Source: Streptomyces sp. NBC_01478 (GTDB lineage Bacteria; Actinomycetota; Actinomycetes; Streptomycetales; Streptomycetaceae). From it: 64,000 nucleotides of DNA. Positions within the stretch are counted from its first letter, which is position 1. Each line of letters starts with the position of its first letter. A program made the position numbers and the translations under genes. Shown here piece by piece: positions 1 through 64,000 of the stretch. The notes below the pieces were generated by a model that saw only the letters and a list, made by a program, of their open reading frames with translations, searched no databases and was not told the DNA's origin. Location: the NCBI RefSeq assembly GCF_036227225.1, contig NZ_CP109444.1, positions 6,243,501 through 6,307,500 of the forward strand, written 5' to 3'.

Positions 1-1
1 G

Positions 2-970
2 CTGCTGTCCGTGCTGCTGGGCCTGTTCATCGCGGAGCCGATCCTGTTCCAGATCTTCGACAAGGAGATCCGCCAGGAGATCGCCGTCGGCAACGACCAG
101 AAGGTGGCCGACTACCGGGGCATGCTCGTCGCCTGCAACCCGACGGACGGCGCGTCCACGGCAGACCGCCCGGAGTGCCGCCGCTACCAGTTGAAAGTCG
201 CGGGTTCACCGGCGGAACTGTCGGAGCAGATAGCGAACAACACGTCCCGGACCACCGACCTGCAGACCCAGGTCACGGCGCTCAACACGACGCTCAAGGA
301 CAAGATGGCCACCGAGCAGGAGCTGTGCGGCCGGGACAACTGGATCCGGCGGGGCGCGGGCCTGGACGTCACCATCACCTGCGAACGGGCCCGCACGGAC
401 TCCTCGTCGTACCGCAGGACGAGCAAGATCGACACGTACGAGAAGCAGTTGGCGGCGCTGCGGGCCGACGGCCAGAGCCTCCAGGCCAAGAAGGACAAGG
501 CCGCGGACACCTACCAGCCGCTGCTCCAGCAGGCCGTCAACACCAAGACGCGGGAGCGCGTGGCCGACCTGGACACGGACGGCATCCTGACCCGGGCACA
601 CGGCCTGCGGGAGGTGGCCGGCTCCGACGGCTTCGCGCTGTTCCTGACGTTCGTCCTGCACCTGCTGCTCGTGGGCTTCGACGCCCTGCCCGTGCTGGCC
701 AAGTTCATGAGCGGCAGCACGATGTACGACACCCTCCTCGGCGCCCGCTTCGAGGCCACCCGCCGCCTGCACACCGAGGAACTCCAGGTACGGCAGGAGT
801 GCGCGCGGATGGAACAGGAGGCGCGGCGCCACCACGTCGAGCTGGACACCGACGACCGTATGCGGACCCTGGAACACCGCTATCGCGCGGCGCAGGCGGA
901 ACGCTCGGTCCGTGAACGCACGGACCTGGACGCGCGGACGGAACGCCTGCTCCGGACCCGACGGGCCTGA
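2..970 (+). CDS. DUF4407 family membrane protein (5' end outside window)
   Basis: The reading frame is open from base 2, so the true start lies upstream; about 322 residues are visible. The first visible residues are hydrophobic and look like the end of a membrane helix. A long hydrophilic stretch rich in Asp, Lys and Gln follows (roughly residues 20-205), with probable coiled coil around the AALRADGQSLQAKKDK segment. A second hydrophobic helix (FALFLTFVLHLLLVGFDALP, about residue 215) precedes an Arg/Glu-rich cytoplasmic tail. This layout matches DUF4407 proteins, whose function is unknown. The stop is followed by a strong hairpin, so it ends its transcription unit. Confidence 0.75.
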   Translation: MLSVLLGLFIAEPILFQIFDKEIRQEIAVGNDQKVADYRGMLVACNPTDGASTADRPECRRYQLKVAGSPAELSEQIANNTSRTTDLQTQVTALNTTLKDKMATEQELCGRDNWIRRGAGLDVTITCERARTDSSSYRRTSKIDTYEKQLAALRADGQSLQAKKDKAADTYQPLLQQAVNTKTRERVADLDTDGILTRAHGLREVAGSDGFALFLTFVLHLLLVGFDALPVLAKFMSGSTMYDTLLGARFEATRRLHTEELQVRQECARMEQEARRHHVELDTDDRMRTLEHRYRAAQAERSVRERTDLDARTERLLRTRRA

Positions 971-992
971 GCCCGGGTCCGACCGGACAGAA

Positions 993-1025
993 GCCGAGCC
1001 CCGGGTCGACGACCCGGGGCTCGGC
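993..1025. terminator. Perfect 15-bp stem terminator hairpin
   Basis: Arms gccgagccccgggtc (993-1007) and its exact reverse complement (1011-1025) are separated by 3 bases. It sits between the convergent ends of the DUF4407 gene and the PBP gene, so it can serve both strands. No U-tract is visible, as is usual for Streptomyces. Confidence 0.8.
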
Positions 1026-1053
1026 CATGGGGTGCCGGCTTCCGCCCGTCCCG

Positions 1054-2823
1054 CTATCCCGTGCCCGAAGTGGCCAGCCGCCAGATCTCCGCCGTGGTCT
1101 CCTGCGCGGACTCGGCCGGGGGCGGATCGTTCGGGAGCTGGGCGGGTGCGGTCGTGTTCTTCCTCTTGCCGGGGTGGTCGGCGAAGAGGGCGACCGTCAG
1201 GGTGAGTTGGGAGTCCAGGCCGGTGGACCAGACGGTGCGGCGGGTGATTCCGCCGCCCGCTCCGGCGGTGAAGAAGAGCTGCGGGATCTTCTGGACGGGG
1301 AGGGCCGAAGGGATCGCCTCTTTGTCCGTCGTGCCGGTCTTGGACATCAGGGTGTTCACCATGAACGCGTCTTTCTCGTCCAGCGCGCGCCGGGTGTCCG
1401 GGTGGGTGGTGTACACCGGGCGTCCGTCACGGGTGATCTTCGTGACCGTGTAGGGGGCCGCGTAGAGCCCGTTCGCCGCGACCGCCGCGTATGCCGAGGC
1501 CAGTTGGAGGGGGGTCGGTGCGGCGGTTTTCCGCAGGTAGGCCAGCGGGGCGTCCAGCCGGGCCGCGGCGAAGGGGTCCAGTGCCGTTCCCGCCTCCACC
1601 GCGCCGCCCACCGCGTCGTTGAACGGCTGACGGGCGTAGTCCGCCCCGCCGTACAGCAGCCGGACCGCCCCGTCGCCGGGCTTGATCGCCACGACGGCGG
1701 TGTGGAGTGTGACGCCCTTGCCGTCCTTGTTTCCCCGACCGTCCTTGGTGTCCTGGGTGTTCTTGGTGTCGGCGGTGTCCTTCACCGCCTCGGTCGTGGC
1801 GTCCTGGAGGGCCAGGTCGAACGTCGTGTGCACGGTGTAGCCGTCGCGTGCCAACTGGTCCTCGGTGATGCCGAGCCGGTCGGCCGCCTCCTTCGCCGCC
1901 ACGTCGATCATGTACTGCCGTTGCCCGTCGGTCGTGCCCGGCGGATAGAAACGGAACGCCGGGAAGGCGGCGTCGGCGCGCTGCTTCGGCGTGATGGCGC
2001 CGCCGGCCGCCATCGCGTCGAGCACCCATTCCCAGCGGGCCCTGAGCGTCGCCGTCACCTCGGGGTCCGAGCCCGCCTTCTCGTAGTACGAGGGGATGTT
2101 GACGATCGATGCCAGCGCGGCGCCCTGGGACACGGTCAGGTTCCGGGTGTCCACGCCGAAGTAGTTGCGTGCGGCGGCCTCGATGCCGGCCGAACCCCGG
2201 CCGAAGTACACGGTGTTGAGATAACCCGCCAGGATGTCGTCCTTGGACCGGGTGCGATCCAGCTTGATCGCGATCAGCGCCTCGCGTGCCTTGCGCGACA
2301 GGGACTGCTCCGGGCTCAGCAGCGCGTTCTTCACGTACTGCTGGGTGATGGTGGAACCGCCCTGCCGTTCGCCGCCGGTCAGCGAGGCCAGTACCGCGCG
2401 GGCGACGGCGCGCGGCGAGACCCCGTCGTCCGTACGGAAGGAACGGTTCTCGGCCGCGATCACGGCGTCCTGCACATACCGCGGGACCTGCGACAACGGC
2501 ACCTCCTGGCGGTCGACGGGGCCGCGTCGGCCCAGATAGGAGCCCTTGTCGTCGAGGAAGACCGTGCTCTGCGTGACGGTCTCCGGGTGCGGCTCGGGAA
2601 TGCCCGTCATCCGGTACGCGACGACCGCGGCCGTGCACAGCGCCGCGAGCAGGACGACGAGGGTCACGACCAGCCTGCGCAACAGGCGGCCCCGGGTACG
2701 GCGGAGGCGCAGGCGGAGCGGGATGCGCAGGCGGACGGGGACACGGGCGGGGACATCGGGTGTGCCGGGCCGGTGTTTCGAGCGTCGGGGCCTCTTCCAG
2801 TGCGGCGCCGTCGGGCGCTTCAC
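1054..2823 (-). CDS. Class A PBP-like glycosyltransferase with degenerate transpeptidase domain
   Basis: Protein of 589 aa. A basic N-terminal tail is followed by one membrane anchor (about residues 50-71) and a GT51 peptidoglycan glycosyltransferase domain, with the catalytic-Glu motif VIAAENRSF (121-129) and QGGSTITQQ (154-162). The C-terminal transpeptidase-like region is abnormal. The expected SxxK motif reads AGTALDPF (411-418), with Ser and Lys both replaced, and the place where KTG is expected reads FTAGAG (about 518-523). A KTGTT at 495-499 seems to lie upstream of the true KTG position. It is shorter than the 700-800 aa common for the family. I infer glycan polymerisation without beta-lactam-sensitive crosslinking. 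GTG start overlaps the upstream sigma gene's stop (GTGA). Confidence 0.85.
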   Translation of the reverse strand: MKRPTAPHWKRPRRSKHRPGTPDVPARVPVRLRIPLRLRLRRTRGRLLRRLVVTLVVLLAALCTAAVVAYRMTGIPEPHPETVTQSTVFLDDKGSYLGRRGPVDRQEVPLSQVPRYVQDAVIAAENRSFRTDDGVSPRAVARAVLASLTGGERQGGSTITQQYVKNALLSPEQSLSRKAREALIAIKLDRTRSKDDILAGYLNTVYFGRGSAGIEAAARNYFGVDTRNLTVSQGAALASIVNIPSYYEKAGSDPEVTATLRARWEWVLDAMAAGGAITPKQRADAAFPAFRFYPPGTTDGQRQYMIDVAAKEAADRLGITEDQLARDGYTVHTTFDLALQDATTEAVKDTADTKNTQDTKDGRGNKDGKGVTLHTAVVAIKPGDGAVRLLYGGADYARQPFNDAVGGAVEAGTALDPFAAARLDAPLAYLRKTAAPTPLQLASAYAAVAANGLYAAPYTVTKITRDGRPVYTTHPDTRRALDEKDAFMVNTLMSKTGTTDKEAIPSALPVQKIPQLFFTAGAGGGITRRTVWSTGLDSQLTLTVALFADHPGKRKNTTAPAQLPNDPPPAESAQETTAEIWRLATSGTG

Positions 2824-3911
2824 TCGTAGCCCCCGCCCCGCACGACGACCTTGCCGGACGCGTCGTACACCGTGACGGTCGGACCGCCGTCCGCGAAGCT
2901 CGACTTGAGCTCCTCCGGTGACAGCGGCGCGCGTGCGTACCAGACGCCCCAGCCCGGGCTGCCCGCGAGCGTGAGGACCGTACCGGTGATCCTGTCGTCG
3001 GCGACGGTGACCTCGACACGGGCCGGGTCGGCCGACAGGCCGTGGTAGAGGCCCGACAGGAAGTAGCCGCTGTTCACGGGGTCGGGCTGCGAGGAGACGC
3101 CCGGCTTCCCGCCCTCGGATCCGCGGAACTGGTTGGGCCGCTCCGGCGTCGACCAGTGCTTGCCGTCGGTGGTCAGCCAGACCCGCACTCCCGGTACGGC
3201 GTCCACGCGTTCGCCGGGCGCGACGATCCGTATCGGGCTCTGGGCGGCCACGCCGGCCACCCCGCCGCCCGAACCGCCCGAGGACCCGGCGCCCAGGAAC
3301 CGGCCCGCCCCGAACCCGACCGCCGGCACCAGCAACAGCGCACAGACGGCCATGACCACGCCTCTGCGGCGGCGGCGCAGCGTTCGGCCGCGCCGCTCGA
3401 CGGCATCGAGCGGAACGTCGGCCGGGACGACCTCGACGGGAGCCTCGGCGGCGGCCGCGAAGAGCCCCCGCAGTCGCTCCGCGTCACCCCCGCAGAGCGC
3501 CAGTCCACGCCGGGCATGGCTCCTGACCGCACCGGTCGAGCAGCCCAGCAACTGGGCGATCTCCGCCTCTCGCCGGCCCTCCCAGTGCAGCAGCACGAGG
3601 ACGGCTCGCTGCCGTGCGGACAGGGTCCCCGACGCACCGTGCGGCACGGCCTTTCCGCGGCGCGTCCTGGCTCCGCGCAGGTACTCCTCGACGAGCAGCC
3701 GCCGTACGTAGAAGTCCACGTCGTCCCGCGGAATCCGGCGCCATCGCGCGCACACCTCGACCAGGGTTCTCCGCACCAGCTCGGTCGCCTCCCGGGAGCT
3801 GCCCAGGTCACCGGGGACTCCCGGGTCGCCGTGGAGCAGGTGGGCGGTGGTGACCAGTTCGGGCAGGCCCGCGTGCGCGTACGCGGCGAAGTCATGGCGG
3901 GGGTGCGGCAC
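2820..3911 (-). CDS. SigE-family sigma-like factor with membrane anchor and ectodomain
   Basis: Protein of 363 aa. The GTG start at 3911 is chosen because GGAGG lies 9 bases upstream; longer readings have no such support. Residues 6-85 resemble sigma region 2 of the Streptomyces SigE-type group. Residues about 97-138 are a sigma-4 helix-turn-helix (SARQRAVLVLLHWEGRREAE and following). A basic stretch (RRRRR) precedes a membrane helix at about 184-206, then an exported Gly/Ser linker and a domain of some 150 residues with no family I recognise. A sigma factor joined to its own membrane anchor suggests regulation at the membrane, perhaps by proteolysis (inference). It is translationally coupled to the PBP-like gene and divergent from another sigma gene. 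Confidence 0.75.
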   Translation of the reverse strand: MPHPRHDFAAYAHAGLPELVTTAHLLHGDPGVPGDLGSSREATELVRRTLVEVCARWRRIPRDDVDFYVRRLLVEEYLRGARTRRGKAVPHGASGTLSARQRAVLVLLHWEGRREAEIAQLLGCSTGAVRSHARRGLALCGGDAERLRGLFAAAAEAPVEVVPADVPLDAVERRGRTLRRRRRGVVMAVCALLLVPAVGFGAGRFLGAGSSGGSGGGVAGVAAQSPIRIVAPGERVDAVPGVRVWLTTDGKHWSTPERPNQFRGSEGGKPGVSSQPDPVNSGYFLSGLYHGLSADPARVEVTVADDRITGTVLTLAGSPGWGVWYARAPLSPEELKSSFADGGPTVTVYDASGKVVVRGGGYE

Positions 3912-4070
3912 TTCGGTGGTCCTCCGGTGCGGGTGTGGGGGAAGTGGATCCCGGGACGCGTGTTTGTCGTCTCTCCTGTGGGGCGTGTGGTCGACAGGCG
4001 CGGCCTCGGGACCTGTACGCACCGCGAGGGCGGTCAGGTTGCACGGGAATTCCGAGACTCCGGTGAGGTC

Positions 4071-4586
4071 ATGACCGAGGACGAGTTCGACGCTTTCTAC
4101 GCGGCCGCGTTTCCCCGTCTGACCGGCCAGCTCTCGGCGTTCACCGGAGACCGGGAGGAGGCGCAGGACGTGGTCCAGGAGGCGTTCGTACGAGCCTGGG
4201 ACCGGCGTGGGGACTTCCTCGCCGACGAGGCACCCGAGGCGTGGATCCGCACGGTCGCCATGCGGCTTGCGGTCAGCCGCTGGCGCCGGGCCAGGCGCTG
4301 GCTGGAGCTGGTGCGCCGTACGCCGGCGCCCGATTCCACGCCCGGACCCGGCCCCGATCACACGGCACTTGTCGCCGCACTGCGCCAACTGCCCACGGCC
4401 CAGCGGATGGTGATCGTCCTGCACCATCTGTGTGACGTGAGTGTCGAGCAGATAGCCTCCGACACGGGTGCGCCCGTGGGGACCGTCAAGGCCAGGCTGT
4501 CCCGGGGGAGAGCGGCGCTGGCGAAGCGGCTCGCGGTGGACGAGGCGGACGCGCCGGTTCGGAAGGAGCACGGCCGTGTCGGATGA
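4071..4586 (+). CDS. ECF-type RNA polymerase sigma factor
   Basis: Protein of 171 aa. Region 2 contains FTGDREEAQDVVQEAFVRAW (about residues 19-38), the core-binding and -10-recognition helix pattern. Region 4 contains LPTAQRMVIVLHHLCDVSVE and then a helix-turn-helix ending VGTVKARLSRGRAAL. The ATG at 4071 has GGTGAGG just upstream. Its stop overlaps the start of the next gene by 11 bases, and that gene encodes a single-pass membrane protein probably serving as partner or anti-sigma factor. The 159-bp gap to the divergent sigma gene must hold both promoters; I could not assign -35/-10 boxes with confidence. Confidence 0.9.
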   Translation: MTEDEFDAFYAAAFPRLTGQLSAFTGDREEAQDVVQEAFVRAWDRRGDFLADEAPEAWIRTVAMRLAVSRWRRARRWLELVRRTPAPDSTPGPGPDHTALVAALRQLPTAQRMVIVLHHLCDVSVEQIASDTGAPVGTVKARLSRGRAALAKRLAVDEADAPVRKEHGRVG

Positions 4587-5292
4587 ACTCTCCACCGCCC
4601 TGCGCGAGTTGGCCGTGGAACAGGAGACGCGTCCGGTCCTCACCGGCGCCGAGATCCGCGGCCGTGCCGGGCGCCGGGCGCGCCGCCGCATGGCGGGCAC
4701 CCTGGGCGCGGGTGCGGTGGCCCTCGCGCTGGTCGCCTCCGCGGTGACCCTGGGCTTCACGGACTTCAGGGGCTTCTCGGACCCCGCCGGGGAGGGGAAG
4801 CCGCGTCAGCTTCCGGCCGCCACCACGCCCGCCGTCCCCTCCCCTCGTGTCACGTCCGGGAAGACGTCGGCTCCCGAGCCCCGCGCGCCCGTCACCGGCA
4901 CGGTCGCCCTCGGCAAGCGCGCCCTGTTCGTCGGGGACCGGGTCATGCCGCTGACCTCCAGCCTTCCCGACAGCCCCAAGGTGGTGGGGCCGTTGACCGT
5001 GTACAAGAAGCACACGACCAAGGTGGTGACCGTGACCGTCCTGACCGCCGGAGCCGCCTACACCACGGAGGTCTCGCTCGCGGTCGAACTCCGCGACGTC
5101 CACGGCGAGCCGGTCTACGTCGGCCTCGCCTTCTCCTACAAAGGGGACTCCTACAAGGAGGGGAACGGTAAGGACACGGGCGCGCGCGACGCCGGCGGAG
5201 GCTGGATCGGTCTGGACTCGGCCGATGCCAAGTGGTTCTACGACAACGCGAAGATCGGCAGCGTCCTGTCGGTCACCGGCTCCTCGTCCTGA
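4576..5292 (+). CDS. Single-pass membrane protein, probable sigma partner
   Basis: Protein of 238 aa from the GTG at 4576, with GGAAGGAG 7 bases upstream. About 40 cytoplasmic residues rich in Arg and Glu (ELSTALRELAVEQETRP) precede one membrane helix (about 43-63), a Pro/Ser/Thr-rich linker and an extracellular domain of about 130 residues (VGDRVMPLTSSL onward). The N-terminal part has no zinc-binding HxxxCxxC motif, so it is not a classical ZAS anti-sigma factor. The layout and the overlap with the ECF sigma gene still suggest that it regulates that factor (inference). The ectodomain, with LGKRALFVGD and LDSADAKWFYD, belongs to no family I recognise. Confidence 0.65.
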   Translation: MSDELSTALRELAVEQETRPVLTGAEIRGRAGRRARRRMAGTLGAGAVALALVASAVTLGFTDFRGFSDPAGEGKPRQLPAATTPAVPSPRVTSGKTSAPEPRAPVTGTVALGKRALFVGDRVMPLTSSLPDSPKVVGPLTVYKKHTTKVVTVTVLTAGAAYTTEVSLAVELRDVHGEPVYVGLAFSYKGDSYKEGNGKDTGARDAGGGWIGLDSADAKWFYDNAKIGSVLSVTGSSS

Positions 5293-5307
5293 ACCCGAGA
5301 TCGCCTC

Positions 5308-5892
5308 CTACCGTCTCGGTCCCGCCACGGCATAGGCCGCCGTGCCGGTGGTCAGGAGGAGCAGGGCCGTCCAGGTGGCCGCCGGTGTGCCGGACGGCAG
5401 CAGCGGCCAGGCCGCCACCCGGGTCGGCGTACCCGTGCCGGGCGGGGCGAGGAACGAGACCGCGAGCCAGGCGAACGGCGGCGTCCACGCGTACTGGCCG
5501 CCCGAGAGGGCCGCGCCCAGGGCGGCCAGTCCCGTCAGGCCCGCGCTGTCCCGGACGACGAACGCGACGCCGGCCCCCAGGTCCGAGCCCGTCGCCCGCA
5601 CCGCCAGCGGCACCGCGGCGACGACCGCGCCGGCCAGCAGCACATGCGCCGCTCTCCGCGGCAGCCAGCGGATCGCGGCCGTCCGGTCCAGCGCGAGGTC
5701 CTGCCCGCCGAGCCCGACCGAGGCCGCCATCGCCCCCATGGCGAGGACGAGCACGGCCAGCCGCGGATCGCCGTCACCGGGTCCCTCGCCGCCGCCCCGG
5801 GCCGGCGCCCACACCGCGGCCGCGCCGATCACCATCGCGGCCAGCGACGCGGGCACCTGACGCGAGCGGGCGTAGAGCGTCAGCCATCTCAC
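5308..5892 (-). CDS. Membrane protein, last gene of sigma/ABC operon
   Basis: Protein of 194 aa with about five hydrophobic segments and almost no extended soluble region, so an integral membrane protein. Its GTG start overlaps the stop of the preceding permease-like gene (GTGA), so it should be translated with it. I see no substrate-specific motif. It probably forms part of, or assists, the ABC exporter encoded upstream; a standalone function is possible. The gene converges on the sigma-partner gene, 15 bases away. Confidence 0.65.
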   Translation of the reverse strand: MRWLTLYARSRQVPASLAAMVIGAAAVWAPARGGGEGPGDGDPRLAVLVLAMGAMAASVGLGGQDLALDRTAAIRWLPRRAAHVLLAGAVVAAVPLAVRATGSDLGAGVAFVVRDSAGLTGLAALGAALSGGQYAWTPPFAWLAVSFLAPPGTGTPTRVAAWPLLPSGTPAATWTALLLLTTGTAAYAVAGPRR

Positions 5893-7328
5893 CGGGACCC
5901 CTCACCGGACAGCACCTCGAACGGGTCCCCCTCGCAGGACAGCGCGGCGGCCCGCATCGCGTTGATCCGCGCGAGCTGTTCGGCCGGCGGAAGCGCCTTG
6001 AGCTTCTTCCATACGGGGCCGGTCCTGGCGGCAACCTCGCTCGCCGCCGCCGGTGTGCCGGGCAGTGGCTTGAGGTCCCCGAGGACCCAGCCCACCGCCA
6101 CGGCCTGCGCGTACTCGTCGTCCCCGAAGCCGCTCCAGCCGACGGGAGTGCATCCCGGCGCGAGGCCTTCGGCGAGCAGGGCCCAGGTCAGTTCGTCGCC
6201 CTTCGAAGCGCCGGCCACGATGGCGTCGTCGAAGGTGAACAGCACAGTCGTACGGGACCACTTCGGCGTGGAGCCTTCCGGCAGTACGGCGGTGTCCTCC
6301 CGGACCGAGACCGGCGCCCGGTCGCCGAGGGCCGCTCGCAGCAGCCGTAGCGCCTTCTTGCCCGGGGCCGCCAGGTCGGCGAGGCGGTCCTGGTGTGCCC
6401 TGGTCACGCAGACCGGGCCGTCGCACACCGGCTCGGCGGCGGTCCTGTCGACGACGTACATCCGGCGCGGGTCGGAGGGGAGGACGAGCAGGGCGAGGAC
6501 CGCGCCCGCCAGGACCGGGGTCAGGGCGGTCAGCCGGGCGCGCGGGGTCGCGGCGACCAGGAGCGCGAAGCCGGTCAGGGCCATGCCGAGGAGCCAGATC
6601 GTCTGCCCGATGTGGACGGGGGCGGAGAGCGTGACGAGTGCGCTGCGGACCTCGTCGACCTCCGGTGACAGGAGGGAGAGACGGTTCGGCCGTGTGCTGT
6701 CGAAGCCCGTCGCCGGGTCGACCGTCGTCGTACGGCCGAGGGACATGTGCATGAGCGCGGTGAAGGTGAAGGCGCCGATGGTCAGGAGGGGCGGGGTCAG
6801 CGCGGACGGCAGGGTCCGCGCGGCGCCCATGCCCAGCAGCGCTCCCGCGACCAGGAAGAAGGCTCCCACCAGGGAGATCGGCAGCCAGTCGAGATGCGTG
6901 TACGACGTGTGGGCGAGGACCTGGACTCCGCCGACGAGGACGACGAGCGCGAAGGCCGAGGCCAGCGTGATCGCCGTGGCGCCTGCCGGTACGGCCGCGC
7001 GGTGCCGGGCCGGCCGGGGTGTGCTCGTCAGCAGTTCGACCATCTTCGAGCGGTGGTCCCGCAGGCCCTGGAGGGCGCCGAATCCCACGGCGAGCGGCCA
7101 GAGATAGAACAGCAGACTGCGGGTCCACATGGCCAGGGACGTCCACTGGGCCGTCCATGCGGTGGTGCCGTTCCACCACGAGGCGCTCCTCAGCAGGTAC
7201 AGGAACGCCAGTGCGCTGGCCAGGACCACGGCTCCGGCCCACGGGGCGACGGAACGTCTCAGCTCGATACGCAGGACGCGGAGGTTCGGACGGACGTTCA
7301 GGGCGGCGCGCGGGGCGCGGGCGTTCAC
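5889..7328 (-). CDS. ABC-2-like permease with C-terminal soluble domain
   Basis: Protein of 479 aa. The GTG at 7328 overlaps the stop of the upstream ATPase gene (GTGA). Six or so membrane helices occupy about residues 20-290 (for example GAVVLASALAFLYLLRSA and GVQVLAH). A soluble domain of about 170 residues follows, containing two Cys close together (EPVCDGPVCVTR) and a late CEGD. The membrane part resembles ABC-2 transporter subunits, with several helices on each side of a central gap. The extracellular tail is unusual for a plain permease and may bind a ligand or carry a disulfide (inference). Confidence 0.7.
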   Translation of the reverse strand: MNARAPRAALNVRPNLRVLRIELRRSVAPWAGAVVLASALAFLYLLRSASWWNGTTAWTAQWTSLAMWTRSLLFYLWPLAVGFGALQGLRDHRSKMVELLTSTPRPARHRAAVPAGATAITLASAFALVVLVGGVQVLAHTSYTHLDWLPISLVGAFFLVAGALLGMGAARTLPSALTPPLLTIGAFTFTALMHMSLGRTTTVDPATGFDSTRPNRLSLLSPEVDEVRSALVTLSAPVHIGQTIWLLGMALTGFALLVAATPRARLTALTPVLAGAVLALLVLPSDPRRMYVVDRTAAEPVCDGPVCVTRAHQDRLADLAAPGKKALRLLRAALGDRAPVSVREDTAVLPEGSTPKWSRTTVLFTFDDAIVAGASKGDELTWALLAEGLAPGCTPVGWSGFGDDEYAQAVAVGWVLGDLKPLPGTPAAASEVAARTGPVWKKLKALPPAEQLARINAMRAAALSCEGDPFEVLSGEGSR

Positions 7329-8194
7329 CAGGAACCCCTCTCCCGCTCGGGGGCCAGCAGCAGTGCCGAGTAGCCGCGCTCCAGCGGGCTGTCGCCCACG
7401 TGGTCGGGGCCGCCCGCGGCGGCCAGTTCGTCCGGGGTGCCCTGGAAGACCAGCCGGCCCTCCGCGAAGAGCACGACGTCCGTGCAGGCGGCGGCGACGT
7501 CCTCGACCAGGTGGGTCGAGACGACCACGCAGGTGTCCGTGCCCAGTTCCTGCAACAGCCTGCGGAAGCGCAGCCGTTGCGCCGGGTCCAGGCCGGCCGT
7601 CGGTTCGTCGAGCAGCAGGATCGCCGGATCGTTCACGATGGCCTGGGCGATGCCGACCCGCCGGACCATGCCGCCCGACAGCGCCTTCATCTTCTCCTCG
7701 GCACGGTCGGCCAGACCCACCCGCTCCACGGCCCGCTGCACCGCCCCCGGGATGTCCGCCTTGGGCACCTCCTTCAGCCATGCCATGTACTCCACGAACT
7801 CGCGCACGGTGAAGCGCTTGTAGTAGCCGAACTCCTGCGGCAGATAGCCGATCCTGCGGCGCAGCGCACGGTGCTCGCCCAGGCCGCCCGCGGACTCGCC
7901 GAGCAGTTCGAGGATGCCCTCGGCGGGGCGGAGGACTGTGGCCAACGCCCTGATGAGGGTGGTCTTGCCGGCCCCGTTGGGCCCGAGGAGACCGTGCACG
8001 CCGGTACCCAGCGACAGGTCGAGCCCGTCGACCGCCATCCGTTTCCGGCCGGCCCTGACCTTGAGCCCGACGGCCCGGATCTCCCAGGCGTAGGGCGTCG
8101 GCGCGAGCTCGGCCGCGCTCACCGCGGGCATCATGTGGTGGTCCTTTCCGAGGAGTTGAGGGGTGGGCATGTCGTTCGTACCGCCCGCGTTCAC
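7325..8194 (-). CDS. ABC transporter ATP-binding protein
   Basis: Protein of 289 aa from the GTG at 8194. Walker A is GPNGAGKTT (71-79), the signature is LSGGMVRR, Walker B is ILLLDEPT, and the switch His lies in VVSTHLVED. The Q-loop reads YLPQEFG, a form common in ABC-2 type exporters. I chose the GTG at 8194 because it overlaps the preceding stop (GTGA) with GGGAGC just upstream. ATG codons at 8170 and 8134 are alternatives and would remove up to 20 poorly conserved residues. It should power export through the membrane proteins encoded on either side. Confidence 0.9.
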   Translation of the reverse strand: MNAGGTNDMPTPQLLGKDHHMMPAVSAAELAPTPYAWEIRAVGLKVRAGRKRMAVDGLDLSLGTGVHGLLGPNGAGKTTLIRALATVLRPAEGILELLGESAGGLGEHRALRRRIGYLPQEFGYYKRFTVREFVEYMAWLKEVPKADIPGAVQRAVERVGLADRAEEKMKALSGGMVRRVGIAQAIVNDPAILLLDEPTAGLDPAQRLRFRRLLQELGTDTCVVVSTHLVEDVAAACTDVVLFAEGRLVFQGTPDELAAAGGPDHVGDSPLERGYSALLLAPERERGSW

Positions 8195-9084
8195 CGGTGC
8201 GCTCCCAGGACGGAGTACGCGCCCCTGCGGACGACCACGACCCCGACGCCGAGCGTGAGGACCAGCCCCCACACCGGCAGACCGCCGCCCGTCTGGAGGG
8301 CGAAGGTCGCACGGCTCGCGGCCACGGTCGGGATCACGACCACGGCGGCCCATACGGCGACCAGCGCGACGGCGGCACGGGTCACCCCGACGACACCGCC
8401 GAGCGCCAGGGTCGTGGAGGTGAAGGCCAAGCAGGGCAGCAGCCACTGCGCGGCCGTCACACCCGGCACCCCCGTCGCCCAACCGGCCGCCAGCAGCACG
8501 GGCACGACCACCGCGAGCACGGACGCCGTCCGCCGCAGCACCAGATGGAGCCCGGCCCTCGGCACCGAGGCCGTCAGTTCGTACGCCGGGTCGAGCGCCC
8601 GCGACCAGGAGGCCGCGACGCCGAGCACGGGCAGGACCGGGGCGAGCAGCAGCACCAGCGACACCTGACGGGAGCCGGAACCCGTGCCTCCGCCGAGGCC
8701 GAAACCGCCGCCGGCCAGGTCGAGCAGCAGCGCGAGCCCAGTGACGCTCACGATCATGGCCAGCCACGGCACCATCGCGGGCGTCAGCCAGCTCGACAGC
8801 CGTACCGACCGGTGCCGTCGGCGGGGCAGGGGCGCGACGGCGGCCAGTCGGGCTTCGAGGCCGGACCGGACGGCGTCGACGAGCGCCACCACGTCGGGCG
8901 CCCGCGTCACCACGGCCGCCGACAACCGGTCACGGCAGACCCGGCACCCCTCCAGATGGGCCTCTACGGCCCACACCTCGTCGGCGGCGAGATCCGTGCC
9001 GCCGCGCGCGTAACCGTCGATGAGCCGAGGCGACGCGTGCGCCGCGCCCTGCTCGACACCCTCCGCTTTCTTGATCCGCCTCAC
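8191..9084 (-). CDS. Zinc-binding anti-sigma domain fused to multi-pass membrane protein
   Basis: Protein of 297 aa. Residues about 20-55 hold HLEGCRVCRDRL (His43, Cys47, Cys50), the Hx3Cx2C core of ZAS anti-sigma factors. A linker of about 50 residues leads to six predicted membrane helices (from about residue 110) that look like an ABC transporter subunit rather than a one-helix anti-sigma anchor. The GTG start overlaps the ECF sigma stop (GTGA). The likely role is to hold the ECF sigma factor at the membrane and release it according to transporter state (inference). The same polypeptide may be the first permease subunit of the ABC system. Confidence 0.75.
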   Translation of the reverse strand: MRRIKKAEGVEQGAAHASPRLIDGYARGGTDLAADEVWAVEAHLEGCRVCRDRLSAAVVTRAPDVVALVDAVRSGLEARLAAVAPLPRRRHRSVRLSSWLTPAMVPWLAMIVSVTGLALLLDLAGGGFGLGGGTGSGSRQVSLVLLLAPVLPVLGVAASWSRALDPAYELTASVPRAGLHLVLRRTASVLAVVVPVLLAAGWATGVPGVTAAQWLLPCLAFTSTTLALGGVVGVTRAAVALVAVWAAVVVIPTVAASRATFALQTGGGLPVWGLVLTLGVGVVVVRRGAYSVLGAHR

Positions 9085-9668
9085 GTCAGCGCCCTCCGCA
9101 TCGCGATGCGGGCCCGCCGGGCCCGGGTCTTGACCGTGCCCTCGGGCAGCCCGAGCAGGACGGAGGTCTCCCGCACGGACAGCCCGTCGAGGACCATGGC
9201 CTGCAGTACCTGCCTGAGTTCCGGGGCCAGTTGCCGCAGCGCGTCGCCGACGTCCCCGCCGACGGTCGCCGCGAGCGCCTCCTCCTCGGCGGCGGGTGCC
9301 GCGCCGACGGGAGCGGCGGCGGGCGGCGGCTCGGCATGGTGGGCCCGGCGCCGGAAGGCGTCGACGAGGCGGCGCGCCGCGATCGTCCACAGCCACCCGA
9401 GGGCCGTCCCGCCCACCGAGGCCCCCGCGAACGCGCCCGCCGCGCGCCACACCGCCAGGTACGTCTCCTGCATGACCTCGGCGACGATCTGCTCGTCGGC
9501 ACAACGCCGGCGCAGCCGCACGGCCATCCACGGCGCGGTACGCCGGTACAGCTCGTCGAACGCCGCGCGGTCGCCCCTGGCCACCAGCCGGACGAGACGC
9601 TCCTCGTCCAACTCGCCCGCTGCCTCCCTGACTGATCTCACACCGGCTAGACGCCGGGCAAGGGCCAC
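9081..9668 (-). CDS. ECF sigma factor, first gene of sigma/ABC operon
   Basis: Protein of 195 aa. Region 2: FDELYRRTAPWMAVRLRRRC and EVMQETYLAVWR. Region 4: LAPELRQVLQAMVLDGLSVR then LGLPEGTVKTRARRAR. An Ala/Pro-rich linker separates them. The GTG at 9668 is the longest start; a GTG at 9641 would shorten it by 9 residues, and neither has a convincing Shine-Dalgarno site, so the true start is unsettled. It is followed without a gap by the zinc anti-sigma/membrane protein and diverges from the NTF2-like gene 68 bp away. Confidence 0.9.
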   Translation of the reverse strand: MALARRLAGVRSVREAAGELDEERLVRLVARGDRAAFDELYRRTAPWMAVRLRRRCADEQIVAEVMQETYLAVWRAAGAFAGASVGGTALGWLWTIAARRLVDAFRRRAHHAEPPPAAAPVGAAPAAEEEALAATVGGDVGDALRQLAPELRQVLQAMVLDGLSVRETSVLLGLPEGTVKTRARRARIAMRRALT

Positions 9669-9736
9669 CGGTTTTCTCTACGGCGTGAGCCACGTCACAC
9701 GGTTGGTCGCGGCGAGTGCGGGTGTAGAGGCTCGGC

Positions 9737-10132
9737 ATGATGTCCGTCGTGACGCATCAGATATCCCTGGAATCCGAACTCACGGCGTTCATGGGCGAGT
9801 ACGAGCGCGCCAACAACAGCCATGACATCGAGCGGGTCGTGCCGTTCGTCGCCGATGACGCCACGTACTGGTTCTCGGACGGCTCTTATCAGGGCATCGA
9901 GGCGATCCGGTCCGCGATCGAGAAGACGTTCGCGACGATCCTCGACGAGGTGTACGCGATCCGGGAAGTGGAGTGGCCCGTACTCACCGCGGATTTCGCG
10001 GTGTGCCGGTATCGATTTGCCTGGACCGGCGTCATCGACGGTGCATCACGCTCCGGCCAAGGTCGGGGCACGAATGTCATCGCGCGGCGGGACGGCGGCT
10101 GGCGGATGCTGCACGAGCATCTCAGCTCGTGA
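9737..10132 (+). CDS. NTF2-like (SnoaL/DUF4440 type) small protein
   Basis: Protein of 131 aa with the cone-shaped-fold pattern of the family: an N-terminal helix (ELTAFMGEYERANNSHDIE), the VVPFVADDATYWFSDGS strand with acidic residues, a GIEAIRSAIEKTF helix, and C-terminal strands ending GGWRMLHEHLSS. Members bind small ligands or act as isomerases or hydrolases; no function can be named here. It diverges from the ECF sigma gene. Some ECF sigma factors carry a SnoaL-like domain, so a functional link is conceivable but unproved. Confidence 0.75.
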   Translation: MMSVVTHQISLESELTAFMGEYERANNSHDIERVVPFVADDATYWFSDGSYQGIEAIRSAIEKTFATILDEVYAIREVEWPVLTADFAVCRYRFAWTGVIDGASRSGQGRGTNVIARRDGGWRMLHEHLSS

Positions 10133-10135
10133 TCC

Positions 10136-10245
10136 TGGCCGGGTTTGTTGCGGAAGAGGGTGATCGCGGTGGACCGGTCCTCGGCGCAGCCGACGAACCA
10201 GGCGGACTTCGTGAGGTGCAGGACTTTGCCGATGGTCGCGGCCAC
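10136..10245 (-). pseudogene. Relic of a penicillin-binding protein transpeptidase domain
   Basis: The minus strand encodes TKSAWFVGCAEDRSTAITLF followed by RNKPGQ, closely resembling the segment after the KTG motif in class A PBPs (SAWFVGYTP... then VALFR). No full gene surrounds it: the frame breaks on both sides and no KTG precedes it. It reads as a decayed fragment. The plus-strand flank 10246-10619 also has scraps of reading frame (for example VDQGVDGTLSTSYGRWKSF) that I cannot place. Confidence 0.5.
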
Positions 10246-10619
10246 CCCCGGACTGAACGCGGCGCGTGCGTGCGGGTGTTTGGAGGCCGGTGACCCGCTT
10301 GCCGTGCCGGAGCAAGGTCACCAACGCGCCCTGCATGTCCGGGAATTCGGGAGGCGTCTTCACCGACCAGCGGGTGGGGCGGGCGCCCCGCTGGCCGTCG
10401 ATCAGGGCGTCGACGGCACCCTCAGTACCTCCTACGGCCGCTGGAAGAGCTTCGCGTTCGTCGAGAACGGCACGGCGCCGACGGCCGCGGTCACCCAGGG
10501 ACTGGACGGCCTCGCGGCGACGGTGGAGGGCTGCTGGTAGCAACGGCCCTCCAACCGCGGGCACATCCGTGGAGTCCCCGCGGGAGGGGGAACTCGAGTG
10601 AGGGCGGGTGCCGGTGTGC
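10246..10619. other. Non-coding or decayed stretch, no intact gene
   Basis: This 374-bp stretch lies between the PBP relic and the SDR gene. It holds only short frames without a good start and ribosome site. A plus-strand frame ending at 10540 has protein-like composition, but I recognise no family. I take it as decayed sequence. Confidence 0.4.
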
Positions 10620-11399
10620 TCACCAGGTGGGGATGAAGCCTCCGTCCACGGTGATGTCGGCGCCGGTGACGTTCGCCGTCCGGTCCGCGGACAGGAGCAG
10701 GACGACGTCGGCGATCTCGGCGGGCCGGGAGAAACGGCCGGTCACCGTGGTCCGCGCGGCGTTGTCGATGACGTCCTGGGGTTTCATGCCGGTCGCCTCG
10801 GAGACCGTCGCGGCGACGCCGCCCTCCCCCAGCCAGAGATCGGTCTCGACCGGCCCCGGGCTGACGGTGTTGACCCGGATCCCCTTCGGGCCGACCTCCT
10901 TGGACAGGGCCTTGGAGAAGCCCGCGAGGGCCGCCTTCGAGGCGCTGTAGTCGATGACCGCCGGGTCGGGGAGCGCCGCGTTGACCGAGCAGATGCTCAC
11001 GATCGAGCCCCGTCCCCGGGCCAGCATCACCGGCAGGGCGCTGCGGGTCGTACGGACGGCCGCCATCAGGTTGAGGTTCAGGGTGGTGAGCCACTCCTCG
11101 TCGGTGACCGAGAGGAACCCTCCGGTACGGGCCGGAGCCGTGCCCACGTTGTTGACGAGGATGTCGATCCGGTCGCCCGCCGCCTCGATGAGCCGCGCGG
11201 GCCCCGACGCGTCGCCCAGATCGACCGGTACGACCCGCACGCTCCCCGTCGCGGCCAGTTCCTCCAGCCCGGCCGAGGAGTGCCGGGCCCCGGCATGGAC
11301 CGTGACCCCCTCCGCGACCAGCGCCCGTACGACCGCCAGCCCGATCCCCCTGCTGGCACCGGTGACCACGGCCACCTGTCCGTTCAGTCCGAGATCCAT
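10620..11399 (-). CDS. SDR family NAD(P)-dependent oxidoreductase
   Basis: Protein of 259 aa. The Rossmann motif is TGASRGIG (about residues 13-20), then NNVG in DILVNNVGTAP, the catalytic Ser in IVSICSVNAAL, and YSASK (YxxxK) as the active-site Tyr/Lys. The C-terminal pattern SPGPVETDLW and ITVDGGFIPTW is typical of classical SDRs similar to 3-oxoacyl-ACP reductases. The ATG at 11399 has GAGGAGG 8 bases upstream. The substrate cannot be predicted; it appears to be a single-gene unit. Confidence 0.9.
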   Translation of the reverse strand: MDLGLNGQVAVVTGASRGIGLAVVRALVAEGVTVHAGARHSSAGLEELAATGSVRVVPVDLGDASGPARLIEAAGDRIDILVNNVGTAPARTGGFLSVTDEEWLTTLNLNLMAAVRTTRSALPVMLARGRGSIVSICSVNAALPDPAVIDYSASKAALAGFSKALSKEVGPKGIRVNTVSPGPVETDLWLGEGGVAATVSEATGMKPQDVIDNAARTTVTGRFSRPAEIADVVLLLSADRTANVTGADITVDGGFIPTW

Positions 11400-11457
11400 C
11401 CTGAGTCCTCCTCGTGTCGATACGAGCATGCGCCCACCGCGCCATGAACGTCACCGC

Positions 11458-11769
11458 TTACTTGCCGAGCAGGTAGATGCCCACGGCGATCGCGCCGCTC
11501 CCGCCGAGGATGTGCACGAATCCGAACATTCTGAAGTTCGACACCCCGGCCGGGGGACCGCCGTGGATGCGCGGCGACTTGTTCCGCCGCGTGCTCGTCG
11601 CCTTCGCGTGGAGGAGGGACGCCAGCCCCTTGTAGTCGGTGACGACGACGATCCCTCCGCACATCAGGGCGACACCCACGAAGACGAAGAGGACGGCACC
11701 GGCCGTGCTGGGCGGGGCACTTGGCGGAGCCGAGCCGACGAGATCGGCGAGAGTCGTCACGGCGACCAT
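11458..11769 (-). CDS. Small two-helix membrane protein
   Basis: Protein of 103 aa. One hydrophobic helix (AVLFVFVGVALMCGGIVVVT) is followed by a basic loop with a KATSTRRNKSPRIHG segment, and a second helix (about 78-101) ends at the C-terminus. The ATG at 11769 is the best start, although its ribosome site is weak. I do not recognise the family. It stands 59 bp upstream of the SDR gene on the same strand and may be co-transcribed with it. Confidence 0.6.
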   Translation of the reverse strand: MVAVTTLADLVGSAPPSAPPSTAGAVLFVFVGVALMCGGIVVVTDYKGLASLLHAKATSTRRNKSPRIHGGPPAGVSNFRMFGFVHILGGSGAIAVGIYLLGK

Positions 11770-11834
11770 CGTGGGGTGGCGCGCCGGAGCGGTCAACGGG
11801 AGGACCCGGGCCGGGCCGACATCGGACGCGATCT

Positions 11835-12725
11835 TTACGCCCGCTCGGGCGCGGCGCGTTGTGCCGGTCGCGGTGCCGTCATGTCCAGCAGGAGCACGGC
11901 GTCGTGGTCGGGGCTGCCGGGTTCGGCGGTGTAGACGCCGATGCGCTGGCCGGGGGTGCCCTCGATGTGCAGGGACTGGGAGGTGAGGGTGAGCGTGCCG
12001 ACCCGGGGGTGGTGGAAGGTCTTCCGGGCCGGTTTGCGGCCGGTGACTTCGTAGCGCTCCCACAGTCCGGCGAAGTCGGGGCTCTTGAGGAGGAGTTCGC
12101 CGACGAGGTTGGTGAGGTCGGGGGCGTCGGGGGCCGTGCCGGCGATGGCTCGCAGGCGGGCGACGCAGGTGGCGATCTGCCGTTCCCAGTCCGCGAACAG
12201 GTCGCGGGCCGTGGGGTGCAGGAAGAAGTAGCGGGCCAGGTTGCGCTGCTTGACCGGCCAGTCGTCCAGGCCCGCGTAGAGGGCGAGGCCGCCGGGGTTC
12301 CAGGCCAATAGGTCCAGGCTGCGGCTGATGACGTACGCCGGGTTCGGGCGGAGCGATTCCAGCAGCAGGTGGAGGTGGGGGCGTACGACGCGGCTGGGCG
12401 CGGGCGGCGGTTCCGGGACGTAGCGGGCGGCCCGGGCGGCGAGTTCGCGCAGGTGCTGGTGCTGCTGGTCGTCCATGTGCAGGGCGCGGGCGAGCGAGTC
12501 GAGGACGGCGGGGCTGGGGCGGGTCTCCTTGCCGCGTTCCAGGCGCACGTAGTAGTCGATGCTGATGCCGGCGAGGGTGGCCAGCTCCTCGCGGCGCAGC
12601 CCGGGGGTGCGGCGGATACCGGCGCCGACGGTGAGGCCGACGTGGTCGGGGCGGGTCTGGGTGCGGCGGGCGCGCAGATAGCGGCCCAGCTCGGCGCCCT
12701 CGCTGTGCGCGCTCTCGGTTGCCAT
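11835..12725 (-). CDS. XRE-type HTH regulator with MmyB-like ligand domain
   Basis: Protein of 296 aa. The N-terminal HTH includes LGRYLRARRTQTRPDHVGL and RTPGLRREELATLAGISIDY (about residues 35-55), then YYVRLERGKETRPSPAVL. The rest matches the MmyB-like PAS-type ligand-binding domain, with PAYVISRSLDLLAWNPGGLA and TLTSQSLHIEGTPGQRIGVY. Such proteins often control a neighbouring oxidoreductase gene. The divergent aldo-keto reductase, 237 bp away, is the obvious candidate target (inference). The ATG at 12725 starts the conserved protein. Confidence 0.88.
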   Translation of the reverse strand: MATESAHSEGAELGRYLRARRTQTRPDHVGLTVGAGIRRTPGLRREELATLAGISIDYYVRLERGKETRPSPAVLDSLARALHMDDQQHQHLRELAARAARYVPEPPPAPSRVVRPHLHLLLESLRPNPAYVISRSLDLLAWNPGGLALYAGLDDWPVKQRNLARYFFLHPTARDLFADWERQIATCVARLRAIAGTAPDAPDLTNLVGELLLKSPDFAGLWERYEVTGRKPARKTFHHPRVGTLTLTSQSLHIEGTPGQRIGVYTAEPGSPDHDAVLLLDMTAPRPAQRAAPERA

Positions 12726-12833
12726 GTCCCCAGTCTCGCCCGCTCCCCGCCCGCCGCGCAGGTGGGAGGGGGGCCCTGTCGTTACCCCTGAAGAGCCCGC
12801 CCTGCCACACCGTCGCGATCCGGGCGAAGGTGA

Positions 12834-15014
<2,181 letters not shown>

Positions 15015-15404
15015 ACTCCCGGTGCGGCGCACTTGAGGCGCGGACACGCCGGAGTAAAGAATTCCAGACAGTTTCACGTGTGAGTGAACCGGCCCGCAGT
15101 CAATAATACTGCGGACAGTGCGGCTCGGGGATATTCCGAGCGCTGCGCCGACCGCCCCCTTTCCGTCGCCCCGCCAGGCACGGAATGCCGTAATACGGCG
15201 GCTCTGCCGGGCCGGGTGGTCGCTCCTGGCGAGAATTGTGGTTGTGCAACCACCCGGCCCATTAAGCATTTCTATGTATTTCGCGGGGCCCTTGCGGAAA
15301 ATATCGATCGGCACACTCCTCGGTAATATGCCAACGCCAGAAACGGGCGATTCTGTGCGACCGGGAACCGCCAAGACCATCCGCTAAAAGGAGTTGGCCC
15401 CTCG
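15015..15404. promoter_or_regulatory. Structured low-GC leader upstream of ice-binding-like gene
   Basis: This 390-bp gene-free stretch has lower GC than its surroundings and several inverted repeats. ccgcagt/actgcgg lies at 15094-15114. A 12-bp perfect pair lies at 15209-15220 and 15249-15260, and a 16-bp palindrome gtggttgtgcaaccac at 15238-15253 overlaps its inner side. The Shine-Dalgarno aaaggag is at about 15387-15393, 11 bases before the ATG. It must contain the promoter; operators or an RNA switch are possible. Confidence 0.5.
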
Positions 15405-16634
15405 ATGACGCTGAATATCCCTGAAGTGCCGCAACGGCGCACCTTGTCGGTGTGGATCGCGGCGGTGACGGCCGTGGTGATCGCCGCCGTCGTGCTCGCG
15501 ATGACGCCGACCAGCGCGAGCGCCGTCGCCACGCCCGTGCCTCTGGGAACGGCCACCAGCTTCGCCGTGCTGGCCGGTTCCCAGGTCACCAACACCGGGC
15601 CGTCGTTGATCACCGGTGATCTAGGAGTGTCGCCGGGAACGGCCATCACCGGATTTCCGCCCGGCACGGTGAACGGGGCCATGCACGCTGCGGACGCGGT
15701 GGCGCTCCAGGCCAAGAGCGACCTGGTCACGGGGTACAACAACGCCGCCGGACAGGCGCCGGACGTCACCTACCCCACCGCTCCCGACCCCGTGGAGCTC
15801 GGCGGCAGGACGCTGAATCCGGGCGTCTACAAGGCACCCATCTCCGCGGGTATCACCGGCACGCTCACGCTCGACGCGCACGGCAACCCCAACGCCGTAT
15901 GGGTCTTCCAGATCGGTTCGACCCTGACGACGGCATCCGGCAGCCACGTGTCGCTCGTCAACGGCGCCTCGCCGTGCAACGTGTACTGGCAGATCGGCAG
16001 TTCGGCCACGCTCGGCACCAACTCCACCTTCGTGGGCACGATCATGGCCCAGGAGTCGATCACCGTCACGACGGGAACGACCATCGCCGGCCGGGCACTG
16101 GCCCGTACCGGCGCCGTGACGCTGGACAACAACACGATCGACCGCGGTACGTGCGCCCCCGGCGGAACCACCGGTGGTCTGATCACGGGCGGCGTCGTCG
16201 CCGGTGCCACGTCGGGCGGCGCCACGACGGGCACGACGGGCACGACGGGCAGCACCACGGTCGGCGTCCTCGGCGGCGTGCCGACGGGCGGCGGAACCGG
16301 CGGCCTTGTCGGCGGTGTCCTGACGTCGGGCGGAACCACCGGCGGCGTGCTGGGCGGTGTCATCGCGGGCGCCACCACGAGCGGTACGACGGGCGGCACG
16401 AGTGGTGCCACTAGTGGCACCACAAGCGGCACCACGGGCGGTACGAACGGTGGTGCGACAGGCGGCTCGACCGGTGGCTCGACCGGTGGAAACGGCCACC
16501 ACGACCACAAGCCCAGCGACCACGATCACGGCGGGAAGCCCGAAGAGCACGGCGGCTATGGCGACAATGGCGGGCATCAAGGCAAGCCCGACAAGCCCCA
16601 CAAGCCCGAGGGCTACGGCAGGAAAGCCGCCTAG
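15405..16634 (+). CDS. Secreted ice-binding-like (DUF3494) protein with repeat-rich tail
   Basis: Protein of 409 aa. A signal peptide (hydrophobic core about 18-36, cleavage near ASAVA) leads into a DUF3494 beta-helix domain at about 45-245: LGTATSFAVLAGSQVTNTGP, the LNPGVYK motif, and VWVFQIGSTL. This fold is known from ice-binding/antifreeze proteins, but many soil actinobacteria carry it and the role may be adhesion. The tail is a 200-residue low-complexity Gly/Thr region (TTG, GTT and STGG repeats) ending in a His/Asp/Lys-rich segment (HHDHKPSDHDHGGKP) that could bind metal or cell wall. There is no LPXTG anchor. Confidence 0.88.
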   Translation: MTLNIPEVPQRRTLSVWIAAVTAVVIAAVVLAMTPTSASAVATPVPLGTATSFAVLAGSQVTNTGPSLITGDLGVSPGTAITGFPPGTVNGAMHAADAVALQAKSDLVTGYNNAAGQAPDVTYPTAPDPVELGGRTLNPGVYKAPISAGITGTLTLDAHGNPNAVWVFQIGSTLTTASGSHVSLVNGASPCNVYWQIGSSATLGTNSTFVGTIMAQESITVTTGTTIAGRALARTGAVTLDNNTIDRGTCAPGGTTGGLITGGVVAGATSGGATTGTTGTTGSTTVGVLGGVPTGGGTGGLVGGVLTSGGTTGGVLGGVIAGATTSGTTGGTSGATSGTTSGTTGGTNGGATGGSTGGSTGGNGHHDHKPSDHDHGGKPEEHGGYGDNGGHQGKPDKPHKPEGYGRKAA

Positions 16635-16658
16635 TTCCCCTTGAGCCGGCAGGACGAG

Positions 16659-16697
16659 CGGCGCGCGACGGATCGTGAGCGAATCCGTCGCGCGCCG
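16659..16697. terminator. Perfect 15-bp stem hairpin after ice-binding gene
   Basis: Arms cggcgcgcgacggat (16659-16673) and its exact reverse complement (16683-16697) flank a 9-base loop, 25 bases past the stop. It separates this gene from the DUF5819/HTTM operon. Confidence 0.75.
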
Positions 16698-16720
16698 TTG
16701 GCGCGATCTCAGGAGACACA

Positions 16721-17494
16721 GTGAGAGAAGCCAGGATGGAAAGCCCGGGTGGGGCCGTGCCGGGCGGCATCGAAACGGCGGCCGTCGACGAACCGGACCG
16801 GAGCGGGGACCGGGACCGGGGCGGGACAACCCTTCCGCGCCAAGGGCCTTCAAAGCCTTTCCCGAACCCCCTGAAGGCGGCCGTCCTTCTGAAGGCGGGT
16901 ACCAACGCCGCCGTGGCCCTGTGCCTGGCGACAGCCCTGGTCCACGTTCTCCTGGTGTTTCTGCACGTGGCACCCCCGAACCCCCTCTCCCGGCAGTACA
17001 GCCGGCAGGTCAACGCCTGGGTCTTCCCCCTCTTCGAGCAGAACTGGCGGCTCTTCGCCCCGGATCCGGAGTCGGTCAACCGGCAGATCTCGGCAAGGAC
17101 GATGCACACCACCCCGGACGGCAGGGTGCGGGTGAGCGGCTGGTTCGACCTGAGCGGTGTCGACGACTCGGCCGTGAAGCACGACGTCTTCCCGAGTCAC
17201 ACCGCGCAGAACATGCTGCGGCGGGCGTGGAGTTCGTACCTCGAAACCCATGGCGGTGACGACCGGCCTCGCACGGAGCGGGCGCTGATGATGCAGAAGT
17301 ACCTGACCGACATCGCGGCGGACCGCATCAAAGACCAACGCGGCGGCACCTTCGAGTCCGTCCAACTGCGGGTGATCACCCTGCCCATCGCCGCACCCGC
17401 CGAGGGGCCCGGCCCCGACTCGTCCGCTGCCGCGCCGAACCCTGTCGAAACGCGCTGTCTGCCCTGGTGGAAGGTGACCTCCCGTGGAAACTGA
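16721..17494 (+). CDS. DUF5819 family protein
   Basis: Protein of 257 aa from a GTG with AGGAG 6 bases upstream. A disordered N-terminus of about 60 residues precedes one membrane helix (about 65-85). A soluble domain follows with QVNAWVFPLFEQNWRLFAPD, the hallmark of DUF5819, and SARTMHTTPDGRVRVSGWFD. It overlaps the HTTM gene by 11 bases. DUF5819 and HTTM genes are commonly paired in Streptomyces; the HTTM family is related to vitamin K-dependent carboxylase membrane domains, and the DUF5819 partner is presumed accessory. The biochemical role is not established. Confidence 0.85.
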   Translation: MREARMESPGGAVPGGIETAAVDEPDRSGDRDRGGTTLPRQGPSKPFPNPLKAAVLLKAGTNAAVALCLATALVHVLLVFLHVAPPNPLSRQYSRQVNAWVFPLFEQNWRLFAPDPESVNRQISARTMHTTPDGRVRVSGWFDLSGVDDSAVKHDVFPSHTAQNMLRRAWSSYLETHGGDDRPRTERALMMQKYLTDIAADRIKDQRGGTFESVQLRVITLPIAAPAEGPGPDSSAAAPNPVETRCLPWWKVTSRGN

Positions 17495-18575
17495 GCAGGC
17501 ACCCGCTCCGCGCCGCGTAGCGGAGAAGACCGGTGCGTTTCTCACCGTCCTGACCGAGCGGCCGGTCTCCCTCTACGCCGCGGCCGTTCTGCGCATCGGC
17601 TACGGGTTCCTCTACCTCGTCTTCCTCCTGCGGGAGTTTCCGCACCGCGACGAGATCTGGGGACCCGGGTCACCCTGGACGCCCGAGCTGGCCAGGCAAC
17701 TGTTCGGCCAGACAGGGTGGTTGAGCATCCTCACGCTGTCCGACAGCCGGCCGTACTTCGAGACCTGCTACGCGCTGGCCGTCGTCACGTCCGCGCTGTT
17801 CATGCTGGGCTGGCGGACGAGAGCGGTGTCCGTGCTGTTCGCGGTCGTGGTGGCGTCGTTCCACGCCAGGGCGATCTTCATGACCGACGGAGGAGACAAC
17901 CTCATCCTCCTCATGGCCCTGTACCTCGTCTTCACGGCCTGCGGCCGGCACTGGTCCCTGGACGCGCGCAGAACCCGTCTCCACGGCTCCACGGAGAAGA
18001 CGGCGAGGAGTTCGGCGGGCCCGGCTGCCGACGGACTCCGGCACCAACTCGGCTCGTCCCGCCGGACCTTGACGGCCGTGCTGCACAACTGCGGCATGTT
18101 CGTCATCGCGGCCCAGGTCTGTTTCCTCTACGGGTCCGCGGGCCTCTACAAGGTGCAGGGCGCCTCCTGGGGCAACGGGACCGCCCTCCACTACGTCCTG
18201 AACCTCGACCTGTTCCGGCCCTGGCCCGAGCTCTCCCTGATGGTGGACGAGCACGACGTGCTGATCGCCGTCGCCTGCTATCTGACGGTGCTGTTGCAGG
18301 TCGCCTTCCCGTTCGTCCTGTTCGGACGGTTCAAGTACCCGGTTCTGACCATGCTGTTCGGCATGCACCTGGGCATCGCCGTCCTCATGGGGCTGCCGCT
18401 CTTCTCCGGCGCGATGATCATCGCGGACGCGGTGTTCCTGCCGGACCGCTTCTACCGGTCGCTGGGGCGCCTGTGGCCGCGCGCGAGCAGGCGGCCGGAC
18501 GCCTGGAAGAAGGTGGCTCCGCCGAGCGGAGAACCGGCACTCGTGCCGTCGCAGTCCGCACCGTCGATCCACTGA
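17484..18575 (+). CDS. HTTM domain integral membrane protein
   Basis: Protein of 363 aa with several membrane helices and the HTTM motif pattern: RPVSLYAAAVLRIGYGFLYL, the acidic FREFPHRDEIWGP-type loop, CYALAVVTSALFMLGWRTR, and SAGLYKVQGASWGNGTALHY. It is homologous to the membrane half of vitamin K-dependent gamma-glutamyl carboxylases but lacks their large C-terminal part. It is translationally coupled to the DUF5819 gene. The start is GTG at 17484. Substrate and reaction are unknown for the bacterial HTTM proteins. Confidence 0.87.
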   Translation: METEQAPAPRRVAEKTGAFLTVLTERPVSLYAAAVLRIGYGFLYLVFLLREFPHRDEIWGPGSPWTPELARQLFGQTGWLSILTLSDSRPYFETCYALAVVTSALFMLGWRTRAVSVLFAVVVASFHARAIFMTDGGDNLILLMALYLVFTACGRHWSLDARRTRLHGSTEKTARSSAGPAADGLRHQLGSSRRTLTAVLHNCGMFVIAAQVCFLYGSAGLYKVQGASWGNGTALHYVLNLDLFRPWPELSLMVDEHDVLIAVACYLTVLLQVAFPFVLFGRFKYPVLTMLFGMHLGIAVLMGLPLFSGAMIIADAVFLPDRFYRSLGRLWPRASRRPDAWKKVAPPSGEPALVPSQSAPSIH

Positions 18576-18583
18576 GGCCCGGC

Positions 18584-18622
18584 CACTGACCTGGGCGCCA
18601 CCCGGGGCCGTCCCGGTCAGTG
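18584..18622. terminator. Possible terminator between convergent genes
   Basis: Arms cactgacc (18584-18591) and ggtcagtg (18615-18622) enclose a GC-rich loop that can pair further. It sits between the HTTM gene and the CsbD-like gene and includes the latter's stop codon. Only 8 bp, so weak evidence. Confidence 0.4.
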
Positions 18623-18790
18623 CTTGAAGGCGTCTTTGGCCTTGTCGCCGGACTGCTTCAGGTTTCCGGAGATCCGGTCGGTCCTGCCCTGCCGCTGCAG
18701 TCGCCTGTTGCGGGTGGTCCGGCCGATGCGTTCGGTGATCCGTCCCTTGAACGACTGGGTCTTGTGCTTGATCGTCTGTTTGAGGCTCAT
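18617..18790 (-). CDS. CsbD-like small stress protein
   Basis: Protein of 57 aa, strongly basic and hydrophilic. The C-terminal part GNLKQSGDKAKDAFKH matches the CsbD family pattern, whose members are induced by general stress through alternative sigma factors in other bacteria. The N-terminal half (LKQTIKHKTQSFKGRITERI) is typical of short Streptomyces versions. The ATG at 18790 has AGAGGA upstream. No partner gene overlaps it. Confidence 0.75.
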   Translation of the reverse strand: MSLKQTIKHKTQSFKGRITERIGRTTRNRRLQRQGRTDRISGNLKQSGDKAKDAFKH

Positions 18791-18998
18791 GGCTGTCCTC
18801 TGCTTGTTCGCTTGACGGGCTCCCGGACCACCTGTGGCCACGGCCGTACCGACGGCCTCGCGAAGCCGGAGATCCGCAGGATCATCGCCGGGGCTCCGGA
18901 TCGCGAGAAGTTCCTGATTCCGCGGGGTCCGGGCGAAACGGGGGAGGTGGAATGCCGCCGAACAATCGGAGTGGCACAGTCCTACGCCGTGCTGTCAG

Positions 18999-19208
18999 TC
19001 AACGCCTGGCGACCTCCGGTGTCAACGGAGTGTCGACTCTGACGAGCCCTGTGAGCTGGACGGGGGCCGCCGGGACGAACGGAGCCTCCGCGGGGATGTC
19101 GACCGGCGCGGCCGGTGTCGGCAGGATGCGGTCCTCCCACCAGGACAGGCCCATCACGGTGGCGAGCAGGACGAAGGGGGTCGAGGCCGGAAGGATCAGG
19201 GCGTACAT
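18999..19208 (-). CDS. Small membrane protein, 69 aa
   Basis: The ATG at 19208 has AGGCGG 6 bases upstream. Residues 2-22 form one hydrophobic helix (YALILPASTPFVLLATVMG), followed by SWWEDRILPTP and a Pro/Ala/Thr-rich hydrophilic tail. I recognise no family. Start, ribosome site and a helix of proper length make it more likely to be real than a chance frame. Confidence 0.55.
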   Translation of the reverse strand: MYALILPASTPFVLLATVMGLSWWEDRILPTPAAPVDIPAEAPFVPAAPVQLTGLVRVDTPLTPEVARR

Positions 19209-19587
19209 GTGTGCCGCCTGCGATGGTGTGCGTGCGAGGCGGCGGGCGCGAGAGGGTGCCCGCCTGGAGCGCATCGATGCCGTGCCGGGTTCCGGTGGCA
19301 ACGGCGGTGCGGGAGTGGCCCGTTGGGGGCGGGGACGGTTCCGGCACAGATGCGCGAGGTGCGCCCCCGAGGGAGCGCGAGAGGTGATCCACGCTGCCGG
19401 GGGCTCGGGCCGTACCACGCACGCTAGCCCTCGCGGCACTTCCGGGACAGATGTACAAGTGGCCATCTGTCCCGGGTGGCCGAGACCTCACATCGGCGCT
19501 ACCCGCAACTCCCGGGCGGAGCTAGGCTGTTCGGACAGGCCCCAGCCCCCGGCAGTGCTGTCTTGTGCCGCCCCGGGGAGGCCCGCA
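19209..19587. other. Divergent intergenic region with inverted repeat
   Basis: No convincing gene lies in these 379 bp between two divergent small membrane-protein genes. A perfect 12-bp inverted repeat at 19442-19475 (arms ccgggacagatg and its complement, 10-base spacer) stands out and could be an operator or hairpin. Otherwise it is G-rich and featureless. Confidence 0.5.
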
Positions 19588-19821
19588 GTGTTCTTCCTGC
19601 TTCTCGTCGTCGCCCTGATCCTGTTCGGTTTCGGGTTCCTCAACCCCCTCTGGTGGCTGGCCGCGGCCATGCTGGTCTTTCAGCGTCATCCGCTACGGCC
19701 GCGATCTCGCAGGGAAGCCGGACCGGTGGCGACGGCTCCGGTCCCGGAGAGCACCGGCATTGCCGGGACCGTCGGGATCACCAGGATCGCGACAACGCGG
19801 GTGACCGATGAAGTTGCCTGA
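19588..19821 (+). CDS. Small hydrophobic protein, 77 aa
   Basis: The GTG at 19588 follows GGGGAGG with good spacing. Residues 1-30 are hydrophobic (FFLLLVVALILFGFGFLNPL, WWLAAAMLVF), the pattern of the very short 'hydrophobic proteins' found across Streptomyces. Here a hydrophilic tail of about 40 residues extends it. It overlaps the next gene's start by 14 bases. Function unknown; possibly a membrane stress peptide. Confidence 0.6.
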   Translation: MFFLLLVVALILFGFGFLNPLWWLAAAMLVFQRHPLRPRSRREAGPVATAPVPESTGIAGTVGITRIATTRVTDEVA

Positions 19822-20257
19822 CATACGGCGGATCCGGGTCGGCTTCGGCCAGGGAGGACGCGCCGAGACCGCGGTGGGGAATCCGGCGGAACAGGATGCC
19901 GCGGCGCTGCGTGCCGAGGTCGACCGGTTGCGGCGGGCGCCGGCCGCCCGTGCGGTCGTCGACCAGGCCTGCGGCATGGTGATGGTCCTGGTCCCCTGCC
20001 ATCCCGGGCCGGCCAGGAACCTGCCGGCGGATGTCTACAGGCGAGACGTTCGGCTCACGGCCGGCCAGGTGACAACACCGGAGGGGTGCGGAGTCGTCGA
20101 CGAAGGCACGGGCCACGTCGGACAGGCGCCCGACTCCCGGTCCCGCTACGGCTATTGGATGCGTGCGGGGTGCGCGAGGTCCCCCGGCTCCTCGGCCGTC
20201 CGCTCCGCGAGGGGAAGCACCAGGGCCCGCAGCACGGTGGGGCCCGGTGACCTGTAG
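19808..20257 (+). CDS. Degenerate ANTAR-like protein, possibly a pseudogene
   Basis: Frame of 149 aa starting at the ATG at 19808. Residues 29-60 (AALRADGQ-like AALRAEVDRLRRAPAARAVV then DQACGMVM) resemble the start of an ANTAR RNA-binding domain (ALxxRxVIDQAKGMVM), but the rest of the domain is not recognisable. The last 106 bases run through the 3' end of the oppositely oriented acetyltransferase gene. A frameshift soon after the ANTAR start would explain this. I treat it as doubtful or broken. Confidence 0.45.
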   Translation: MKLPDIRRIRVGFGQGGRAETAVGNPAEQDAAALRAEVDRLRRAPAARAVVDQACGMVMVLVPCHPGPARNLPADVYRRDVRLTAGQVTTPEGCGVVDEGTGHVGQAPDSRSRYGYWMRAGCARSPGSSAVRSARGSTRARSTVGPGDL

Positions 20258-20808
20258 AGCAGGCCGATGTCGTACCACCCTCGCGACCGGAATCCGGCAC
20301 AGGCCGCACGATGGGTCCGGTCCACCAGGGTCACGCCGAGCAGGGCCCGGTGGTCGGCGAGCAGACGTTCCTGCAGTCGGTCGGCCAGGCCGTGGTACCG
20401 CTCGGAGGGACGCACCACTGTCCCGCTGATGGCGAAGGCCCCTCCGCACGCGGTGAGTTGAGCGACGTGCTGCGGGAGCGGTCCCCGGAATCCCGCCCAC
20501 CAGGAGCCGTCGCGCGCCACGGGGAATCCGAACGTGTACCCCACCAGGCCGGGTGCCTGGGCGGTCAGCATGGTGAACCCCGGCCGCCAGGTGTCATGCG
20601 TGAGGCGGCGCAGGAAGTCCTTCCGGCCGCGGTGCTCCCAACCTGGCGTGGTGGCGCGGGACTCCGCGTACAGGTCCGCCAGGTCCTCGCGCAGTCCCTC
20701 GGCCTGCCAGCGGTTGAGGCTGCGCAGACTCAGGGGCGTCGTGCGCGCGGCGAGCGGCGGGCGACCCGTGCGCGGCCGCGGCCGGCCCGGCCCGGGTAAG
20801 GCCGTCAC
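20152..20808 (-). CDS. GNAT-like acetyltransferase
   Basis: Protein of 218 aa. A GNAT fold is suggested by LYAESRATTPGWEHRGRKDF, a central strand LVGYTFGFP, the GxxxGxA-like LRVxxYHGLADRLQERLL helix after VVRPSERY, and a C-terminal FRSRGWYDIGLLY strand. The acetyl-CoA loop is only weakly canonical. The GTG at 20808 overlaps the stop of the STAS gene (GTGA), so both are made from one message. It may modify a protein or small molecule linked to that anti-sigma antagonist; no evidence in sequence tells which. Confidence 0.6.
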   Translation of the reverse strand: MTALPGPGRPRPRTGRPPLAARTTPLSLRSLNRWQAEGLREDLADLYAESRATTPGWEHRGRKDFLRRLTHDTWRPGFTMLTAQAPGLVGYTFGFPVARDGSWWAGFRGPLPQHVAQLTACGGAFAISGTVVRPSERYHGLADRLQERLLADHRALLGVTLVDRTHRAACAGFRSRGWYDIGLLYRSPGPTVLRALVLPLAERTAEEPGDLAHPARIQ

Positions 20809-21230
20809 AGCACACCGCCCGGGAGAGCGGACAGGCCCGGAAGGAGCGGGTACGAGGCCGCGTGCAAGGGGGAGAACAGCGGGGGCGGCCGGGTGCCGGC
20901 GAAGGCGTCCGGGAGGGTGACGAAGAGGGAACCGGAGCCGGTGAGCTCGACGAGGCGCTCCAACGCCGGGCTGGGATGGTGCAGTTGCAGGGATCCGCCG
21001 GCCGCGGCGGTGTGCAGCAGGGAGCAGAGGAAGGCGTTGAGGCTGTTGTGGCCGCAGAAGGTCACGGCGGTGACATCGACGTCGATGGCGCGGATGCCGT
21101 CGTGCAGGCACCGTTCCAGTGACGCGTGCACCAGGGGCGCCGAGTCCAGGTCGATCTCACCGGTCAGGGTGATCAGCGCCCGGCCGCCGGTGTCGTGCCG
21201 GTGGACGTTCAGGACTGGTGGGACACGCAT
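20805..21230 (-). CDS. STAS-domain protein (anti-sigma factor antagonist type)
   Basis: Protein of 141 aa with a STAS pattern: ALITLTGEIDLDSAPLVHAS, LHDGIRAIDVDVTAVTFCGHNSLNAF (Ser within the loop where phosphorylation occurs in SpoIIAA-like proteins), and LERLVELTGSGSLFV. These proteins release sigma factors by binding anti-sigma kinases. It has a short Pro-rich C-terminus. The ATG at 21230 has GAGGC upstream. It is followed with no gap by the GNAT-like gene. A cognate HATPase anti-sigma gene is not adjacent; one lies far away at 62.8 kb. Confidence 0.8.
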   Translation of the reverse strand: MRVPPVLNVHRHDTGGRALITLTGEIDLDSAPLVHASLERCLHDGIRAIDVDVTAVTFCGHNSLNAFLCSLLHTAAAGGSLQLHHPSPALERLVELTGSGSLFVTLPDAFAGTRPPPLFSPLHAASYPLLPGLSALPGGVL

Positions 21231-21502
21231 GAGTGGGGTGCCTCGGTTCACGAGACCGCGCCGGGTTCCCGGTACGGTCGTACTGTCGTGCGGGCAGGTG
21301 AACGACCGGTCCGGCAGCCGAAGTTCGGGGTGTGGGACCCGGTCGGTTCCCTCGGGGATGCGTGGGGCGAGGGGACGAGAGATCCGCTCTCCGCAGGCAT
21401 GTGGGCCAAGCAGTCGTGGCCCGCCGGGGTCTGGGACGTCCGCACCCACCATAATCCCCGGGCCCGTCCCCCGGTCGGCCCCGGACACGGGTACCACGAT
21501 GT

Positions 21503-22531
21503 TTACACGGCGGTGGCCGGCGCGTGCGACCGCTGAGGACGGGCGGTCGACTCGCGGGCGACCACCACCGTGTCGGTCCCGGTGTCCCGTGCGGGAAGCG
21601 GACGGCCGTCGGCCTCGTGGAGGGCGAAGGCGGCGAAGTGGCGGCCGAGGCCGACGACGTCGATCCGTACGGTGGAGATCGAGGGGACGAACAGGGCGGC
21701 CAGGGGAGTGTCGTCGTGGCCGATTACCGCGAGTTCGTCGGGGACGGACACACCCGCCCGGACCGCCGCGCCCACCACGGCCGCCGCGCTGTCGTCGTTG
21801 TAGGCGGCGACACCGGTGATGCCCTCGGCGCGCCAACGGCGGACCGCCGCGCGGGCGGAGCCGTCCCGGTGGTCCACCGGGCGGATGTCGACCGGACCGA
21901 GGCCGAGCCGGGCGGCGGTCCGCCGGGCTGTGTGCACGCGGTGGTCGAGCAGCGATGTGTGGGCGTCGGCGGGGGCGGCGAAGGCGATCCGGCGGTGTCC
22001 CTGTTCGTGCAGGTGCTCGATCTGCAGGGCTGTTCCCGCCGTGAGCGCCGGCCAGTCGTCCAGCGTCGTCGGGTGCTCGGGGGCGGGGACGATCCTGGTG
22101 ACCCCGCAGGCGCGCATCGAGGCCAGTTCGTCGGCGTCGAAGGGGCTGAAGCCGAGGACGACGTCCGGGGTGAGGAGTTCCCACAGGGGACGCGCCCGGC
22201 CCGCCGCGTACCGCGCGCAGGTGACCAGGGAATAGCCCGCCTCGTCCAGCGCGAGCGCGGCCTCGTCGAGGTGCTGCCGCAGGGTGAGACCGCCCGCCCA
22301 GTCCGGCAGCACGAACAGGATCACCTTGCTGCTGCCCCGTCGCAGCGTCTGCGCCGCGCGGTGCGGGCGGTACCCCATGCGTGCCGCCTCGGCGAGCACG
22401 CGGCCGCGGGTGCTCTCGGGGATCGTCTGCCCGGGGGTGTCGTTCAGCACGAAGCCCACGGTCGCCCGCGAGAGCCCCAGAGACCGGGCCACGTCCGCCG
22501 CCGTGACCCGCTTCCGTCCCGTCGCACCCAC
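21503..22531 (-). CDS. LacI-family transcriptional regulator
   Basis: Protein of 342 aa. The HTH is TAADVARSLGLSRATVGFVL, followed by RVLAEAARMGYRPHRAAQTL. A periplasmic-binding-like domain follows (SKVILFVLPDW, LQIEHLHEQGHRRIAFAAP, and DELAVIGHDDTPLAALFVPS). The GTG at 22531 has GAGGAG 9 bases upstream. It lies 65 bp downstream of the beta-galactosidase-like gene on the same strand, so it probably regulates that gene in response to a sugar (inference). Its operator would be near 25.1 kb. Confidence 0.88.
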   Translation of the reverse strand: MGATGRKRVTAADVARSLGLSRATVGFVLNDTPGQTIPESTRGRVLAEAARMGYRPHRAAQTLRRGSSKVILFVLPDWAGGLTLRQHLDEAALALDEAGYSLVTCARYAAGRARPLWELLTPDVVLGFSPFDADELASMRACGVTRIVPAPEHPTTLDDWPALTAGTALQIEHLHEQGHRRIAFAAPADAHTSLLDHRVHTARRTAARLGLGPVDIRPVDHRDGSARAAVRRWRAEGITGVAAYNDDSAAAVVGAAVRAGVSVPDELAVIGHDDTPLAALFVPSISTVRIDVVGLGRHFAAFALHEADGRPLPARDTGTDTVVVARESTARPQRSHAPATAV

Positions 22532-22596
22532 CGTGCCTCGCTCCTCCCTCACGAGTCGCCCGTCCCGTGCCTTGTTTCCCGTGCCTTGTTTCCTCG

Positions 22597-25065
22597 TCAG
22601 GGTAGGTGCACGTGCTGTCCGGCAGGCCGCTGCTCGACGGTGACCACGACGTCGACCGGGTCGCATTCGGGTGCGGTGGCGAGGAGGTGGATCTTGCCGG
22701 GGCCGGTCGGGCGGAGGACGGCGAGGGCGCGGCCCTCGTAGGTACGGCGTTCGGTCGCGTCGAAGCGTTCCTCGGTGGACGGGTCCGCGCTGCCGAAGCC
22801 CAACAGGACGCCCGCGCCGGTGACTTCGAGGCGCACCGGGCGGTCCGCGGCGGGGTGGAGGGTGCCGTCCGGGTCCGTCAGGGTGAGGGTGACGTACGCG
22901 AGGTCGCCGCCGTTCGCCGTGATGACCGGGCGGTCGGCCTCGGCGCGCAGTCGCACCGGGCCGGTGGCGGAACGCAGGACGGTACGACCGGTTTCGGCGC
23001 CGTCGCGGTAGGCGACGGCGAGGAGTTCGCCGGGCTCGTACGACGTCTCGAACTCGGTGCGGAAGCGGTGCCCCCTGCCCACCGGCCGGCGCCCCAACGA
23101 GCCTCCGTTCACGAGGAGTTCGACCTCGTCGGCGTCGCCGTAGACCTCGATCGTGATCGGTTCGCCCGTGCAGCCGGGCCAGGTCCAGGAGGGGACGGTG
23201 TCGCTCCATGCCCACGGCGTTCCCGCCCAGGTCCTGCCGTGGTGCTCGGGTCGGCGGACCGCGATGTAGGGCTCGGTGCGCAGGCCGAAGACGATCTCGC
23301 GGTAGTAGGAGGCGGGCCGGCGGTGACCGGTGATGTCGAGGTCGCCGCAGCCCGCGAGGAGGTGGGGGTAGGGCGCGGTGTGCGAGGGGCGGGGGGCATC
23401 GGGGGTGAGGTACTGGGGGCGGCCGATGCCGACCTCGCCGAGGTAGTCCCAGCCGGTCCAGGTGAAGTCGCCGATGACATGGCCGAGTTGCTCGACCAGG
23501 CGCCAGTTGCCGTCGATGCGGGTGGGGAAGGTCTCGGTGCCGAGGATGATGCGGTGGGGGAACAGGTCGCGGTCCAGGGCGTAGCGGGCTTCGGCGTAGT
23601 TCATGCCGGCGACGTCGAGCACGGCGAAGGACTCGGCCGTCTTCTCGGTCACGAGGGCGGAGGCGCTGATCGCGTTCATCATGTCGCCCGCGTCGGCCAT
23701 GAGGGTGTTGATGCCGGCGCCGTCCGCCGGCGCGTTCTCTCGCATCGCCGTCAGCTCGGACATGACGGCGAGCATGCCGTTCACCGCGTTGGTGACGTAG
23801 CGCGTGGGGTCCAACGAGCGCACTTTCTCGGCGAGTTGGCGTCCCCGCGCGGCGCCGGAGGGGGTGCCGGTCTCGGGGATCTCGTTGCCGATCGAGTACA
23901 TGATGACGCTGGGGTGGTTGATGTCCTTGGCGACCATCGCCTCGATGTCGCGCTCCCACCACTCGGGGAAGTCCAGGCTGTAGTCGAACTCGCTCTTGCC
24001 GGACGTCCACACGTCGAAGGCTTCGTCGACGACGAGCATGCCGAGGCGGTCGCACGCGTCCAACATCGCCTTGCTCATGGGGTGATGGGACATGCGGAGC
24101 GCGTTGAACCCGGCGTCCTTGAGGAGCTGGACCCGCCGCTCTTCGGCGCGGGCGAAGGTGGCGGCGCCCAGAACTCCGTTGTCGTGGTGGACACACGCGC
24201 CGCGCAGCTTGACCGTCCCGCCGTTGATCCGCAGCCCGTGCTCGGGGTCCAGGCGCAGGGAACGGATGCCGAAGGTGACGCTCTCGCCGTCCAGGCCCTT
24301 CAGGGTCACGGTGGCGGTGTACAGGGCGGGTGTGTCCGTGCTCCACAGCAACGGAGCCCGGACGTACAGGCGTTGGCGTACCGTCGCGGGCTCGCCCGGC
24401 AGCACCGTGACCTTCGAGACGTCGCTCCCGACGACACTCCCGCCGCCGTCACGGATCTCGGTGACGACATCGACCGTACGGATCGCGATCGAGTCGTTCT
24501 CGACCCGCGTCGCGACCTCGACCACCGCCCGTTCCGCGTCGATGTCCGGGGTGGTGACACGGACCCCGTCGGGCGCGATCCGCACCAGCTCGCCGACGAG
24601 CATCCACGTGTCGCGGTAGATGCCCGCGCCGGTGTACCAGCGGGAGTCGCGGTGGGTGCGGGCCTCGACGCGGATCTCGTTGTCCCCGTCCTCGCCGAAA
24701 CGCAGGAAACGGCCGGCGTCGATGTGGAAGTGCGAGTAGCCGAAGGGCCGTTGGCCGGCGTAGTCCCCATTGATGTACACGACGGCATCGCGGTACACGC
24801 CCTCGAACTCGAAGAGGATCCGCTTGCCCCGGTGTTCCTCGGGAACGGTGAACGTCTTGCGGTACTCGTAGGTCCCGCCCGGGAAGTACGCCCCGGCGCC
24901 CCCCTCCATCGTGACCTCGCCGCCGGGCGCGGAGCGCTCCCGCTCGATCATCGCGTCGTGCGGCAGCGTCACCGGCCTGAACGGCGCTTTCGTACCGGAC
25001 AGTTCGGCGAAGGGATTGACCTTGGACCGCGTCTGCCAGTTGTCGTTGAAGGACGAGCGGATCAT
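22597..25065 (-). CDS. Glycoside hydrolase family 2 (beta-galactosidase-like)
   Basis: Protein of 822 aa with the GH2 order. A jelly-roll N-terminus (LPHDAMIERERS, YRKTFTVPEEHRGK), immunoglobulin-like domains, and a TIM barrel follow. The acid/base Glu lies in HPSVIMYSIGNEIPE and the nucleophile Glu in HRIILGTETFPTRID. GACVHHDNG and RMSHHPMSK are conserved substrate-site elements. C-terminal Ig-like domains finish it. No signal peptide is evident, so it is probably cytoplasmic. The ATG at 25065 has GGAG 6 bases upstream. Exact sugar preference (galactoside, glucuronide or mannoside) cannot be read from sequence. Confidence 0.9.
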   Translation of the reverse strand: MIRSSFNDNWQTRSKVNPFAELSGTKAPFRPVTLPHDAMIERERSAPGGEVTMEGGAGAYFPGGTYEYRKTFTVPEEHRGKRILFEFEGVYRDAVVYINGDYAGQRPFGYSHFHIDAGRFLRFGEDGDNEIRVEARTHRDSRWYTGAGIYRDTWMLVGELVRIAPDGVRVTTPDIDAERAVVEVATRVENDSIAIRTVDVVTEIRDGGGSVVGSDVSKVTVLPGEPATVRQRLYVRAPLLWSTDTPALYTATVTLKGLDGESVTFGIRSLRLDPEHGLRINGGTVKLRGACVHHDNGVLGAATFARAEERRVQLLKDAGFNALRMSHHPMSKAMLDACDRLGMLVVDEAFDVWTSGKSEFDYSLDFPEWWERDIEAMVAKDINHPSVIMYSIGNEIPETGTPSGAARGRQLAEKVRSLDPTRYVTNAVNGMLAVMSELTAMRENAPADGAGINTLMADAGDMMNAISASALVTEKTAESFAVLDVAGMNYAEARYALDRDLFPHRIILGTETFPTRIDGNWRLVEQLGHVIGDFTWTGWDYLGEVGIGRPQYLTPDAPRPSHTAPYPHLLAGCGDLDITGHRRPASYYREIVFGLRTEPYIAVRRPEHHGRTWAGTPWAWSDTVPSWTWPGCTGEPITIEVYGDADEVELLVNGGSLGRRPVGRGHRFRTEFETSYEPGELLAVAYRDGAETGRTVLRSATGPVRLRAEADRPVITANGGDLAYVTLTLTDPDGTLHPAADRPVRLEVTGAGVLLGFGSADPSTEERFDATERRTYEGRALAVLRPTGPGKIHLLATAPECDPVDVVVTVEQRPAGQHVHLP

Positions 25066-25379
25066 GTCGTCTCCGTGAGTCGCGGGGAGTTCACCGCGGG
25101 TCGGCTCCCGACGGCCGCTTCCTCTTGTCGATCGCCCGGCAGCGGCACCAACACCGGCACCGGCATCATCACTTGCACGTGCTAGTCACGCTACCAGAGG
25201 CCGCGATCCGCCCGACGGCTTCCCCGATACGGGCACCGGATCAGCACGCCACACCGTCCTCGTACAACGTTCCGCCGGGACCGGGCGTCACATGGTCGGC
25301 ACATCGGCTGAACGCCGTCCACGGTGTTCAGCCGATCACACGTCGTGTTCGAGGGACCAACGAACCAGGGGTGGGGCGC
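25066..25379. promoter_or_regulatory. Divergent promoter region with an inverted repeat
   Basis: This 314-bp gap lies between the GH2 gene (minus) and the secreted FG-GAP gene (plus). An inverted repeat with 11-bp arms atcggctgaac (25303-25313) and gttcagccgat (25326-25336), 12-base spacer, lies just upstream of the latter. A possible LacI-type half-palindrome is cacgtgctagtcacg at about 25175-25189. No gene seen. Confidence 0.45.
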
Positions 25380-28300
25380 ATGGCGCGCGAAAGACGTCGG
25401 CGAAGATGGCGAAGAACCAGGTCGGGGGCGGTCGCCTCGGCCGTGACAATCCTGGCGGTCGGGGCGGGGCTGCTGCCGTGGGCGGGAGTGGGGTCCGCGG
25501 CCGCGGACAGCGCGGTGATGCCGTCGGTCACCCTCAAGGGCGAGTTGGGGCCGCAGACGAAGACGGCGGCCCCGATCAGCGCCGACGCTTCCGGCTTCCT
25601 GTCCTACGGGGAGCAATTCACCTGGGAGCGGCTGGACGGCACGTACGTGAACGGCCTGCCCAAGCCCCTCCAACTCGGCTACCTGTGGGGCGTCAACGGC
25701 CGCTTCGGCCTGGAGCAGGTCGGCACCACCCGCACCTACCGGATCCGGAACTACGACACCGGCAAGACCGTGCAGTTCGACCTGCCGGCCAGTGACAAGG
25801 CCACGACGGTGTTCACCGGGAACCGCCTGATGACGCTGCGGAACACGCACGGCACATGGTCGCTGCACCTGTTGGAGATCCCCGCGGCAGGCGGCACGCC
25901 GGTCGACCACCAGGTGTCCGGCGTCCCGGACCCCTTGCCGGGAACCGTCAGCAGAGCGCTGGTGGACTCCCGCGGAGCCGCCATCGACTTCGGAGGCACC
26001 ACCGGCTTCCACGCGCTGCTGGACTTCGCGACCGCCCGCCTGACCGTGGTGCCCGAGGAGGGCGCCTCCGCGACGCAGGTGGCGTCGCTCAGCGCCACCA
26101 GGGTTCTCTACTCCTCGTACACCGACGGTCACGAGTACCTCGTCGACCGCGACCATCCGGACGCGCCCCCGACTCTCCTCAAGGTGGATTCCTCGGTCAG
26201 CCTGAAGTTGGTGGGCGACTGGGCGGTCTACCCCGGTGCCGACGGCCGGATCCTGGCCCAGCCCGCCGCCGGCGGCCCGGTCCGCACCCTGCTTCCGCAG
26301 TCCGACATGCAGCCCGTCATGGGGGCGGACGGCGCCGTCTACGTCGCGGGCGGCTCGGGCACGGACGACTGGGCGGTCCGGCGCATCTCGCTCGGCGCCG
26401 ACGGGACCCCGGCCGTCGGCGTCCTCGTACCGCTGCCCCGGCAGACGGTGTACGACGTCGGCGGCATCGCGGTCGACCAGGGACAACTGCGGGCCGGCAC
26501 GCTGCACGTACCGAGCGGTGTCTCCCGCGCGACCACGTATCTCTCCGGCTCCTCCCTGTCGCTGACCGCGGGAGGCACGCTCAACGCCACGCCCCCGCGG
26601 AACGTCGGCGACCTCGGGTGGCACCCGCCGGACGGCGAGCCCGCTTACGACTCGCAGTGCACCGGGGAGTGCCTGCGGCTGGCCGGCACCGGGGAGGGCG
26701 ACGTCGTCCGGTCCACCGCGGAACGCTGGGTGCCCACGCTGTCGGCATCCGGCAGCTACAGCATTCAGCGCCCCGACTCACGGTTCCAGTACGTCCTCGA
26801 CGGAACCAGGGAACTGAGCCACACCGACCACTGGCACGCCGCCTCCCTGTGGGGCAACCAGCTATGGAGCGCGGGCAGCAGGAGCGGCACCGTCTCCGCG
26901 GTGTCCCTGCCGTCGATGAAGGCACTCGGCTCCGCGGTGTCCGTGGGCGCCCCCTGCACACCCGAGGAGATCCAGGTGGTGGGCCGGTGGATCTACTGGT
27001 CCTGCGGTCCCAACGGGAAAGCCGGGGTCTACGACCGCACCACGAAACACGTGATCACGGTGCCGTCCGGCTACGCGGAACTGGCCGACGGCTACCTCGT
27101 CAGCCAGAACACGGCGGCGGCGGAGCTGGAGATCACCTACTTCCCCGGCGCGGTTCCCGCCGCTCGCGTGGGCACCAGCGCACTGGCCCCGCTGAAGGAC
27201 CAGGTGGGCGCCTCCGCCGACCGGCGTGGGCGGTTCTGGGCCGTGGACCGGTTCGGCGGCCCCGTCGCCTACCTCACCGACGCGGGAGACGTGACGGTCA
27301 AGTGGCCGCAGGTCGCCACCTCTTCCCTTGCCGTCATCGCCACCGACAGCCCCGCCGGCGTGGATCTGCGTGCGGACGGCAGTCGGTACACGGGGGTGTG
27401 GCACCTGTCGAGGCCGGCGGCGAGCTGGAAGCTGACGATCGCCGACGGCAGCGGGAAGACCGTCCGTACCCTCACCGGCGGCCGGGCCAACGGCAGGATC
27501 TCCGCGACGTGGGACGGCACCGGCACCGACGGCGGGAAGGTCCCCACGGGCACCTACCGCTGGAAGCTGACCGCGCTGCCCGCCGACCACGCGGGCAAGC
27601 TCGTGACCGCGACGGGTTCGCTGGCGGTGTGGTCGTCGGTCGCGCGGCGCCACGACTTCGGCAAGGACGGTGTCGGCGACGTCGTGACGATGGACACCGC
27701 CGGACGGCTGGCGATCCAGCCCGGTGACGGCCGCGGCGGGATCGACTCGGCGCACAAGGCGCTGGCGGGCGGCTGGCCGAGGGGCTCCTCCCCGGTCCCC
27801 TTCGGCGACATGAACGGCGACGGCTGCGCCGACCTGCTGATCCGCGACTCCGCCGGCGCGCTGACGCGTTACGACGGCGGCTGCGGTACGGCGATCTCCC
27901 CGAAGTCCGCGCACGTCCTGCTCGGCACCGGTTTCAACGCCTACAACGTCCTGACCTCGCCGGGCGACCTGACCGGCGACGGCCGCGCCGACCTGCTGGC
28001 ACGCGACGCGGCAGGCGTCCTGTGGACCTTCCCCGGCACCGCGACGGGCGGCCTCGGCACCCGCGTCAAGGTCGTCGCAAACCAGCAGATCCATCAGCGG
28101 CTGGTGGGCGCAGGCGACCTCGATGGTGACGGCATCGGCGATGTGATCGCTCAGGACAAGGCCGGCGTCCTCTGGCGGCTCCTCGGCACCGGCGGGTCCG
28201 GCCTCGCCCCCCGCACCAGACTCTCCTCGGGCTTCGCCGCGTACAACATGCTCGCCGTCCCCGGCGACCTCACCGGCGACGGCCGCCCCGACCTGGTCGC

Positions 28301-28409
28301 CCGCGACACCGCCGGCCGGCTGTGGCGGCTGAACGGCACGAGCGCGGGTTCCTTCGCGGCCCGTACGCGGATCGCCACGAACTGGCAGAGCTACCTGTAC
28401 GTGACCTGA
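25380..28409 (+). CDS. Large secreted FG-GAP/VCBS repeat protein
   Basis: Protein of 1009 aa. The ATG at 25380 starts a basic twin-Arg-like N-terminus (RERRRRRWRRTRS) and a hydrophobic core ending near SAAADS, a signal peptide. Residues about 50-730 form an uncharacterised propeller-like region. A FlgD-like Ig domain (WKLTIADGSGKTVRTL) follows at about 680-760. The C-terminal 230 residues carry FG-GAP/VCBS units (GDMNGDGCADLLIRDSAG, GDLTGDGRADLLARDAAG, and GDLDGDGIGDVIAQDKAG). These calcium-binding repeats are common in secreted Streptomyces proteins. Substrate or role unknown. It ends in a terminator shared with the kinase gene. Confidence 0.8.
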   Translation: MARERRRRRWRRTRSGAVASAVTILAVGAGLLPWAGVGSAAADSAVMPSVTLKGELGPQTKTAAPISADASGFLSYGEQFTWERLDGTYVNGLPKPLQLGYLWGVNGRFGLEQVGTTRTYRIRNYDTGKTVQFDLPASDKATTVFTGNRLMTLRNTHGTWSLHLLEIPAAGGTPVDHQVSGVPDPLPGTVSRALVDSRGAAIDFGGTTGFHALLDFATARLTVVPEEGASATQVASLSATRVLYSSYTDGHEYLVDRDHPDAPPTLLKVDSSVSLKLVGDWAVYPGADGRILAQPAAGGPVRTLLPQSDMQPVMGADGAVYVAGGSGTDDWAVRRISLGADGTPAVGVLVPLPRQTVYDVGGIAVDQGQLRAGTLHVPSGVSRATTYLSGSSLSLTAGGTLNATPPRNVGDLGWHPPDGEPAYDSQCTGECLRLAGTGEGDVVRSTAERWVPTLSASGSYSIQRPDSRFQYVLDGTRELSHTDHWHAASLWGNQLWSAGSRSGTVSAVSLPSMKALGSAVSVGAPCTPEEIQVVGRWIYWSCGPNGKAGVYDRTTKHVITVPSGYAELADGYLVSQNTAAAELEITYFPGAVPAARVGTSALAPLKDQVGASADRRGRFWAVDRFGGPVAYLTDAGDVTVKWPQVATSSLAVIATDSPAGVDLRADGSRYTGVWHLSRPAASWKLTIADGSGKTVRTLTGGRANGRISATWDGTGTDGGKVPTGTYRWKLTALPADHAGKLVTATGSLAVWSSVARRHDFGKDGVGDVVTMDTAGRLAIQPGDGRGGIDSAHKALAGGWPRGSSPVPFGDMNGDGCADLLIRDSAGALTRYDGGCGTAISPKSAHVLLGTGFNAYNVLTSPGDLTGDGRADLLARDAAGVLWTFPGTATGGLGTRVKVVANQQIHQRLVGAGDLDGDGIGDVIAQDKAGVLWRLLGTGGSGLAPRTRLSSGFAAYNMLAVPGDLTGDGRPDLVARDTAGRLWRLNGTSAGSFAARTRIATNWQSYLYVT

Positions 28410-28423
28410 TCCCGGCGGCCCCG

Positions 28424-28458
28424 CCGGATCCGGCCGCATGCCACGCGGCCGGATCCGG
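28424..28458. terminator. Perfect 14-bp stem bidirectional terminator
   Basis: Arms ccggatccggccgc (28424-28437) and its exact reverse complement (28445-28458) with a 7-base loop lie between the convergent FG-GAP and kinase genes, 10-14 bases from each stop. Confidence 0.8.
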
Positions 28459-28467
28459 TACGGCCGG

Positions 28468-30633
28468 TCAGGTGGGCCCGGCAGGGCTCCGGGAGAAGGC
28501 CGTGTCGCCGGCCGTCGCCACGATCGCGTCCTTGACGAGCAGCACGCGCGGCGGATAGCTCTGCACCTTGTCCCCGGGGTCGTCCAGCGCGGAGGTGCTC
28601 CAGACCTCCGCCCCGGTACGGCTGTCCAGCGCCAGCAGACGGCCGAATCGGTTGGAGAAATAGACCCTTTTGTACGTCGCCGACACCGCGGGCGCGGACA
28701 GACTCTCCACGTCCGTCGTCCGCTGCCAGAGCCGCTTGCCGCTGTCCGCCGACACCGCGGTGACCGTCCCGTCGGACCGGACGAAGTACACGACGCCGTC
28801 CACGAGAGTGGCCGCGCCGGTCAGCGGACGCGCCAGCGGTATCCGTCTGACCTGCCCGGTCTCCGGGGTCACCCGCAACAGCGCGTTGTACGGCCGTTCG
28901 TACCCCGCTTCGTACACGTCCTTCGCGGTCTGGGGGGCGAGGAACAGGGGCTGCCCGCCGACGGCGCCGAGCGCTTCCGCCTTCCTGGGCAGCGTGGCCG
29001 TCTCGGCCAGGCTGTCGGGTCCGAGCGTCATCAGCTCGACCGGGGCCTGGCCTGGCTCGTTGCCCTGCGAGCACAGGGCGTAGGGGACGCCTCCCAGCGC
29101 CGACGGAGTGCAGTACTCGTCCAGCGAGGGCGCCTGCCACAGTTCCTTGCCGGACGGCCCGTAGGCCACGAACGACGAGTAGTCGGGAGACATGGTCAGC
29201 AGTCCGCCGTCGTACAGGACCGGGTCCTCGGACTTGTTGATGTCGCGTTGCCACCGCCGCTGTCCGGTCGTGGCGTCGACAGCCACCACGCGCCTGGTGT
29301 TGTCGTCCGGATCCTCGTACACGTAGACCAGCCCGTCGCGGACGCCGATCGGTTGCGCCCCCTGCGGGCGGGTGCCGGTCCGCCACCGGATGCGGCCGGA
29401 GGCCGCGTCGATCCGGGCGGCCGTGAAACCCGTACCGCCGCAGAACAGGGCGCTTCCCTCCGCCACGCATCCGGGGCCGTCGTAGTCGAGCGGGATGCCT
29501 TTCACGTCGTACCGCAACCGCGTCTGCCACGGCCGCCAGTTGGCGGGCAGTGCCGCGGCCCGGGCGGTGGCGGTGGCGGTGGTGGCAGCGGTGGTGGCGG
29601 TGTCCGAGTCGGACACGAAGACCCCCACTCCGACGCACAGCCCCGTGACGGCCAGCACCGCACCGAGGCCGGTGAGCAGTGTCCGGGCCCGGCGTCGCCC
29701 GCCGGTACCGATGCCGGTCGTGGCGTCCGCGGGGGTTGCGGCCGGGGTGGCGGGTGCGCTCCGGGACATGGAGTCGCGCAGGGGTTTCGCGGACGGCCCG
29801 GTCCTCGGGGACCCGATGGCGTCCGATTCCGGCAGCGCCTGGAGCATGCGGTGAATGTCCGTCAGTTCCGGCCGTGCGGCCGGGTCCTTGTCCAGGCAGC
29901 GCTCGACGATGCCGAGGAGCGCTTCGGGCACGCCGTCGAGGTCAGGGGTCCCGAACACCACCTGATAGCCGGTGATGTACGGGCTGTCGGCGTCGAACGG
30001 TCCCGTGCCGACGGCCGCGAACACCAGCAGCGACCCCAGCGAGAACACGTCCGAGGCCGGGGTGACGTCCCGGGGAGAGGACACCTGCTCCGGTGACATG
30101 AAGGGCGGAGTGCCGATCATCCGCCCGGTCGTGGTGAGGCTCTGGTGCTCGGAAGCCCGCGATATGCCGAAGTCGATGACGCGCGGCCCGTCCTCGGTCA
30201 TCAGGACGTTGCCCGGTTTGAGGTCCCGGTGCACCAGGCCCGCCCGCCGGATGTCGCGCAGCGCCTCGGTGAGCCCCAGCCCCAGCGCGCGCAGTTCCCG
30301 CAGGCTCAACGGGCCGTCCTTCCGCACGACTTCGGCGAGGTTGAGCCCCGGCACGTAGAGCGTCGCCATCCACGGCTGGCCGGCGTCCGGGTCGGCGTCC
30401 ACGACAGGCGCGGTGAAGGCGCCGCTCACTCTGCGCGCCGCCTCGATCTCCTGCCGGAAGCGCGTCCGGAACTCCTCCTCCTGGGCATACGGCCCGCGCA
30501 CGACCTTGACCGCGACCTGCCGTCCCGAGGGGGAGACTCCCAGATAGACGACCCCCATGCCGCCCGCCCCGAGCCGACCGAGAAGGGTGTAGCCGCCTAT
30601 GGACTCCGGGTCCCCGGTGTTCAGGGGCGTCAT
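28468..30633 (-). CDS. Transmembrane Ser/Thr kinase with extracellular PQQ-type beta-propeller
   Basis: Protein of 721 aa. The kinase domain (about 14-265) has GAGGMG (22-27), VAVKVV (Lys43), HRDLKPGN (135-142) and DFG (154-156), all catalytic residues intact. A juxtamembrane Ser/Pro/Ala linker precedes one membrane helix (319-340). The rest is a PQQ-repeat propeller (WRTGTRPQG, RRWQRDINK, LWQRTTDVE, EVWSTSALD). This layout is that of AfsK-like kinases, where the propeller may sense an extracellular cue. It is well separated from its upstream neighbour. Targets are unknown. Confidence 0.92.
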   Translation of the reverse strand: MTPLNTGDPESIGGYTLLGRLGAGGMGVVYLGVSPSGRQVAVKVVRGPYAQEEEFRTRFRQEIEAARRVSGAFTAPVVDADPDAGQPWMATLYVPGLNLAEVVRKDGPLSLRELRALGLGLTEALRDIRRAGLVHRDLKPGNVLMTEDGPRVIDFGISRASEHQSLTTTGRMIGTPPFMSPEQVSSPRDVTPASDVFSLGSLLVFAAVGTGPFDADSPYITGYQVVFGTPDLDGVPEALLGIVERCLDKDPAARPELTDIHRMLQALPESDAIGSPRTGPSAKPLRDSMSRSAPATPAATPADATTGIGTGGRRRARTLLTGLGAVLAVTGLCVGVGVFVSDSDTATTAATTATATARAAALPANWRPWQTRLRYDVKGIPLDYDGPGCVAEGSALFCGGTGFTAARIDAASGRIRWRTGTRPQGAQPIGVRDGLVYVYEDPDDNTRRVVAVDATTGQRRWQRDINKSEDPVLYDGGLLTMSPDYSSFVAYGPSGKELWQAPSLDEYCTPSALGGVPYALCSQGNEPGQAPVELMTLGPDSLAETATLPRKAEALGAVGGQPLFLAPQTAKDVYEAGYERPYNALLRVTPETGQVRRIPLARPLTGAATLVDGVVYFVRSDGTVTAVSADSGKRLWQRTTDVESLSAPAVSATYKRVYFSNRFGRLLALDSRTGAEVWSTSALDDPGDKVQSYPPRVLLVKDAIVATAGDTAFSRSPAGPT

Positions 30634-30810
30634 CGCCGATCATCCTTCCCAGGGCCTGCCTACGTCACGGGGATCAGAGTAGGGCCTGATCCGCGCGACG
30701 GTTCGCCCGTCCGGACGAGGGCTCAACTCCTGACCGGGCGGCCGATGTCGAAGTCCGAGGGGACGGGGGACGAGTGAGCCCCCGCACGGCGACGGCCTCG
30801 TGCTCCCCCG

Positions 30811-31635
30811 TCAACGGCAGTGGCGTGCCACATACGCCTCCAGCGGCTCCAGCGCGCCCCACGCCTGGTCGAAGCTGTCCGCGAAGTACGTCAGGAAGGC
30901 CGACCCCTCCACGCTGAATCCCGTCAGTTGTTGACGGCCGGCACCGGAGAAGGACAGAAAAGTGACGGAGTCGTCCACGAGGCCGGTGTTGTGCCAGGCG
31001 CAGGAGGCGGTCCAGGGCATGACGCGCGCCTCGTAGGAGTAGATGTCCGTCGTTTCCTCCTGGTGTTCGCGCAGCCATTGCAAGTAGTCCGCCCGGGGCG
31101 CTCCGTTGCGCTCGGGAACACCGATGATGCGCCGGACACTGGCACCCGCACCGGAGTGGTCCCTGGCCCACTCCAGCACCGTGCTGAAGTACTCCGCCAC
31201 TTCCGCCGCTCCCCAGTGACCGGGCGGGTGGAGCCGCACGTAGGTGAGCCGGATCTCGCGGCGAGCCGTCCGGACCCGGTCGGCGATGGCGCGGTAGAAG
31301 GAGGTCGGGTCCGGGTAGCGCACCATCTCGGCCCGCAGCGCTTCCACCGGCGCCTCGGGCCCCTCCCGCTTGAGCGTGTCCAGTTCCGTCCTGGCCTCAC
31401 GCCACAGCGCCTGCCACTGGCTCCAGTCCCCGCCCAGTACGGCGACCAGGCGGCGGGTGACCATCTCGCCGGGCAGCCGATGCCCGCTGAGGGCCTCGGA
31501 GACCGTCGACGGACTGCACTGCGCCCGCGCGGCGATCGTCTTGATCTGAAGGTTCCCCTTGGCGATACGCAACCGGCGCAGCTCCGACGCGAACTGCCGC
31601 ACGGGTAACGGCGCGCCGCGCAGGTGGGCGTCCAT
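30811..31635 (-). CDS. HTH regulator with DUF5919-like C-terminal domain
   Basis: Protein of 274 aa. Residues about 16-75 are an XRE-like helix-turn-helix (ELRRLRIAKGNLQIKTIAAR then CSPSTVSEALSGHRLP). The remainder resembles the DUF5919/PLD-like domain paired with such HTH in actinobacteria (AIADRVRTARREIRLTYVRL, SGAGASVRRIIGVPERNG, AFLTYFADSFDQAWGAL). The ATG at 31635 follows GGGGGGAACC. It diverges from a small membrane protein gene 217 bp away. What it controls is not clear. Confidence 0.7.
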   Translation of the reverse strand: MDAHLRGAPLPVRQFASELRRLRIAKGNLQIKTIAARAQCSPSTVSEALSGHRLPGEMVTRRLVAVLGGDWSQWQALWREARTELDTLKREGPEAPVEALRAEMVRYPDPTSFYRAIADRVRTARREIRLTYVRLHPPGHWGAAEVAEYFSTVLEWARDHSGAGASVRRIIGVPERNGAPRADYLQWLREHQEETTDIYSYEARVMPWTASCAWHNTGLVDDSVTFLSFSGAGRQQLTGFSVEGSAFLTYFADSFDQAWGALEPLEAYVARHCR

Positions 31636-31852
31636 GGTTCCCCCCAAGAGCCTCGCCAGGTCCGACGACCGCGATCGTCCCACTCTCGCCCGGCACCCGC
31701 CGAACTTCACCGAATCCCACCGAAGAAGCCCGAATTCTTCCGATGCTTCCGAGAAAGCCGGACTGCGCAGGAATCCTTGGACCGCGTGGTGGGACGGCTG
31801 GTCGAATGGCCGACAGCTCCAGCCGAGGAAAAGACGGGGAAGGTGAGCAAGC

Positions 31853-32089
31853 ATGCCGATCGACCTGAGGATGTCGCTCCGCCGCCACTACATGACATTT
31901 CTTGCCGTGCTCGTGACCGGGATCGTTCTGATCATGGCGGTCAACGGCACAGCACAGCCGACGGAGGTCTACCTGAACTGCCTTCTGGCAGTGGCAGGCC
32001 TGGTTTCCGGCTACGCGCTCGCCCCGCCCGAGGCCTCCCGCCCGGGCGATCCGGACCAGCGGCCCGGCGTGACGGAGAGCGAGGCCTAG
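31853..32089 (+). CDS. Small two-helix membrane protein, 78 aa
   Basis: The ATG at 31853 has GAAGGTGAG 5-6 bases upstream. Residues 12-30 (HYMTFLAVLVTGIVLIMAVN) and 38-54 (VYLNCLLAVAGLVSGYALAP) look like two short membrane helices; the tail is Pro- and Asp-rich. No family recognised. It stands alone in its direction. Confidence 0.6.
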   Translation: MPIDLRMSLRRHYMTFLAVLVTGIVLIMAVNGTAQPTEVYLNCLLAVAGLVSGYALAPPEASRPGDPDQRPGVTESEA

Positions 32090-32204
32090 CGAGGACCGCG
32101 TCGCGGTAGCCGTCGCCGAGGCCGCCGAAAGACCCCTCCACCACACAAGCCCGGCGTCGTCGGGGCATGCTGGTGGTCCTGCGTGCGGGCCGGGAGGTGC
32201 TGGG

Positions 32205-32762
32205 ATGCGGTGGTGGGCCGGAGGATGGACGGTCGCCGTGGCGGTTGTCCTGGCGGGGTGCCACGCGTCGGAAGGTGGTGGATCGGTGGGAGGGTCGTCG
32301 CGCAGCGGTGACTCGGCGGGGCCGTCGGCCAGTGCGTCGACGCATACGCCGGCGGCGCCGTCCGCCGGTGCGACCGCGGGAAGCCCGTCGGTGTCGGCCA
32401 CCGGCTCCTCCACTTCGCCGGGGAGCTGTGCCGCCGGGCACGCGGAGGTCACCGTCAGTCCCGGTGACGCGGTCGTACAGCGGCTCTGTGTGCGGCCCGG
32501 GACCGTGGTGTCGCTCGTCCTGCGGCCTCGCCCGGACGACAAGCGGTGGACGGCCGTGCGGAGTTCCGCGCCGGCTCTCCTCCTGGCGTCCGGATGGCGG
32601 GTGGACGCGGACGGTACGGCCCACGCCTCGCTGCGGTGTGCGGGGACGAGGGGCGGTACGGCGGACGTCACCGCGTCGGCGAAGGCGCCGGATGTGGCGG
32701 GTGCGGCGCGGGTCGCCTTCACGCTGCACGTGAGTGTGGTGCCGTACACGACGCAGGGGTGA
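32205..32762 (+). CDS. Lipoprotein of unknown function
   Basis: Protein of 185 aa. The signal peptide ends in the lipobox VVLAGC (Cys19). A Ser/Gly/Thr-rich linker (about 22-70) leads to a compact beta-rich domain with two further Cys (RLCVRPGTVVSLVLRP and LRCAGTRGG), perhaps a disulfide. GGGAGG lies upstream of the ATG. I recognise no family. It converges on the secreted propeller gene. Confidence 0.7.
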   Translation: MRWWAGGWTVAVAVVLAGCHASEGGGSVGGSSRSGDSAGPSASASTHTPAAPSAGATAGSPSVSATGSSTSPGSCAAGHAEVTVSPGDAVVQRLCVRPGTVVSLVLRPRPDDKRWTAVRSSAPALLLASGWRVDADGTAHASLRCAGTRGGTADVTASAKAPDVAGAARVAFTLHVSVVPYTTQG

Positions 32763-32801
32763 CCCCGGAGACCCGGGATCACCCCTCCGACTGCCGCCGC
32801 G

Positions 32802-35462
32802 TCAGCGGCAGTTGCGCACGTCGATCGTGTAGATGCCGCGGCCGTGCGTGGCCGCGTACAGCGTCCTGCCGTCCGGGCTCAGCTTCAACTGGAGTACGGC
32901 GACGGCCGGGAGGTTCCCGACGCGCTCCCAGGTCGTACGGCCCGGCGCGCGGTAGACGACGCCGAGGTCGGTGGCGACGGCGAGGCCGCCGTTCGATGTG
33001 ACGACCGCGGAGTTGGTCGGCACGTCGGGGAGGTTCTTCGAGATGTCCTTCCAGGTGGTGCCGCCGTCGGTGGACTCGAAGACGTGGCCGACGCCGGCGC
33101 CGGGACCCTCGGTCCAGTGCCGGGAGAAGCCGTTGACCGCGAGGTAGACGTGGTCGGCGTTCTTCGGGTCGACGGCGAAGCCGGCGAGGTAGCGGTTGGG
33201 TACGGTGCCGTCCGCGCCGGTCGCCGGGAGGGTGATGTCGTGCCAGCCGGTGCCGTCCGCGTTGCCGACGGAGATGCCGCGGGCGAAGCCCTGGTTGTTG
33301 CAGGGGCCGCACCAGGCCGCGTACACCTTGCCGCCCGAGGCCGCGACGGCGGTCGCGGTGCGTCCGGCGCCGAGGTCGTAGACGCTGGTCCACTCGTCGC
33401 CGCTGCGGATGGCGTAGCCGTGGGTCTGGACCCAGATGTGACGGCCGCCGGCGATCCAGGTCGAGCTGTTCTTCATGTCGGCCGTGATCGGGGCGATGAA
33501 GCGGGCCTCGCCGGTGGCGTTGTCGGCGGGGGCGACGTTGTACGACGTGATCTTGCTGGGGTCGGTGACCCAACTCCCGTCGTTGATGGCGCAGTTCTGG
33601 GTCACCTGGATCGAGAGGTAGACGTACTCCTCCGCGATGTTGCAGCCGTTGGCCGGATCGGTGAGCGTGTCGCCGCCGTCACCGCCGAAGTTGGAGCCCA
33701 TCACCGTGTCATTGCTGCGCAGGATCGACTGGCCGTTGTCCTGGAGGCCGCCGGTGACGGAGACACCGCCGTAGGTCAGGTCCTTGCCGACGCCGACCGA
33801 GTAGTACTGGAGGGTGTCGATGGTGCCGTCGTTGAGCGAGGTCCAGTCGGTGGCGTGCCCGGAGGCGTCCTGCGAGCCGTCGAGCGGGCGCTTGTAGACG
33901 CCGCCGTCGTTGCCGACGTAGACGAAGCTCTTGCCGTGGTAGCTGCCGATCGCGACGCCGTGCTGGTCGGAGTGGGTGGTCGGGCTGCAGTCGCCCGTCT
34001 GCTTGGTGGGGTCGATGCTCCAGCAGGGGAAGCCGAAGTTCCAGTACGGGCCGACCGTGGACCAGTTGGTGCCGCCGTCCTTGGTCTCGTAGACCTCCTC
34101 CAGGCCCGCGTACACGTGCTCCGCGTTCGCGGGGTCGACGGTCAGGAACTGGTTGTACCAGGCCTGCACGCCGGGCATGTAGCCGCTGGAGGTGAGCGCC
34201 GAACCGTCGGCGGCCAGGCCCTGGTAGTCGGCGATCTTCGTCCAAGGTCCGGTGGGAGAACCGGACTTGGAGACGTAGATGCCTTCCAGGCCGCTGTCCG
34301 GGTTGGTGTTGAGCTGCTCCGGGGACTGGTCGATGGCGTAGTAGCGCGAGCCGTCGGCGGAGCGGGCGAAGGTGACGTTGCCGACGTTGTCCGCGTCGGC
34401 CGGCAGGTCGCCCAGGCCGCTGGTGATGCGGGTCCAACTGCCGTCGGAGCCCTTGGTGTAGAAGCCGTTGTAGTCGTCACCGCTGCGCCAGCCGACCGCG
34501 AGGACGACCTTCGAGGGGTCCTTCGGGTCGATCGCGATGTCGTTGGCGATGTTCTTGTACGCGGCCGAGGCGTCGCTCGCGAGTGAACCGCCCGGCAGAT
34601 AGGCGGGGTTGGGCGCGAACTCCAGCTTCCAGGCGCCGCTCAGCTTCTTCGTGGAGTGGCTCCACACGCCCTCGCTGGTCGCCGCCCACACCTTGCCGCC
34701 GCCGAAGCGCAGTTCGTGGATGGTGGTGGACTCCAGCTCGTCGCCGCCGACCCGGCTGCGGGAGGAGAACGTGCCGTGACGGGGGTTCGACAGGACGTAG
34801 ACCCCGCTGCCGAGATACGCGTCCGCGTTGGTCGTCGCCTCGCCGGTGCCCAGCCACAGCCGACCGGCGCCGTCCAGCGCGAGCGCGCCGGTGGACTGGG
34901 CGGGCAGTTGGTCGCTGATGGGCTGCCAACGGCCGCCTCCGGTACGGGAGCGCCACACTCCGCCGCCCGCGCTGCCCGCGTACACGTACCCGTCGTCGTC
35001 GGCGGCCATCGCGGCCATCCGGCCGGTCACATTGCCCGAGCCGCCGCTGGAGTTGGAGTCGTAGTCGCGGTAGCGCGGGTCGTCGGAGTTGTACGGCAGG
35101 TTCGTGATGTTGCGCCAACTGCCACCGGTGCTGGGCAGGTTGGCCAGACTCGTCCAGGCGGCGCCGTACGCGCCGGGTGCGACGATGCCGGGTGAGGTGC
35201 GGGCCTCGGCGTACTGGTCCGCGCCCTCGGCTATCTCGTCGGCCTCGTTGCCGTCGTCACCGCCGTCGTCGTCCGCCTTGGCCTTCGGGCTGACGGTACC
35301 CACCGACTGCCCTCGTTCGGCGGCCAGTTGAGCCAGTGCGCGGGCCCCGAAGGGGCTGCTGTCCCCACCGGGCGCGGCGCCGGCGGGTATCGCCACGAGT
35401 GCGGCGGATGCGGTGATGGCGCAGATCGTGAACCAACGTCTCTTGCGGGTCGGTACTGACAC
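32802..35462 (-). CDS. Large secreted BNR/WD-like propeller protein
   Basis: Protein of 886 aa from the GTG at 35462 (GGGAGG 5 bases upstream); upstream in-frame starts at 35489 and 35513 are less well supported. The N-terminus is RKRRWFTICAITASAALVAI, a signal peptide ending at GAAPGG. A 50-residue acidic linker (ADDDGGDDGNEADE) follows, then repeated Asp-box/BNR units (YVYAGSAGGGVWRSRTGGGR, VYETKDGGTNW, VFESTDGGTTWK, RGIYTIDVRNCR at the end). These are seen in sialidase- and xyloglucanase-type propellers, but the catalytic residues of those enzymes are not evident. The substrate is unknown, possibly a polysaccharide. Confidence 0.8.
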   Translation of the reverse strand: MSVPTRKRRWFTICAITASAALVAIPAGAAPGGDSSPFGARALAQLAAERGQSVGTVSPKAKADDDGGDDGNEADEIAEGADQYAEARTSPGIVAPGAYGAAWTSLANLPSTGGSWRNITNLPYNSDDPRYRDYDSNSSGGSGNVTGRMAAMAADDDGYVYAGSAGGGVWRSRTGGGRWQPISDQLPAQSTGALALDGAGRLWLGTGEATTNADAYLGSGVYVLSNPRHGTFSSRSRVGGDELESTTIHELRFGGGKVWAATSEGVWSHSTKKLSGAWKLEFAPNPAYLPGGSLASDASAAYKNIANDIAIDPKDPSKVVLAVGWRSGDDYNGFYTKGSDGSWTRITSGLGDLPADADNVGNVTFARSADGSRYYAIDQSPEQLNTNPDSGLEGIYVSKSGSPTGPWTKIADYQGLAADGSALTSSGYMPGVQAWYNQFLTVDPANAEHVYAGLEEVYETKDGGTNWSTVGPYWNFGFPCWSIDPTKQTGDCSPTTHSDQHGVAIGSYHGKSFVYVGNDGGVYKRPLDGSQDASGHATDWTSLNDGTIDTLQYYSVGVGKDLTYGGVSVTGGLQDNGQSILRSNDTVMGSNFGGDGGDTLTDPANGCNIAEEYVYLSIQVTQNCAINDGSWVTDPSKITSYNVAPADNATGEARFIAPITADMKNSSTWIAGGRHIWVQTHGYAIRSGDEWTSVYDLGAGRTATAVAASGGKVYAAWCGPCNNQGFARGISVGNADGTGWHDITLPATGADGTVPNRYLAGFAVDPKNADHVYLAVNGFSRHWTEGPGAGVGHVFESTDGGTTWKDISKNLPDVPTNSAVVTSNGGLAVATDLGVVYRAPGRTTWERVGNLPAVAVLQLKLSPDGRTLYAATHGRGIYTIDVRNCR

Positions 35463-35617
35463 CAGGTCCTCCCGGGCGGGCACGGATACAGCCGTTGGGG
35501 ACGACCCGACCACCGGGGGCGGGAGGAGTCCGGCATTTGGACAGCCCTTGACCAGAACCTGTCACTATCGATGGCCGGAAGCAGACCCGTTCATCGCGTC
35601 TTCATCGGGGCTCCGGG

Positions 35618-36826
35618 TCAGAGCGCCGCGGTCCGCGCGCGGGCGACGACCGGCAGCACACCGGCGAGGACCAGTGCGATGCCGCCGGAGATCAGCAGCG
35701 GAAGGTGGCCGTCGGCGCCCCAGGCGAGCCCGGCCCACACGCCCGCGAGCAGGACGGCGGCGCCGGTGGCGCCCTGGAAAAGGCCCTGCGCGGTGCCCTG
35801 TTGGTGGTCGGGGACGAGCGTGGAGATCCAGGCCTTGCCGACCCCGTCGGTGCAGGCGGCGAAACCGCCGTAGAGCGGCAGCACCACGAACACAGCCCAG
35901 GGACTGTGGATCAGGCCTAGGCCCAGGTAGCCGATCGCGAAGAAGACCAGACCGGTGGCGAAGACCAGCGGGCGGGGGAGCCGGTCCGACAGTGCTCCCG
36001 CGGGGTAGGACAGGGCGGCGTAGACGAAGTTGTAGACCGCGTACGCGCCCACCACCCCGGCTGTCGACAGGCCCAGTTCGTGGGCGCGCAACAGCAGGAG
36101 CGCGTCGGGGAAGTTGACCAGGTTGAAGGCGAGCAGCACCGTGAGGACCCGCCAGTAGGGGCGGGGCAGGGACCGCCGGGGCGTGCGTGCGGTCGGCGTC
36201 GAGGAGCCGTCCGTCCCCTTGGCCCGGGGGTCGCGGACGGCGGCGACCAGCGCGACCGATGCGACGGCGGGGATCACTGCGATCCAGAACAGCGGGCGCA
36301 ACCGGTGGTCGAGCGCCTCGTACAGGACCAGCCCGACGAGCGGGCCGACCACCGCGCCGGCGGTGTCGGCCGCCCGGTGCAGCCCGAACACCTTGCCGCG
36401 CTGTCCGCTCGGAACGCCTTCCACGAGCAGGGCGTCGCGAGGCGCCCCGCGCATGCCCTTGCCGAGCCGGTCGGTGACCCTGGCGACGAGGACCAGCGGC
36501 CAGGCGGACGCGAGCGCGATGAGCAGTTTGCCGACCGCGGCCAGGCCGTATCCGGCACCGATCAGCGGACGGCGGGCGAACCTGTCGGCCAGGCGCCCGG
36601 CGGCCACCTTGGTGATCGAGGCGGCGCCCTCGGCCGCTCCCTCGATGGCACCGACCGCGACGGGCGGGGCGCCGAGCACCACGGTCAGGAAGATCGGCAG
36701 GATCGGATAGAGGAGTTCGCTGGCCGCGTCCTGGAGAAAGGACACCCCGCACAGCACCTTGACGTTGCGGGTCAGCCACGCGGGGCGGCGTCGGGTCGGT
36801 GGCGGGGTGCTGCCGGGATCGGTCAC
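35618..36826 (-). CDS. MFS family transporter
   Basis: Protein of 402 aa with about 12 membrane helices. The MFS motif A-like loop is GRLADRFARRPLIGAG, repeated in the second half as GALSDRLPRPLVFATG. The N-terminus before the first helix is short and hydrophilic (TDPGSTPPPTRRRP). The GTG at 36826 is preceded by GGAG. It resembles drug or metabolite exporters, though substrate is not known. It sits alone, without a regulator next to it on the same strand. Confidence 0.85.
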   Translation of the reverse strand: MTDPGSTPPPTRRRPAWLTRNVKVLCGVSFLQDAASELLYPILPIFLTVVLGAPPVAVGAIEGAAEGAASITKVAAGRLADRFARRPLIGAGYGLAAVGKLLIALASAWPLVLVARVTDRLGKGMRGAPRDALLVEGVPSGQRGKVFGLHRAADTAGAVVGPLVGLVLYEALDHRLRPLFWIAVIPAVASVALVAAVRDPRAKGTDGSSTPTARTPRRSLPRPYWRVLTVLLAFNLVNFPDALLLLRAHELGLSTAGVVGAYAVYNFVYAALSYPAGALSDRLPRPLVFATGLVFFAIGYLGLGLIHSPWAVFVVLPLYGGFAACTDGVGKAWISTLVPDHQQGTAQGLFQGATGAAVLLAGVWAGLAWGADGHLPLLISGGIALVLAGVLPVVARARTAAL

Positions 36827-36990
36827 GGGTACAGGATCTCCAGGAAGCGGTGGAGCGCCATGGGCGGGACGGCTTTCGGGCCCACGCAAGACCATCGCGA
36901 CCTGCTCGGCGGACCGCCCCGCCCGCATGGTGCGGCTGTCGACCATGGTGCGGCTGTGGTGCGCGCCCCGCCCACCGGTCCGGACAACAA

Positions 36991-37017
36991 AGAACCCCCG
37001 GGTCATCGACCTGGGGG
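36991..37017. terminator. Terminator-like hairpin resembling a tRNA terminator
   Basis: Arms aacccccgggtc (36991-37002) and gacctgggggtt (37006-37017) pair with one G-T wobble and a 3-base loop, followed by tt. It is very similar to the tRNA-Gly terminator at 40247-40269. Confidence 0.6.
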
Positions 37018-37046
37018 TTTCCTGGGTGAGTTCGGGGCGCTCGTCT

Positions 37047-37150
37047 CCAAGGGGCTGACGAACAAGCAGATCGCGAGGGTCCTCCGGACCGGCGAGCAGA
37101 GCGTCGAGTGCCCATTGTCGCGACGGCTCACGTGCCGGACTCGCCATGGC
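37047..37150 (+). pseudogene. Fragment of a LuxR-type HTH domain
   Basis: The plus strand reads LVSKGLTNKQIARVLRTGEQ then SVECPLSRRLTCRTR, close to the LuxR/FixJ DNA-binding helix pattern (LxxxGLTNKQIAxxLxxSExTVKxHL). The receiver or upstream part is absent and the key TVK segment is altered. It looks like the leftover end of a response regulator gene. Confidence 0.5.
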
Positions 37151-37229
37151 GATGCCTGCCGGCCGACTCCACCTGTGAGCCCGTGCCGCGTCTGTCGCCC
37201 TCCCCTGGTCGGTGGAGGGGGCCGGAAGG

Positions 37230-37931
37230 TCAGATGCTCGGGTCGGGCTTCCGCGCGACGGTGTCGCCTGCCGGCAGGGCGCGGAGCATGGCCCTGTAGA
37301 GGTCGTCGTGCGCGGGCGAGGCGGGAAGGGGGGCCCGGGCCGGGGCCTCGAAGGACTGGATCATCAGGGCTACGACGCGTCGCCAGGCGTCGGGAGCGGC
37401 GTCGCCGCAGGCGTTGACGACGCCGAGGTTGGCCATGTGCAGCAGTACCAGGTCCGAGGGGTCGAAGTCCTCGCGCAGCCGGCCCGTGGCCTTGGCGCGG
37501 CCGATGAGTTCCACCATGCCCTCGTACGCCTCGTTCCGGCGCTTCTCCATGGCCCTGGCGGTGGGGAATGTCATGGTCAGTACGTCGGCGAAGCCGCTGT
37601 CGGCGGCCTGCATCGCGCAGGCGGCCTCGATGTAGCCGGTGAAACCGTGCCAGGGGTCGGGGTCTTCGAGGGCGGTGGCGACCGCGTCGGCGTAGGCGTC
37701 CATGCGATCGGAGAAGACGGCTGCGACCAGCGCTTCCTTCGTGGGGAAGTGACGGAAGACGGTGGCGATCCCGACACCTGTCTCGCGGGCCACGGAAGCC
37801 ATCGAGGCGCTCAGGCCGTCGCGTCCGAACACGGTGCGCGCGGCGGCGAGGATCCGCCCCCGGTTGCGCTCGACGTCACTGCGCACAGGCTGGGCGGCGG
37901 GGGCGTCGGAGTGCTGGTCGCCGGGGTTCAT
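37230..37931 (-). CDS. TetR family regulator
   Basis: Protein of 233 aa. The HTH is ILAAARTVFGRDGLSASMAS then VARETGVGIATVFRHFPTKE (about residues 26-65), typical of TetR. The C-terminal ligand domain has no obvious specificity motif. The ATG at 37931 lies next to three copies of an imperfect palindrome (37949-38035) in the gap to the divergent SDR-like gene. I infer that this protein binds them, repressing both itself and that gene. Confidence 0.9.
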   Translation of the reverse strand: MNPGDQHSDAPAAQPVRSDVERNRGRILAAARTVFGRDGLSASMASVARETGVGIATVFRHFPTKEALVAAVFSDRMDAYADAVATALEDPDPWHGFTGYIEAACAMQAADSGFADVLTMTFPTARAMEKRRNEAYEGMVELIGRAKATGRLREDFDPSDLVLLHMANLGVVNACGDAAPDAWRRVVALMIQSFEAPARAPLPASPAHDDLYRAMLRALPAGDTVARKPDPSI

Positions 37932-37948
37932 GAGGGCAGTCTAGCAAT

Positions 37949-38035
37949 CGGAAAGCCCTATCCGTTTCGTGTGCTACGGTGGTTGCAGTGAATCGGAAAG
38001 GGCTATCCGGATCTCGAAACGGATAGCTCATTCCG
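37949..38035. promoter_or_regulatory. Three operator-like 16-bp boxes
   Basis: cggaaagccctatccg (37949-37964), cggaaagggctatccg (37994-38009) and cggatagctcattccg (38020-38035) share an imperfect CGGAWAG...CTWTCCG palindrome. They lie between the TetR gene and the SDR-like gene it diverges from, positioned to cover both promoters. Spacing between first and second start is 45 bp and between second and third 26 bp. Confidence 0.75.
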
Positions 38036-38114
38036 TATCGCCACTCATCTCCTCATCTCCTCATCTCTTCAACGACGTCCGTCTCCTCGGCGGACGTCGC
38101 ACGAAAGGATCGCT

Positions 38115-38792
38115 GTGACCAGCATCGCCATTGTCGGAGCCGGCCCCCAGCTGGGCCTGGCCATCGCCCGTACCTTCGGCTCCCAGGGCTACGACGTCGC
38201 CCTGATCGCCCGCAACCGCACCAAGCTCGACGATCTCGTCGGCACACTCACCGCCGAAGGCATCACCGCCGCCGCGTTTCCGGCAGACGTGCTGGACCGT
38301 GACGCCCTCGCCCAGGCACTGAAGGACGCCGCCACGCAGTTCGGTGGGATCGACGTCCTGGAGTACTCCCCGGTCGGCACCTTCGGCTCCACCGTCCTGA
38401 CCACTCCTGCGGACACCGAACCGTCCCATGTGCAGCACGAGATCGAGTTCCAGCTCTACGGAGCCATCGCCGCGACCAAGGAGGTTCTGCCCGCGATGCG
38501 GGAGGCCGGCGCGGGCACCCTGCTCTACACCACCGGCGCCGGTTCCATCGACCCCGCTCCGCAGGTCGGCAATGTCAACGCGGCCGCGGCGGCGCTCCGC
38601 AACTGGGTGATCAACCTGCACAAGGAGCTGGACGGTACCGGCATCCAGGCCGCTCATGTCGGCATCGACGTGTCGATCGGCACCCCGGCCGTCCCCGGGT
38701 TCCCGACGGCCCAGCCCGAGGAGATCTCCCCCGTCTACTGGGAGCTGCACACCACCGACCGCGACCAGGCCGAGCGAGTCTTCGGAGGCTGA
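38115..38792 (+). CDS. SDR-like protein lacking the catalytic Tyr-Lys pair
   Basis: Protein of 225 aa from a GTG with GAAAGGA upstream. The N-terminal Rossmann motif is GAGPQLGLAIARTFGSQGYD with a following LIARNRTKLDDL, which is enough to bind NAD(P). At the expected YxxxK, the sequence reads GNVNAAAAALRNW, so the Tyr and Lys are absent. It is also shorter than classical SDRs and lacks the usual TGxxxGIG form. It may be a binding-only or divergent enzyme. It is almost surely controlled by the TetR gene beside it. Confidence 0.75.
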   Translation: MTSIAIVGAGPQLGLAIARTFGSQGYDVALIARNRTKLDDLVGTLTAEGITAAAFPADVLDRDALAQALKDAATQFGGIDVLEYSPVGTFGSTVLTTPADTEPSHVQHEIEFQLYGAIAATKEVLPAMREAGAGTLLYTTGAGSIDPAPQVGNVNAAAAALRNWVINLHKELDGTGIQAAHVGIDVSIGTPAVPGFPTAQPEEISPVYWELHTTDRDQAERVFGG

Positions 38793-39073
38793 CCCACGGC
38801 TGATCGTCCTGCCAGGAGCACCACACCCCACGTCGTCCCAGCATCTGCCCGGCGAGGAGAAGTCATGACCTGCGCGGGCGACCGCGAGATCACGCCGTGG
38901 CTTCCGCCGCTCCCGAGCGGGCCATGTTCCGCCGTCCGAGCACTGCGCACGCCGGGTGCGGGGGCATTTCGTATGGTGAACCACCTTTCCAGGCAGACCA
39001 GTTGGGACCGCTGTTCTGGCGAGGGCTTCTGTCGGCACACCGCCCATGGATACCTCTACGCCGCACCCGGCGT

Positions 39074-39460
39074 ATGAAGCGGCCGACGCACTGGGCCCGC
39101 GAGAGCGCAGCCCGCCACGACGCGGAGACCCGTACCCAGGTCGACGAGGGCATCACACGCGTCTTCCAACTCCTCGGAAAGCGCTGGAACGGCCCCATCA
39201 TGTCCGTACTGACTGCGGGGCCGGCGTACTTCGCCGACCTGCGCCGGGCGATCCCCGGAATCAGCGAGCGCATGCTCTCCAACCGGCTGACCGAGCTTGC
39301 CGCCACGGAACTTGTCGTGCGCGAAGTGGACGAGGGGCCGCCGCTACGGGTGTCCTACCAACTGACCGAAGCGGGCGCGGCGTTGGAGCCCGCGCTCAAA
39401 GAACTTGCGGAGTGGGCGAAGATCCATCTCCCGGAGCCGAGTCGGCCGGCCGACCGCTGA
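39074..39460 (+). CDS. HxlR family transcriptional regulator
   Basis: Protein of 128 aa. The winged-helix core includes VFQLLGKRWNGPIMSVLTAG, LRRAIPGISERMLSNRLTEL and VVREVDEGPPLRVSYQLTEA, the family's signature from HTH to wing. The start is uncertain: the ATG at 39074 has a weak ribosome site, and upstream frames contain no better start. HxlR proteins often sense redox or aldehydes and regulate a divergent neighbour; here only decayed genes surround it. Confidence 0.85.
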   Translation: MKRPTHWARESAARHDAETRTQVDEGITRVFQLLGKRWNGPIMSVLTAGPAYFADLRRAIPGISERMLSNRLTELAATELVVREVDEGPPLRVSYQLTEAGAALEPALKELAEWAKIHLPEPSRPADR

Positions 39461-39621
39461 AACCGTACGTCCGAGGACGGCGGCAATGACCAGGAACCAC
39501 TCGGCGGTCGGCGTGCGGCCGCTCCGCGACGACCGGCTCGCCCACCTCCAGCAGGCCGAGGACAGCCACGTACTCCACCAGCTCCTGAACGGCTGACCCT
39601 CACTACCTCAAGGGGTTCCCC

Positions 39622-39816
39622 ATGACCAAGATCCTCCTTCTGATCACCGCCGCCTGACCACTGGACGCTGGCTGACGGCACGAAGCAGCCGGCCGGATTC
39701 TGGGCCGAGGAGGCGCTTGGCCCGTACGCGGACTTCAAGGAGGCCGGGTACGGGATCGCGGCGGCCACCCCGGGCGGCGTCCCGCCGACTGCGGACGCGC
39801 TCAGCCTCACACCGAA
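39622..39816 (+). pseudogene. Frameshifted DJ-1/PfpI-family relic
   Basis: It begins MTKILLLITAA and stops at a TGA. In another frame it continues HWTLADGTKQPAGFWAEEAL, GPYADFKEAG and ATPGGVPPTADALSLTPNA, the start of a type-1 glutamine amidotransferase (DJ-1/PfpI). No catalytic Cys nucleophile elbow follows; the frame runs into the XdhC relic. A frameshift plus truncation explains it. Confidence 0.65.
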
Positions 39817-40026
39817 CGCCTCCACCTCCTGTGCAAGGCCGGCGTGCCCGAGGCACACCTGTCCAGGCTGCGCTCCCCGATCGGCCTGGACCTCGGAGCG
39901 CGTACGCCCGAGGAGACAGCCATCTCCATCACGGTGGAGATCATCGCCCACGCCCGCCGCGGCACGGGACTGCCGCTCAGCCGGGGCACGGCTCCGATCC
40001 ACTGGCGCACAGTCGCCGTCGGCTGA
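39817..40026 (+). pseudogene. C-terminal relic of an XdhC/CoxI-family protein
   Basis: The frame gives CKAGVPEAHLSRLRSPIGLD, LGARTPEETAISITVEIIAH then GTGLPLSRG up to the stop at 40024-40026. This matches the C-terminal part of XdhC/CoxI proteins, which help mature molybdenum hydroxylases. The N-terminal three quarters are missing and are replaced by the DJ-1 fragment, so this is the product of a deletion. Confidence 0.65.
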
Positions 40027-40246
40027 CGGGAACCAGGTTGGGCGCAACTGTCCCTTTGCGTAAGCGACTTCGGACGCAGGCGAACGCTCTGTGGCGTGGG
40101 TCACTAGAAAGGCGTCTCGCGATTTGAGACGAGTTGCCTCTCCGCCTCGAAAATCGAGCCCCGAGGAGACTCCGGCGGCGCCTCCCACCTGCACTTAGGG
40201 CACGCCAAGGGCGCGCCGCCCTCGAATTGGACTAGACAACAAACAA
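40027..40246. other. Non-coding stretch between relics and tRNA terminator
   Basis: About 220 bp without gene features. A stretch of mixed composition (gggttcccca-type repeats absent) leads to the tRNA terminator. I see nothing further here. Confidence 0.4.
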
Positions 40247-40269
40247 CCCCCAGGCCACTGACCTGGGGG
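40247..40269 (-). terminator. Terminator of tRNA-Gly
   Basis: On the minus strand cccccagg and cctggggg pair with a 7-base loop and are followed by a T-rich tail (ttgtttgttgtc). It is located 8 bases past the tRNA. Confidence 0.8.
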
Positions 40270-40276
40270 CAAATCC

Positions 40277-40350
40277 TGGAGCGGGTGACGAGAATCGAAC
40301 TCGCACTCTCAGCTTGGGAAGCTGATGTTCTACCACTAAACTACACCCGC
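40277..40350 (-). tRNA. tRNA-Gly, anticodon CCC
   Basis: The minus strand begins GCGGGTG and ends with CACCCGC, T and an encoded CCA, giving 74 bases. The acceptor stem is perfect. The anticodon arm is TCAGC, loop TTCCCAA, GCTGA, so the anticodon is CCC. The T-arm loop reads TTCGATT with stem GCGAG/CTCGT. The D-arm is recognisable. A terminator follows. Confidence 0.95.
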
Positions 40351-40614
40351 GTGAGACGCCGGTTGAACCGGTGTCGGAACGCTCTGTCACTGTACCGCAT
40401 GTCGGGTCCCTGGCGCTGAGGCCGCGGGGGCCCGGTCGTGTTTCGGAGGGCGGACACGGCTGCGGCGGGCCGGAGTTGGGGCGTACGGTGGACGCGTGGA
40501 AGAGGGTCTGGGTGGGACCGGAGTGCCGCCTGGAGAGTCGTTCCTTTCATCCCGTAATGTGGCATTTGGCGTCCGGCGAGCAGCAGCCGGACGCGGCTCT
40601 TGGGGAAGGGACTC

Positions 40615-40782
40615 ATGGACTTGATGGAGCGCACCGTCGTCCGATGTGCCGATGGGCACGTGTTCAGTACCGCTTCGTTCCCGATGCAGCAGGCGGAGCG
40701 GCTCGGCCCCGGCCGGCTCGTGCGGTGTCCGCGGTGTGCCCGGCTCCGCAGCGTGGTGCTGGTGACCTTGGAGAAGCAGTAG
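40615..40782 (+). CDS. Small zinc-ribbon-like protein, 55 aa
   Basis: MDLMERTVVRCADGHVFSTA continues to a C-terminal half with CPRCARLRSVVLV. Two Cys pairs (CADGH and CPRC) suggest a one-zinc ribbon. The ATG at 40615 follows GGGAAGGG. Such short proteins are conserved beside tRNA/dcd loci in Streptomyces as far as I recall, but no function is known. Alternative: nucleic acid-binding ribbon. Confidence 0.65.
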   Translation: MDLMERTVVRCADGHVFSTASFPMQQAERLGPGRLVRCPRCARLRSVVLVTLEKQ

Positions 40783-40863
40783 AAGTAGGAGCAAGGCAGT
40801 AGTCGCTGGCGCGCGGGTCCGTCCGATTGTGGTCGGTCCGCGCGTCTTGCGTATCCTCGGGGC

Positions 40864-41439
40864 GTGCTTCTCTCAGACAAGGACATCCGGGCCGAGATCG
40901 ACGCCGGGCGGGTCCGGATCGATCCCTACGACGAATCCATGGTGCAGCCGTCGAGTGTCGACGTGCGCCTCGACCGCTACTTCCGGGTGTTCGAGAACCA
41001 CCGCTACCCCCACATCGACCCCTCCGTCGAACAGGCGGATCTGACGCGGCTGGTGGAGCCGGAGGGTGACGAGCCGTTCATCCTCCACCCCGGCGAGTTC
41101 GTCCTCGCCTCGACCTACGAGGTCGTATCGCTCCCCGACGACCTCGCCTCCCGCCTCGAAGGGAAGTCCTCCCTCGGCCGGCTCGGGCTCGTCACGCACT
41201 CCACCGCCGGTTTCATCGACCCCGGCTTCTCCGGGCACGTGACGCTGGAGCTGTCGAATCTCGCGACGCTCCCCATCAAGCTCTGGCCCGGCATGAAGAT
41301 CGGCCAACTGTGCCTGTTCCGGCTCAGCTCACCGGCCGAGTTCCCGTACGGGAGCGAGCGCTACGGCTCCCGCTACCAGGGGCAGCGCGGGCCCACCGCC
41401 TCCCGTTCCTTCCTCAACTTCCACCGGACGCAGGTGTGA
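40864..41439 (+). CDS. dcd: dCTP deaminase
   Basis: Protein of 191 aa that converts dCTP to dUTP (or dUMP in bifunctional types), feeding dTMP synthesis. Key elements are [37 protein letters not shown] with the conserved Ser/Arg, and [20 protein letters not shown] containing the catalytic Glu. No Shine-Dalgarno is evident before the GTG. A TATCCT box only a few bases upstream suggests a leaderless message. Its stop overlaps a following phosphoribosyltransferase gene. Confidence 0.95.
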
Positions 41440-41951
41440 GCGTGGACGCCGTACGGGAGAACCTGACCTACGACGCGTTCGGCGTCGCCGTGCGCGAGCT
41501 CGCGCAGACCATCGCCGACGACGGCTACGAGCCCGACGTCATCCTCAGCATCGCCCGCGGCGGGGTCTTCGTCGCCGGGGGCCTCGCCTACGCCCTCGAC
41601 TGCAAGAACATCAGCCTCGTGAACGTCGAGTTCTACACCGGCGTCGGCACCACCCTCGACATGCCCGTGATGCTCGCCCCCGTCCCCAACGCGATCGACT
41701 TCTCCTCCAAGAGGGTCCTGATCACCGACGACGTCGCCGACACCGGCAAGACGCTCAAGTTGGTCCGCGACTTCTGCCTGGACGCCGTCGCCGAGGTGCG
41801 CAGCGCGGTCGTCTACGAGAAGTCGCAGTCGCTGGTGAAGTGCGAGTACGTGTGGAAGCGCACCGACGACTGGATCAACTTCCCGTGGAGTGTGCTGCCT
41901 CCAGTACACAGGTCGGGGGAAGCGGCGAGGCCCAACACGGAAGCGCTCTAG
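41436..41951 (+). CDS. Phosphoribosyltransferase
   Basis: Protein of 171 aa. The PRPP-binding signature is [15 protein letters not shown] (about residue 105), with [20 protein letters not shown] upstream as in purine/pyrimidine phosphoribosyltransferases. The GTG at 41436 overlaps the dcd stop, with a second GTG at 41442 possible. Its location suggests nucleotide salvage next to dCTP deaminase. The base it uses cannot be named. Confidence 0.85.
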
Positions 41952-42021
41952 CAAGCCCTCAAGGTGCACGGCCGTTGGCCCCCGTGTTAGCGGATATCGG
42001 TCATGTGGGTAACACACCTGA

Positions 42022-42537
42022 GTGGACTGGATATCTCCGGTGAGCACACTGGCCGGCGCCGTGGTCGGGGTGGGTTCCGCACTGATCGCTGAGCGCATCC
42101 GCTCACGTCGCGACCTGGAGAGGGAGGGCGCGCAAACACGAAGGGCGGTTTACTCCGACTTCCTCATGGCACTCAGCCGAGGGCACTCGGAGATGCGGAT
42201 GGTTGTTCTCAAACCTGACCGCCCGACCGGCGAGCGACTATACGGTGATCTTCATCGAGCCCTGGACGGCTCGGGCGTCTGGAGGCTGAGACAGAGCCTG
42301 TCGCTCACCGCCTCGGCCGAGATCATCCAACTGGCGGTGAGCGCGTGTGAGGCACTGACTCGGTTGCGGGACGGGCTCATCGAGGATCCGGATGTCAGTA
42401 GCGACCCGTACCTTCGGGTGAGGGCCGACCTCTGGAGGGAGAACGCTCATCTTCGAGAGGCCATGCGTAGAGACCTGGGCATGGACGGACCACCGGACCC
42501 CGAGGTGGATCAGTACCGCTATCCGGCCACATCCTGA
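42022..42537 (+). CDS. Conserved membrane-anchored hypothetical protein
   Basis: Protein of 171 aa. One N-terminal helix (VSTLAGAVVGVGSALIAERI) is followed by a hydrophilic helical region with RRDLEREGAQTRRAVYSDFL, probably coiled coil. The GTG at 42022 is the longest start; a GTG at 42040 is possible. Similar short proteins with an N-terminal helix occur widely in actinobacteria, with no known function. Confidence 0.6.
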   Translation: MDWISPVSTLAGAVVGVGSALIAERIRSRRDLEREGAQTRRAVYSDFLMALSRGHSEMRMVVLKPDRPTGERLYGDLHRALDGSGVWRLRQSLSLTASAEIIQLAVSACEALTRLRDGLIEDPDVSSDPYLRVRADLWRENAHLREAMRRDLGMDGPPDPEVDQYRYPATS

Positions 42538-42669
42538 ACAGGAAGCACTCTGACCTGCACATTTTCCAGGTTCCTGAGGGAGTTCCTCGCCAGATCGGCG
42601 AGGGACTCTCCGTAGCTCCGGGGTTGCGGTACCTGGCTGCTGTACTGCAGGATCCCGGCGGGGGTGATC

Positions 42670-43029
42670 ATGGAACGGCGTGTGCTGGAATCGCTGTTGG
42701 CCGGTGATGACGAGGCGTCCGTGATTGCTCTGGCCACCCTCCGCAGCGGCGCTACCTACTGGGTGGCGGACCAGGCACAACCCGCGGGCCAGCATGCCGG
42801 AGTCTTCCATCGCCGACTTCAGCGCATGCGGATGCACGGACTCGAACCTCTTGGGCTGGAACGAGCAGTGCAGCTCGTCCGCGAACATGGCCGGCCCGTA
42901 CGCACAGGGATGATCGACTCTGCCGATCGGACATGGACCACCCTGCTCTTCCTCACCGAGGACGGCAGCGCACTAGTGGCCTGCGCCGGCTGGCCGCTGC
43001 CGCTGGTTGCCAGGAAGCCACCGCTCTAG
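42670..43029 (+). CDS. Hypothetical protein, 119 aa
   Basis: The ATG at 42670 follows a G-rich site; a GTG at 42664 is also possible. It includes SLLAGDDEASVIALATLRSG and GMIDSADRTWTTLLFLTEDG, with WPLPLVARKPPL at the end. There is no signal peptide or membrane helix and I recognise no family. It may be related to short proteins seen beside regulators, but this is not more than a guess. Confidence 0.5.
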   Translation: MERRVLESLLAGDDEASVIALATLRSGATYWVADQAQPAGQHAGVFHRRLQRMRMHGLEPLGLERAVQLVREHGRPVRTGMIDSADRTWTTLLFLTEDGSALVACAGWPLPLVARKPPL

Positions 43030-43083
43030 GAGCGAGACGGGGAATGGCGGCAAGCGCGGAGACCCGGCCCGGCCCCCCTTCTC

Positions 43084-43629
43084 TCATGTGTCCGCGCCGT
43101 CGATGGTCGGCAGGAGCGCCGCCAATTCGGTGTCGTCCGGGCGGTGGACCGCCTCGGCCGCCTTGCGCAGAACGGCGCGGTCGACCTTGTCCGCGTCCGC
43201 GATCAGATGAACCACCACGGCGTCGATGGGCACCGCGTATTCGTGGCTCGCACCTGCTTTGCGGTACCAGGCGTCGCCGTCGTGCTCACAGGTGACCCGC
43301 TTGCCCGACACCTCGCCCAGTGGCTGCTTGGGGCAGCTCTCCGCTGTCAGAGTGCCGTGACCTGCGAAGAGGCCGAACTTGGTGGCACCCTTCTCGGACC
43401 GGTACGCGGCGACGAACTCGTCGTCGTACTCGCCGACCGACGCCTGGAACACGGTGTAGCCGGAGACCTTGGTGACATAGACGAGTTCCGGCGCCACGCC
43501 CCACGTGCGCGCGGCGGCGTCGAGTTCGGCGCTGTCGGCGGCCGTCCCGCCGTTCTTGTCCGCGGCGCACCCTGTGAGGAGAACTGGCAGCAGGAAAAGG
43601 GGAAGCAGCGCACGTGGGGGTCGCATCAT
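43084..43629 (-). CDS. Lipoprotein of unknown function
   Basis: Protein of 181 aa from the ATG at 43629 (AAGGTG upstream; ATGs up to 43653 are also open). Signal peptide with lipobox LLTGC (Cys about residue 21), then a charged domain with a Cys in KQPLGEVSGKRVTCEHDGD. Some residues resemble general Streptomyces lipoproteins, but no family is recognised. No obvious operon partner. Confidence 0.65.
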   Translation of the reverse strand: MMRPPRALLPLFLLPVLLTGCAADKNGGTAADSAELDAAARTWGVAPELVYVTKVSGYTVFQASVGEYDDEFVAAYRSEKGATKFGLFAGHGTLTAESCPKQPLGEVSGKRVTCEHDGDAWYRKAGASHEYAVPIDAVVVHLIADADKVDRAVLRKAAEAVHRPDDTELAALLPTIDGADT

Positions 43630-43704
43630 GCCCACACCTTTTCGCATGGACATGCCGCATGAACAACCGATTTCCGGATTCCCCCCGTCGTAGCGGAGAA
43701 GTCT

Positions 43705-44658
43705 CTAGAACGTGCCCAGCTTCACGATCGACAGCAGGGCGATCAGTTGGATCGCCGAGGCGCCCAGGGCCTTGGGCCAGGGGAGGTCGTGGGAGCGGCT
43801 GACCATCATCGTGAGGAGGGCGCCGGCCGCTACCCACGTGGCCCAGCCGAGGGCCTGGACGAAGGTCGCGTCGCCGCCGAAGAACATGGCGAAGATCAGG
43901 CGGGGGGCGTCGGTGAGGGACATGATCAGCATCGACAGGCCGACCGTGGGCTGCCAGGCTCCGTCGCCGCCCAGTTGGCGGGCCAGGGTATGGGTGACCA
44001 CGCCCAGGACGAAGGACGACAGCACCATCGCCACGGCGGTGATCAGGACGATCGGGACCGCGTTCGCCAGGGTGGCGTTTATGGCGTCCGCGCGGGCGCC
44101 GTCGAAGCCGAAGACCGCGAGCAGGCCGTAGAGGAACGTCACGATCAGGGCGGGGCCCCACATCGTGTAGTCCCGCATCTGCAGGAAGGTCTGCTGGGGT
44201 GCGAGGACGATGCCTCTCAGCAGGTCCTTCCAGTGCAGGCGGGGGCCGACCGGGCCCGTGGGGGCCTGGGTGGAGCCCGCGCGGTACGTACCGCCCTGGG
44301 TGTACGGGTCCTCACCTACGCCGAAGGCCTGGGTGTTGCCGGGGTTGTTCGCCGCGTACGGGTCCGGGGTGCCCGGGTGGGCATACCCGCCGCCGTCGCC
44401 GAAGTACTCCGGCTCGTCGCCGTAGGCGCCGTTGCCGCCGTTCCCCTGGGACCACTGCCGGCCGCCGCCACCCGCAGGGTTTCCGTACTGCGGTTGCTGC
44501 TGCGGGTACGGCTGCGGCGCCGAGGGGTAGCCGTACGGCCGTCCCTGCGGTGCCCCCTGGGGTGCCGGGGGTGCCTGCTGCCCGTACGGAGGTTGTTGAG
44601 GGCGCGCTTGCGGTGCCCTGTTGTCCCGGCCGCCGCGTCCGATCCTGAATCCAGCCAC
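43705..44658 (-). CDS. Yip1-domain membrane protein with Pro/Gln-rich N-terminus
   Basis: Protein of 317 aa from the GTG at 44658 (AGFRIGRGG); an ATG at 44739 would add 27 residues. About 145 residues of low-complexity Gly/Pro/Gln/Tyr-rich sequence (YGYPSAPQPYPQQQPQYG) precede a Yip1-like membrane domain (LRGIVLAPQQTFLQMRDYTM, and five or so helices). Bacterial Yip1-type proteins are found in many actinobacteria; their function is unclear. Confidence 0.75.
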   Translation of the reverse strand: MAGFRIGRGGRDNRAPQARPQQPPYGQQAPPAPQGAPQGRPYGYPSAPQPYPQQQPQYGNPAGGGGRQWSQGNGGNGAYGDEPEYFGDGGGYAHPGTPDPYAANNPGNTQAFGVGEDPYTQGGTYRAGSTQAPTGPVGPRLHWKDLLRGIVLAPQQTFLQMRDYTMWGPALIVTFLYGLLAVFGFDGARADAINATLANAVPIVLITAVAMVLSSFVLGVVTHTLARQLGGDGAWQPTVGLSMLIMSLTDAPRLIFAMFFGGDATFVQALGWATWVAAGALLTMMVSRSHDLPWPKALGASAIQLIALLSIVKLGTF

Positions 44659-44762
44659 GTCATCGAACGTACCTGGTTCCGCGCGGACACGTGTCGGGCC
44701 GGGGGTTTCGGGTGGGGCTTTGCTGCCGAGCTGTGACATCCCCTAAGGGGCGGGCATGGGGG

Positions 44763-44975
44763 TCACGTCCGGGGTCGGCCGACCAAGGTTGTGCCCAGGT
44801 ACGGCGGGCCGGCGGGGGAGATAGCGAAGCCGCTCGGGCCGTAGGCGGTGGAGGTGGCCTTGAGGAAGGTGACCAGGCCCACCTGGTTGTTCTCGCCGTC
44901 CGACCCGATGACGAGGTCCGCCCTGCCGTCGCCCGTCGTGTCGGTGAGCAGGCTCGTGATGGGGTTGCGGCGGGC
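44763..44975 (-). pseudogene. FG-GAP repeat protein C-terminal relic
   Basis: The minus strand reads TSLLTDTTGDGRADLVIGSD then QVGLVTFLKATSTAYGPSG, ending in GRPRT and a stop. The DTTGDGRADLVIG motif is an FG-GAP unit. No upstream start, ribosome site or signal peptide exists, so it is a leftover tail of a secreted repeat protein. Confidence 0.6.
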
Positions 44976-45095
44976 GGAAGGGGGCGGTTGCGCAAGGGAG
45001 TTGGCTCCGGGAGGGGGAGGTGAGAGGTGGGGTATGGGTGTGGGCTGGAGATGTGACGGTTCGTCATATTCCCGACCTGGTCGGCGATTTGATTG

Positions 45096-45290
45096 CTAGT
45101 CGGCGAACGGGGCGTCGTACTGCGGTGTGCCCGTGGTCGAGACGCCCACTGTGCTCGGGGAGATCGTGCGGGAGCCGGTAGTGGTGATCTTCGTGCCGTT
45201 GGAGGGGAGGTAGGTCACCGCGCCGTCGCCGTTGACGTCGTCGAGCTTGAATTCGGTGAACTCTGAGGCGTGGCGGGGGCTGTCTGGATG
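45096..45290 (-). pseudogene. Second FG-GAP-like relic
   Basis: The minus strand reads FTEFKLDDVNGDGAVTYLPS with TGSRTISPSTVGVSTTG up to the stop. The DVNGDGAVTYL motif is an FG-GAP/calcium-binding unit. Its upstream end runs into the long inverted repeat, which probably truncated it. Confidence 0.5.
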
Positions 45291-45329
45291 CTGGGGTTGG
45301 GAGCTGCTGTGGCCGCCAGTTCGAATGTC

Positions 45330-45720
45330 ACCGTTGGGCCACTCGCTTCTTAGCCAGTGTCGGGCTTCCACGACCCGAGTAAAGGGCGCTCCCTGCGGTC
45401 GCGTCGGCTACGCCGATTCCGCTCCGCTCCACCCTTGACTCGGCCCGCTCCAGCCCGTTTCGGAAGCGAGCGAGCAGCCCGGAGGAATGGGGGCCCAGCC
45501 ATGAGTTCCCTTGGGCGAGCTGCGTTCCCGGCCGGGATGGAGGGGGCGCGCTGGCGTCTCGCCAGCACGCCGGGCTGGCTCAGCGGCCAACCCCCGGTGG
45601 GGACTTCCGCACGAGACCACGGGCCTGCGGGACGCAGGGACGCGTTCGCGCCTCGCCTGCACGCCGGGTCGGCTCAGCGGCCAGCGGCGGGCGGGTACTT
45701 CCGCACGAGACCCCGGCCTG
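45330..45720. repeat. Left arm of a ~1.2-kb inverted repeat
   Basis: It begins accgttgggccactcgct and is mirrored on the opposite strand from 46530 inward with long runs of identity (for example ccagccatgagttccctt). It also carries the first two of three ~94-bp direct sub-repeats, with ggctcagcggcc at 45577 and 45671 (the third, at 45768, lies inside the core). No coding capacity. Confidence 0.85.
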
Positions 45721-46149
45721 CGCGAGCAGGGGCGTGGTCGCGTCTCGCCTGCACATCGGATCGGTCGGCTCAGCGGCCCACGACCGGTGGACAGTGGGCG
45801 GTGGGCGGTGGGTGGGCGCTGGAGGCTGGGGGTAAAACTAACCACCGTCACGGGCTTTGACCGGTTAGGAAAGACCTCAGCTTCCAGACAGGACAGGGTC
45901 GGCGGCGGGAAGGGAGCCCCCGGGGGCGAGGGCTGTGGGGGCCGGGAAATGCCATACCTCGACCCCCGACCCTCACATTTCTACGGACCGGCGCCCCAGG
46001 CGAGAGACTCGATCGTCGAACGGGGCTCACCGCCCGCGCCCCCACCCAGCCCAGGACAGCTCAGCGCAGGACCGACCGACTGCCTCAGGCCCACCCTCCT
46101 GCCCCGGAACCTCCCTGCCGACCCGGAGTCCTCTGGCCGACCCGCCGTC
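45721..46149. other. Core of the inverted-repeat element
   Basis: About 430 bp between the arms, including the third left-side sub-repeat and a stretch with acctcagcttccagaca. No gene or obvious RNA motif is visible. It is less G-rich in part (ggtaaaactaaccaccgt). Confidence 0.5.
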
Positions 46150-46530
46150 TTCTTGCGGAAGTCCCCACCGGGGGTTGGCCGCTGAGCCGACGCGGCGTGC
46201 TGGCGAGGCGCCAGCGCGTCCCTGCGCCCGCAGGCCCGGGGTCTTGTAGGGAAGTCCCCACTCGCCGTTGGCCGCTGAGCCGGCCCGGCGTGCTGGCGAG
46301 ACGCCAGCGCGCCCCCTCCATCCCGGCCGGGAACGCAGCTCGCCCAAGGGAACTCATGGCTGGGCCCCCATTCCTCCGGGCTGCTCGCTCGCTTCTGAAA
46401 CGGGCTGGAGCGGGCCGAGTCAAGGGTGGCCCGCAGGGCCATCGCCGCAGGCGACGCGTAGCGCAGCGGAGCGCCCTTTACTCGGGTCGCGGAAGCCCGA
46501 CACTGACAAAGAAGCGAGTGGCCCAACGGT
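46150..46530. repeat. Right arm of the inverted repeat
   Basis: The reverse complement of this arm matches the left arm over most of its length, with a divergent patch near 46425-46475. It contains two inverted sub-repeat copies (tggccgctgagcc at 46176 and 46269, period 93). Ends ggcccaacggt at 46530. Confidence 0.85.
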
Positions 46531-46556
46531 CACGTACGAACGGGCGCTCAGTGTCG

Positions 46557-46964
46557 CTATGACGTGCAGACGTTCTTGAGTTTGGTTGCTGCCGTGTCGA
46601 TTTTGCTGGAGTCGGGGTTCGTATCGCCGTTCAGGATCGACTTGTTGTAGTCGGAGATCGCCTTGTTGAGGTCGTCGACTGCCTTGTCGACTTTGCTGTC
46701 GTCCGAGTTGGCGTCGATCTTGTCGATGTTCTTGTTGATCGTGTCGATGGATTCGGCGGTCTTGGTCGGGTCCTTGGCCGCGTCGACGCCCGCGTTGTGG
46801 ATCGCTTTGAGGCTGTCGGAGATCGAGTTCCAGTTCTTGAGGCAGTTCAGGGAGTTGGAGGCGTCGGAGGTGTCCGTGGGGTCGCAGGCCGTGAGGAGTC
46901 CGGTGGTCAGGGCTATGGCTGCGGCGGTCATGGTCAGGGTGGCCGTACGGCGGCGACGGTTCAT
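46557..46964 (-). CDS. Small lipoprotein of unknown function
   Basis: Protein of 135 aa. Signal peptide with lipobox LLTAC (Cys27), then a hydrophilic, Asp/Lys/Asn-rich domain with two further Cys (NSLNCLKNW and LKNVCTS), probably a helical bundle with a disulfide. GC is lower than in neighbours. The ATG at 46964 has GAAGGAAAC upstream. The family is unknown; its 3' end lies next to the inverted-repeat element. Confidence 0.75.
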   Translation of the reverse strand: MNRRRRTATLTMTAAAIALTTGLLTACDPTDTSDASNSLNCLKNWNSISDSLKAIHNAGVDAAKDPTKTAESIDTINKNIDKIDANSDDSKVDKAVDDLNKAISDYNKSILNGDTNPDSSKIDTAATKLKNVCTS

Positions 46965-47018
46965 GGGTGTTTCCTTCTCGGGTGAGGTTGGGGGAGAGAG
47001 GCGTTGCGGGTGATCTCG

Positions 47019-47420
47019 TCAGGCCCAGGGCTCTTCCACTCGCGCCTCGGCGGCCGGCGCGCGGTGGGCCGCGACCAGACCGCCCGCCGCGCCGAGGGAG
47101 ACCAGGCCCATACCGGCGGCGGTCGCGATGCCCTTGATGCCGTCCATGGAGAAGTAACAGAACGCGGCCACACCGCCGTTGAAGAGGAACAGGAACCACA
47201 GCGTCGACGGCTTCGACAGGAACGCCTTGATCTTCGGCTTCTTCGCGATGCGTGAACCGGCGAGCAGGGAGACGGCGATACCGGTGTAGGTGGCGGCGTT
47301 CTTCGCCGTACCGTCCAGCACCGCCCCGGAGGCCGTGCTCGCGGCGAGGCCGCCCACGAAGAACGACCACAGCAGCAGGTTGGCGATGAACGACTTCACG
47401 GTGGCGAGCAGCGACTTCAC
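47019..47420 (-). CDS. Small integral membrane protein
   Basis: Protein of 133 aa from a GTG with AGGAATTCCC upstream. It has three or four hydrophobic helices (ANLLLWSFFVGGLAASTASG, SLLAGSRIA, LWFLFLFNGGVAAFCYF, and GMGLVSLGAAGGLVAA). I recognise no family. A 26-bp perfect palindrome lies 90 bases upstream of its start. Confidence 0.65.
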   Translation of the reverse strand: MKSLLATVKSFIANLLLWSFFVGGLAASTASGAVLDGTAKNAATYTGIAVSLLAGSRIAKKPKIKAFLSKPSTLWFLFLFNGGVAAFCYFSMDGIKGIATAAGMGLVSLGAAGGLVAAHRAPAAEARVEEPWA

Positions 47421-47509
47421 GGGAATTCCTAGGGGAGGTAGGGGGCGTGATCTCTGCCTTCTACGATTCCGTGGAGCGCTCGCCGCCACGAGGGCCCGCT
47501 CTCCCGGAT

Positions 47510-47535
47510 CCATGGTGTAGCGCGCTACACCATGG
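47510..47535. promoter_or_regulatory. 26-bp perfect palindrome, operator candidate
   Basis: ccatggtgtagcg (47510-47522) and its reverse complement (47523-47535) meet with no spacer. This resembles a TetR-type operator around TGTAGCGCGCTACA. It lies upstream of the small membrane protein gene. Confidence 0.6.
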
Positions 47536-47553
47536 GGACGGAGGGCGGACGGC

Positions 47554-47599
47554 ACGACGACGCCCCGCACCCTCTGGTGAGGGTGCGGGGCGTCGTCGT
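47554..47599. terminator. Perfect 21-bp stem terminator
   Basis: The left arm at 47554-47574 and its exact complement at 47579-47599 enclose a 4-base loop (tggt). It lies 18 bases past the stop of the Fe-S oxidoreductase gene on the minus strand. Confidence 0.85.
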
Positions 47600-47616
47600 A
47601 GCGGACTGGCTGGTTG

Positions 47617-49908
47617 TTACTTCACCGGCTCGGGCTCTGGGGCGTTCTCCGGTTCCGCGGTGCCCGCCGGGGGTTCGTCCTCGGCGGGGGTTTTGACGGA
47701 GTCGAGGAGCAGCTGGGCGACGTCGAGGACCTGGATGGATTCCTTGGCGGTGCCGTCGTTCTTCTTGCCGTTGACGGAGTCGGTGAGCATGACGAGGCAG
47801 AAGGGGCAGGCCGTGGAGACGATGTCGGGGTTGAGGGAGAGGGCTTCGTCGACGCGTTCGTTGTTGATGCGTTTGCCGATGCGTTCTTCCATCCACATGC
47901 GGGCGCCGCCGGCGCCGCAGCAGAAGCCGCGTTCCCTGTGGCGGTGCATTTCCTCGTTGCGCAGGCCCGGGACGCTAGCGATGATCTCGCGCGGGGGTGT
48001 GTAGATCTTGTTGTGGCGGCCCAGGTAGCAGGGGTCGTGGTAGGTGATGATGCCCTCGACCGGCGTCACCGGGACCAGCCTGCCCTCGTCCACGAGGTGC
48101 TGGAGGAGCTGGGTGTGGTGGATGACCTCGTAGTCGCCGCCGAGCTGCGGGTACTCGTTGCCGATGGTGTTGAGGCAGTGCGGGCAGGTCGCGACGATCT
48201 TCTTCACCGACTTCGGCTTCGCCGAGGCCGGTACGACCTTGCCGTCGTCGTCGAGTTCCTCGCCGAACGCCGTGTTCAGGGCCATGACGTTCTCCATGCC
48301 CAGTTCCTGGAACAGCGGCTCGTTGCCCAGGCGGCGGGCGGAGTCGCCGGTGCACTTCTCGTCACCGCCCATGATCGCGAACGTGACGCCCGCGATGTGG
48401 AGGAGTTCCGCGAAGGCCTTCGTGGTCTTCTTGGCGCGGTCCTCCAGGGCGCCGGCGCAGCCGACCCAGTACAGGTACTCGACCTCGGTGAGGTCCTCGA
48501 TGTCGCGGCCGACGACCGGGATGTCGAAGGAGACCTCCTTGAGCCATTCCAGGCGCTGCTTCTTCGCCAGGCCCCAGGGGTTGCCCTTCTTCTCCAGGTT
48601 CTTCAGCATCGTGCCGGCCTCGGAGGGGAACGCGGACTCGATCATCACCTGGTAGCGGCGCATGTCGACGATGTGGTCGACGTGCTCGATGTCCACCGGG
48701 CACTGCTCGACGCAGGCGCCGCAGGTGGTGCAGGACCACAGGACGTCCGGGTCGATGACCCCGTTTTCTTCGAGTGTGCCGATCAGCGGGCGTTCGGCCT
48801 CCGCGAGGGCTGCGGCGGGGACTCCGGCGAGCTGTTCCGCGGTGGCTTTCTCCTCGCCCTCCATGGACTTGCCGCCGCCCGCGAGCAGGTAGGGGGCCTT
48901 GGCGTGCGCGTGGTCCCGCAAGGACATGATCAGCAGCTTGGGGGAGAGCGGCTTGCCGGTGTTCCAGGCCGGGCACTGCGACTGGCAGCGCCCGCACTCC
49001 GTACACGTGGAGAAGTCCAGGAGGCCCTTCCAGGAGAACTGCTCGACCTGCGAGACACCGAACACGTCGTCGTCACCCGGGTCGGTGAAGTCGATCGGCC
49101 TGCCGCCCGACGTCATCGGCAGCAGCGCACCCAGGGACGTCTCGCCGGTCGCGTTGCGCTTGAACCAGATGTTCGGGAACGCCAGGAAACGGTGCCAGGC
49201 CACGCCCATGTCGGTCTTCAGGGCGACCGTGATCATCCAGATGAAGGAGGTCGCGATCTTCACGCCGGCGAAGAGGTACGTGAGGTTCTGGAGTGTGGAG
49301 ACGTCCAGGTGCTCCAGGCCCGACACCACCGGGTACGAGATGAAGAAGGAGGCCTCGTAGCCGTCGACGTGGTGCTGGGCGCCCTCCAGCGCGTGCAGCA
49401 TGAAGATGCAGACGCCGACGATGAGGATGACGGCCTCGACGAAGTACGCCTGGCCGAAGTTGGAGCCGGCGAAGCGGGATTTGCGGCCCGGCCTGTTCGG
49501 CTTGCTGAGCTGGCGGATCGCGATCAGGGCGAGGATGCCGAGGACCGTCATCGTGCCGATGAACTCGACGAAGACGTTGTACGGCGCCCATTCGCCGACG
49601 ATCGGCAGCAGCCAGTCGGCCTGGAAGAGCTGGCCGACGGCGTTGACGATCGTCAGCAGCAGTGAGAAGAAGCCCACCGCCACGAACCAGTGCGCGACGC
49701 CGACGACACCCCAGCGGTTCATCCGGGTGTGGCCGAGGAACTCCTTGGCCACGGTGACTGTGCGCTGGACGGGCTCGTCGGTGCGGGTGCCCGCGGGCAC
49801 GTTCTGGCCGAGTCGCATGAAGGTGTAGATCTGCAGGACGGCGCGGGCGAACAGCGCCACACCGACCACGATCAGAACCAGCGACACGATGATCGCGGCG
49901 AGTTGCAT
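47617..49908 (-). CDS. Membrane-bound (Fe-S) heterodisulfide reductase-like oxidoreductase
   Basis: Protein of 763 aa. The N-terminal 240 residues carry about five membrane helices with His residues suited to b-type heme, as in DUF3483-like proteins. Two ferredoxin-type clusters follow: CTECGRCQSQCP (302-313) and CTTCGACVEQCP (393-404). CCG domains of the heterodisulfide reductase subunit D type come after (YHDPCYLGRHNKIYTPP and FCCGAGGARMWMEERIG). It likely passes electrons between a cytoplasmic donor and the quinone pool. A Glu/Pro-rich tail ends it. The ATG at 49908 begins a well-formed membrane helix. Confidence 0.92.
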   Translation of the reverse strand: MQLAAIIVSLVLIVVGVALFARAVLQIYTFMRLGQNVPAGTRTDEPVQRTVTVAKEFLGHTRMNRWGVVGVAHWFVAVGFFSLLLTIVNAVGQLFQADWLLPIVGEWAPYNVFVEFIGTMTVLGILALIAIRQLSKPNRPGRKSRFAGSNFGQAYFVEAVILIVGVCIFMLHALEGAQHHVDGYEASFFISYPVVSGLEHLDVSTLQNLTYLFAGVKIATSFIWMITVALKTDMGVAWHRFLAFPNIWFKRNATGETSLGALLPMTSGGRPIDFTDPGDDDVFGVSQVEQFSWKGLLDFSTCTECGRCQSQCPAWNTGKPLSPKLLIMSLRDHAHAKAPYLLAGGGKSMEGEEKATAEQLAGVPAAALAEAERPLIGTLEENGVIDPDVLWSCTTCGACVEQCPVDIEHVDHIVDMRRYQVMIESAFPSEAGTMLKNLEKKGNPWGLAKKQRLEWLKEVSFDIPVVGRDIEDLTEVEYLYWVGCAGALEDRAKKTTKAFAELLHIAGVTFAIMGGDEKCTGDSARRLGNEPLFQELGMENVMALNTAFGEELDDDGKVVPASAKPKSVKKIVATCPHCLNTIGNEYPQLGGDYEVIHHTQLLQHLVDEGRLVPVTPVEGIITYHDPCYLGRHNKIYTPPREIIASVPGLRNEEMHRHRERGFCCGAGGARMWMEERIGKRINNERVDEALSLNPDIVSTACPFCLVMLTDSVNGKKNDGTAKESIQVLDVAQLLLDSVKTPAEDEPPAGTAEPENAPEPEPVK

Positions 49909-50133
49909 TTCAGGGCTCCTCGGGCCTGCGAGGGGTCAAGGCATAACCAAGAGCATGACCAAGAACATTACTAAGCGGTAACTTAATCGGTCCGACCGAG
50001 ATTACCCTCATTCTCCGTCGCACTGTAGCCAGCCGTGCGGTGATCTATGTCGCTGAGGGTCGCCTTAAAAACCTGTGACGGTCCGATCGTGTTATTCGTA
50101 CTGAATTGGTACATTTGCGTCTAATTTAGAACC
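49909..50133. promoter_or_regulatory. Intergenic region with palindromes upstream of Fe-S gene
   Basis: The AT-rich 225-bp gap includes ttactaagcggtaa (49968-49981) and a perfect tcggtc-c-gaccga (49987-49999). Both could be operators for the minus-strand Fe-S gene. No gene present. Confidence 0.5.
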
Positions 50134-51156
50134 GTGCTCTACGGGATTCTCGCCGCCACGACCGCCCTTCTCCTCGCCGCCCTCCTCGCCGCACTGCTCC
50201 GGGTGCCCGCACTGCGGGCGGGAGTTGTCGACCGCAGACGGCGGACACGGCAGGTACCGCTGCTCGGGGGACTGGCCGTCGCCCTCGCCGTCGTATCGGT
50301 GACCTGGGCGTGCGACCGGACCGGCGTCGCCCCGCTCGGCGACGGCGTCGGCGGGCTGCTCGCCGCCGGGTCCGCGGTCGCCGCGCTGGGGCTCGTCGCC
50401 GACGTCTGGCGGCTGAAGGCGCGGTTCCTGGTCTTCGGTACGGCGGTGGCGGCAGCCTGTGTCGTGCCGTACGGCGAGATCGGGGTGCCCGGCGGGCTGC
50501 TGGCGGTGGTGTGGATCGTGTGTGTCGCCGGCGCCTTCAAGGGGCTCGATCACGCCGACGGGCTCGCGGGGACCGTGGGTGTGGTCACCGCCTTCGGGAT
50601 CGGGGCCTGTGCCGCGATGGAAGTGATGGACGGGCTCGCGGTGTTGTCGAGTGTGCTGGCCGCCGCGCTCACCGGGTTCCTGATGCACAACTGGCATCCC
50701 GCGCGGATCGCGCTCGGCGCCTGCGGGTCGCTGTTCACGGGGTTTCTGCTGGCCTCGGCGGCCGTGCTCACGCAGGCCGGGCGCGGGTTCGCGTCCGGTG
50801 CGGGGGTGCTGTTCGCGCTCACCGCCGTCGCCGGCGCCGATGCCGTACTGGTGCTGCTGTCGCGGCGGCTGGCCGGGCGGGCGCTGCTGCGGGGCGGGCC
50901 CGACCATCTCGCCCACCGGCTGCGGCGGTTGGGGCTCACTCCGCAGGGGGCGGTGGTGCTCGTGTCGGCCGGGGCGTTCTCCGGAGTGCTCGTCGGGGTG
51001 CTCGTGCACAACGGGTGGGCGGGCGAATCCGCCGTCATGTGGGTGGCGGGCGGGGTCCTGGTCGTCGTGTTCGGACTGCTTAAAGTCTCTGTCTACGGGG
51101 GTCGGCGTGCCGTGTCTTCGCAGGTCAGGGCTCAGTTGCGTGTAAGGAACGGATAA
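50134..51156 (+). CDS. Divergent MraY/WecA-like membrane protein
   Basis: Protein of 340 aa with about ten membrane helices and the overall MraY/WecA layout, but altered catalytic motifs. The usual DDxxG region reads LGLVADVWRLK (first Asp replaced), the loop with NxxxxxDG is AGAFKGLDHADGLAG, and the GDxGS motif reads LGACGS (Asp lost). GPDHLAHRL keeps a histidine pair. It may have lost undecaprenyl-phosphate sugar-1-phosphate transfer or use another chemistry. The start is GTG at 50134 without a visible Shine-Dalgarno. Confidence 0.75.
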   Translation: MLYGILAATTALLLAALLAALLRVPALRAGVVDRRRRTRQVPLLGGLAVALAVVSVTWACDRTGVAPLGDGVGGLLAAGSAVAALGLVADVWRLKARFLVFGTAVAAACVVPYGEIGVPGGLLAVVWIVCVAGAFKGLDHADGLAGTVGVVTAFGIGACAAMEVMDGLAVLSSVLAAALTGFLMHNWHPARIALGACGSLFTGFLLASAAVLTQAGRGFASGAGVLFALTAVAGADAVLVLLSRRLAGRALLRGGPDHLAHRLRRLGLTPQGAVVLVSAGAFSGVLVGVLVHNGWAGESAVMWVAGGVLVVVFGLLKVSVYGGRRAVSSQVRAQLRVRNG

Positions 51157-51158
51157 GA

Positions 51159-53756
<2,598 letters not shown>

Positions 53757-53789
53757 CGCAGCGAGCGCAGGAAAGGAGGGACGTCGAGG

Positions 53790-54974
53790 ATGAGCACCAA
53801 GGACTTCATCGAGAAGGACTACTACAAGGTCCTCGGCGTCCCCAAGGACGCCACCGAGGCCGAGATCAAGAAGGCGTACCGGAAGCTCGCCCGCGAGTTC
53901 CACCCGGACGCCAACAAGGGCAACTCCAAGGCCGAGGAGCGCTTCAAGGAGATCTCCGAGGCCCACGACATCCTCGGTGACCCCAAGAAGCGCAAGGAGT
54001 ACGACGAGGCCCGCGCCCTGTTCGGCAACGGCGGCTTCCGCCCGGGGCCGGGCGGCGCGGCCGGCGGCAACTTCAACTTCGACCTGGGCGACCTCTTCGG
54101 AGGCGGCGCCCAGGGCGGCGGCGGAGGTGCCGGCGGCTTCGGCGGCGGGATCGGTGACGTCTTCGGGGGCCTGTTCAACCGCGGCGGCACGGGCACGACC
54201 CGTACCCAGCCCAGGCGCGGCCAGGACATCGAGTCCGAGGTCACGCTCAGCTTCACGGAGGCCATCGAAGGGGCCACGGTCCCGCTGCGGATGTCCTCGC
54301 AGCAGCCCTGCAAGGCCTGTTCGGGCACCGGCGACAAGAACGGCACACCGCGCGTGTGCCCGACCTGCGTCGGCACCGGCCAGGTGGCGCGCGGCTCCGG
54401 CGGCGGCTTCTCGCTCACGGACCCGTGCCCGGACTGCAAGGGGCGCGGCCTGATCGCCGAGCACCCCTGCATCGAGTGCAAGGGCAGCGGGCGCGCCAAG
54501 TCGTCGCGGACCATGCAGGTCCGGATCCCCGCGGGGGTCACCGACGGCCAGCGCATCCGGCTGCGCGGCAAGGGCGCTCCGGGTGAACGGGGCGGTCCCG
54601 CGGGCGACTTGTACGTCATGGTGCACGTCGACACGCACCCCGTGTTCGGCCGCAAGGACGACAACCTCACGGTGACGGTCCCGGTGACGTTCGTCGAGGC
54701 GGCACTCGGCGGCGAGGTCAGGGTGCCCACCCTGGGCGGGCCGCCGGTGACGCTGAAGCTGCCGCCGGGCACGCCCAACGGCCGCACCATGCGGGCCCGC
54801 GGCAAGGGCGCCTTCCGCAAGGACGGCACCCGGGGTGACCTCCTTGTGACCGTCGAGGTGAGTGTCCCGAAGGACGTCACGGGGAATGCTCGTGACGCGC
54901 TGGAGGCGTATCGAGAAGCGACCGCGGGCGAGGACCCGCGGGCGGAGCTGTTCCAGGCCGCGAAGGGAGCATGA
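53790..54974 (+). CDS. dnaJ: Co-chaperone DnaJ
   Basis: Protein of 394 aa. J domain: KDYYKVLGVPKDATEAEIKK with HPD in FHPDANKG. A Gly/Phe-rich linker follows (FGGGAQGGGGGAGGFGGG). Four CxxCxGxG-type zinc motifs (CKACSGTG, CPTCVGTG, CPDCKGRG, CIECKGSG) and C-terminal client-binding domains complete it. AAGGAGG precedes the ATG. It stimulates DnaK ATP hydrolysis. Confidence 0.97.
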   Translation: MSTKDFIEKDYYKVLGVPKDATEAEIKKAYRKLAREFHPDANKGNSKAEERFKEISEAHDILGDPKKRKEYDEARALFGNGGFRPGPGGAAGGNFNFDLGDLFGGGAQGGGGGAGGFGGGIGDVFGGLFNRGGTGTTRTQPRRGQDIESEVTLSFTEAIEGATVPLRMSSQQPCKACSGTGDKNGTPRVCPTCVGTGQVARGSGGGFSLTDPCPDCKGRGLIAEHPCIECKGSGRAKSSRTMQVRIPAGVTDGQRIRLRGKGAPGERGGPAGDLYVMVHVDTHPVFGRKDDNLTVTVPVTFVEAALGGEVRVPTLGGPPVTLKLPPGTPNGRTMRARGKGAFRKDGTRGDLLVTVEVSVPKDVTGNARDALEAYREATAGEDPRAELFQAAKGA

Positions 54975-54978
54975 GGAG

Positions 54979-55428
54979 ATGGACGGCCGTCGACGTAACC
55001 CTTATGAACTGACCGAAGAGACCCCGGTCTACGTCATCTCGGTGGCGGCCCAGCTCTCCGGCCTGCACCCGCAGACGCTGCGCCAGTACGACCGCCTCGG
55101 CCTGGTCTCCCCGGACCGCACGGCCGGGCGCGGCCGGCGCTACTCGGCCCGCGACATCGAACTGCTGCGCACCGTCCAGCAGTTGTCGCAGACCGAGGGC
55201 ATCAACCTGGCCGGCATCAAGCGCATCATCGAGCTGGAGAACCAGGTCGTCGCGCTCCAGCAGCGCGTCGCCGAACTCCAGTCGGCGGTCGAGGGCGCGG
55301 CGGCGACGATGCAGCAGCGGGAGGCGGCGGTACACGCTTCGTACCGGCGCGACCTGGTGCCGTATCAGGAGGTCCAGCAGACGAGTGCGCTGGTGGTGTG
55401 GCGGCCGAAGCGGCAGTCCTCGGACTGA
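54979..55428 (+). CDS. hspR: Heat-shock repressor HspR
   Basis: Protein of 149 aa of the MerR superfamily. It has VYVISVAAQLSGLHPQTLRQ YDRLGLVSPDRTAGRGRRYS then IELLRTVQQLSQTEGINLAG and a coiled-coil C-terminus. The ATG at 54979 lies 5 bases past the dnaJ stop. It represses its own operon through the HAIR boxes, with DnaK as co-repressor in known Streptomyces systems. Confidence 0.95.
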   Translation: MDGRRRNPYELTEETPVYVISVAAQLSGLHPQTLRQYDRLGLVSPDRTAGRGRRYSARDIELLRTVQQLSQTEGINLAGIKRIIELENQVVALQQRVAELQSAVEGAAATMQQREAAVHASYRRDLVPYQEVQQTSALVVWRPKRQSSD

Positions 55429-55450
55429 CGACCGACGCGCACGCAGCCCG

Positions 55451-55486
55451 AAGGGGCCCGGAGGTTCACCGACCTCCGGGCCCCTT
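55451..55486. terminator. Perfect 15-bp stem bidirectional terminator
   Basis: Arms aaggggcccggaggt (55451-55465) and its exact reverse complement (55472-55486), loop tcaccg, end the chaperone operon and the convergent fibronectin protein gene (stop at 55497). Confidence 0.85.
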
Positions 55487-55496
55487 CCGTTCGTGC

Positions 55497-57527
55497 CTAC
55501 GCGGAGGTGCCGATCCGGAACACGTGGTCGCCGACCGTCTCTGCCTCGGTGCCGTCCGTGTACACGGCGGTGACCTTGTAGAAGACGGTGGTGTCGGTGG
55601 GCGCACCGGTGTCCGAGTAGCCGTCGCCGAGCCCGACGGGAGTGTCGGTGAGCAGCGTGTAGGTGCCGGTCGAGGTGTCCCAGCGGTAGACGTTGAAGCC
55701 GGTCGCGGTGCCGTTCGGGTCGCGCTGGGCGTTGTAGTCCAGCCGGATGTCGGGACCCTGGGCGATGTCCGTCGCGTCCACGTACAGGGCACCCGAGGCG
55801 GACTCGTCCGCGTAGGTCTCCGTCGGCACGATGTCGAGCTCCGTGACCTCGACGCCGGCGGCGGAACCGAGATCCAGGGTGTTGCCGTCGTGGTCGACGG
55901 CCACGACCACGTACCGCAGCTTCTCCCCGTCGGGCAGGCTCACGTCCCGGTTCTGGGACCAGATGCTGCCGAACGGAAGGGTGTCGGTGATGTCCGTGTA
56001 CGTCCAGGCGCCGTCGACGTACACACCCCGGTGGATCCGGTAGTCGGCGAAGTCCTCGGCCGGGCTGTCGTCCCAGTCGAGCCGGATGCCGTACCCCCTC
56101 GGCGTCGCGGTCAGGCCGGTCACCGCGGCGGGGGCGGTGTAGTCGCCGACATGGTCGATGGTGACCGAGTTCGAGACGGGGCCGATGTTGCCGTGCCGGT
56201 CCACGGCGCGGACCCAGTAGGTGTGCGTCGTGGAACGCTCGATCTCGGTGTCCGTGTAGGACTCTCCGGCGGTGTCGCCGGCGAGTCCGACGCCGTCCCG
56301 GTAGACGGAGAAGTACGCGATGTCGTCGTCCGCGTCCGTGCTCCAGGTCCAGTTCAGGGTGACGCCGCGTTCCCCGTCGACGGCCGTCACGTCGTCCGGG
56401 GCGTAGACCGGGGCGACGGTGTCGATGTCCTTCGACGAGTACTCGGCCGTGCCCGAGCGCGGTGAGGCGTTCCCGTGGATGTCGACGGCGGTGACGACGT
56501 AGTAGAAGGTCTCGCCGGTCGTGGGCAGGTCCTCGACGTAGGCGCTGTCGCTGATCGGAGTCGGGCCGCTCACCAGGTTGGCGGCGGTGACGGCGACGGG
56601 GTAGGCCGTCGACCGGTAGACCCGATAACCGGCCAGGTCGGACTCGGTGTTCGACCCCCAGTACAGGCGGGCCGTGGTGACATCGCCGATGGCCCAGTTG
56701 TCCTCCACGCCGGTGGGCGCGGCGGGAGCTGTCGTGTCGACGGTGGTGACACCCTGGTCGGCGCTACCGGTCGACTCGCGGCCGGCCTTGTCGTAGGCAC
56801 GGACCTCGTAGTAGTAGGTGTCGCCCGTCTTCGGGAGCGCGGTACCCGTGTACGACGTGGCGGTGGTCGTCGCCAGCGGTCTGCTCCCGAAGGAGGCGTC
56901 CTTGAGGCGCCGGTAGACGTGATACCCGGCGAGGTCCATCTCCTTGTTCTTGGACCAGGTGAGCTTGGCCTTGCCGGTGGTGGTGTCGTACGTCACTGAA
57001 GCACCCGTCGGGGCCAGCGGCTTGACCTTGTCGACGGTGGCCGAAGTCCTGGGTGCGTAGGCGAACTTGACGTTGGCCTTGCCGGTCCAGTTGACGTAGT
57101 CGACGCGGAGGGTGTGTTTGCCCTTGGGGACGGTGAGGTTCACCGTCTTCTTGGCGGTGGTCGAGGTGTTCTTCCAGAGGCTGATCTTGCGGGTGCCGTC
57201 GAGGTAGACGCGGATGCCGTCCTGGGCGCTGGCGGCGAAGGAGAAGGGGCCGCCGGAGCCGAAGTCGCGGGTCACGGACCAGCGGACGGCGAAGTTGTCC
57301 TTGGGGAGGCCGGTGGCGGGGGCGCCGGTCCAGGTCTGGTCGATCGCGTTGTCGCAGTCCGTCTTCTTCGGGGTGCCCGAGAAAGTGGTGTTCGCGAAGA
57401 ACTGCCGCTTGTAGACAGGGGAGTTGCAGGTCGTGGCGGCGGAGGCGCTCGCGGTCGCGCCGGCGAGCAGGCCGCCCGCGACGGAGAATACGACGGCGGT
57501 GGCCGTCGCGTGTCGGGCTCGGTTCAT
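55497..57527 (-). CDS. Secreted protein with PA14-like and fibronectin III-type repeats
   Basis: Protein of 676 aa. A signal peptide (VFSVAGGLLAGATASASAAT) leads to a PA14-like domain (GIRVYLDGTRKISLWKN), then several Fn3 modules (VKPLAPTGASVTYDTTTGKA, TYYYEVRAYDKAGRE, FYYVVTAVDIHGNASPRSGT, THTYWVRAVDRHGNIGPVSN). No catalytic domain or cell-wall anchor is seen. The ATG at 57527 follows GGGAG. It probably binds extracellular matrix or polysaccharide (inference). Confidence 0.8.
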   Translation of the reverse strand: MNRARHATATAVVFSVAGGLLAGATASASAATTCNSPVYKRQFFANTTFSGTPKKTDCDNAIDQTWTGAPATGLPKDNFAVRWSVTRDFGSGGPFSFAASAQDGIRVYLDGTRKISLWKNTSTTAKKTVNLTVPKGKHTLRVDYVNWTGKANVKFAYAPRTSATVDKVKPLAPTGASVTYDTTTGKAKLTWSKNKEMDLAGYHVYRRLKDASFGSRPLATTTATSYTGTALPKTGDTYYYEVRAYDKAGRESTGSADQGVTTVDTTAPAAPTGVEDNWAIGDVTTARLYWGSNTESDLAGYRVYRSTAYPVAVTAANLVSGPTPISDSAYVEDLPTTGETFYYVVTAVDIHGNASPRSGTAEYSSKDIDTVAPVYAPDDVTAVDGERGVTLNWTWSTDADDDIAYFSVYRDGVGLAGDTAGESYTDTEIERSTTHTYWVRAVDRHGNIGPVSNSVTIDHVGDYTAPAAVTGLTATPRGYGIRLDWDDSPAEDFADYRIHRGVYVDGAWTYTDITDTLPFGSIWSQNRDVSLPDGEKLRYVVVAVDHDGNTLDLGSAAGVEVTELDIVPTETYADESASGALYVDATDIAQGPDIRLDYNAQRDPNGTATGFNVYRWDTSTGTYTLLTDTPVGLGDGYSDTGAPTDTTVFYKVTAVYTDGTEAETVGDHVFRIGTSA

Positions 57528-57823
57528 GCGTCTCCCAGTCGGATCGGACACGGCGACAGACGGCCGTTGACGATCACGACTCGTGAGGAACGGACTTGGT
57601 TGTGCTGATCTTTGCCCGTTCATGAACTCCCGTTGAGTGAAGGGTCCGTAAAGAGCGTTTGGATGGGATTCCTCAGCACCTCCACATACCAAACGGAACG
57701 TGCTGTTGCCATCTCGTTAAGCGGTTCCGCTTGACGCCGGTGGTCGCAGCCGCGTTGGCTTTTCAGTCACCTGGGTTGCAATGCTGCACCCTCGTCCGGA
57801 CGGCACCAGAAGTGAGCACCCCA

Positions 57824-58930
57824 ATGCGTCGTATCGCCATATCCGTGGCCGCGTCCTCGCTGGCCCTCCCGCTGGCCGCCTGTGGCGTGCTCAACTCCTC
57901 AGGGAGCAGCGCGGAGGAGACTCCGGCCAAGGGCAACGACATCACGGTGGGCGTACTGATGCCCGAGAAGACGAACACGCGGTACGCGGAGTTCGACTTC
58001 CCGATCATGAAGGCGAAGATCCAGGAACTCACCGCGAACAAGGGCAAGGCCGAGTACGAGAACGCCGGCGGCGTCGCGGCCACGCAGGACAGGCAGATGC
58101 AGAAGATGATCGACGAGAAGGTCGACATCATCGTGCTCGACGCCGTCGACTCGCACGCCATCCGGACCATGGTGAAGAAGGCCAAGACCGCAGGCATCCC
58201 GGTCATCGCCTACGACCGGTTGGCCGAGGGGCCGATCGACGCGTACGTCTCCTTCGACGGCGAGCTGGTCGGCGAGGTGCAGGGCCGCTCCCTGGTCGAG
58301 GCGCTGGGCGGCAACGTGGACACCTCCGACAAGATCGTCATGATCAACGGCTCGCCGACCGACCCCAATGCCGCGGTGTTCAAGGGCGGGGCGCTGTCCG
58401 AGCTACAGGGCAAGGTGACGATCGCCGAGAGCTACAACACCAAGGCCTGGGACCCGGACATCGCCCAGAAGGAGATGACCGAGGCGATCGGCAAGCTGGG
58501 CAAGAACAACATCGCCGCGGTGTACTCCGCCAACGACGCCATGGCCGGCGGCATCATCAAGGCCCTGAAGGCGTCGGGCCTGACGAAGATCCCGCCCGTC
58601 ACCGGCCAGGACGCCGAACTCACCGCCGTGCAGCGGATCGTCACCGGCGAGCAGTACATGAGCGTCTACAAGCCGTACCCCGACCTCGCCGAGGCCGCCG
58701 CGAAGATGGCGGTGTCCCTGATCCAGGGCCACGACATCGAGTTCGACGCCCTCACCCGCGACACGGTCGACAGCCCCACGAACAAGAAGATCCCGGCCCA
58801 GCTGGTGTCCGTGGTCGCGCTGACGAAGGACAACATCAAATCGACGGTGGTCGCGGACGGGATCTACAAGATCTCCGACATCTGCACGGCCGCGTTCAAG
58901 TCGGACTGCGAGGCGGCCGGGCTGAAGTAG
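57824..58930 (+). CDS. Sugar ABC transporter substrate-binding lipoprotein, orphan
   Basis: Protein of 368 aa. The lipobox is PLAACG (Cys about 20). The rest matches ChvE/XylF-like type-1 binding proteins (ITVGVLMPEKTNTRYAEFDF, VDIIVLDAVDSHAI, KIPPVTGQDAELTAVQRI). There is no permease or ATPase gene beside it, so it either serves a transporter elsewhere or a sensor kinase. An upstream region (57528-57823) of about 300 bp is unannotated. Confidence 0.88.
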   Translation: MRRIAISVAASSLALPLAACGVLNSSGSSAEETPAKGNDITVGVLMPEKTNTRYAEFDFPIMKAKIQELTANKGKAEYENAGGVAATQDRQMQKMIDEKVDIIVLDAVDSHAIRTMVKKAKTAGIPVIAYDRLAEGPIDAYVSFDGELVGEVQGRSLVEALGGNVDTSDKIVMINGSPTDPNAAVFKGGALSELQGKVTIAESYNTKAWDPDIAQKEMTEAIGKLGKNNIAAVYSANDAMAGGIIKALKASGLTKIPPVTGQDAELTAVQRIVTGEQYMSVYKPYPDLAEAAAKMAVSLIQGHDIEFDALTRDTVDSPTNKKIPAQLVSVVALTKDNIKSTVVADGIYKISDICTAAFKSDCEAAGLK

Positions 58931-58937
58931 GGCCGGT

Positions 58938-61007
58938 TCACCCGCCGGCCTCGATGGCGTGGAGCCGGGTGTCGTCGCTGCCCACGTACAGCACTCCACC
59001 CACGACGACGGGCGAGGAGACCACGGGACCGCCGGTCGGGAAGCGCCAGCGCTCCCGGCCGGTGACGGTGTCCACGGCGTAGACGAAGCCGTCGTCGCTG
59101 CCGAAGTGGACGGTGGCGCCGGTGACGGCCGGGGTGGTGCGGACCGGGCCCGTGGTGGTGAAGCGCCACTTGACCTCGCCGGTGGCCGCGTCGAGGGCGT
59201 ACAGGCGCTCGTCGTCGTTCCCCGCGTAGACCGTGCCGTTCGCGACCGTGGGGGCGGCCTGGATGGCGCTGCCGGTGTCGTGGCGCCACTTCCGCTGCCC
59301 GTCCGACGTGTCGAGGGCGTGCACCTCGCCGCGCCGGTTGCCGACGTAGAGGTGGCCGTCCGACAGGGCCGAGGCGCCGGAGACGGGGCTGTCGACGAGG
59401 CGAGTGCCCCACTTCCGCCGCTGGGCGTACGCGTCGATGGCGTACACGCGGTTGCCCGTGTTGCCGACGATCGCCAGCGGACCGTCCATGACCACCCAGC
59501 GATGCGGTGTCATGCCCACGGCGTATCCCCAGTGCTTGGTTCCTGTTTCGGCGTCCAGCACGTACAACGTGCCGCTGCTCCCGACGCACACCCGGTCGCC
59601 GACGACTCCCACCGTCGCGGACGTGTCGGCCCGCCGCTCGCCGAAGTCCCAGCGCTCCTCTCCGGTGCCCGTGTCGGTCGCGTACAGGGACCGGCCGGCG
59701 GTGGCGTACACGAGCTCGCCGCGGACGGCCGGGGTCGACCGCACGGGTCCTGCGTTGAGCGCGCGGCTCCACCTCCGCTGTCCGGTGGCGGCGTCCACGG
59801 CGTGCAGGGAGCCGCCGTCGCCGCCCACGTACACCACACCGTCCACCACGGTCGGCGTGGACCGGACACAGTTGTCGGTCTGGAAGCTCCACAACGCGGT
59901 GCCGGGCGCCGGGCGTGCGGGTGCGGGCGGGGGAACGGCCTTGACGGGCACGGCAGTTGGGTCGGCTGATGGCGGAACGGCCTTGATGGGGGCGGGCGTT
60001 GGGGCGGATACCGGCGGCGGTACCGGGGCGGCGGCCGGCGGTACCGGGGCGGCCTCGGCGACGGGCCGGTCCCCGAGGTGGGAGGCCGCCGCCCCCGACA
60101 CGCTGCGGCTGTCGTCCTCCGTCAGGTGCCGGAGTTCCTCCTCCGCGAGGCCGCGTACCGTCTCGTTGCCGGTGCGGTACAGGTGCGCGAGGGACTCCAC
60201 CGCGCCGAGCCGGTCCGTCGCGATCGGGCTGCGCAGGGCGTGCCGAAGATGGGAGGGCAGCGCCCAGTTGACGTTCCGGGCGATGACGATCCGGCCCTCG
60301 ACGTCGTCCTGTTTCTTGGGCCGTTGCCGCGGCATCTCGTCGACGACCCGGTCGTGGACGTACGCGTACAGCTCGTCGAGGGTGATGTCCCCGTCGCCGT
60401 CGAGGTCGGCGCCGCCGTCGCGCAGGCCCAGCACCAGATGGCGGGTGAAGACGGACTGCGGGGCGCTGCCGCTGACCTGGTCGCCCTCGAAGGAGTACTG
60501 GGTGGCGTCGGAGGCGGTGAGCACCGTACGGCCGCGCCCCTGGAACCGTTGCAGGGTGTGCACGTCGGCGTCGCCCTTGGTGAGCCGGGCGGCGGCCGGG
60601 AAGGCGCCGCTGTAGCAGCAGTCGAGGATCAGCACCTGGCGGCGCGACAGGCAGCCGCTCATGGCCCGGTCGATCTGTTCGGCGGGCAGTGAGGTGAACA
60701 GGAGGTTGTCGCGGCGGGTGTTGGCCGCGGCGAGGTGGAGCCGGCCCTCGTCGTCCTTGAGGCCGTGGCCGGTGAAGTACAGCAGGATGAGGTCGTCGTG
60801 GCGGCGGTCGTGGAAGAACGCGCCGACCGCCTCGCCGATGCGGTGGTGGGGTTCGTTGACGAGGATCGTGACGTCGAACCCGGCGATGTCCGGGTCGCGC
60901 AGCACCTCGGCGAGCGCCTCCGCGTCGTGGGCGGGCGCGGTCAGCCGGCGCAACCCCTCGTCCTCGTAGGTGTAGTTGGCGATCAGGAGGGCCAGTCTGC
61001 GTTCCAC
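58938..61007 (-). CDS. Caspase-like peptidase with EF-hand and PQQ propeller
   Basis: Protein of 689 aa. The caspase domain (about 1-230) has the catalytic His81 in YFTGHG and Cys131 in LDCCYSG. DLDGDGDITLDE is a perfect EF-hand loop, probably calcium-binding. An Ala/Pro/Val-rich linker (about 290-360) leads to a PQQ-type beta-propeller (GTALWSFQTDNC, RRWSRALNAG, EERWDFGERR). The GTG start is 2 bases from the stop of the upstream EACC1-like gene. Such fusions belong to bacterial conflict systems where the propeller senses and the protease kills or activates (family knowledge plus inference). Confidence 0.85.
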   Translation of the reverse strand: MERRLALLIANYTYEDEGLRRLTAPAHDAEALAEVLRDPDIAGFDVTILVNEPHHRIGEAVGAFFHDRRHDDLILLYFTGHGLKDDEGRLHLAAANTRRDNLLFTSLPAEQIDRAMSGCLSRRQVLILDCCYSGAFPAAARLTKGDADVHTLQRFQGRGRTVLTASDATQYSFEGDQVSGSAPQSVFTRHLVLGLRDGGADLDGDGDITLDELYAYVHDRVVDEMPRQRPKKQDDVEGRIVIARNVNWALPSHLRHALRSPIATDRLGAVESLAHLYRTGNETVRGLAEEELRHLTEDDSRSVSGAAASHLGDRPVAEAAPVPPAAAPVPPPVSAPTPAPIKAVPPSADPTAVPVKAVPPPAPARPAPGTALWSFQTDNCVRSTPTVVDGVVYVGGDGGSLHAVDAATGQRRWSRALNAGPVRSTPAVRGELVYATAGRSLYATDTGTGEERWDFGERRADTSATVGVVGDRVCVGSSGTLYVLDAETGTKHWGYAVGMTPHRWVVMDGPLAIVGNTGNRVYAIDAYAQRRKWGTRLVDSPVSGASALSDGHLYVGNRRGEVHALDTSDGQRKWRHDTGSAIQAAPTVANGTVYAGNDDERLYALDAATGEVKWRFTTTGPVRTTPAVTGATVHFGSDDGFVYAVDTVTGRERWRFPTGGPVVSSPVVVGGVLYVGSDDTRLHAIEAGG

Positions 61008-61009
61008 GG

Positions 61010-61399
61010 CTACTCGGCACCCGATCCGTGCCGGCGGACGAACGCGTCGACCAGTTCCCGGCGTTCGTCGGCGGACGCCCGCTCCAGTTCGATGGTGTCG
61101 CCGTCGATCGTGACCGAGACGCGGTGCCGGGCGGACTGCCGGCCGAGCCAGTCCCGCAGGGTCTCGACGAGCGCGGGCAGCACCCCGCCCGAGGCGCTGA
61201 GCGCCAGCACCACGGCGCCCACCGTCACCGGGTCGACGGCCTTCGCCCCCTCGGGCGGCACGTCGCTGGACACCGACGCCTGCACCCGCAGCGCGTCGAT
61301 GTCGAGACCCCGCAGCTCGGCCCGGACCCTGGACACGAACCGCTCGTTCTCCTCGCGGTCCGTGTCACCGTCCGGGGCCAGTCCCAGCAGCACGTCCAT
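61010..61399 (-). CDS. EACC1-like conflict-system component
   Basis: Protein of 129 aa. A central helix-rich part with VGAVVLALSASGGVLPALVE TLRDWLGRQ and a C-terminal VSVTIDGDTIELERASADER follow a VSSDVPPEGAKAVDPVT segment. This resembles effector-associated constant component 1 proteins, which sit beside caspase and other effectors in actinobacteria. The match is from memory and not tested. ATG with AAGGTG upstream; it is co-transcribed with the caspase-PQQ gene. Confidence 0.65.
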   Translation of the reverse strand: MDVLLGLAPDGDTDREENERFVSRVRAELRGLDIDALRVQASVSSDVPPEGAKAVDPVTVGAVVLALSASGGVLPALVETLRDWLGRQSARHRVSVTIDGDTIELERASADERRELVDAFVRRHGSGAE

Positions 61400-61485
61400 G
61401 GCACACCTTCCCCGTAACTCCCAGTGTGGTGAGCCATGATGCCTGCCCGGTGATTTTCCGGGAAGTCGATGTACCTCGCCGGGTC

Positions 61486-61668
61486 TCAGCCAGGGGACTT
61501 GAGGTGCCTCAGGAGGGCGGCGAGCCCTTCGGGCGCGGCGGCCAGGATGACGTCCGGGGCGTCGCTCTCGCGGAGGCGGATCGTTCCGTCGGGGGTGGGG
61601 GCGACGTAGAGGCAATTGCCCTCGGGGCCGCCGCTGTACGACGACTTCTGCCAGTGCAGTTCGGGCAT
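61486..61668 (-). CDS. DUF397 small protein
   Basis: Protein of 60 aa. HWQKSSYSGGPEGNCLYVA is the family signature, with a conserved Ser-rich start and Cys, then a short C-terminal part IRLRESDAPDVILAAAPEGL. ATG with GAGGAGG upstream. DUF397 genes usually sit next to a Scr1-type HTH regulator; here it lies 10 bp downstream of one. Probably a partner or target of that regulator. Confidence 0.9.
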   Translation of the reverse strand: MPELHWQKSSYSGGPEGNCLYVAPTPDGTIRLRESDAPDVILAAAPEGLAALLRHLKSPG

Positions 61669-61678
61669 CCGTGCCTCC

Positions 61679-62560
61679 TCAGAGGGTGTAGAGCACATGC
61701 TGGATGAGGGCCAGCGAGTCCTTCACCGAGTGTGTTTCGGGGGCCAACGATACGTCGACAGGTGCGAGGGCGTTTTTTACGATTCGGGCGAACAGGGAGT
61801 CGTACTCCTCAAGTTGGTGCGACTGCACCAAGTAGTGCGAGCCCAGGAGCTGTTCGACCACGACGGTGCCCAACTTCGGGTTCGCGGGGACGACGTGTGC
61901 GAAGTTGCCTGTAAGGGCGGCGTTCGCCTGAGCGGTGAACGGATAGACCTGAATGGTCACGTTGGGCAGGCGCGCCAGTTCGATCAGGTGCAGCAACTGC
62001 TCCCGGGCGACCTCGGCGCCTCCGAATCGCATGTGCAGCGCAGCTTCGTGGATGACGGCGTGCACGGACGGCGGGCTGTCGCGCGTCAGGATGTTCTGCC
62101 GTTCCATGCGGAACCTCAGCCCTTCCTCGATGTTCGCGAAGCCGAGGTCGGAGCTGGTGAAGATGGAGCGGGTGTAGTCCTCGGTCTGGAAGAGCCCAGG
62201 GATGAACAGTGGCTCGTGCGTCCTGATGGCCACGGCCGCTGATTCGAGTTCGGCCAGGTTCAGGGAGTGGGGCCCCATGTGCTTCCTGAACGCACTCCAC
62301 CAGCCTCTGCCGTTGGACTCGGACATGGCGACCAGCGCCTCGATATAGGGCTCCTCCGGGCAACCGTATACGCGGCTCAGGTCGAGCAGTCGCTCGGTGA
62401 GGACCGAGGTCCGGCCGGCCTCGATGTGGCCCAGTTGTCCGCGCGTCATGCCGATCCGCTCGGCGGCTTCACTGGTGGTCAACCCGGCCTGTTCGCGCAG
62501 TTGTTTGAGCTCGATGCCGAGTCGGTGCTGTCGTTCGCTGATGTTGGTGCGCAGTCCCAC
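61679..62560 (-). CDS. HTH regulator of the Scr1/DUF5753 type
   Basis: Protein of 293 aa. The HTH is RLGIELKQLREQAGLTTSEA AERIGMTRGQLGHIEAGR. A DUF5753 domain follows, with LESAAVAIRTHEPLFIPGLFQTE and NVTIQVYPFTAQ. The GTG at 62560 has GAGGAG upstream. It pairs with DUF397 as in many Streptomyces loci, whose physiological role is often linked to development. Confidence 0.9.
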   Translation of the reverse strand: MGLRTNISERQHRLGIELKQLREQAGLTTSEAAERIGMTRGQLGHIEAGRTSVLTERLLDLSRVYGCPEEPYIEALVAMSESNGRGWWSAFRKHMGPHSLNLAELESAAVAIRTHEPLFIPGLFQTEDYTRSIFTSSDLGFANIEEGLRFRMERQNILTRDSPPSVHAVIHEAALHMRFGGAEVAREQLLHLIELARLPNVTIQVYPFTAQANAALTGNFAHVVPANPKLGTVVVEQLLGSHYLVQSHQLEEYDSLFARIVKNALAPVDVSLAPETHSVKDSLALIQHVLYTL

Positions 62561-62790
62561 GGGTTCTCCTCGTCGATCGCTCCAAAGTCTGCCCCGCGTG
62601 GGGGAGTTAGTCCACCGGATCTCCCGAATAGGTTGCTCGCGAGAACCCTTTATGGCTACCTTGTGTGTGGCGCCGATAACACTGCGGAGCCGCTCAACTC
62701 CCCCTGCCCATAAGCCGACAGAGCACCCGCGCCCCGAGGGCGACGCCATCGCCAGGTCCGACCACCCCTCACCCCAAGGAGCCGCTCCCC

Positions 62791-63249
62791 GTGGACCCAG
62801 CCCGCCGAGCCCCTCACCGGCCCGCCCAACTGACCCACGACTACAGCCTGTTCGCCCCCGCCGACGCCACCGCACCCCGCGTCTGTCGTGACTTCGTGCG
62901 CGCCGTCCTCTTCACCCACGACCGCGAACCCCTCGTCATGCCGGCGGCCCTGTGCACCTCGGAACTCGTCACCAACGTCCACCTGCACACGAAGGGCTCC
63001 GCGATGATCCGCCTCCGCCTCACCCCGGCCCGCTTCCGGGTCAGCGTCTTCGACGAGAGTCCCGACCCGCCTGTTGTCACGCATCCCGCGGCCGGGGCGA
63101 TCGCCTGCTGGGGGAGGGGTCTCACGCTCGTCGCGGAGATGGCGGACACGTGGGGCGTCGCGGACGAGAGGGCGGGGCGGTTCGCGAAGGGGGTGTGGTT
63201 CGAGCTGGGTGGGGACCGTGGATCGTTCCGCCTCCACTCGAACGGGTGA
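62791..63249 (+). CDS. HATPase anti-sigma-like regulatory kinase
   Basis: Protein of 152 aa. The GHKL ATP-binding fold is evident: LVMPAALCTSELVTNVHLHT (N box) and ACWGRGLTLVAEMADTWGV (G box). It is short and lacks other domains, as in the single-domain RsbW-like regulators of Streptomyces. Start GTG at 62791. No adjacent STAS gene; the STAS at 20.8 kb is a distant candidate partner (inference). Confidence 0.88.
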   Translation: MDPARRAPHRPAQLTHDYSLFAPADATAPRVCRDFVRAVLFTHDREPLVMPAALCTSELVTNVHLHTKGSAMIRLRLTPARFRVSVFDESPDPPVVTHPAAGAIACWGRGLTLVAEMADTWGVADERAGRFAKGVWFELGGDRGSFRLHSNG

Positions 63250-63353
63250 AGCGGGTTTATTACCCCTGGTCAGCCCTATTGCCGTACCTACCGTGATCGC
63301 GTCGCTTGTGCCCCGAGGGACGCCAAGCCCACACTTGAGGAGGTGATGCCGCC

Positions 63354-64000
63354 ATGACCGCTCTTGCGCACGAGAGGCCCGAGACCATGACTGAGACCAG
63401 GACCGAGTCCGTGTCCCTGTCGGAGAACGGACCCGAGCTGGACGAGGTCCTGTGGCAGGCATGGAAAGCCATGGAACTCCCCGAGGGCTACCACGCTGAA
63501 ATCATCGAGGGAGCCATCGAGGTGTCGCCCACTGGTCGTCTGTCCCACGCGCAGATCATCAATCGTCTGCGTCGGGCGCTGGACAGGTTTCTGGAAGACG
63601 GCGAGTACGCCTGCCATCAGGACGCCAACGTCATCCACAAACGCAAGGGATGGATCCCTGACGCCTTTGTCGCCCCCGAAGACCTTGACCCGTACGCAGA
63701 TGAAGACGGCCTGGGGGTAGAGGCCAAGGCGCTTCACCTCGTCGTCGAAGTCGTCAGTCCGGGCAAACGCAACCAGGACCGAGACCGCATCCGCAAGCGC
63801 CGCGAATACGCCCGCGCCGGCATCCCCATGTACGTCCTCATCGACGACTACGACGGCCAGGGCGCCGTAACCCTCTTCACCGGCCCCCGCCCCGACAAGG
63901 CCGACTGGGAGGACATCCACCGCGTCCCCTACGGCACGGAGGTCGAGATCCCGGACGGCCCCGCCAAGGGCTTCGTGATCGGCGAGGCGATCACCGGCCC
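63354..64000 (+). CDS. Uma2 family endonuclease-like protein (3' end outside window)
   Basis: About 215 codons are visible and the frame runs off the window edge. AWKAMELPEGYHAEIIEGAI, GWIPDAFVAPED, and HLVVEVVSPGKRNQ then YARAGIPMYVLIDDYD give the DUF820/Uma2 pattern, including the Pro-Asp and Glu-x-Val catalytic spine. The ATG at 63354 has GAGGAGG upstream. Uma2 proteins are putative PD-(D/E)XK nucleases with poorly known roles. Confidence 0.9.
   Translation, partial: MTALAHERPETMTETRTESVSLSENGPELDEVLWQAWKAMELPEGYHAEIIEGAIEVSPTGRLSHAQIINRLRRALDRFLEDGEYACHQDANVIHKRKGWIPDAFVAPEDLDPYADEDGLGVEAKALHLVVEVVSPGKRNQDRDRIRKRREYARAGIPMYVLIDDYDGQGAVTLFTGPRPDKADWEDIHRVPYGTEVEIPDGPAKGFVIGEAITG

Follow-up and report, generated by a model that had tools for sequence, protein, structure and literature searches.

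An inverted repeat with hairpin-forming ends in Streptomyces, possibly a non-autonomous foldback mobile element

What kind of DNA is a long inverted repeat that encloses no recognisable gene, and how did it come to stand in the interior of a Streptomyces chromosome? The window, meaning the whole 64-kb stretch that was analysed (G000:C1:6243501-6307500, in a single 12.12-Mb contig), holds one such element, described in an initial annotation as a ~1.2-kb inverted repeat with nested direct repeats. Both parts of this description were borne out. Self-BLAST aligned the arms, 45314-45708 and 46151-46546, as inverted copies with 89.7% identity over 397 columns (E 7.6e-148), all other inverted repeats of at least 60 bp found by self-comparison of the window lying inside the element. 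Direct sub-repeats with units of 92-97 bp were recovered in each arm, with spacings of 94 and 92-96 in the left array and of 93 in the right pair. The divergent patch reported within the arms corresponds to the tip of the palindrome at each arm end (left, ~45391-45429; right, ~46430-46468). The features of this copy are compiled in Table 1; its central stretch, 45800-46150, retains 86-89% identity in the six other full copies of the genome.

Table 1. Features of the element copy in the window and of its right flank (window coordinates).
Feature	Position	Strand	Basis
Whole element, to the outer edges of both arms	45314..46546	.	self-BLAST; 6 other full copies in the genome
Left ~146-bp end-palindrome	45337..45482	+	profile match L034 1838-1983, by a profile that recognises its own reverse strand as well
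Right end-palindrome, in the opposite orientation	46376..46523	-	profile match L034 3024-2877
Left palindrome core (AAGGGCGCT...CACCCTTGA), variable tip with minihairpins	45382..45438	+	pattern match G000:C1:6288882-6288938
Right palindrome core, other tip variant ("divergent patch")	46420..46478	-	pattern match G000:C1:6289920-6289978
Left minihairpin, GTA triloop on the outward-reading strand	45404..45416	-	sequence; triloop scan
Right minihairpin, GCA triloop on the outward-reading strand	46427..46441	+	sequence; triloop scan
Second right minihairpin, GCA triloop	46442..46454	+	sequence; triloop scan
Left tandem array, units 92-97 bp	45540..45790	-	38-bp motif copies 45557-45590, 45652-45687, 45744-45777
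Right tandem array, unit 93 bp	46157..46315	+	38-bp motif copies 46175-46207, 46264-46301
Central ~67-bp palindrome	45820..45886	.	within central stretch 45800-46150
Small intact gene, right flank	46557..46964	-	ORF list; stop codon 10 bp from the element

The seven ORFs lying over the element returned no match to Pfam families, in line with the reported lack of a coding frame or transposase. The proposal that an FG-GAP gene had been truncated on the left was not confirmed, since the 91-aa ORF found there (45096-45371) matches no Pfam family at E 0.1. On the right, the small flanking gene appears lipoprotein-like from its signal sequence as read by eye; its Pfam matches are weak and below the cut-off, and the flank is conserved in genome G198. 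Farther to the right, the window also contains a perfect 26-bp palindrome (47510-47535; L034 4011-4036) and a 46-bp hairpin (47554-47599; L034 4055-4100). The central ~67-bp palindrome is found solo elsewhere in the genome as well (L027, L033 and L036-L039, at ~3.7-6.4 Mb), in hairpin-forming copies of 76-94% identity that seem to make up another family of hairpin repeats.

The 12.1-Mb Streptomyces chromosome G000 carries seven full copies and one lone end-palindrome, with seven forward and eight reverse cores, dispersed over unrelated, chromosome-internal sites. Whole-element alignment indicates that the copies share the same plan with differing repeat numbers, and that they also differ by 1-nt indels. 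Over long matches they are 82-85% identical; therefore no movement looks recent, which counts against reading them as a mobile element. The window site is occupied in G198 too (L179, 81.7% identity running from the element interior into the flank), and so is the L030 site, the copies at both sites thus being old. An assembly error at the window locus is unlikely, because of this same-site copy and the six further full copies in G000. Two draft contigs of G198 (C37 and C59) begin no more than a few hundred bases from an end-palindrome, as if the assembly broke there. The site of L029 is empty in G011, where flanks of 82-86% identity stand 5 bp apart, compared with ~1.3 kb in G000. This is the one clean empty site; it reveals a discrete insertion, and no target duplication was seen at it. 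No clean empty-site junction was recovered at the window locus, L030, L032 or L035, their flanks being rearranged, too diverged or not joined, nor was any flanking direct repeat seen by eye at the window copy and three copies of G240 (L262, L265 and L266). Several element ends in G000 follow GTGACCG-like letters, which may belong to the repeat itself. The initial interpretation is partly supported, a non-autonomous mobile element being in agreement with the dispersed copies, their patchy distribution, the empty site and the lack of a recognisable gene.

Beyond this chromosome, the core pattern matches 58 of 199 sampled Streptomyces genomes, while its reversed-pattern control gave zero in every genome of the genus listed. 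In a sample of the phylum it matches three of 246 genomes, two of the same genus, counting G000, and one from a different family. At least 118 stretches match in named genomes, the 80 titles among the matches listed being all Streptomyces. Some genomes are rich in them: G006 shows 20 + 20 core matches, and the 8.45-Mb single-contig chromosome G240 has 67 end-palindromes anchored in the 36 loci taken, 29 facing pairs among them, with homology mostly in ~1-kb blocks and two arm blocks in the longest. Plasmid records were matched by the window element (11), by a G240 element (2) and by L061 (6), mostly as short core matches. A phage origin was rejected, the core pattern having no match in viral contigs and element L061 none in phages. 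Among individual stretches, L058 (G012:C1:8907500-8912000) holds a 1.8-kb element that lies ~0.13 Mb from the contig end and whose ~640-bp arms are built from ~67-bp repeats, and a self-repeat scan of L044-L051 found no second arm within the stretches examined. A search of the open-access literature that included the core letters, with most subscription journals outside its scope, found no description of the element, even though the core turns up in roughly three of every ten Streptomyces genomes sampled and some carry dozens of end-palindromes. G240, whose dozens of end-palindromes come without the 38-bp arm motif at the threshold used, would be well suited to tests of mobility.

Elements are built by a simple rule, in which two inverted palindromes flank a middle of variable length. 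Of 90 distinct comparisons between neighbouring end-palindromes, 87 show a facing pair and the exceptions are one ++, one -- and one -+ pair separated by more than 3.5 kb; the facing pairs span 525-3,217 bp (median 964). These counts were made after removing eight loci present twice (one pair and seven single palindromes). Counting against the explanation preferred below, another 90 distinct end-palindromes have no partner in the stretch examined, many of these stretches ending nearby. The arms carry a 38-bp motif (GCCGnnnGCCGCTnAGCCnACCCGGCGTGCnGGCGAGA) in 52 of the 87 pairs, namely in 7/7 of G000, 45/51 elsewhere and 0/29 of G240; the 35 pairs that lack it at the threshold used, all 29 of G240 included, are a further point against that explanation. 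Where present, it is directed outward in 192 of 193 cases, and 309 of 310 matches in an undeduplicated set fall within 1.8 kb of an end-palindrome, in loci of at most 11.5 kb that say little of the rest of the genomes. Pairs occasionally enclose cargo: six of the 87 contain ORFs of at least 80 aa with coding bias, nine ORFs in all. Eight of these were searched in Pfam, five having no match above the cut-off and the others matching an LD-carboxypeptidase without the start of its N-terminal domain, an aminoglycoside-adenylyltransferase-like protein and an endosialidase chaperone. Autonomous copies seem unlikely among these pairs, no transposase having been found among the eight proteins.

The view that the locus forms a DNA structure, also raised initially, is supported by the end-palindromes themselves. 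When 44 of them were aligned, a 51-pair structure was formed in 92.4% of cells, whereas slid controls pair at 36-46%. Double-sided (compensatory) changes amount to 109 against 38.2 in shuffles, with 0/500 shuffles as high; further pair types, one of five measures, did not rise above shuffles (96/500 as high). On the outward-reading strand the minihairpins at the tips present GNA triloops in 411 of 418 cases, a figure partly selected in that one core pattern fixed the loop letters. Among 113 cores not chosen by loop letters, the values are 157/160 for GNA and 155/160 for a closing C-G pair. Control hairpins with 3-nt loops, located away from the elements in named loci, have GNA in only 78 of 1,262 cases, with a minimum stem of 5 bp as compared with 4 bp in the element count and with a few control loci counted twice. 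The second pair of the minihairpin occurs in both orientations (97 and 63), indicating that UNCG RNA tetraloops on the opposite strand are not the constraint, and a known RNA was rejected in the absence of an Rfam match for the element. Regarding isolated stem mismatches, A.C outnumbers G.T on the inward strand by 99 to 18 (64 and 10 groups), and by 37 to 9 in cores not chosen by loop letters, in counts that are not phylogenetically independent. Such an excess would follow if the outward strand tolerates G.T, a tolerance that leaves unexplained the A.G (137) and C.C (101) mismatches, both more frequent than A.C. Altogether, GNA triloops and compensatory changes point to selection on the folded strand.

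Considering these features, our preferred explanation, to which we give about an even chance, is a foldback mobile element that is non-autonomous, has ends folding as single-stranded DNA and is moved in trans by a putative enzyme. The end-palindromes would work as DNA hairpins on the strand that has its 3' end at the outer edge of the element, and would therefore be used when this outward strand is single-stranded, during replication or conjugation or when ends are processed. Both hairpins of such a single-stranded intermediate would be recognised by an enzyme acting in trans, perhaps together with a protein bound to the motif array; the enzyme would copy or move the intervening DNA into short gaps downstream of genes, leaving the target unduplicated. 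DNA between the hairpins, genes included, could travel as cargo, and recombination between copies may also contribute. Against this reading, no enzyme moving the element was found among the eight enclosed ORFs searched, a clean empty site comes from a single locus, and Y1 matches occur in four of ten carriers. The question posed is which enzyme recognises a 146-bp DNA hairpin. Eukaryotic Foldback (FB) elements, such as Tetris and Galileo, have the same long inverted arms of internal tandem repeats, a variable middle and non-autonomous copies. The Streptomyces element differs from them in being bacterial, in having large palindromes with GNA minihairpins as ends, in that its single clean empty site shows no target duplication and in that no related transposase was seen among the enclosed ORFs searched. 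Hairpins at the ends and lack of target duplication are likewise features of IS200/IS605-type elements; however, the Streptomyces hairpins are much larger and stand in opposite orientation at the two ends, and Y1 (PF01797) has no match in six of ten carrier genomes (G240, G198, G020, G009, G006 and G004). The repeats are likely rearrangement substrates, genes can ride between their arms, and they link internal chromosome sites to the ends of a linear plasmid.

The same absence of Y1 bears on whether the element is a giant REP/REPIN-like repeat, that is, inverted palindrome pairs moved by a RAYT (Y1) transposase. Facing pairs that are intergenic, multicopy, patchy and devoid of a gene of their own resemble the REP dimers described in PMC3733652, and Y1 matches do occur in the four other carriers (G022, G016, G012 and, weakly, G000). 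Nonetheless, G240, with the most copies of the genomes examined, has no Y1 match, Y1 is matched in 6 of 14 genomes where no full element was found (the 14 including G279, which has one 31-bp match to the element), and palindromes of ~146 bp instead of 20-40, spaced by 0.5-3.2 kb and able to enclose cargo, are foreign to such repeats, so that RAYT mobilisation looks quite improbable. PMC3733652 catalogues GTAG and CGTC REPs, its main text making no mention of Streptomyces or Actinobacteria; CGTC occurs within the palindrome core. A classical MITE, an internally deleted DDE transposon with long terminal inverted repeats, would fit an intergenic, dispersed element with such repeats and no recognisable gene, but it is made unlikely by the clean empty site without target duplication, by the four copies without a flanking direct repeat and by loops in which the proteins searched include no transposase. 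Structured RNA or a bidirectional transcription terminator at gene 3' ends deserves attention on account of the gene context, as judged from neighbour genes called by codon-position composition. A gene 3' end adjoins the element end in 107 of 153 cases, and the 47 classified elements lie in 21 convergent, 21 tandem and 5 divergent gaps, compared with 69, 259 and 87 in 415 background gaps (Fisher p 2.6e-5 for the convergent excess). Such a location may, however, merely reflect tolerated sites. Moreover, the loop rule fits DNA GNA triloops, Rfam gives no match, the strand favoured for folding reads outward, against the direction of transcripts that arrive from neighbouring genes, and neither kilobase spacing nor cargo would be explained, all of which leaves this function with little probability.

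Linear replicons provide a further alternative, in which the element derives from, or feeds, replicon ends copied by telomere machinery (Tap/Tpg-like end patching), chromosomal copies being integrated mini-ends. On the linear plasmid NZ_CP109028.1 a half-element adjoins each telomere, within a terminal inverted repeat that combines telomere palindromes with a motif copy and a single end-palindrome, the latter having its outer edge toward the plasmid interior (L300 1-776; right end of L297). The window element arm matches the half-element at 75-78%. A truncated end-palindrome is also located in NZ_CP108294.1, ~4 kb from the right end and ~0.3 kb beyond the inner edge of the right terminal repeat. 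According to PMC8743542 and PMC7205883, Streptomyces telomeres resemble the element in having palindromes with GNA triloops on the 3'-terminal strand and compensatory changes, GNA loops being common and some telomeres carrying CTTG loops (PMC7205883). On the contrary, the element consists of one large palindrome with minihairpins at its tip, its G000 copies are internal, and it lies near a replicon end only in these two plasmids, a third (NZ_CP108163.1) having its end-palindrome far from the ends; only three plasmid records match the half-element, the query's own included. Two plasmid telomeres used as queries gave no long match, but a single 30-bp one inside pair L063 and a 31-bp one elsewhere, in a search set that also held 44 alignment rows, which can only add matches. 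GNA hairpins number 15 in 75 kb of element middles and 9 in 92 kb of flank, a small excess at most. Hence, we consider the derivation from replicon ends improbable; telomere-telomere fusion was rejected, as the middles have hardly any telomere sequence and at most this small excess. Somewhat less doubtful, though still on the unlikely side, is a foldback single strand with telomere-like ends, whose GNA-capped hairpins would act as mini-telomeres or complementary-strand origins served by linear or conjugative-replicon machinery, with the plasmid half-elements and solo cores of Micromonosporaceae belonging to the same system.

These solo core hairpins are found on two Micromonosporaceae plasmids (L340 2490-2566 and L341 2489-2564), the former between mobC and a divergent gene and the latter with an unnamed gene in the place of mobC. 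They stand where an oriT would be expected, and are a candidate single-strand feature of an oriT region. A solo core is also present on a Nocardia plasmid, and a looser one on an alphaproteobacterial plasmid (Nitratireductor thuwali, L339 2500-2583) consists of GTCAAGG, minihairpins with TNC loops and CCTTGAC.
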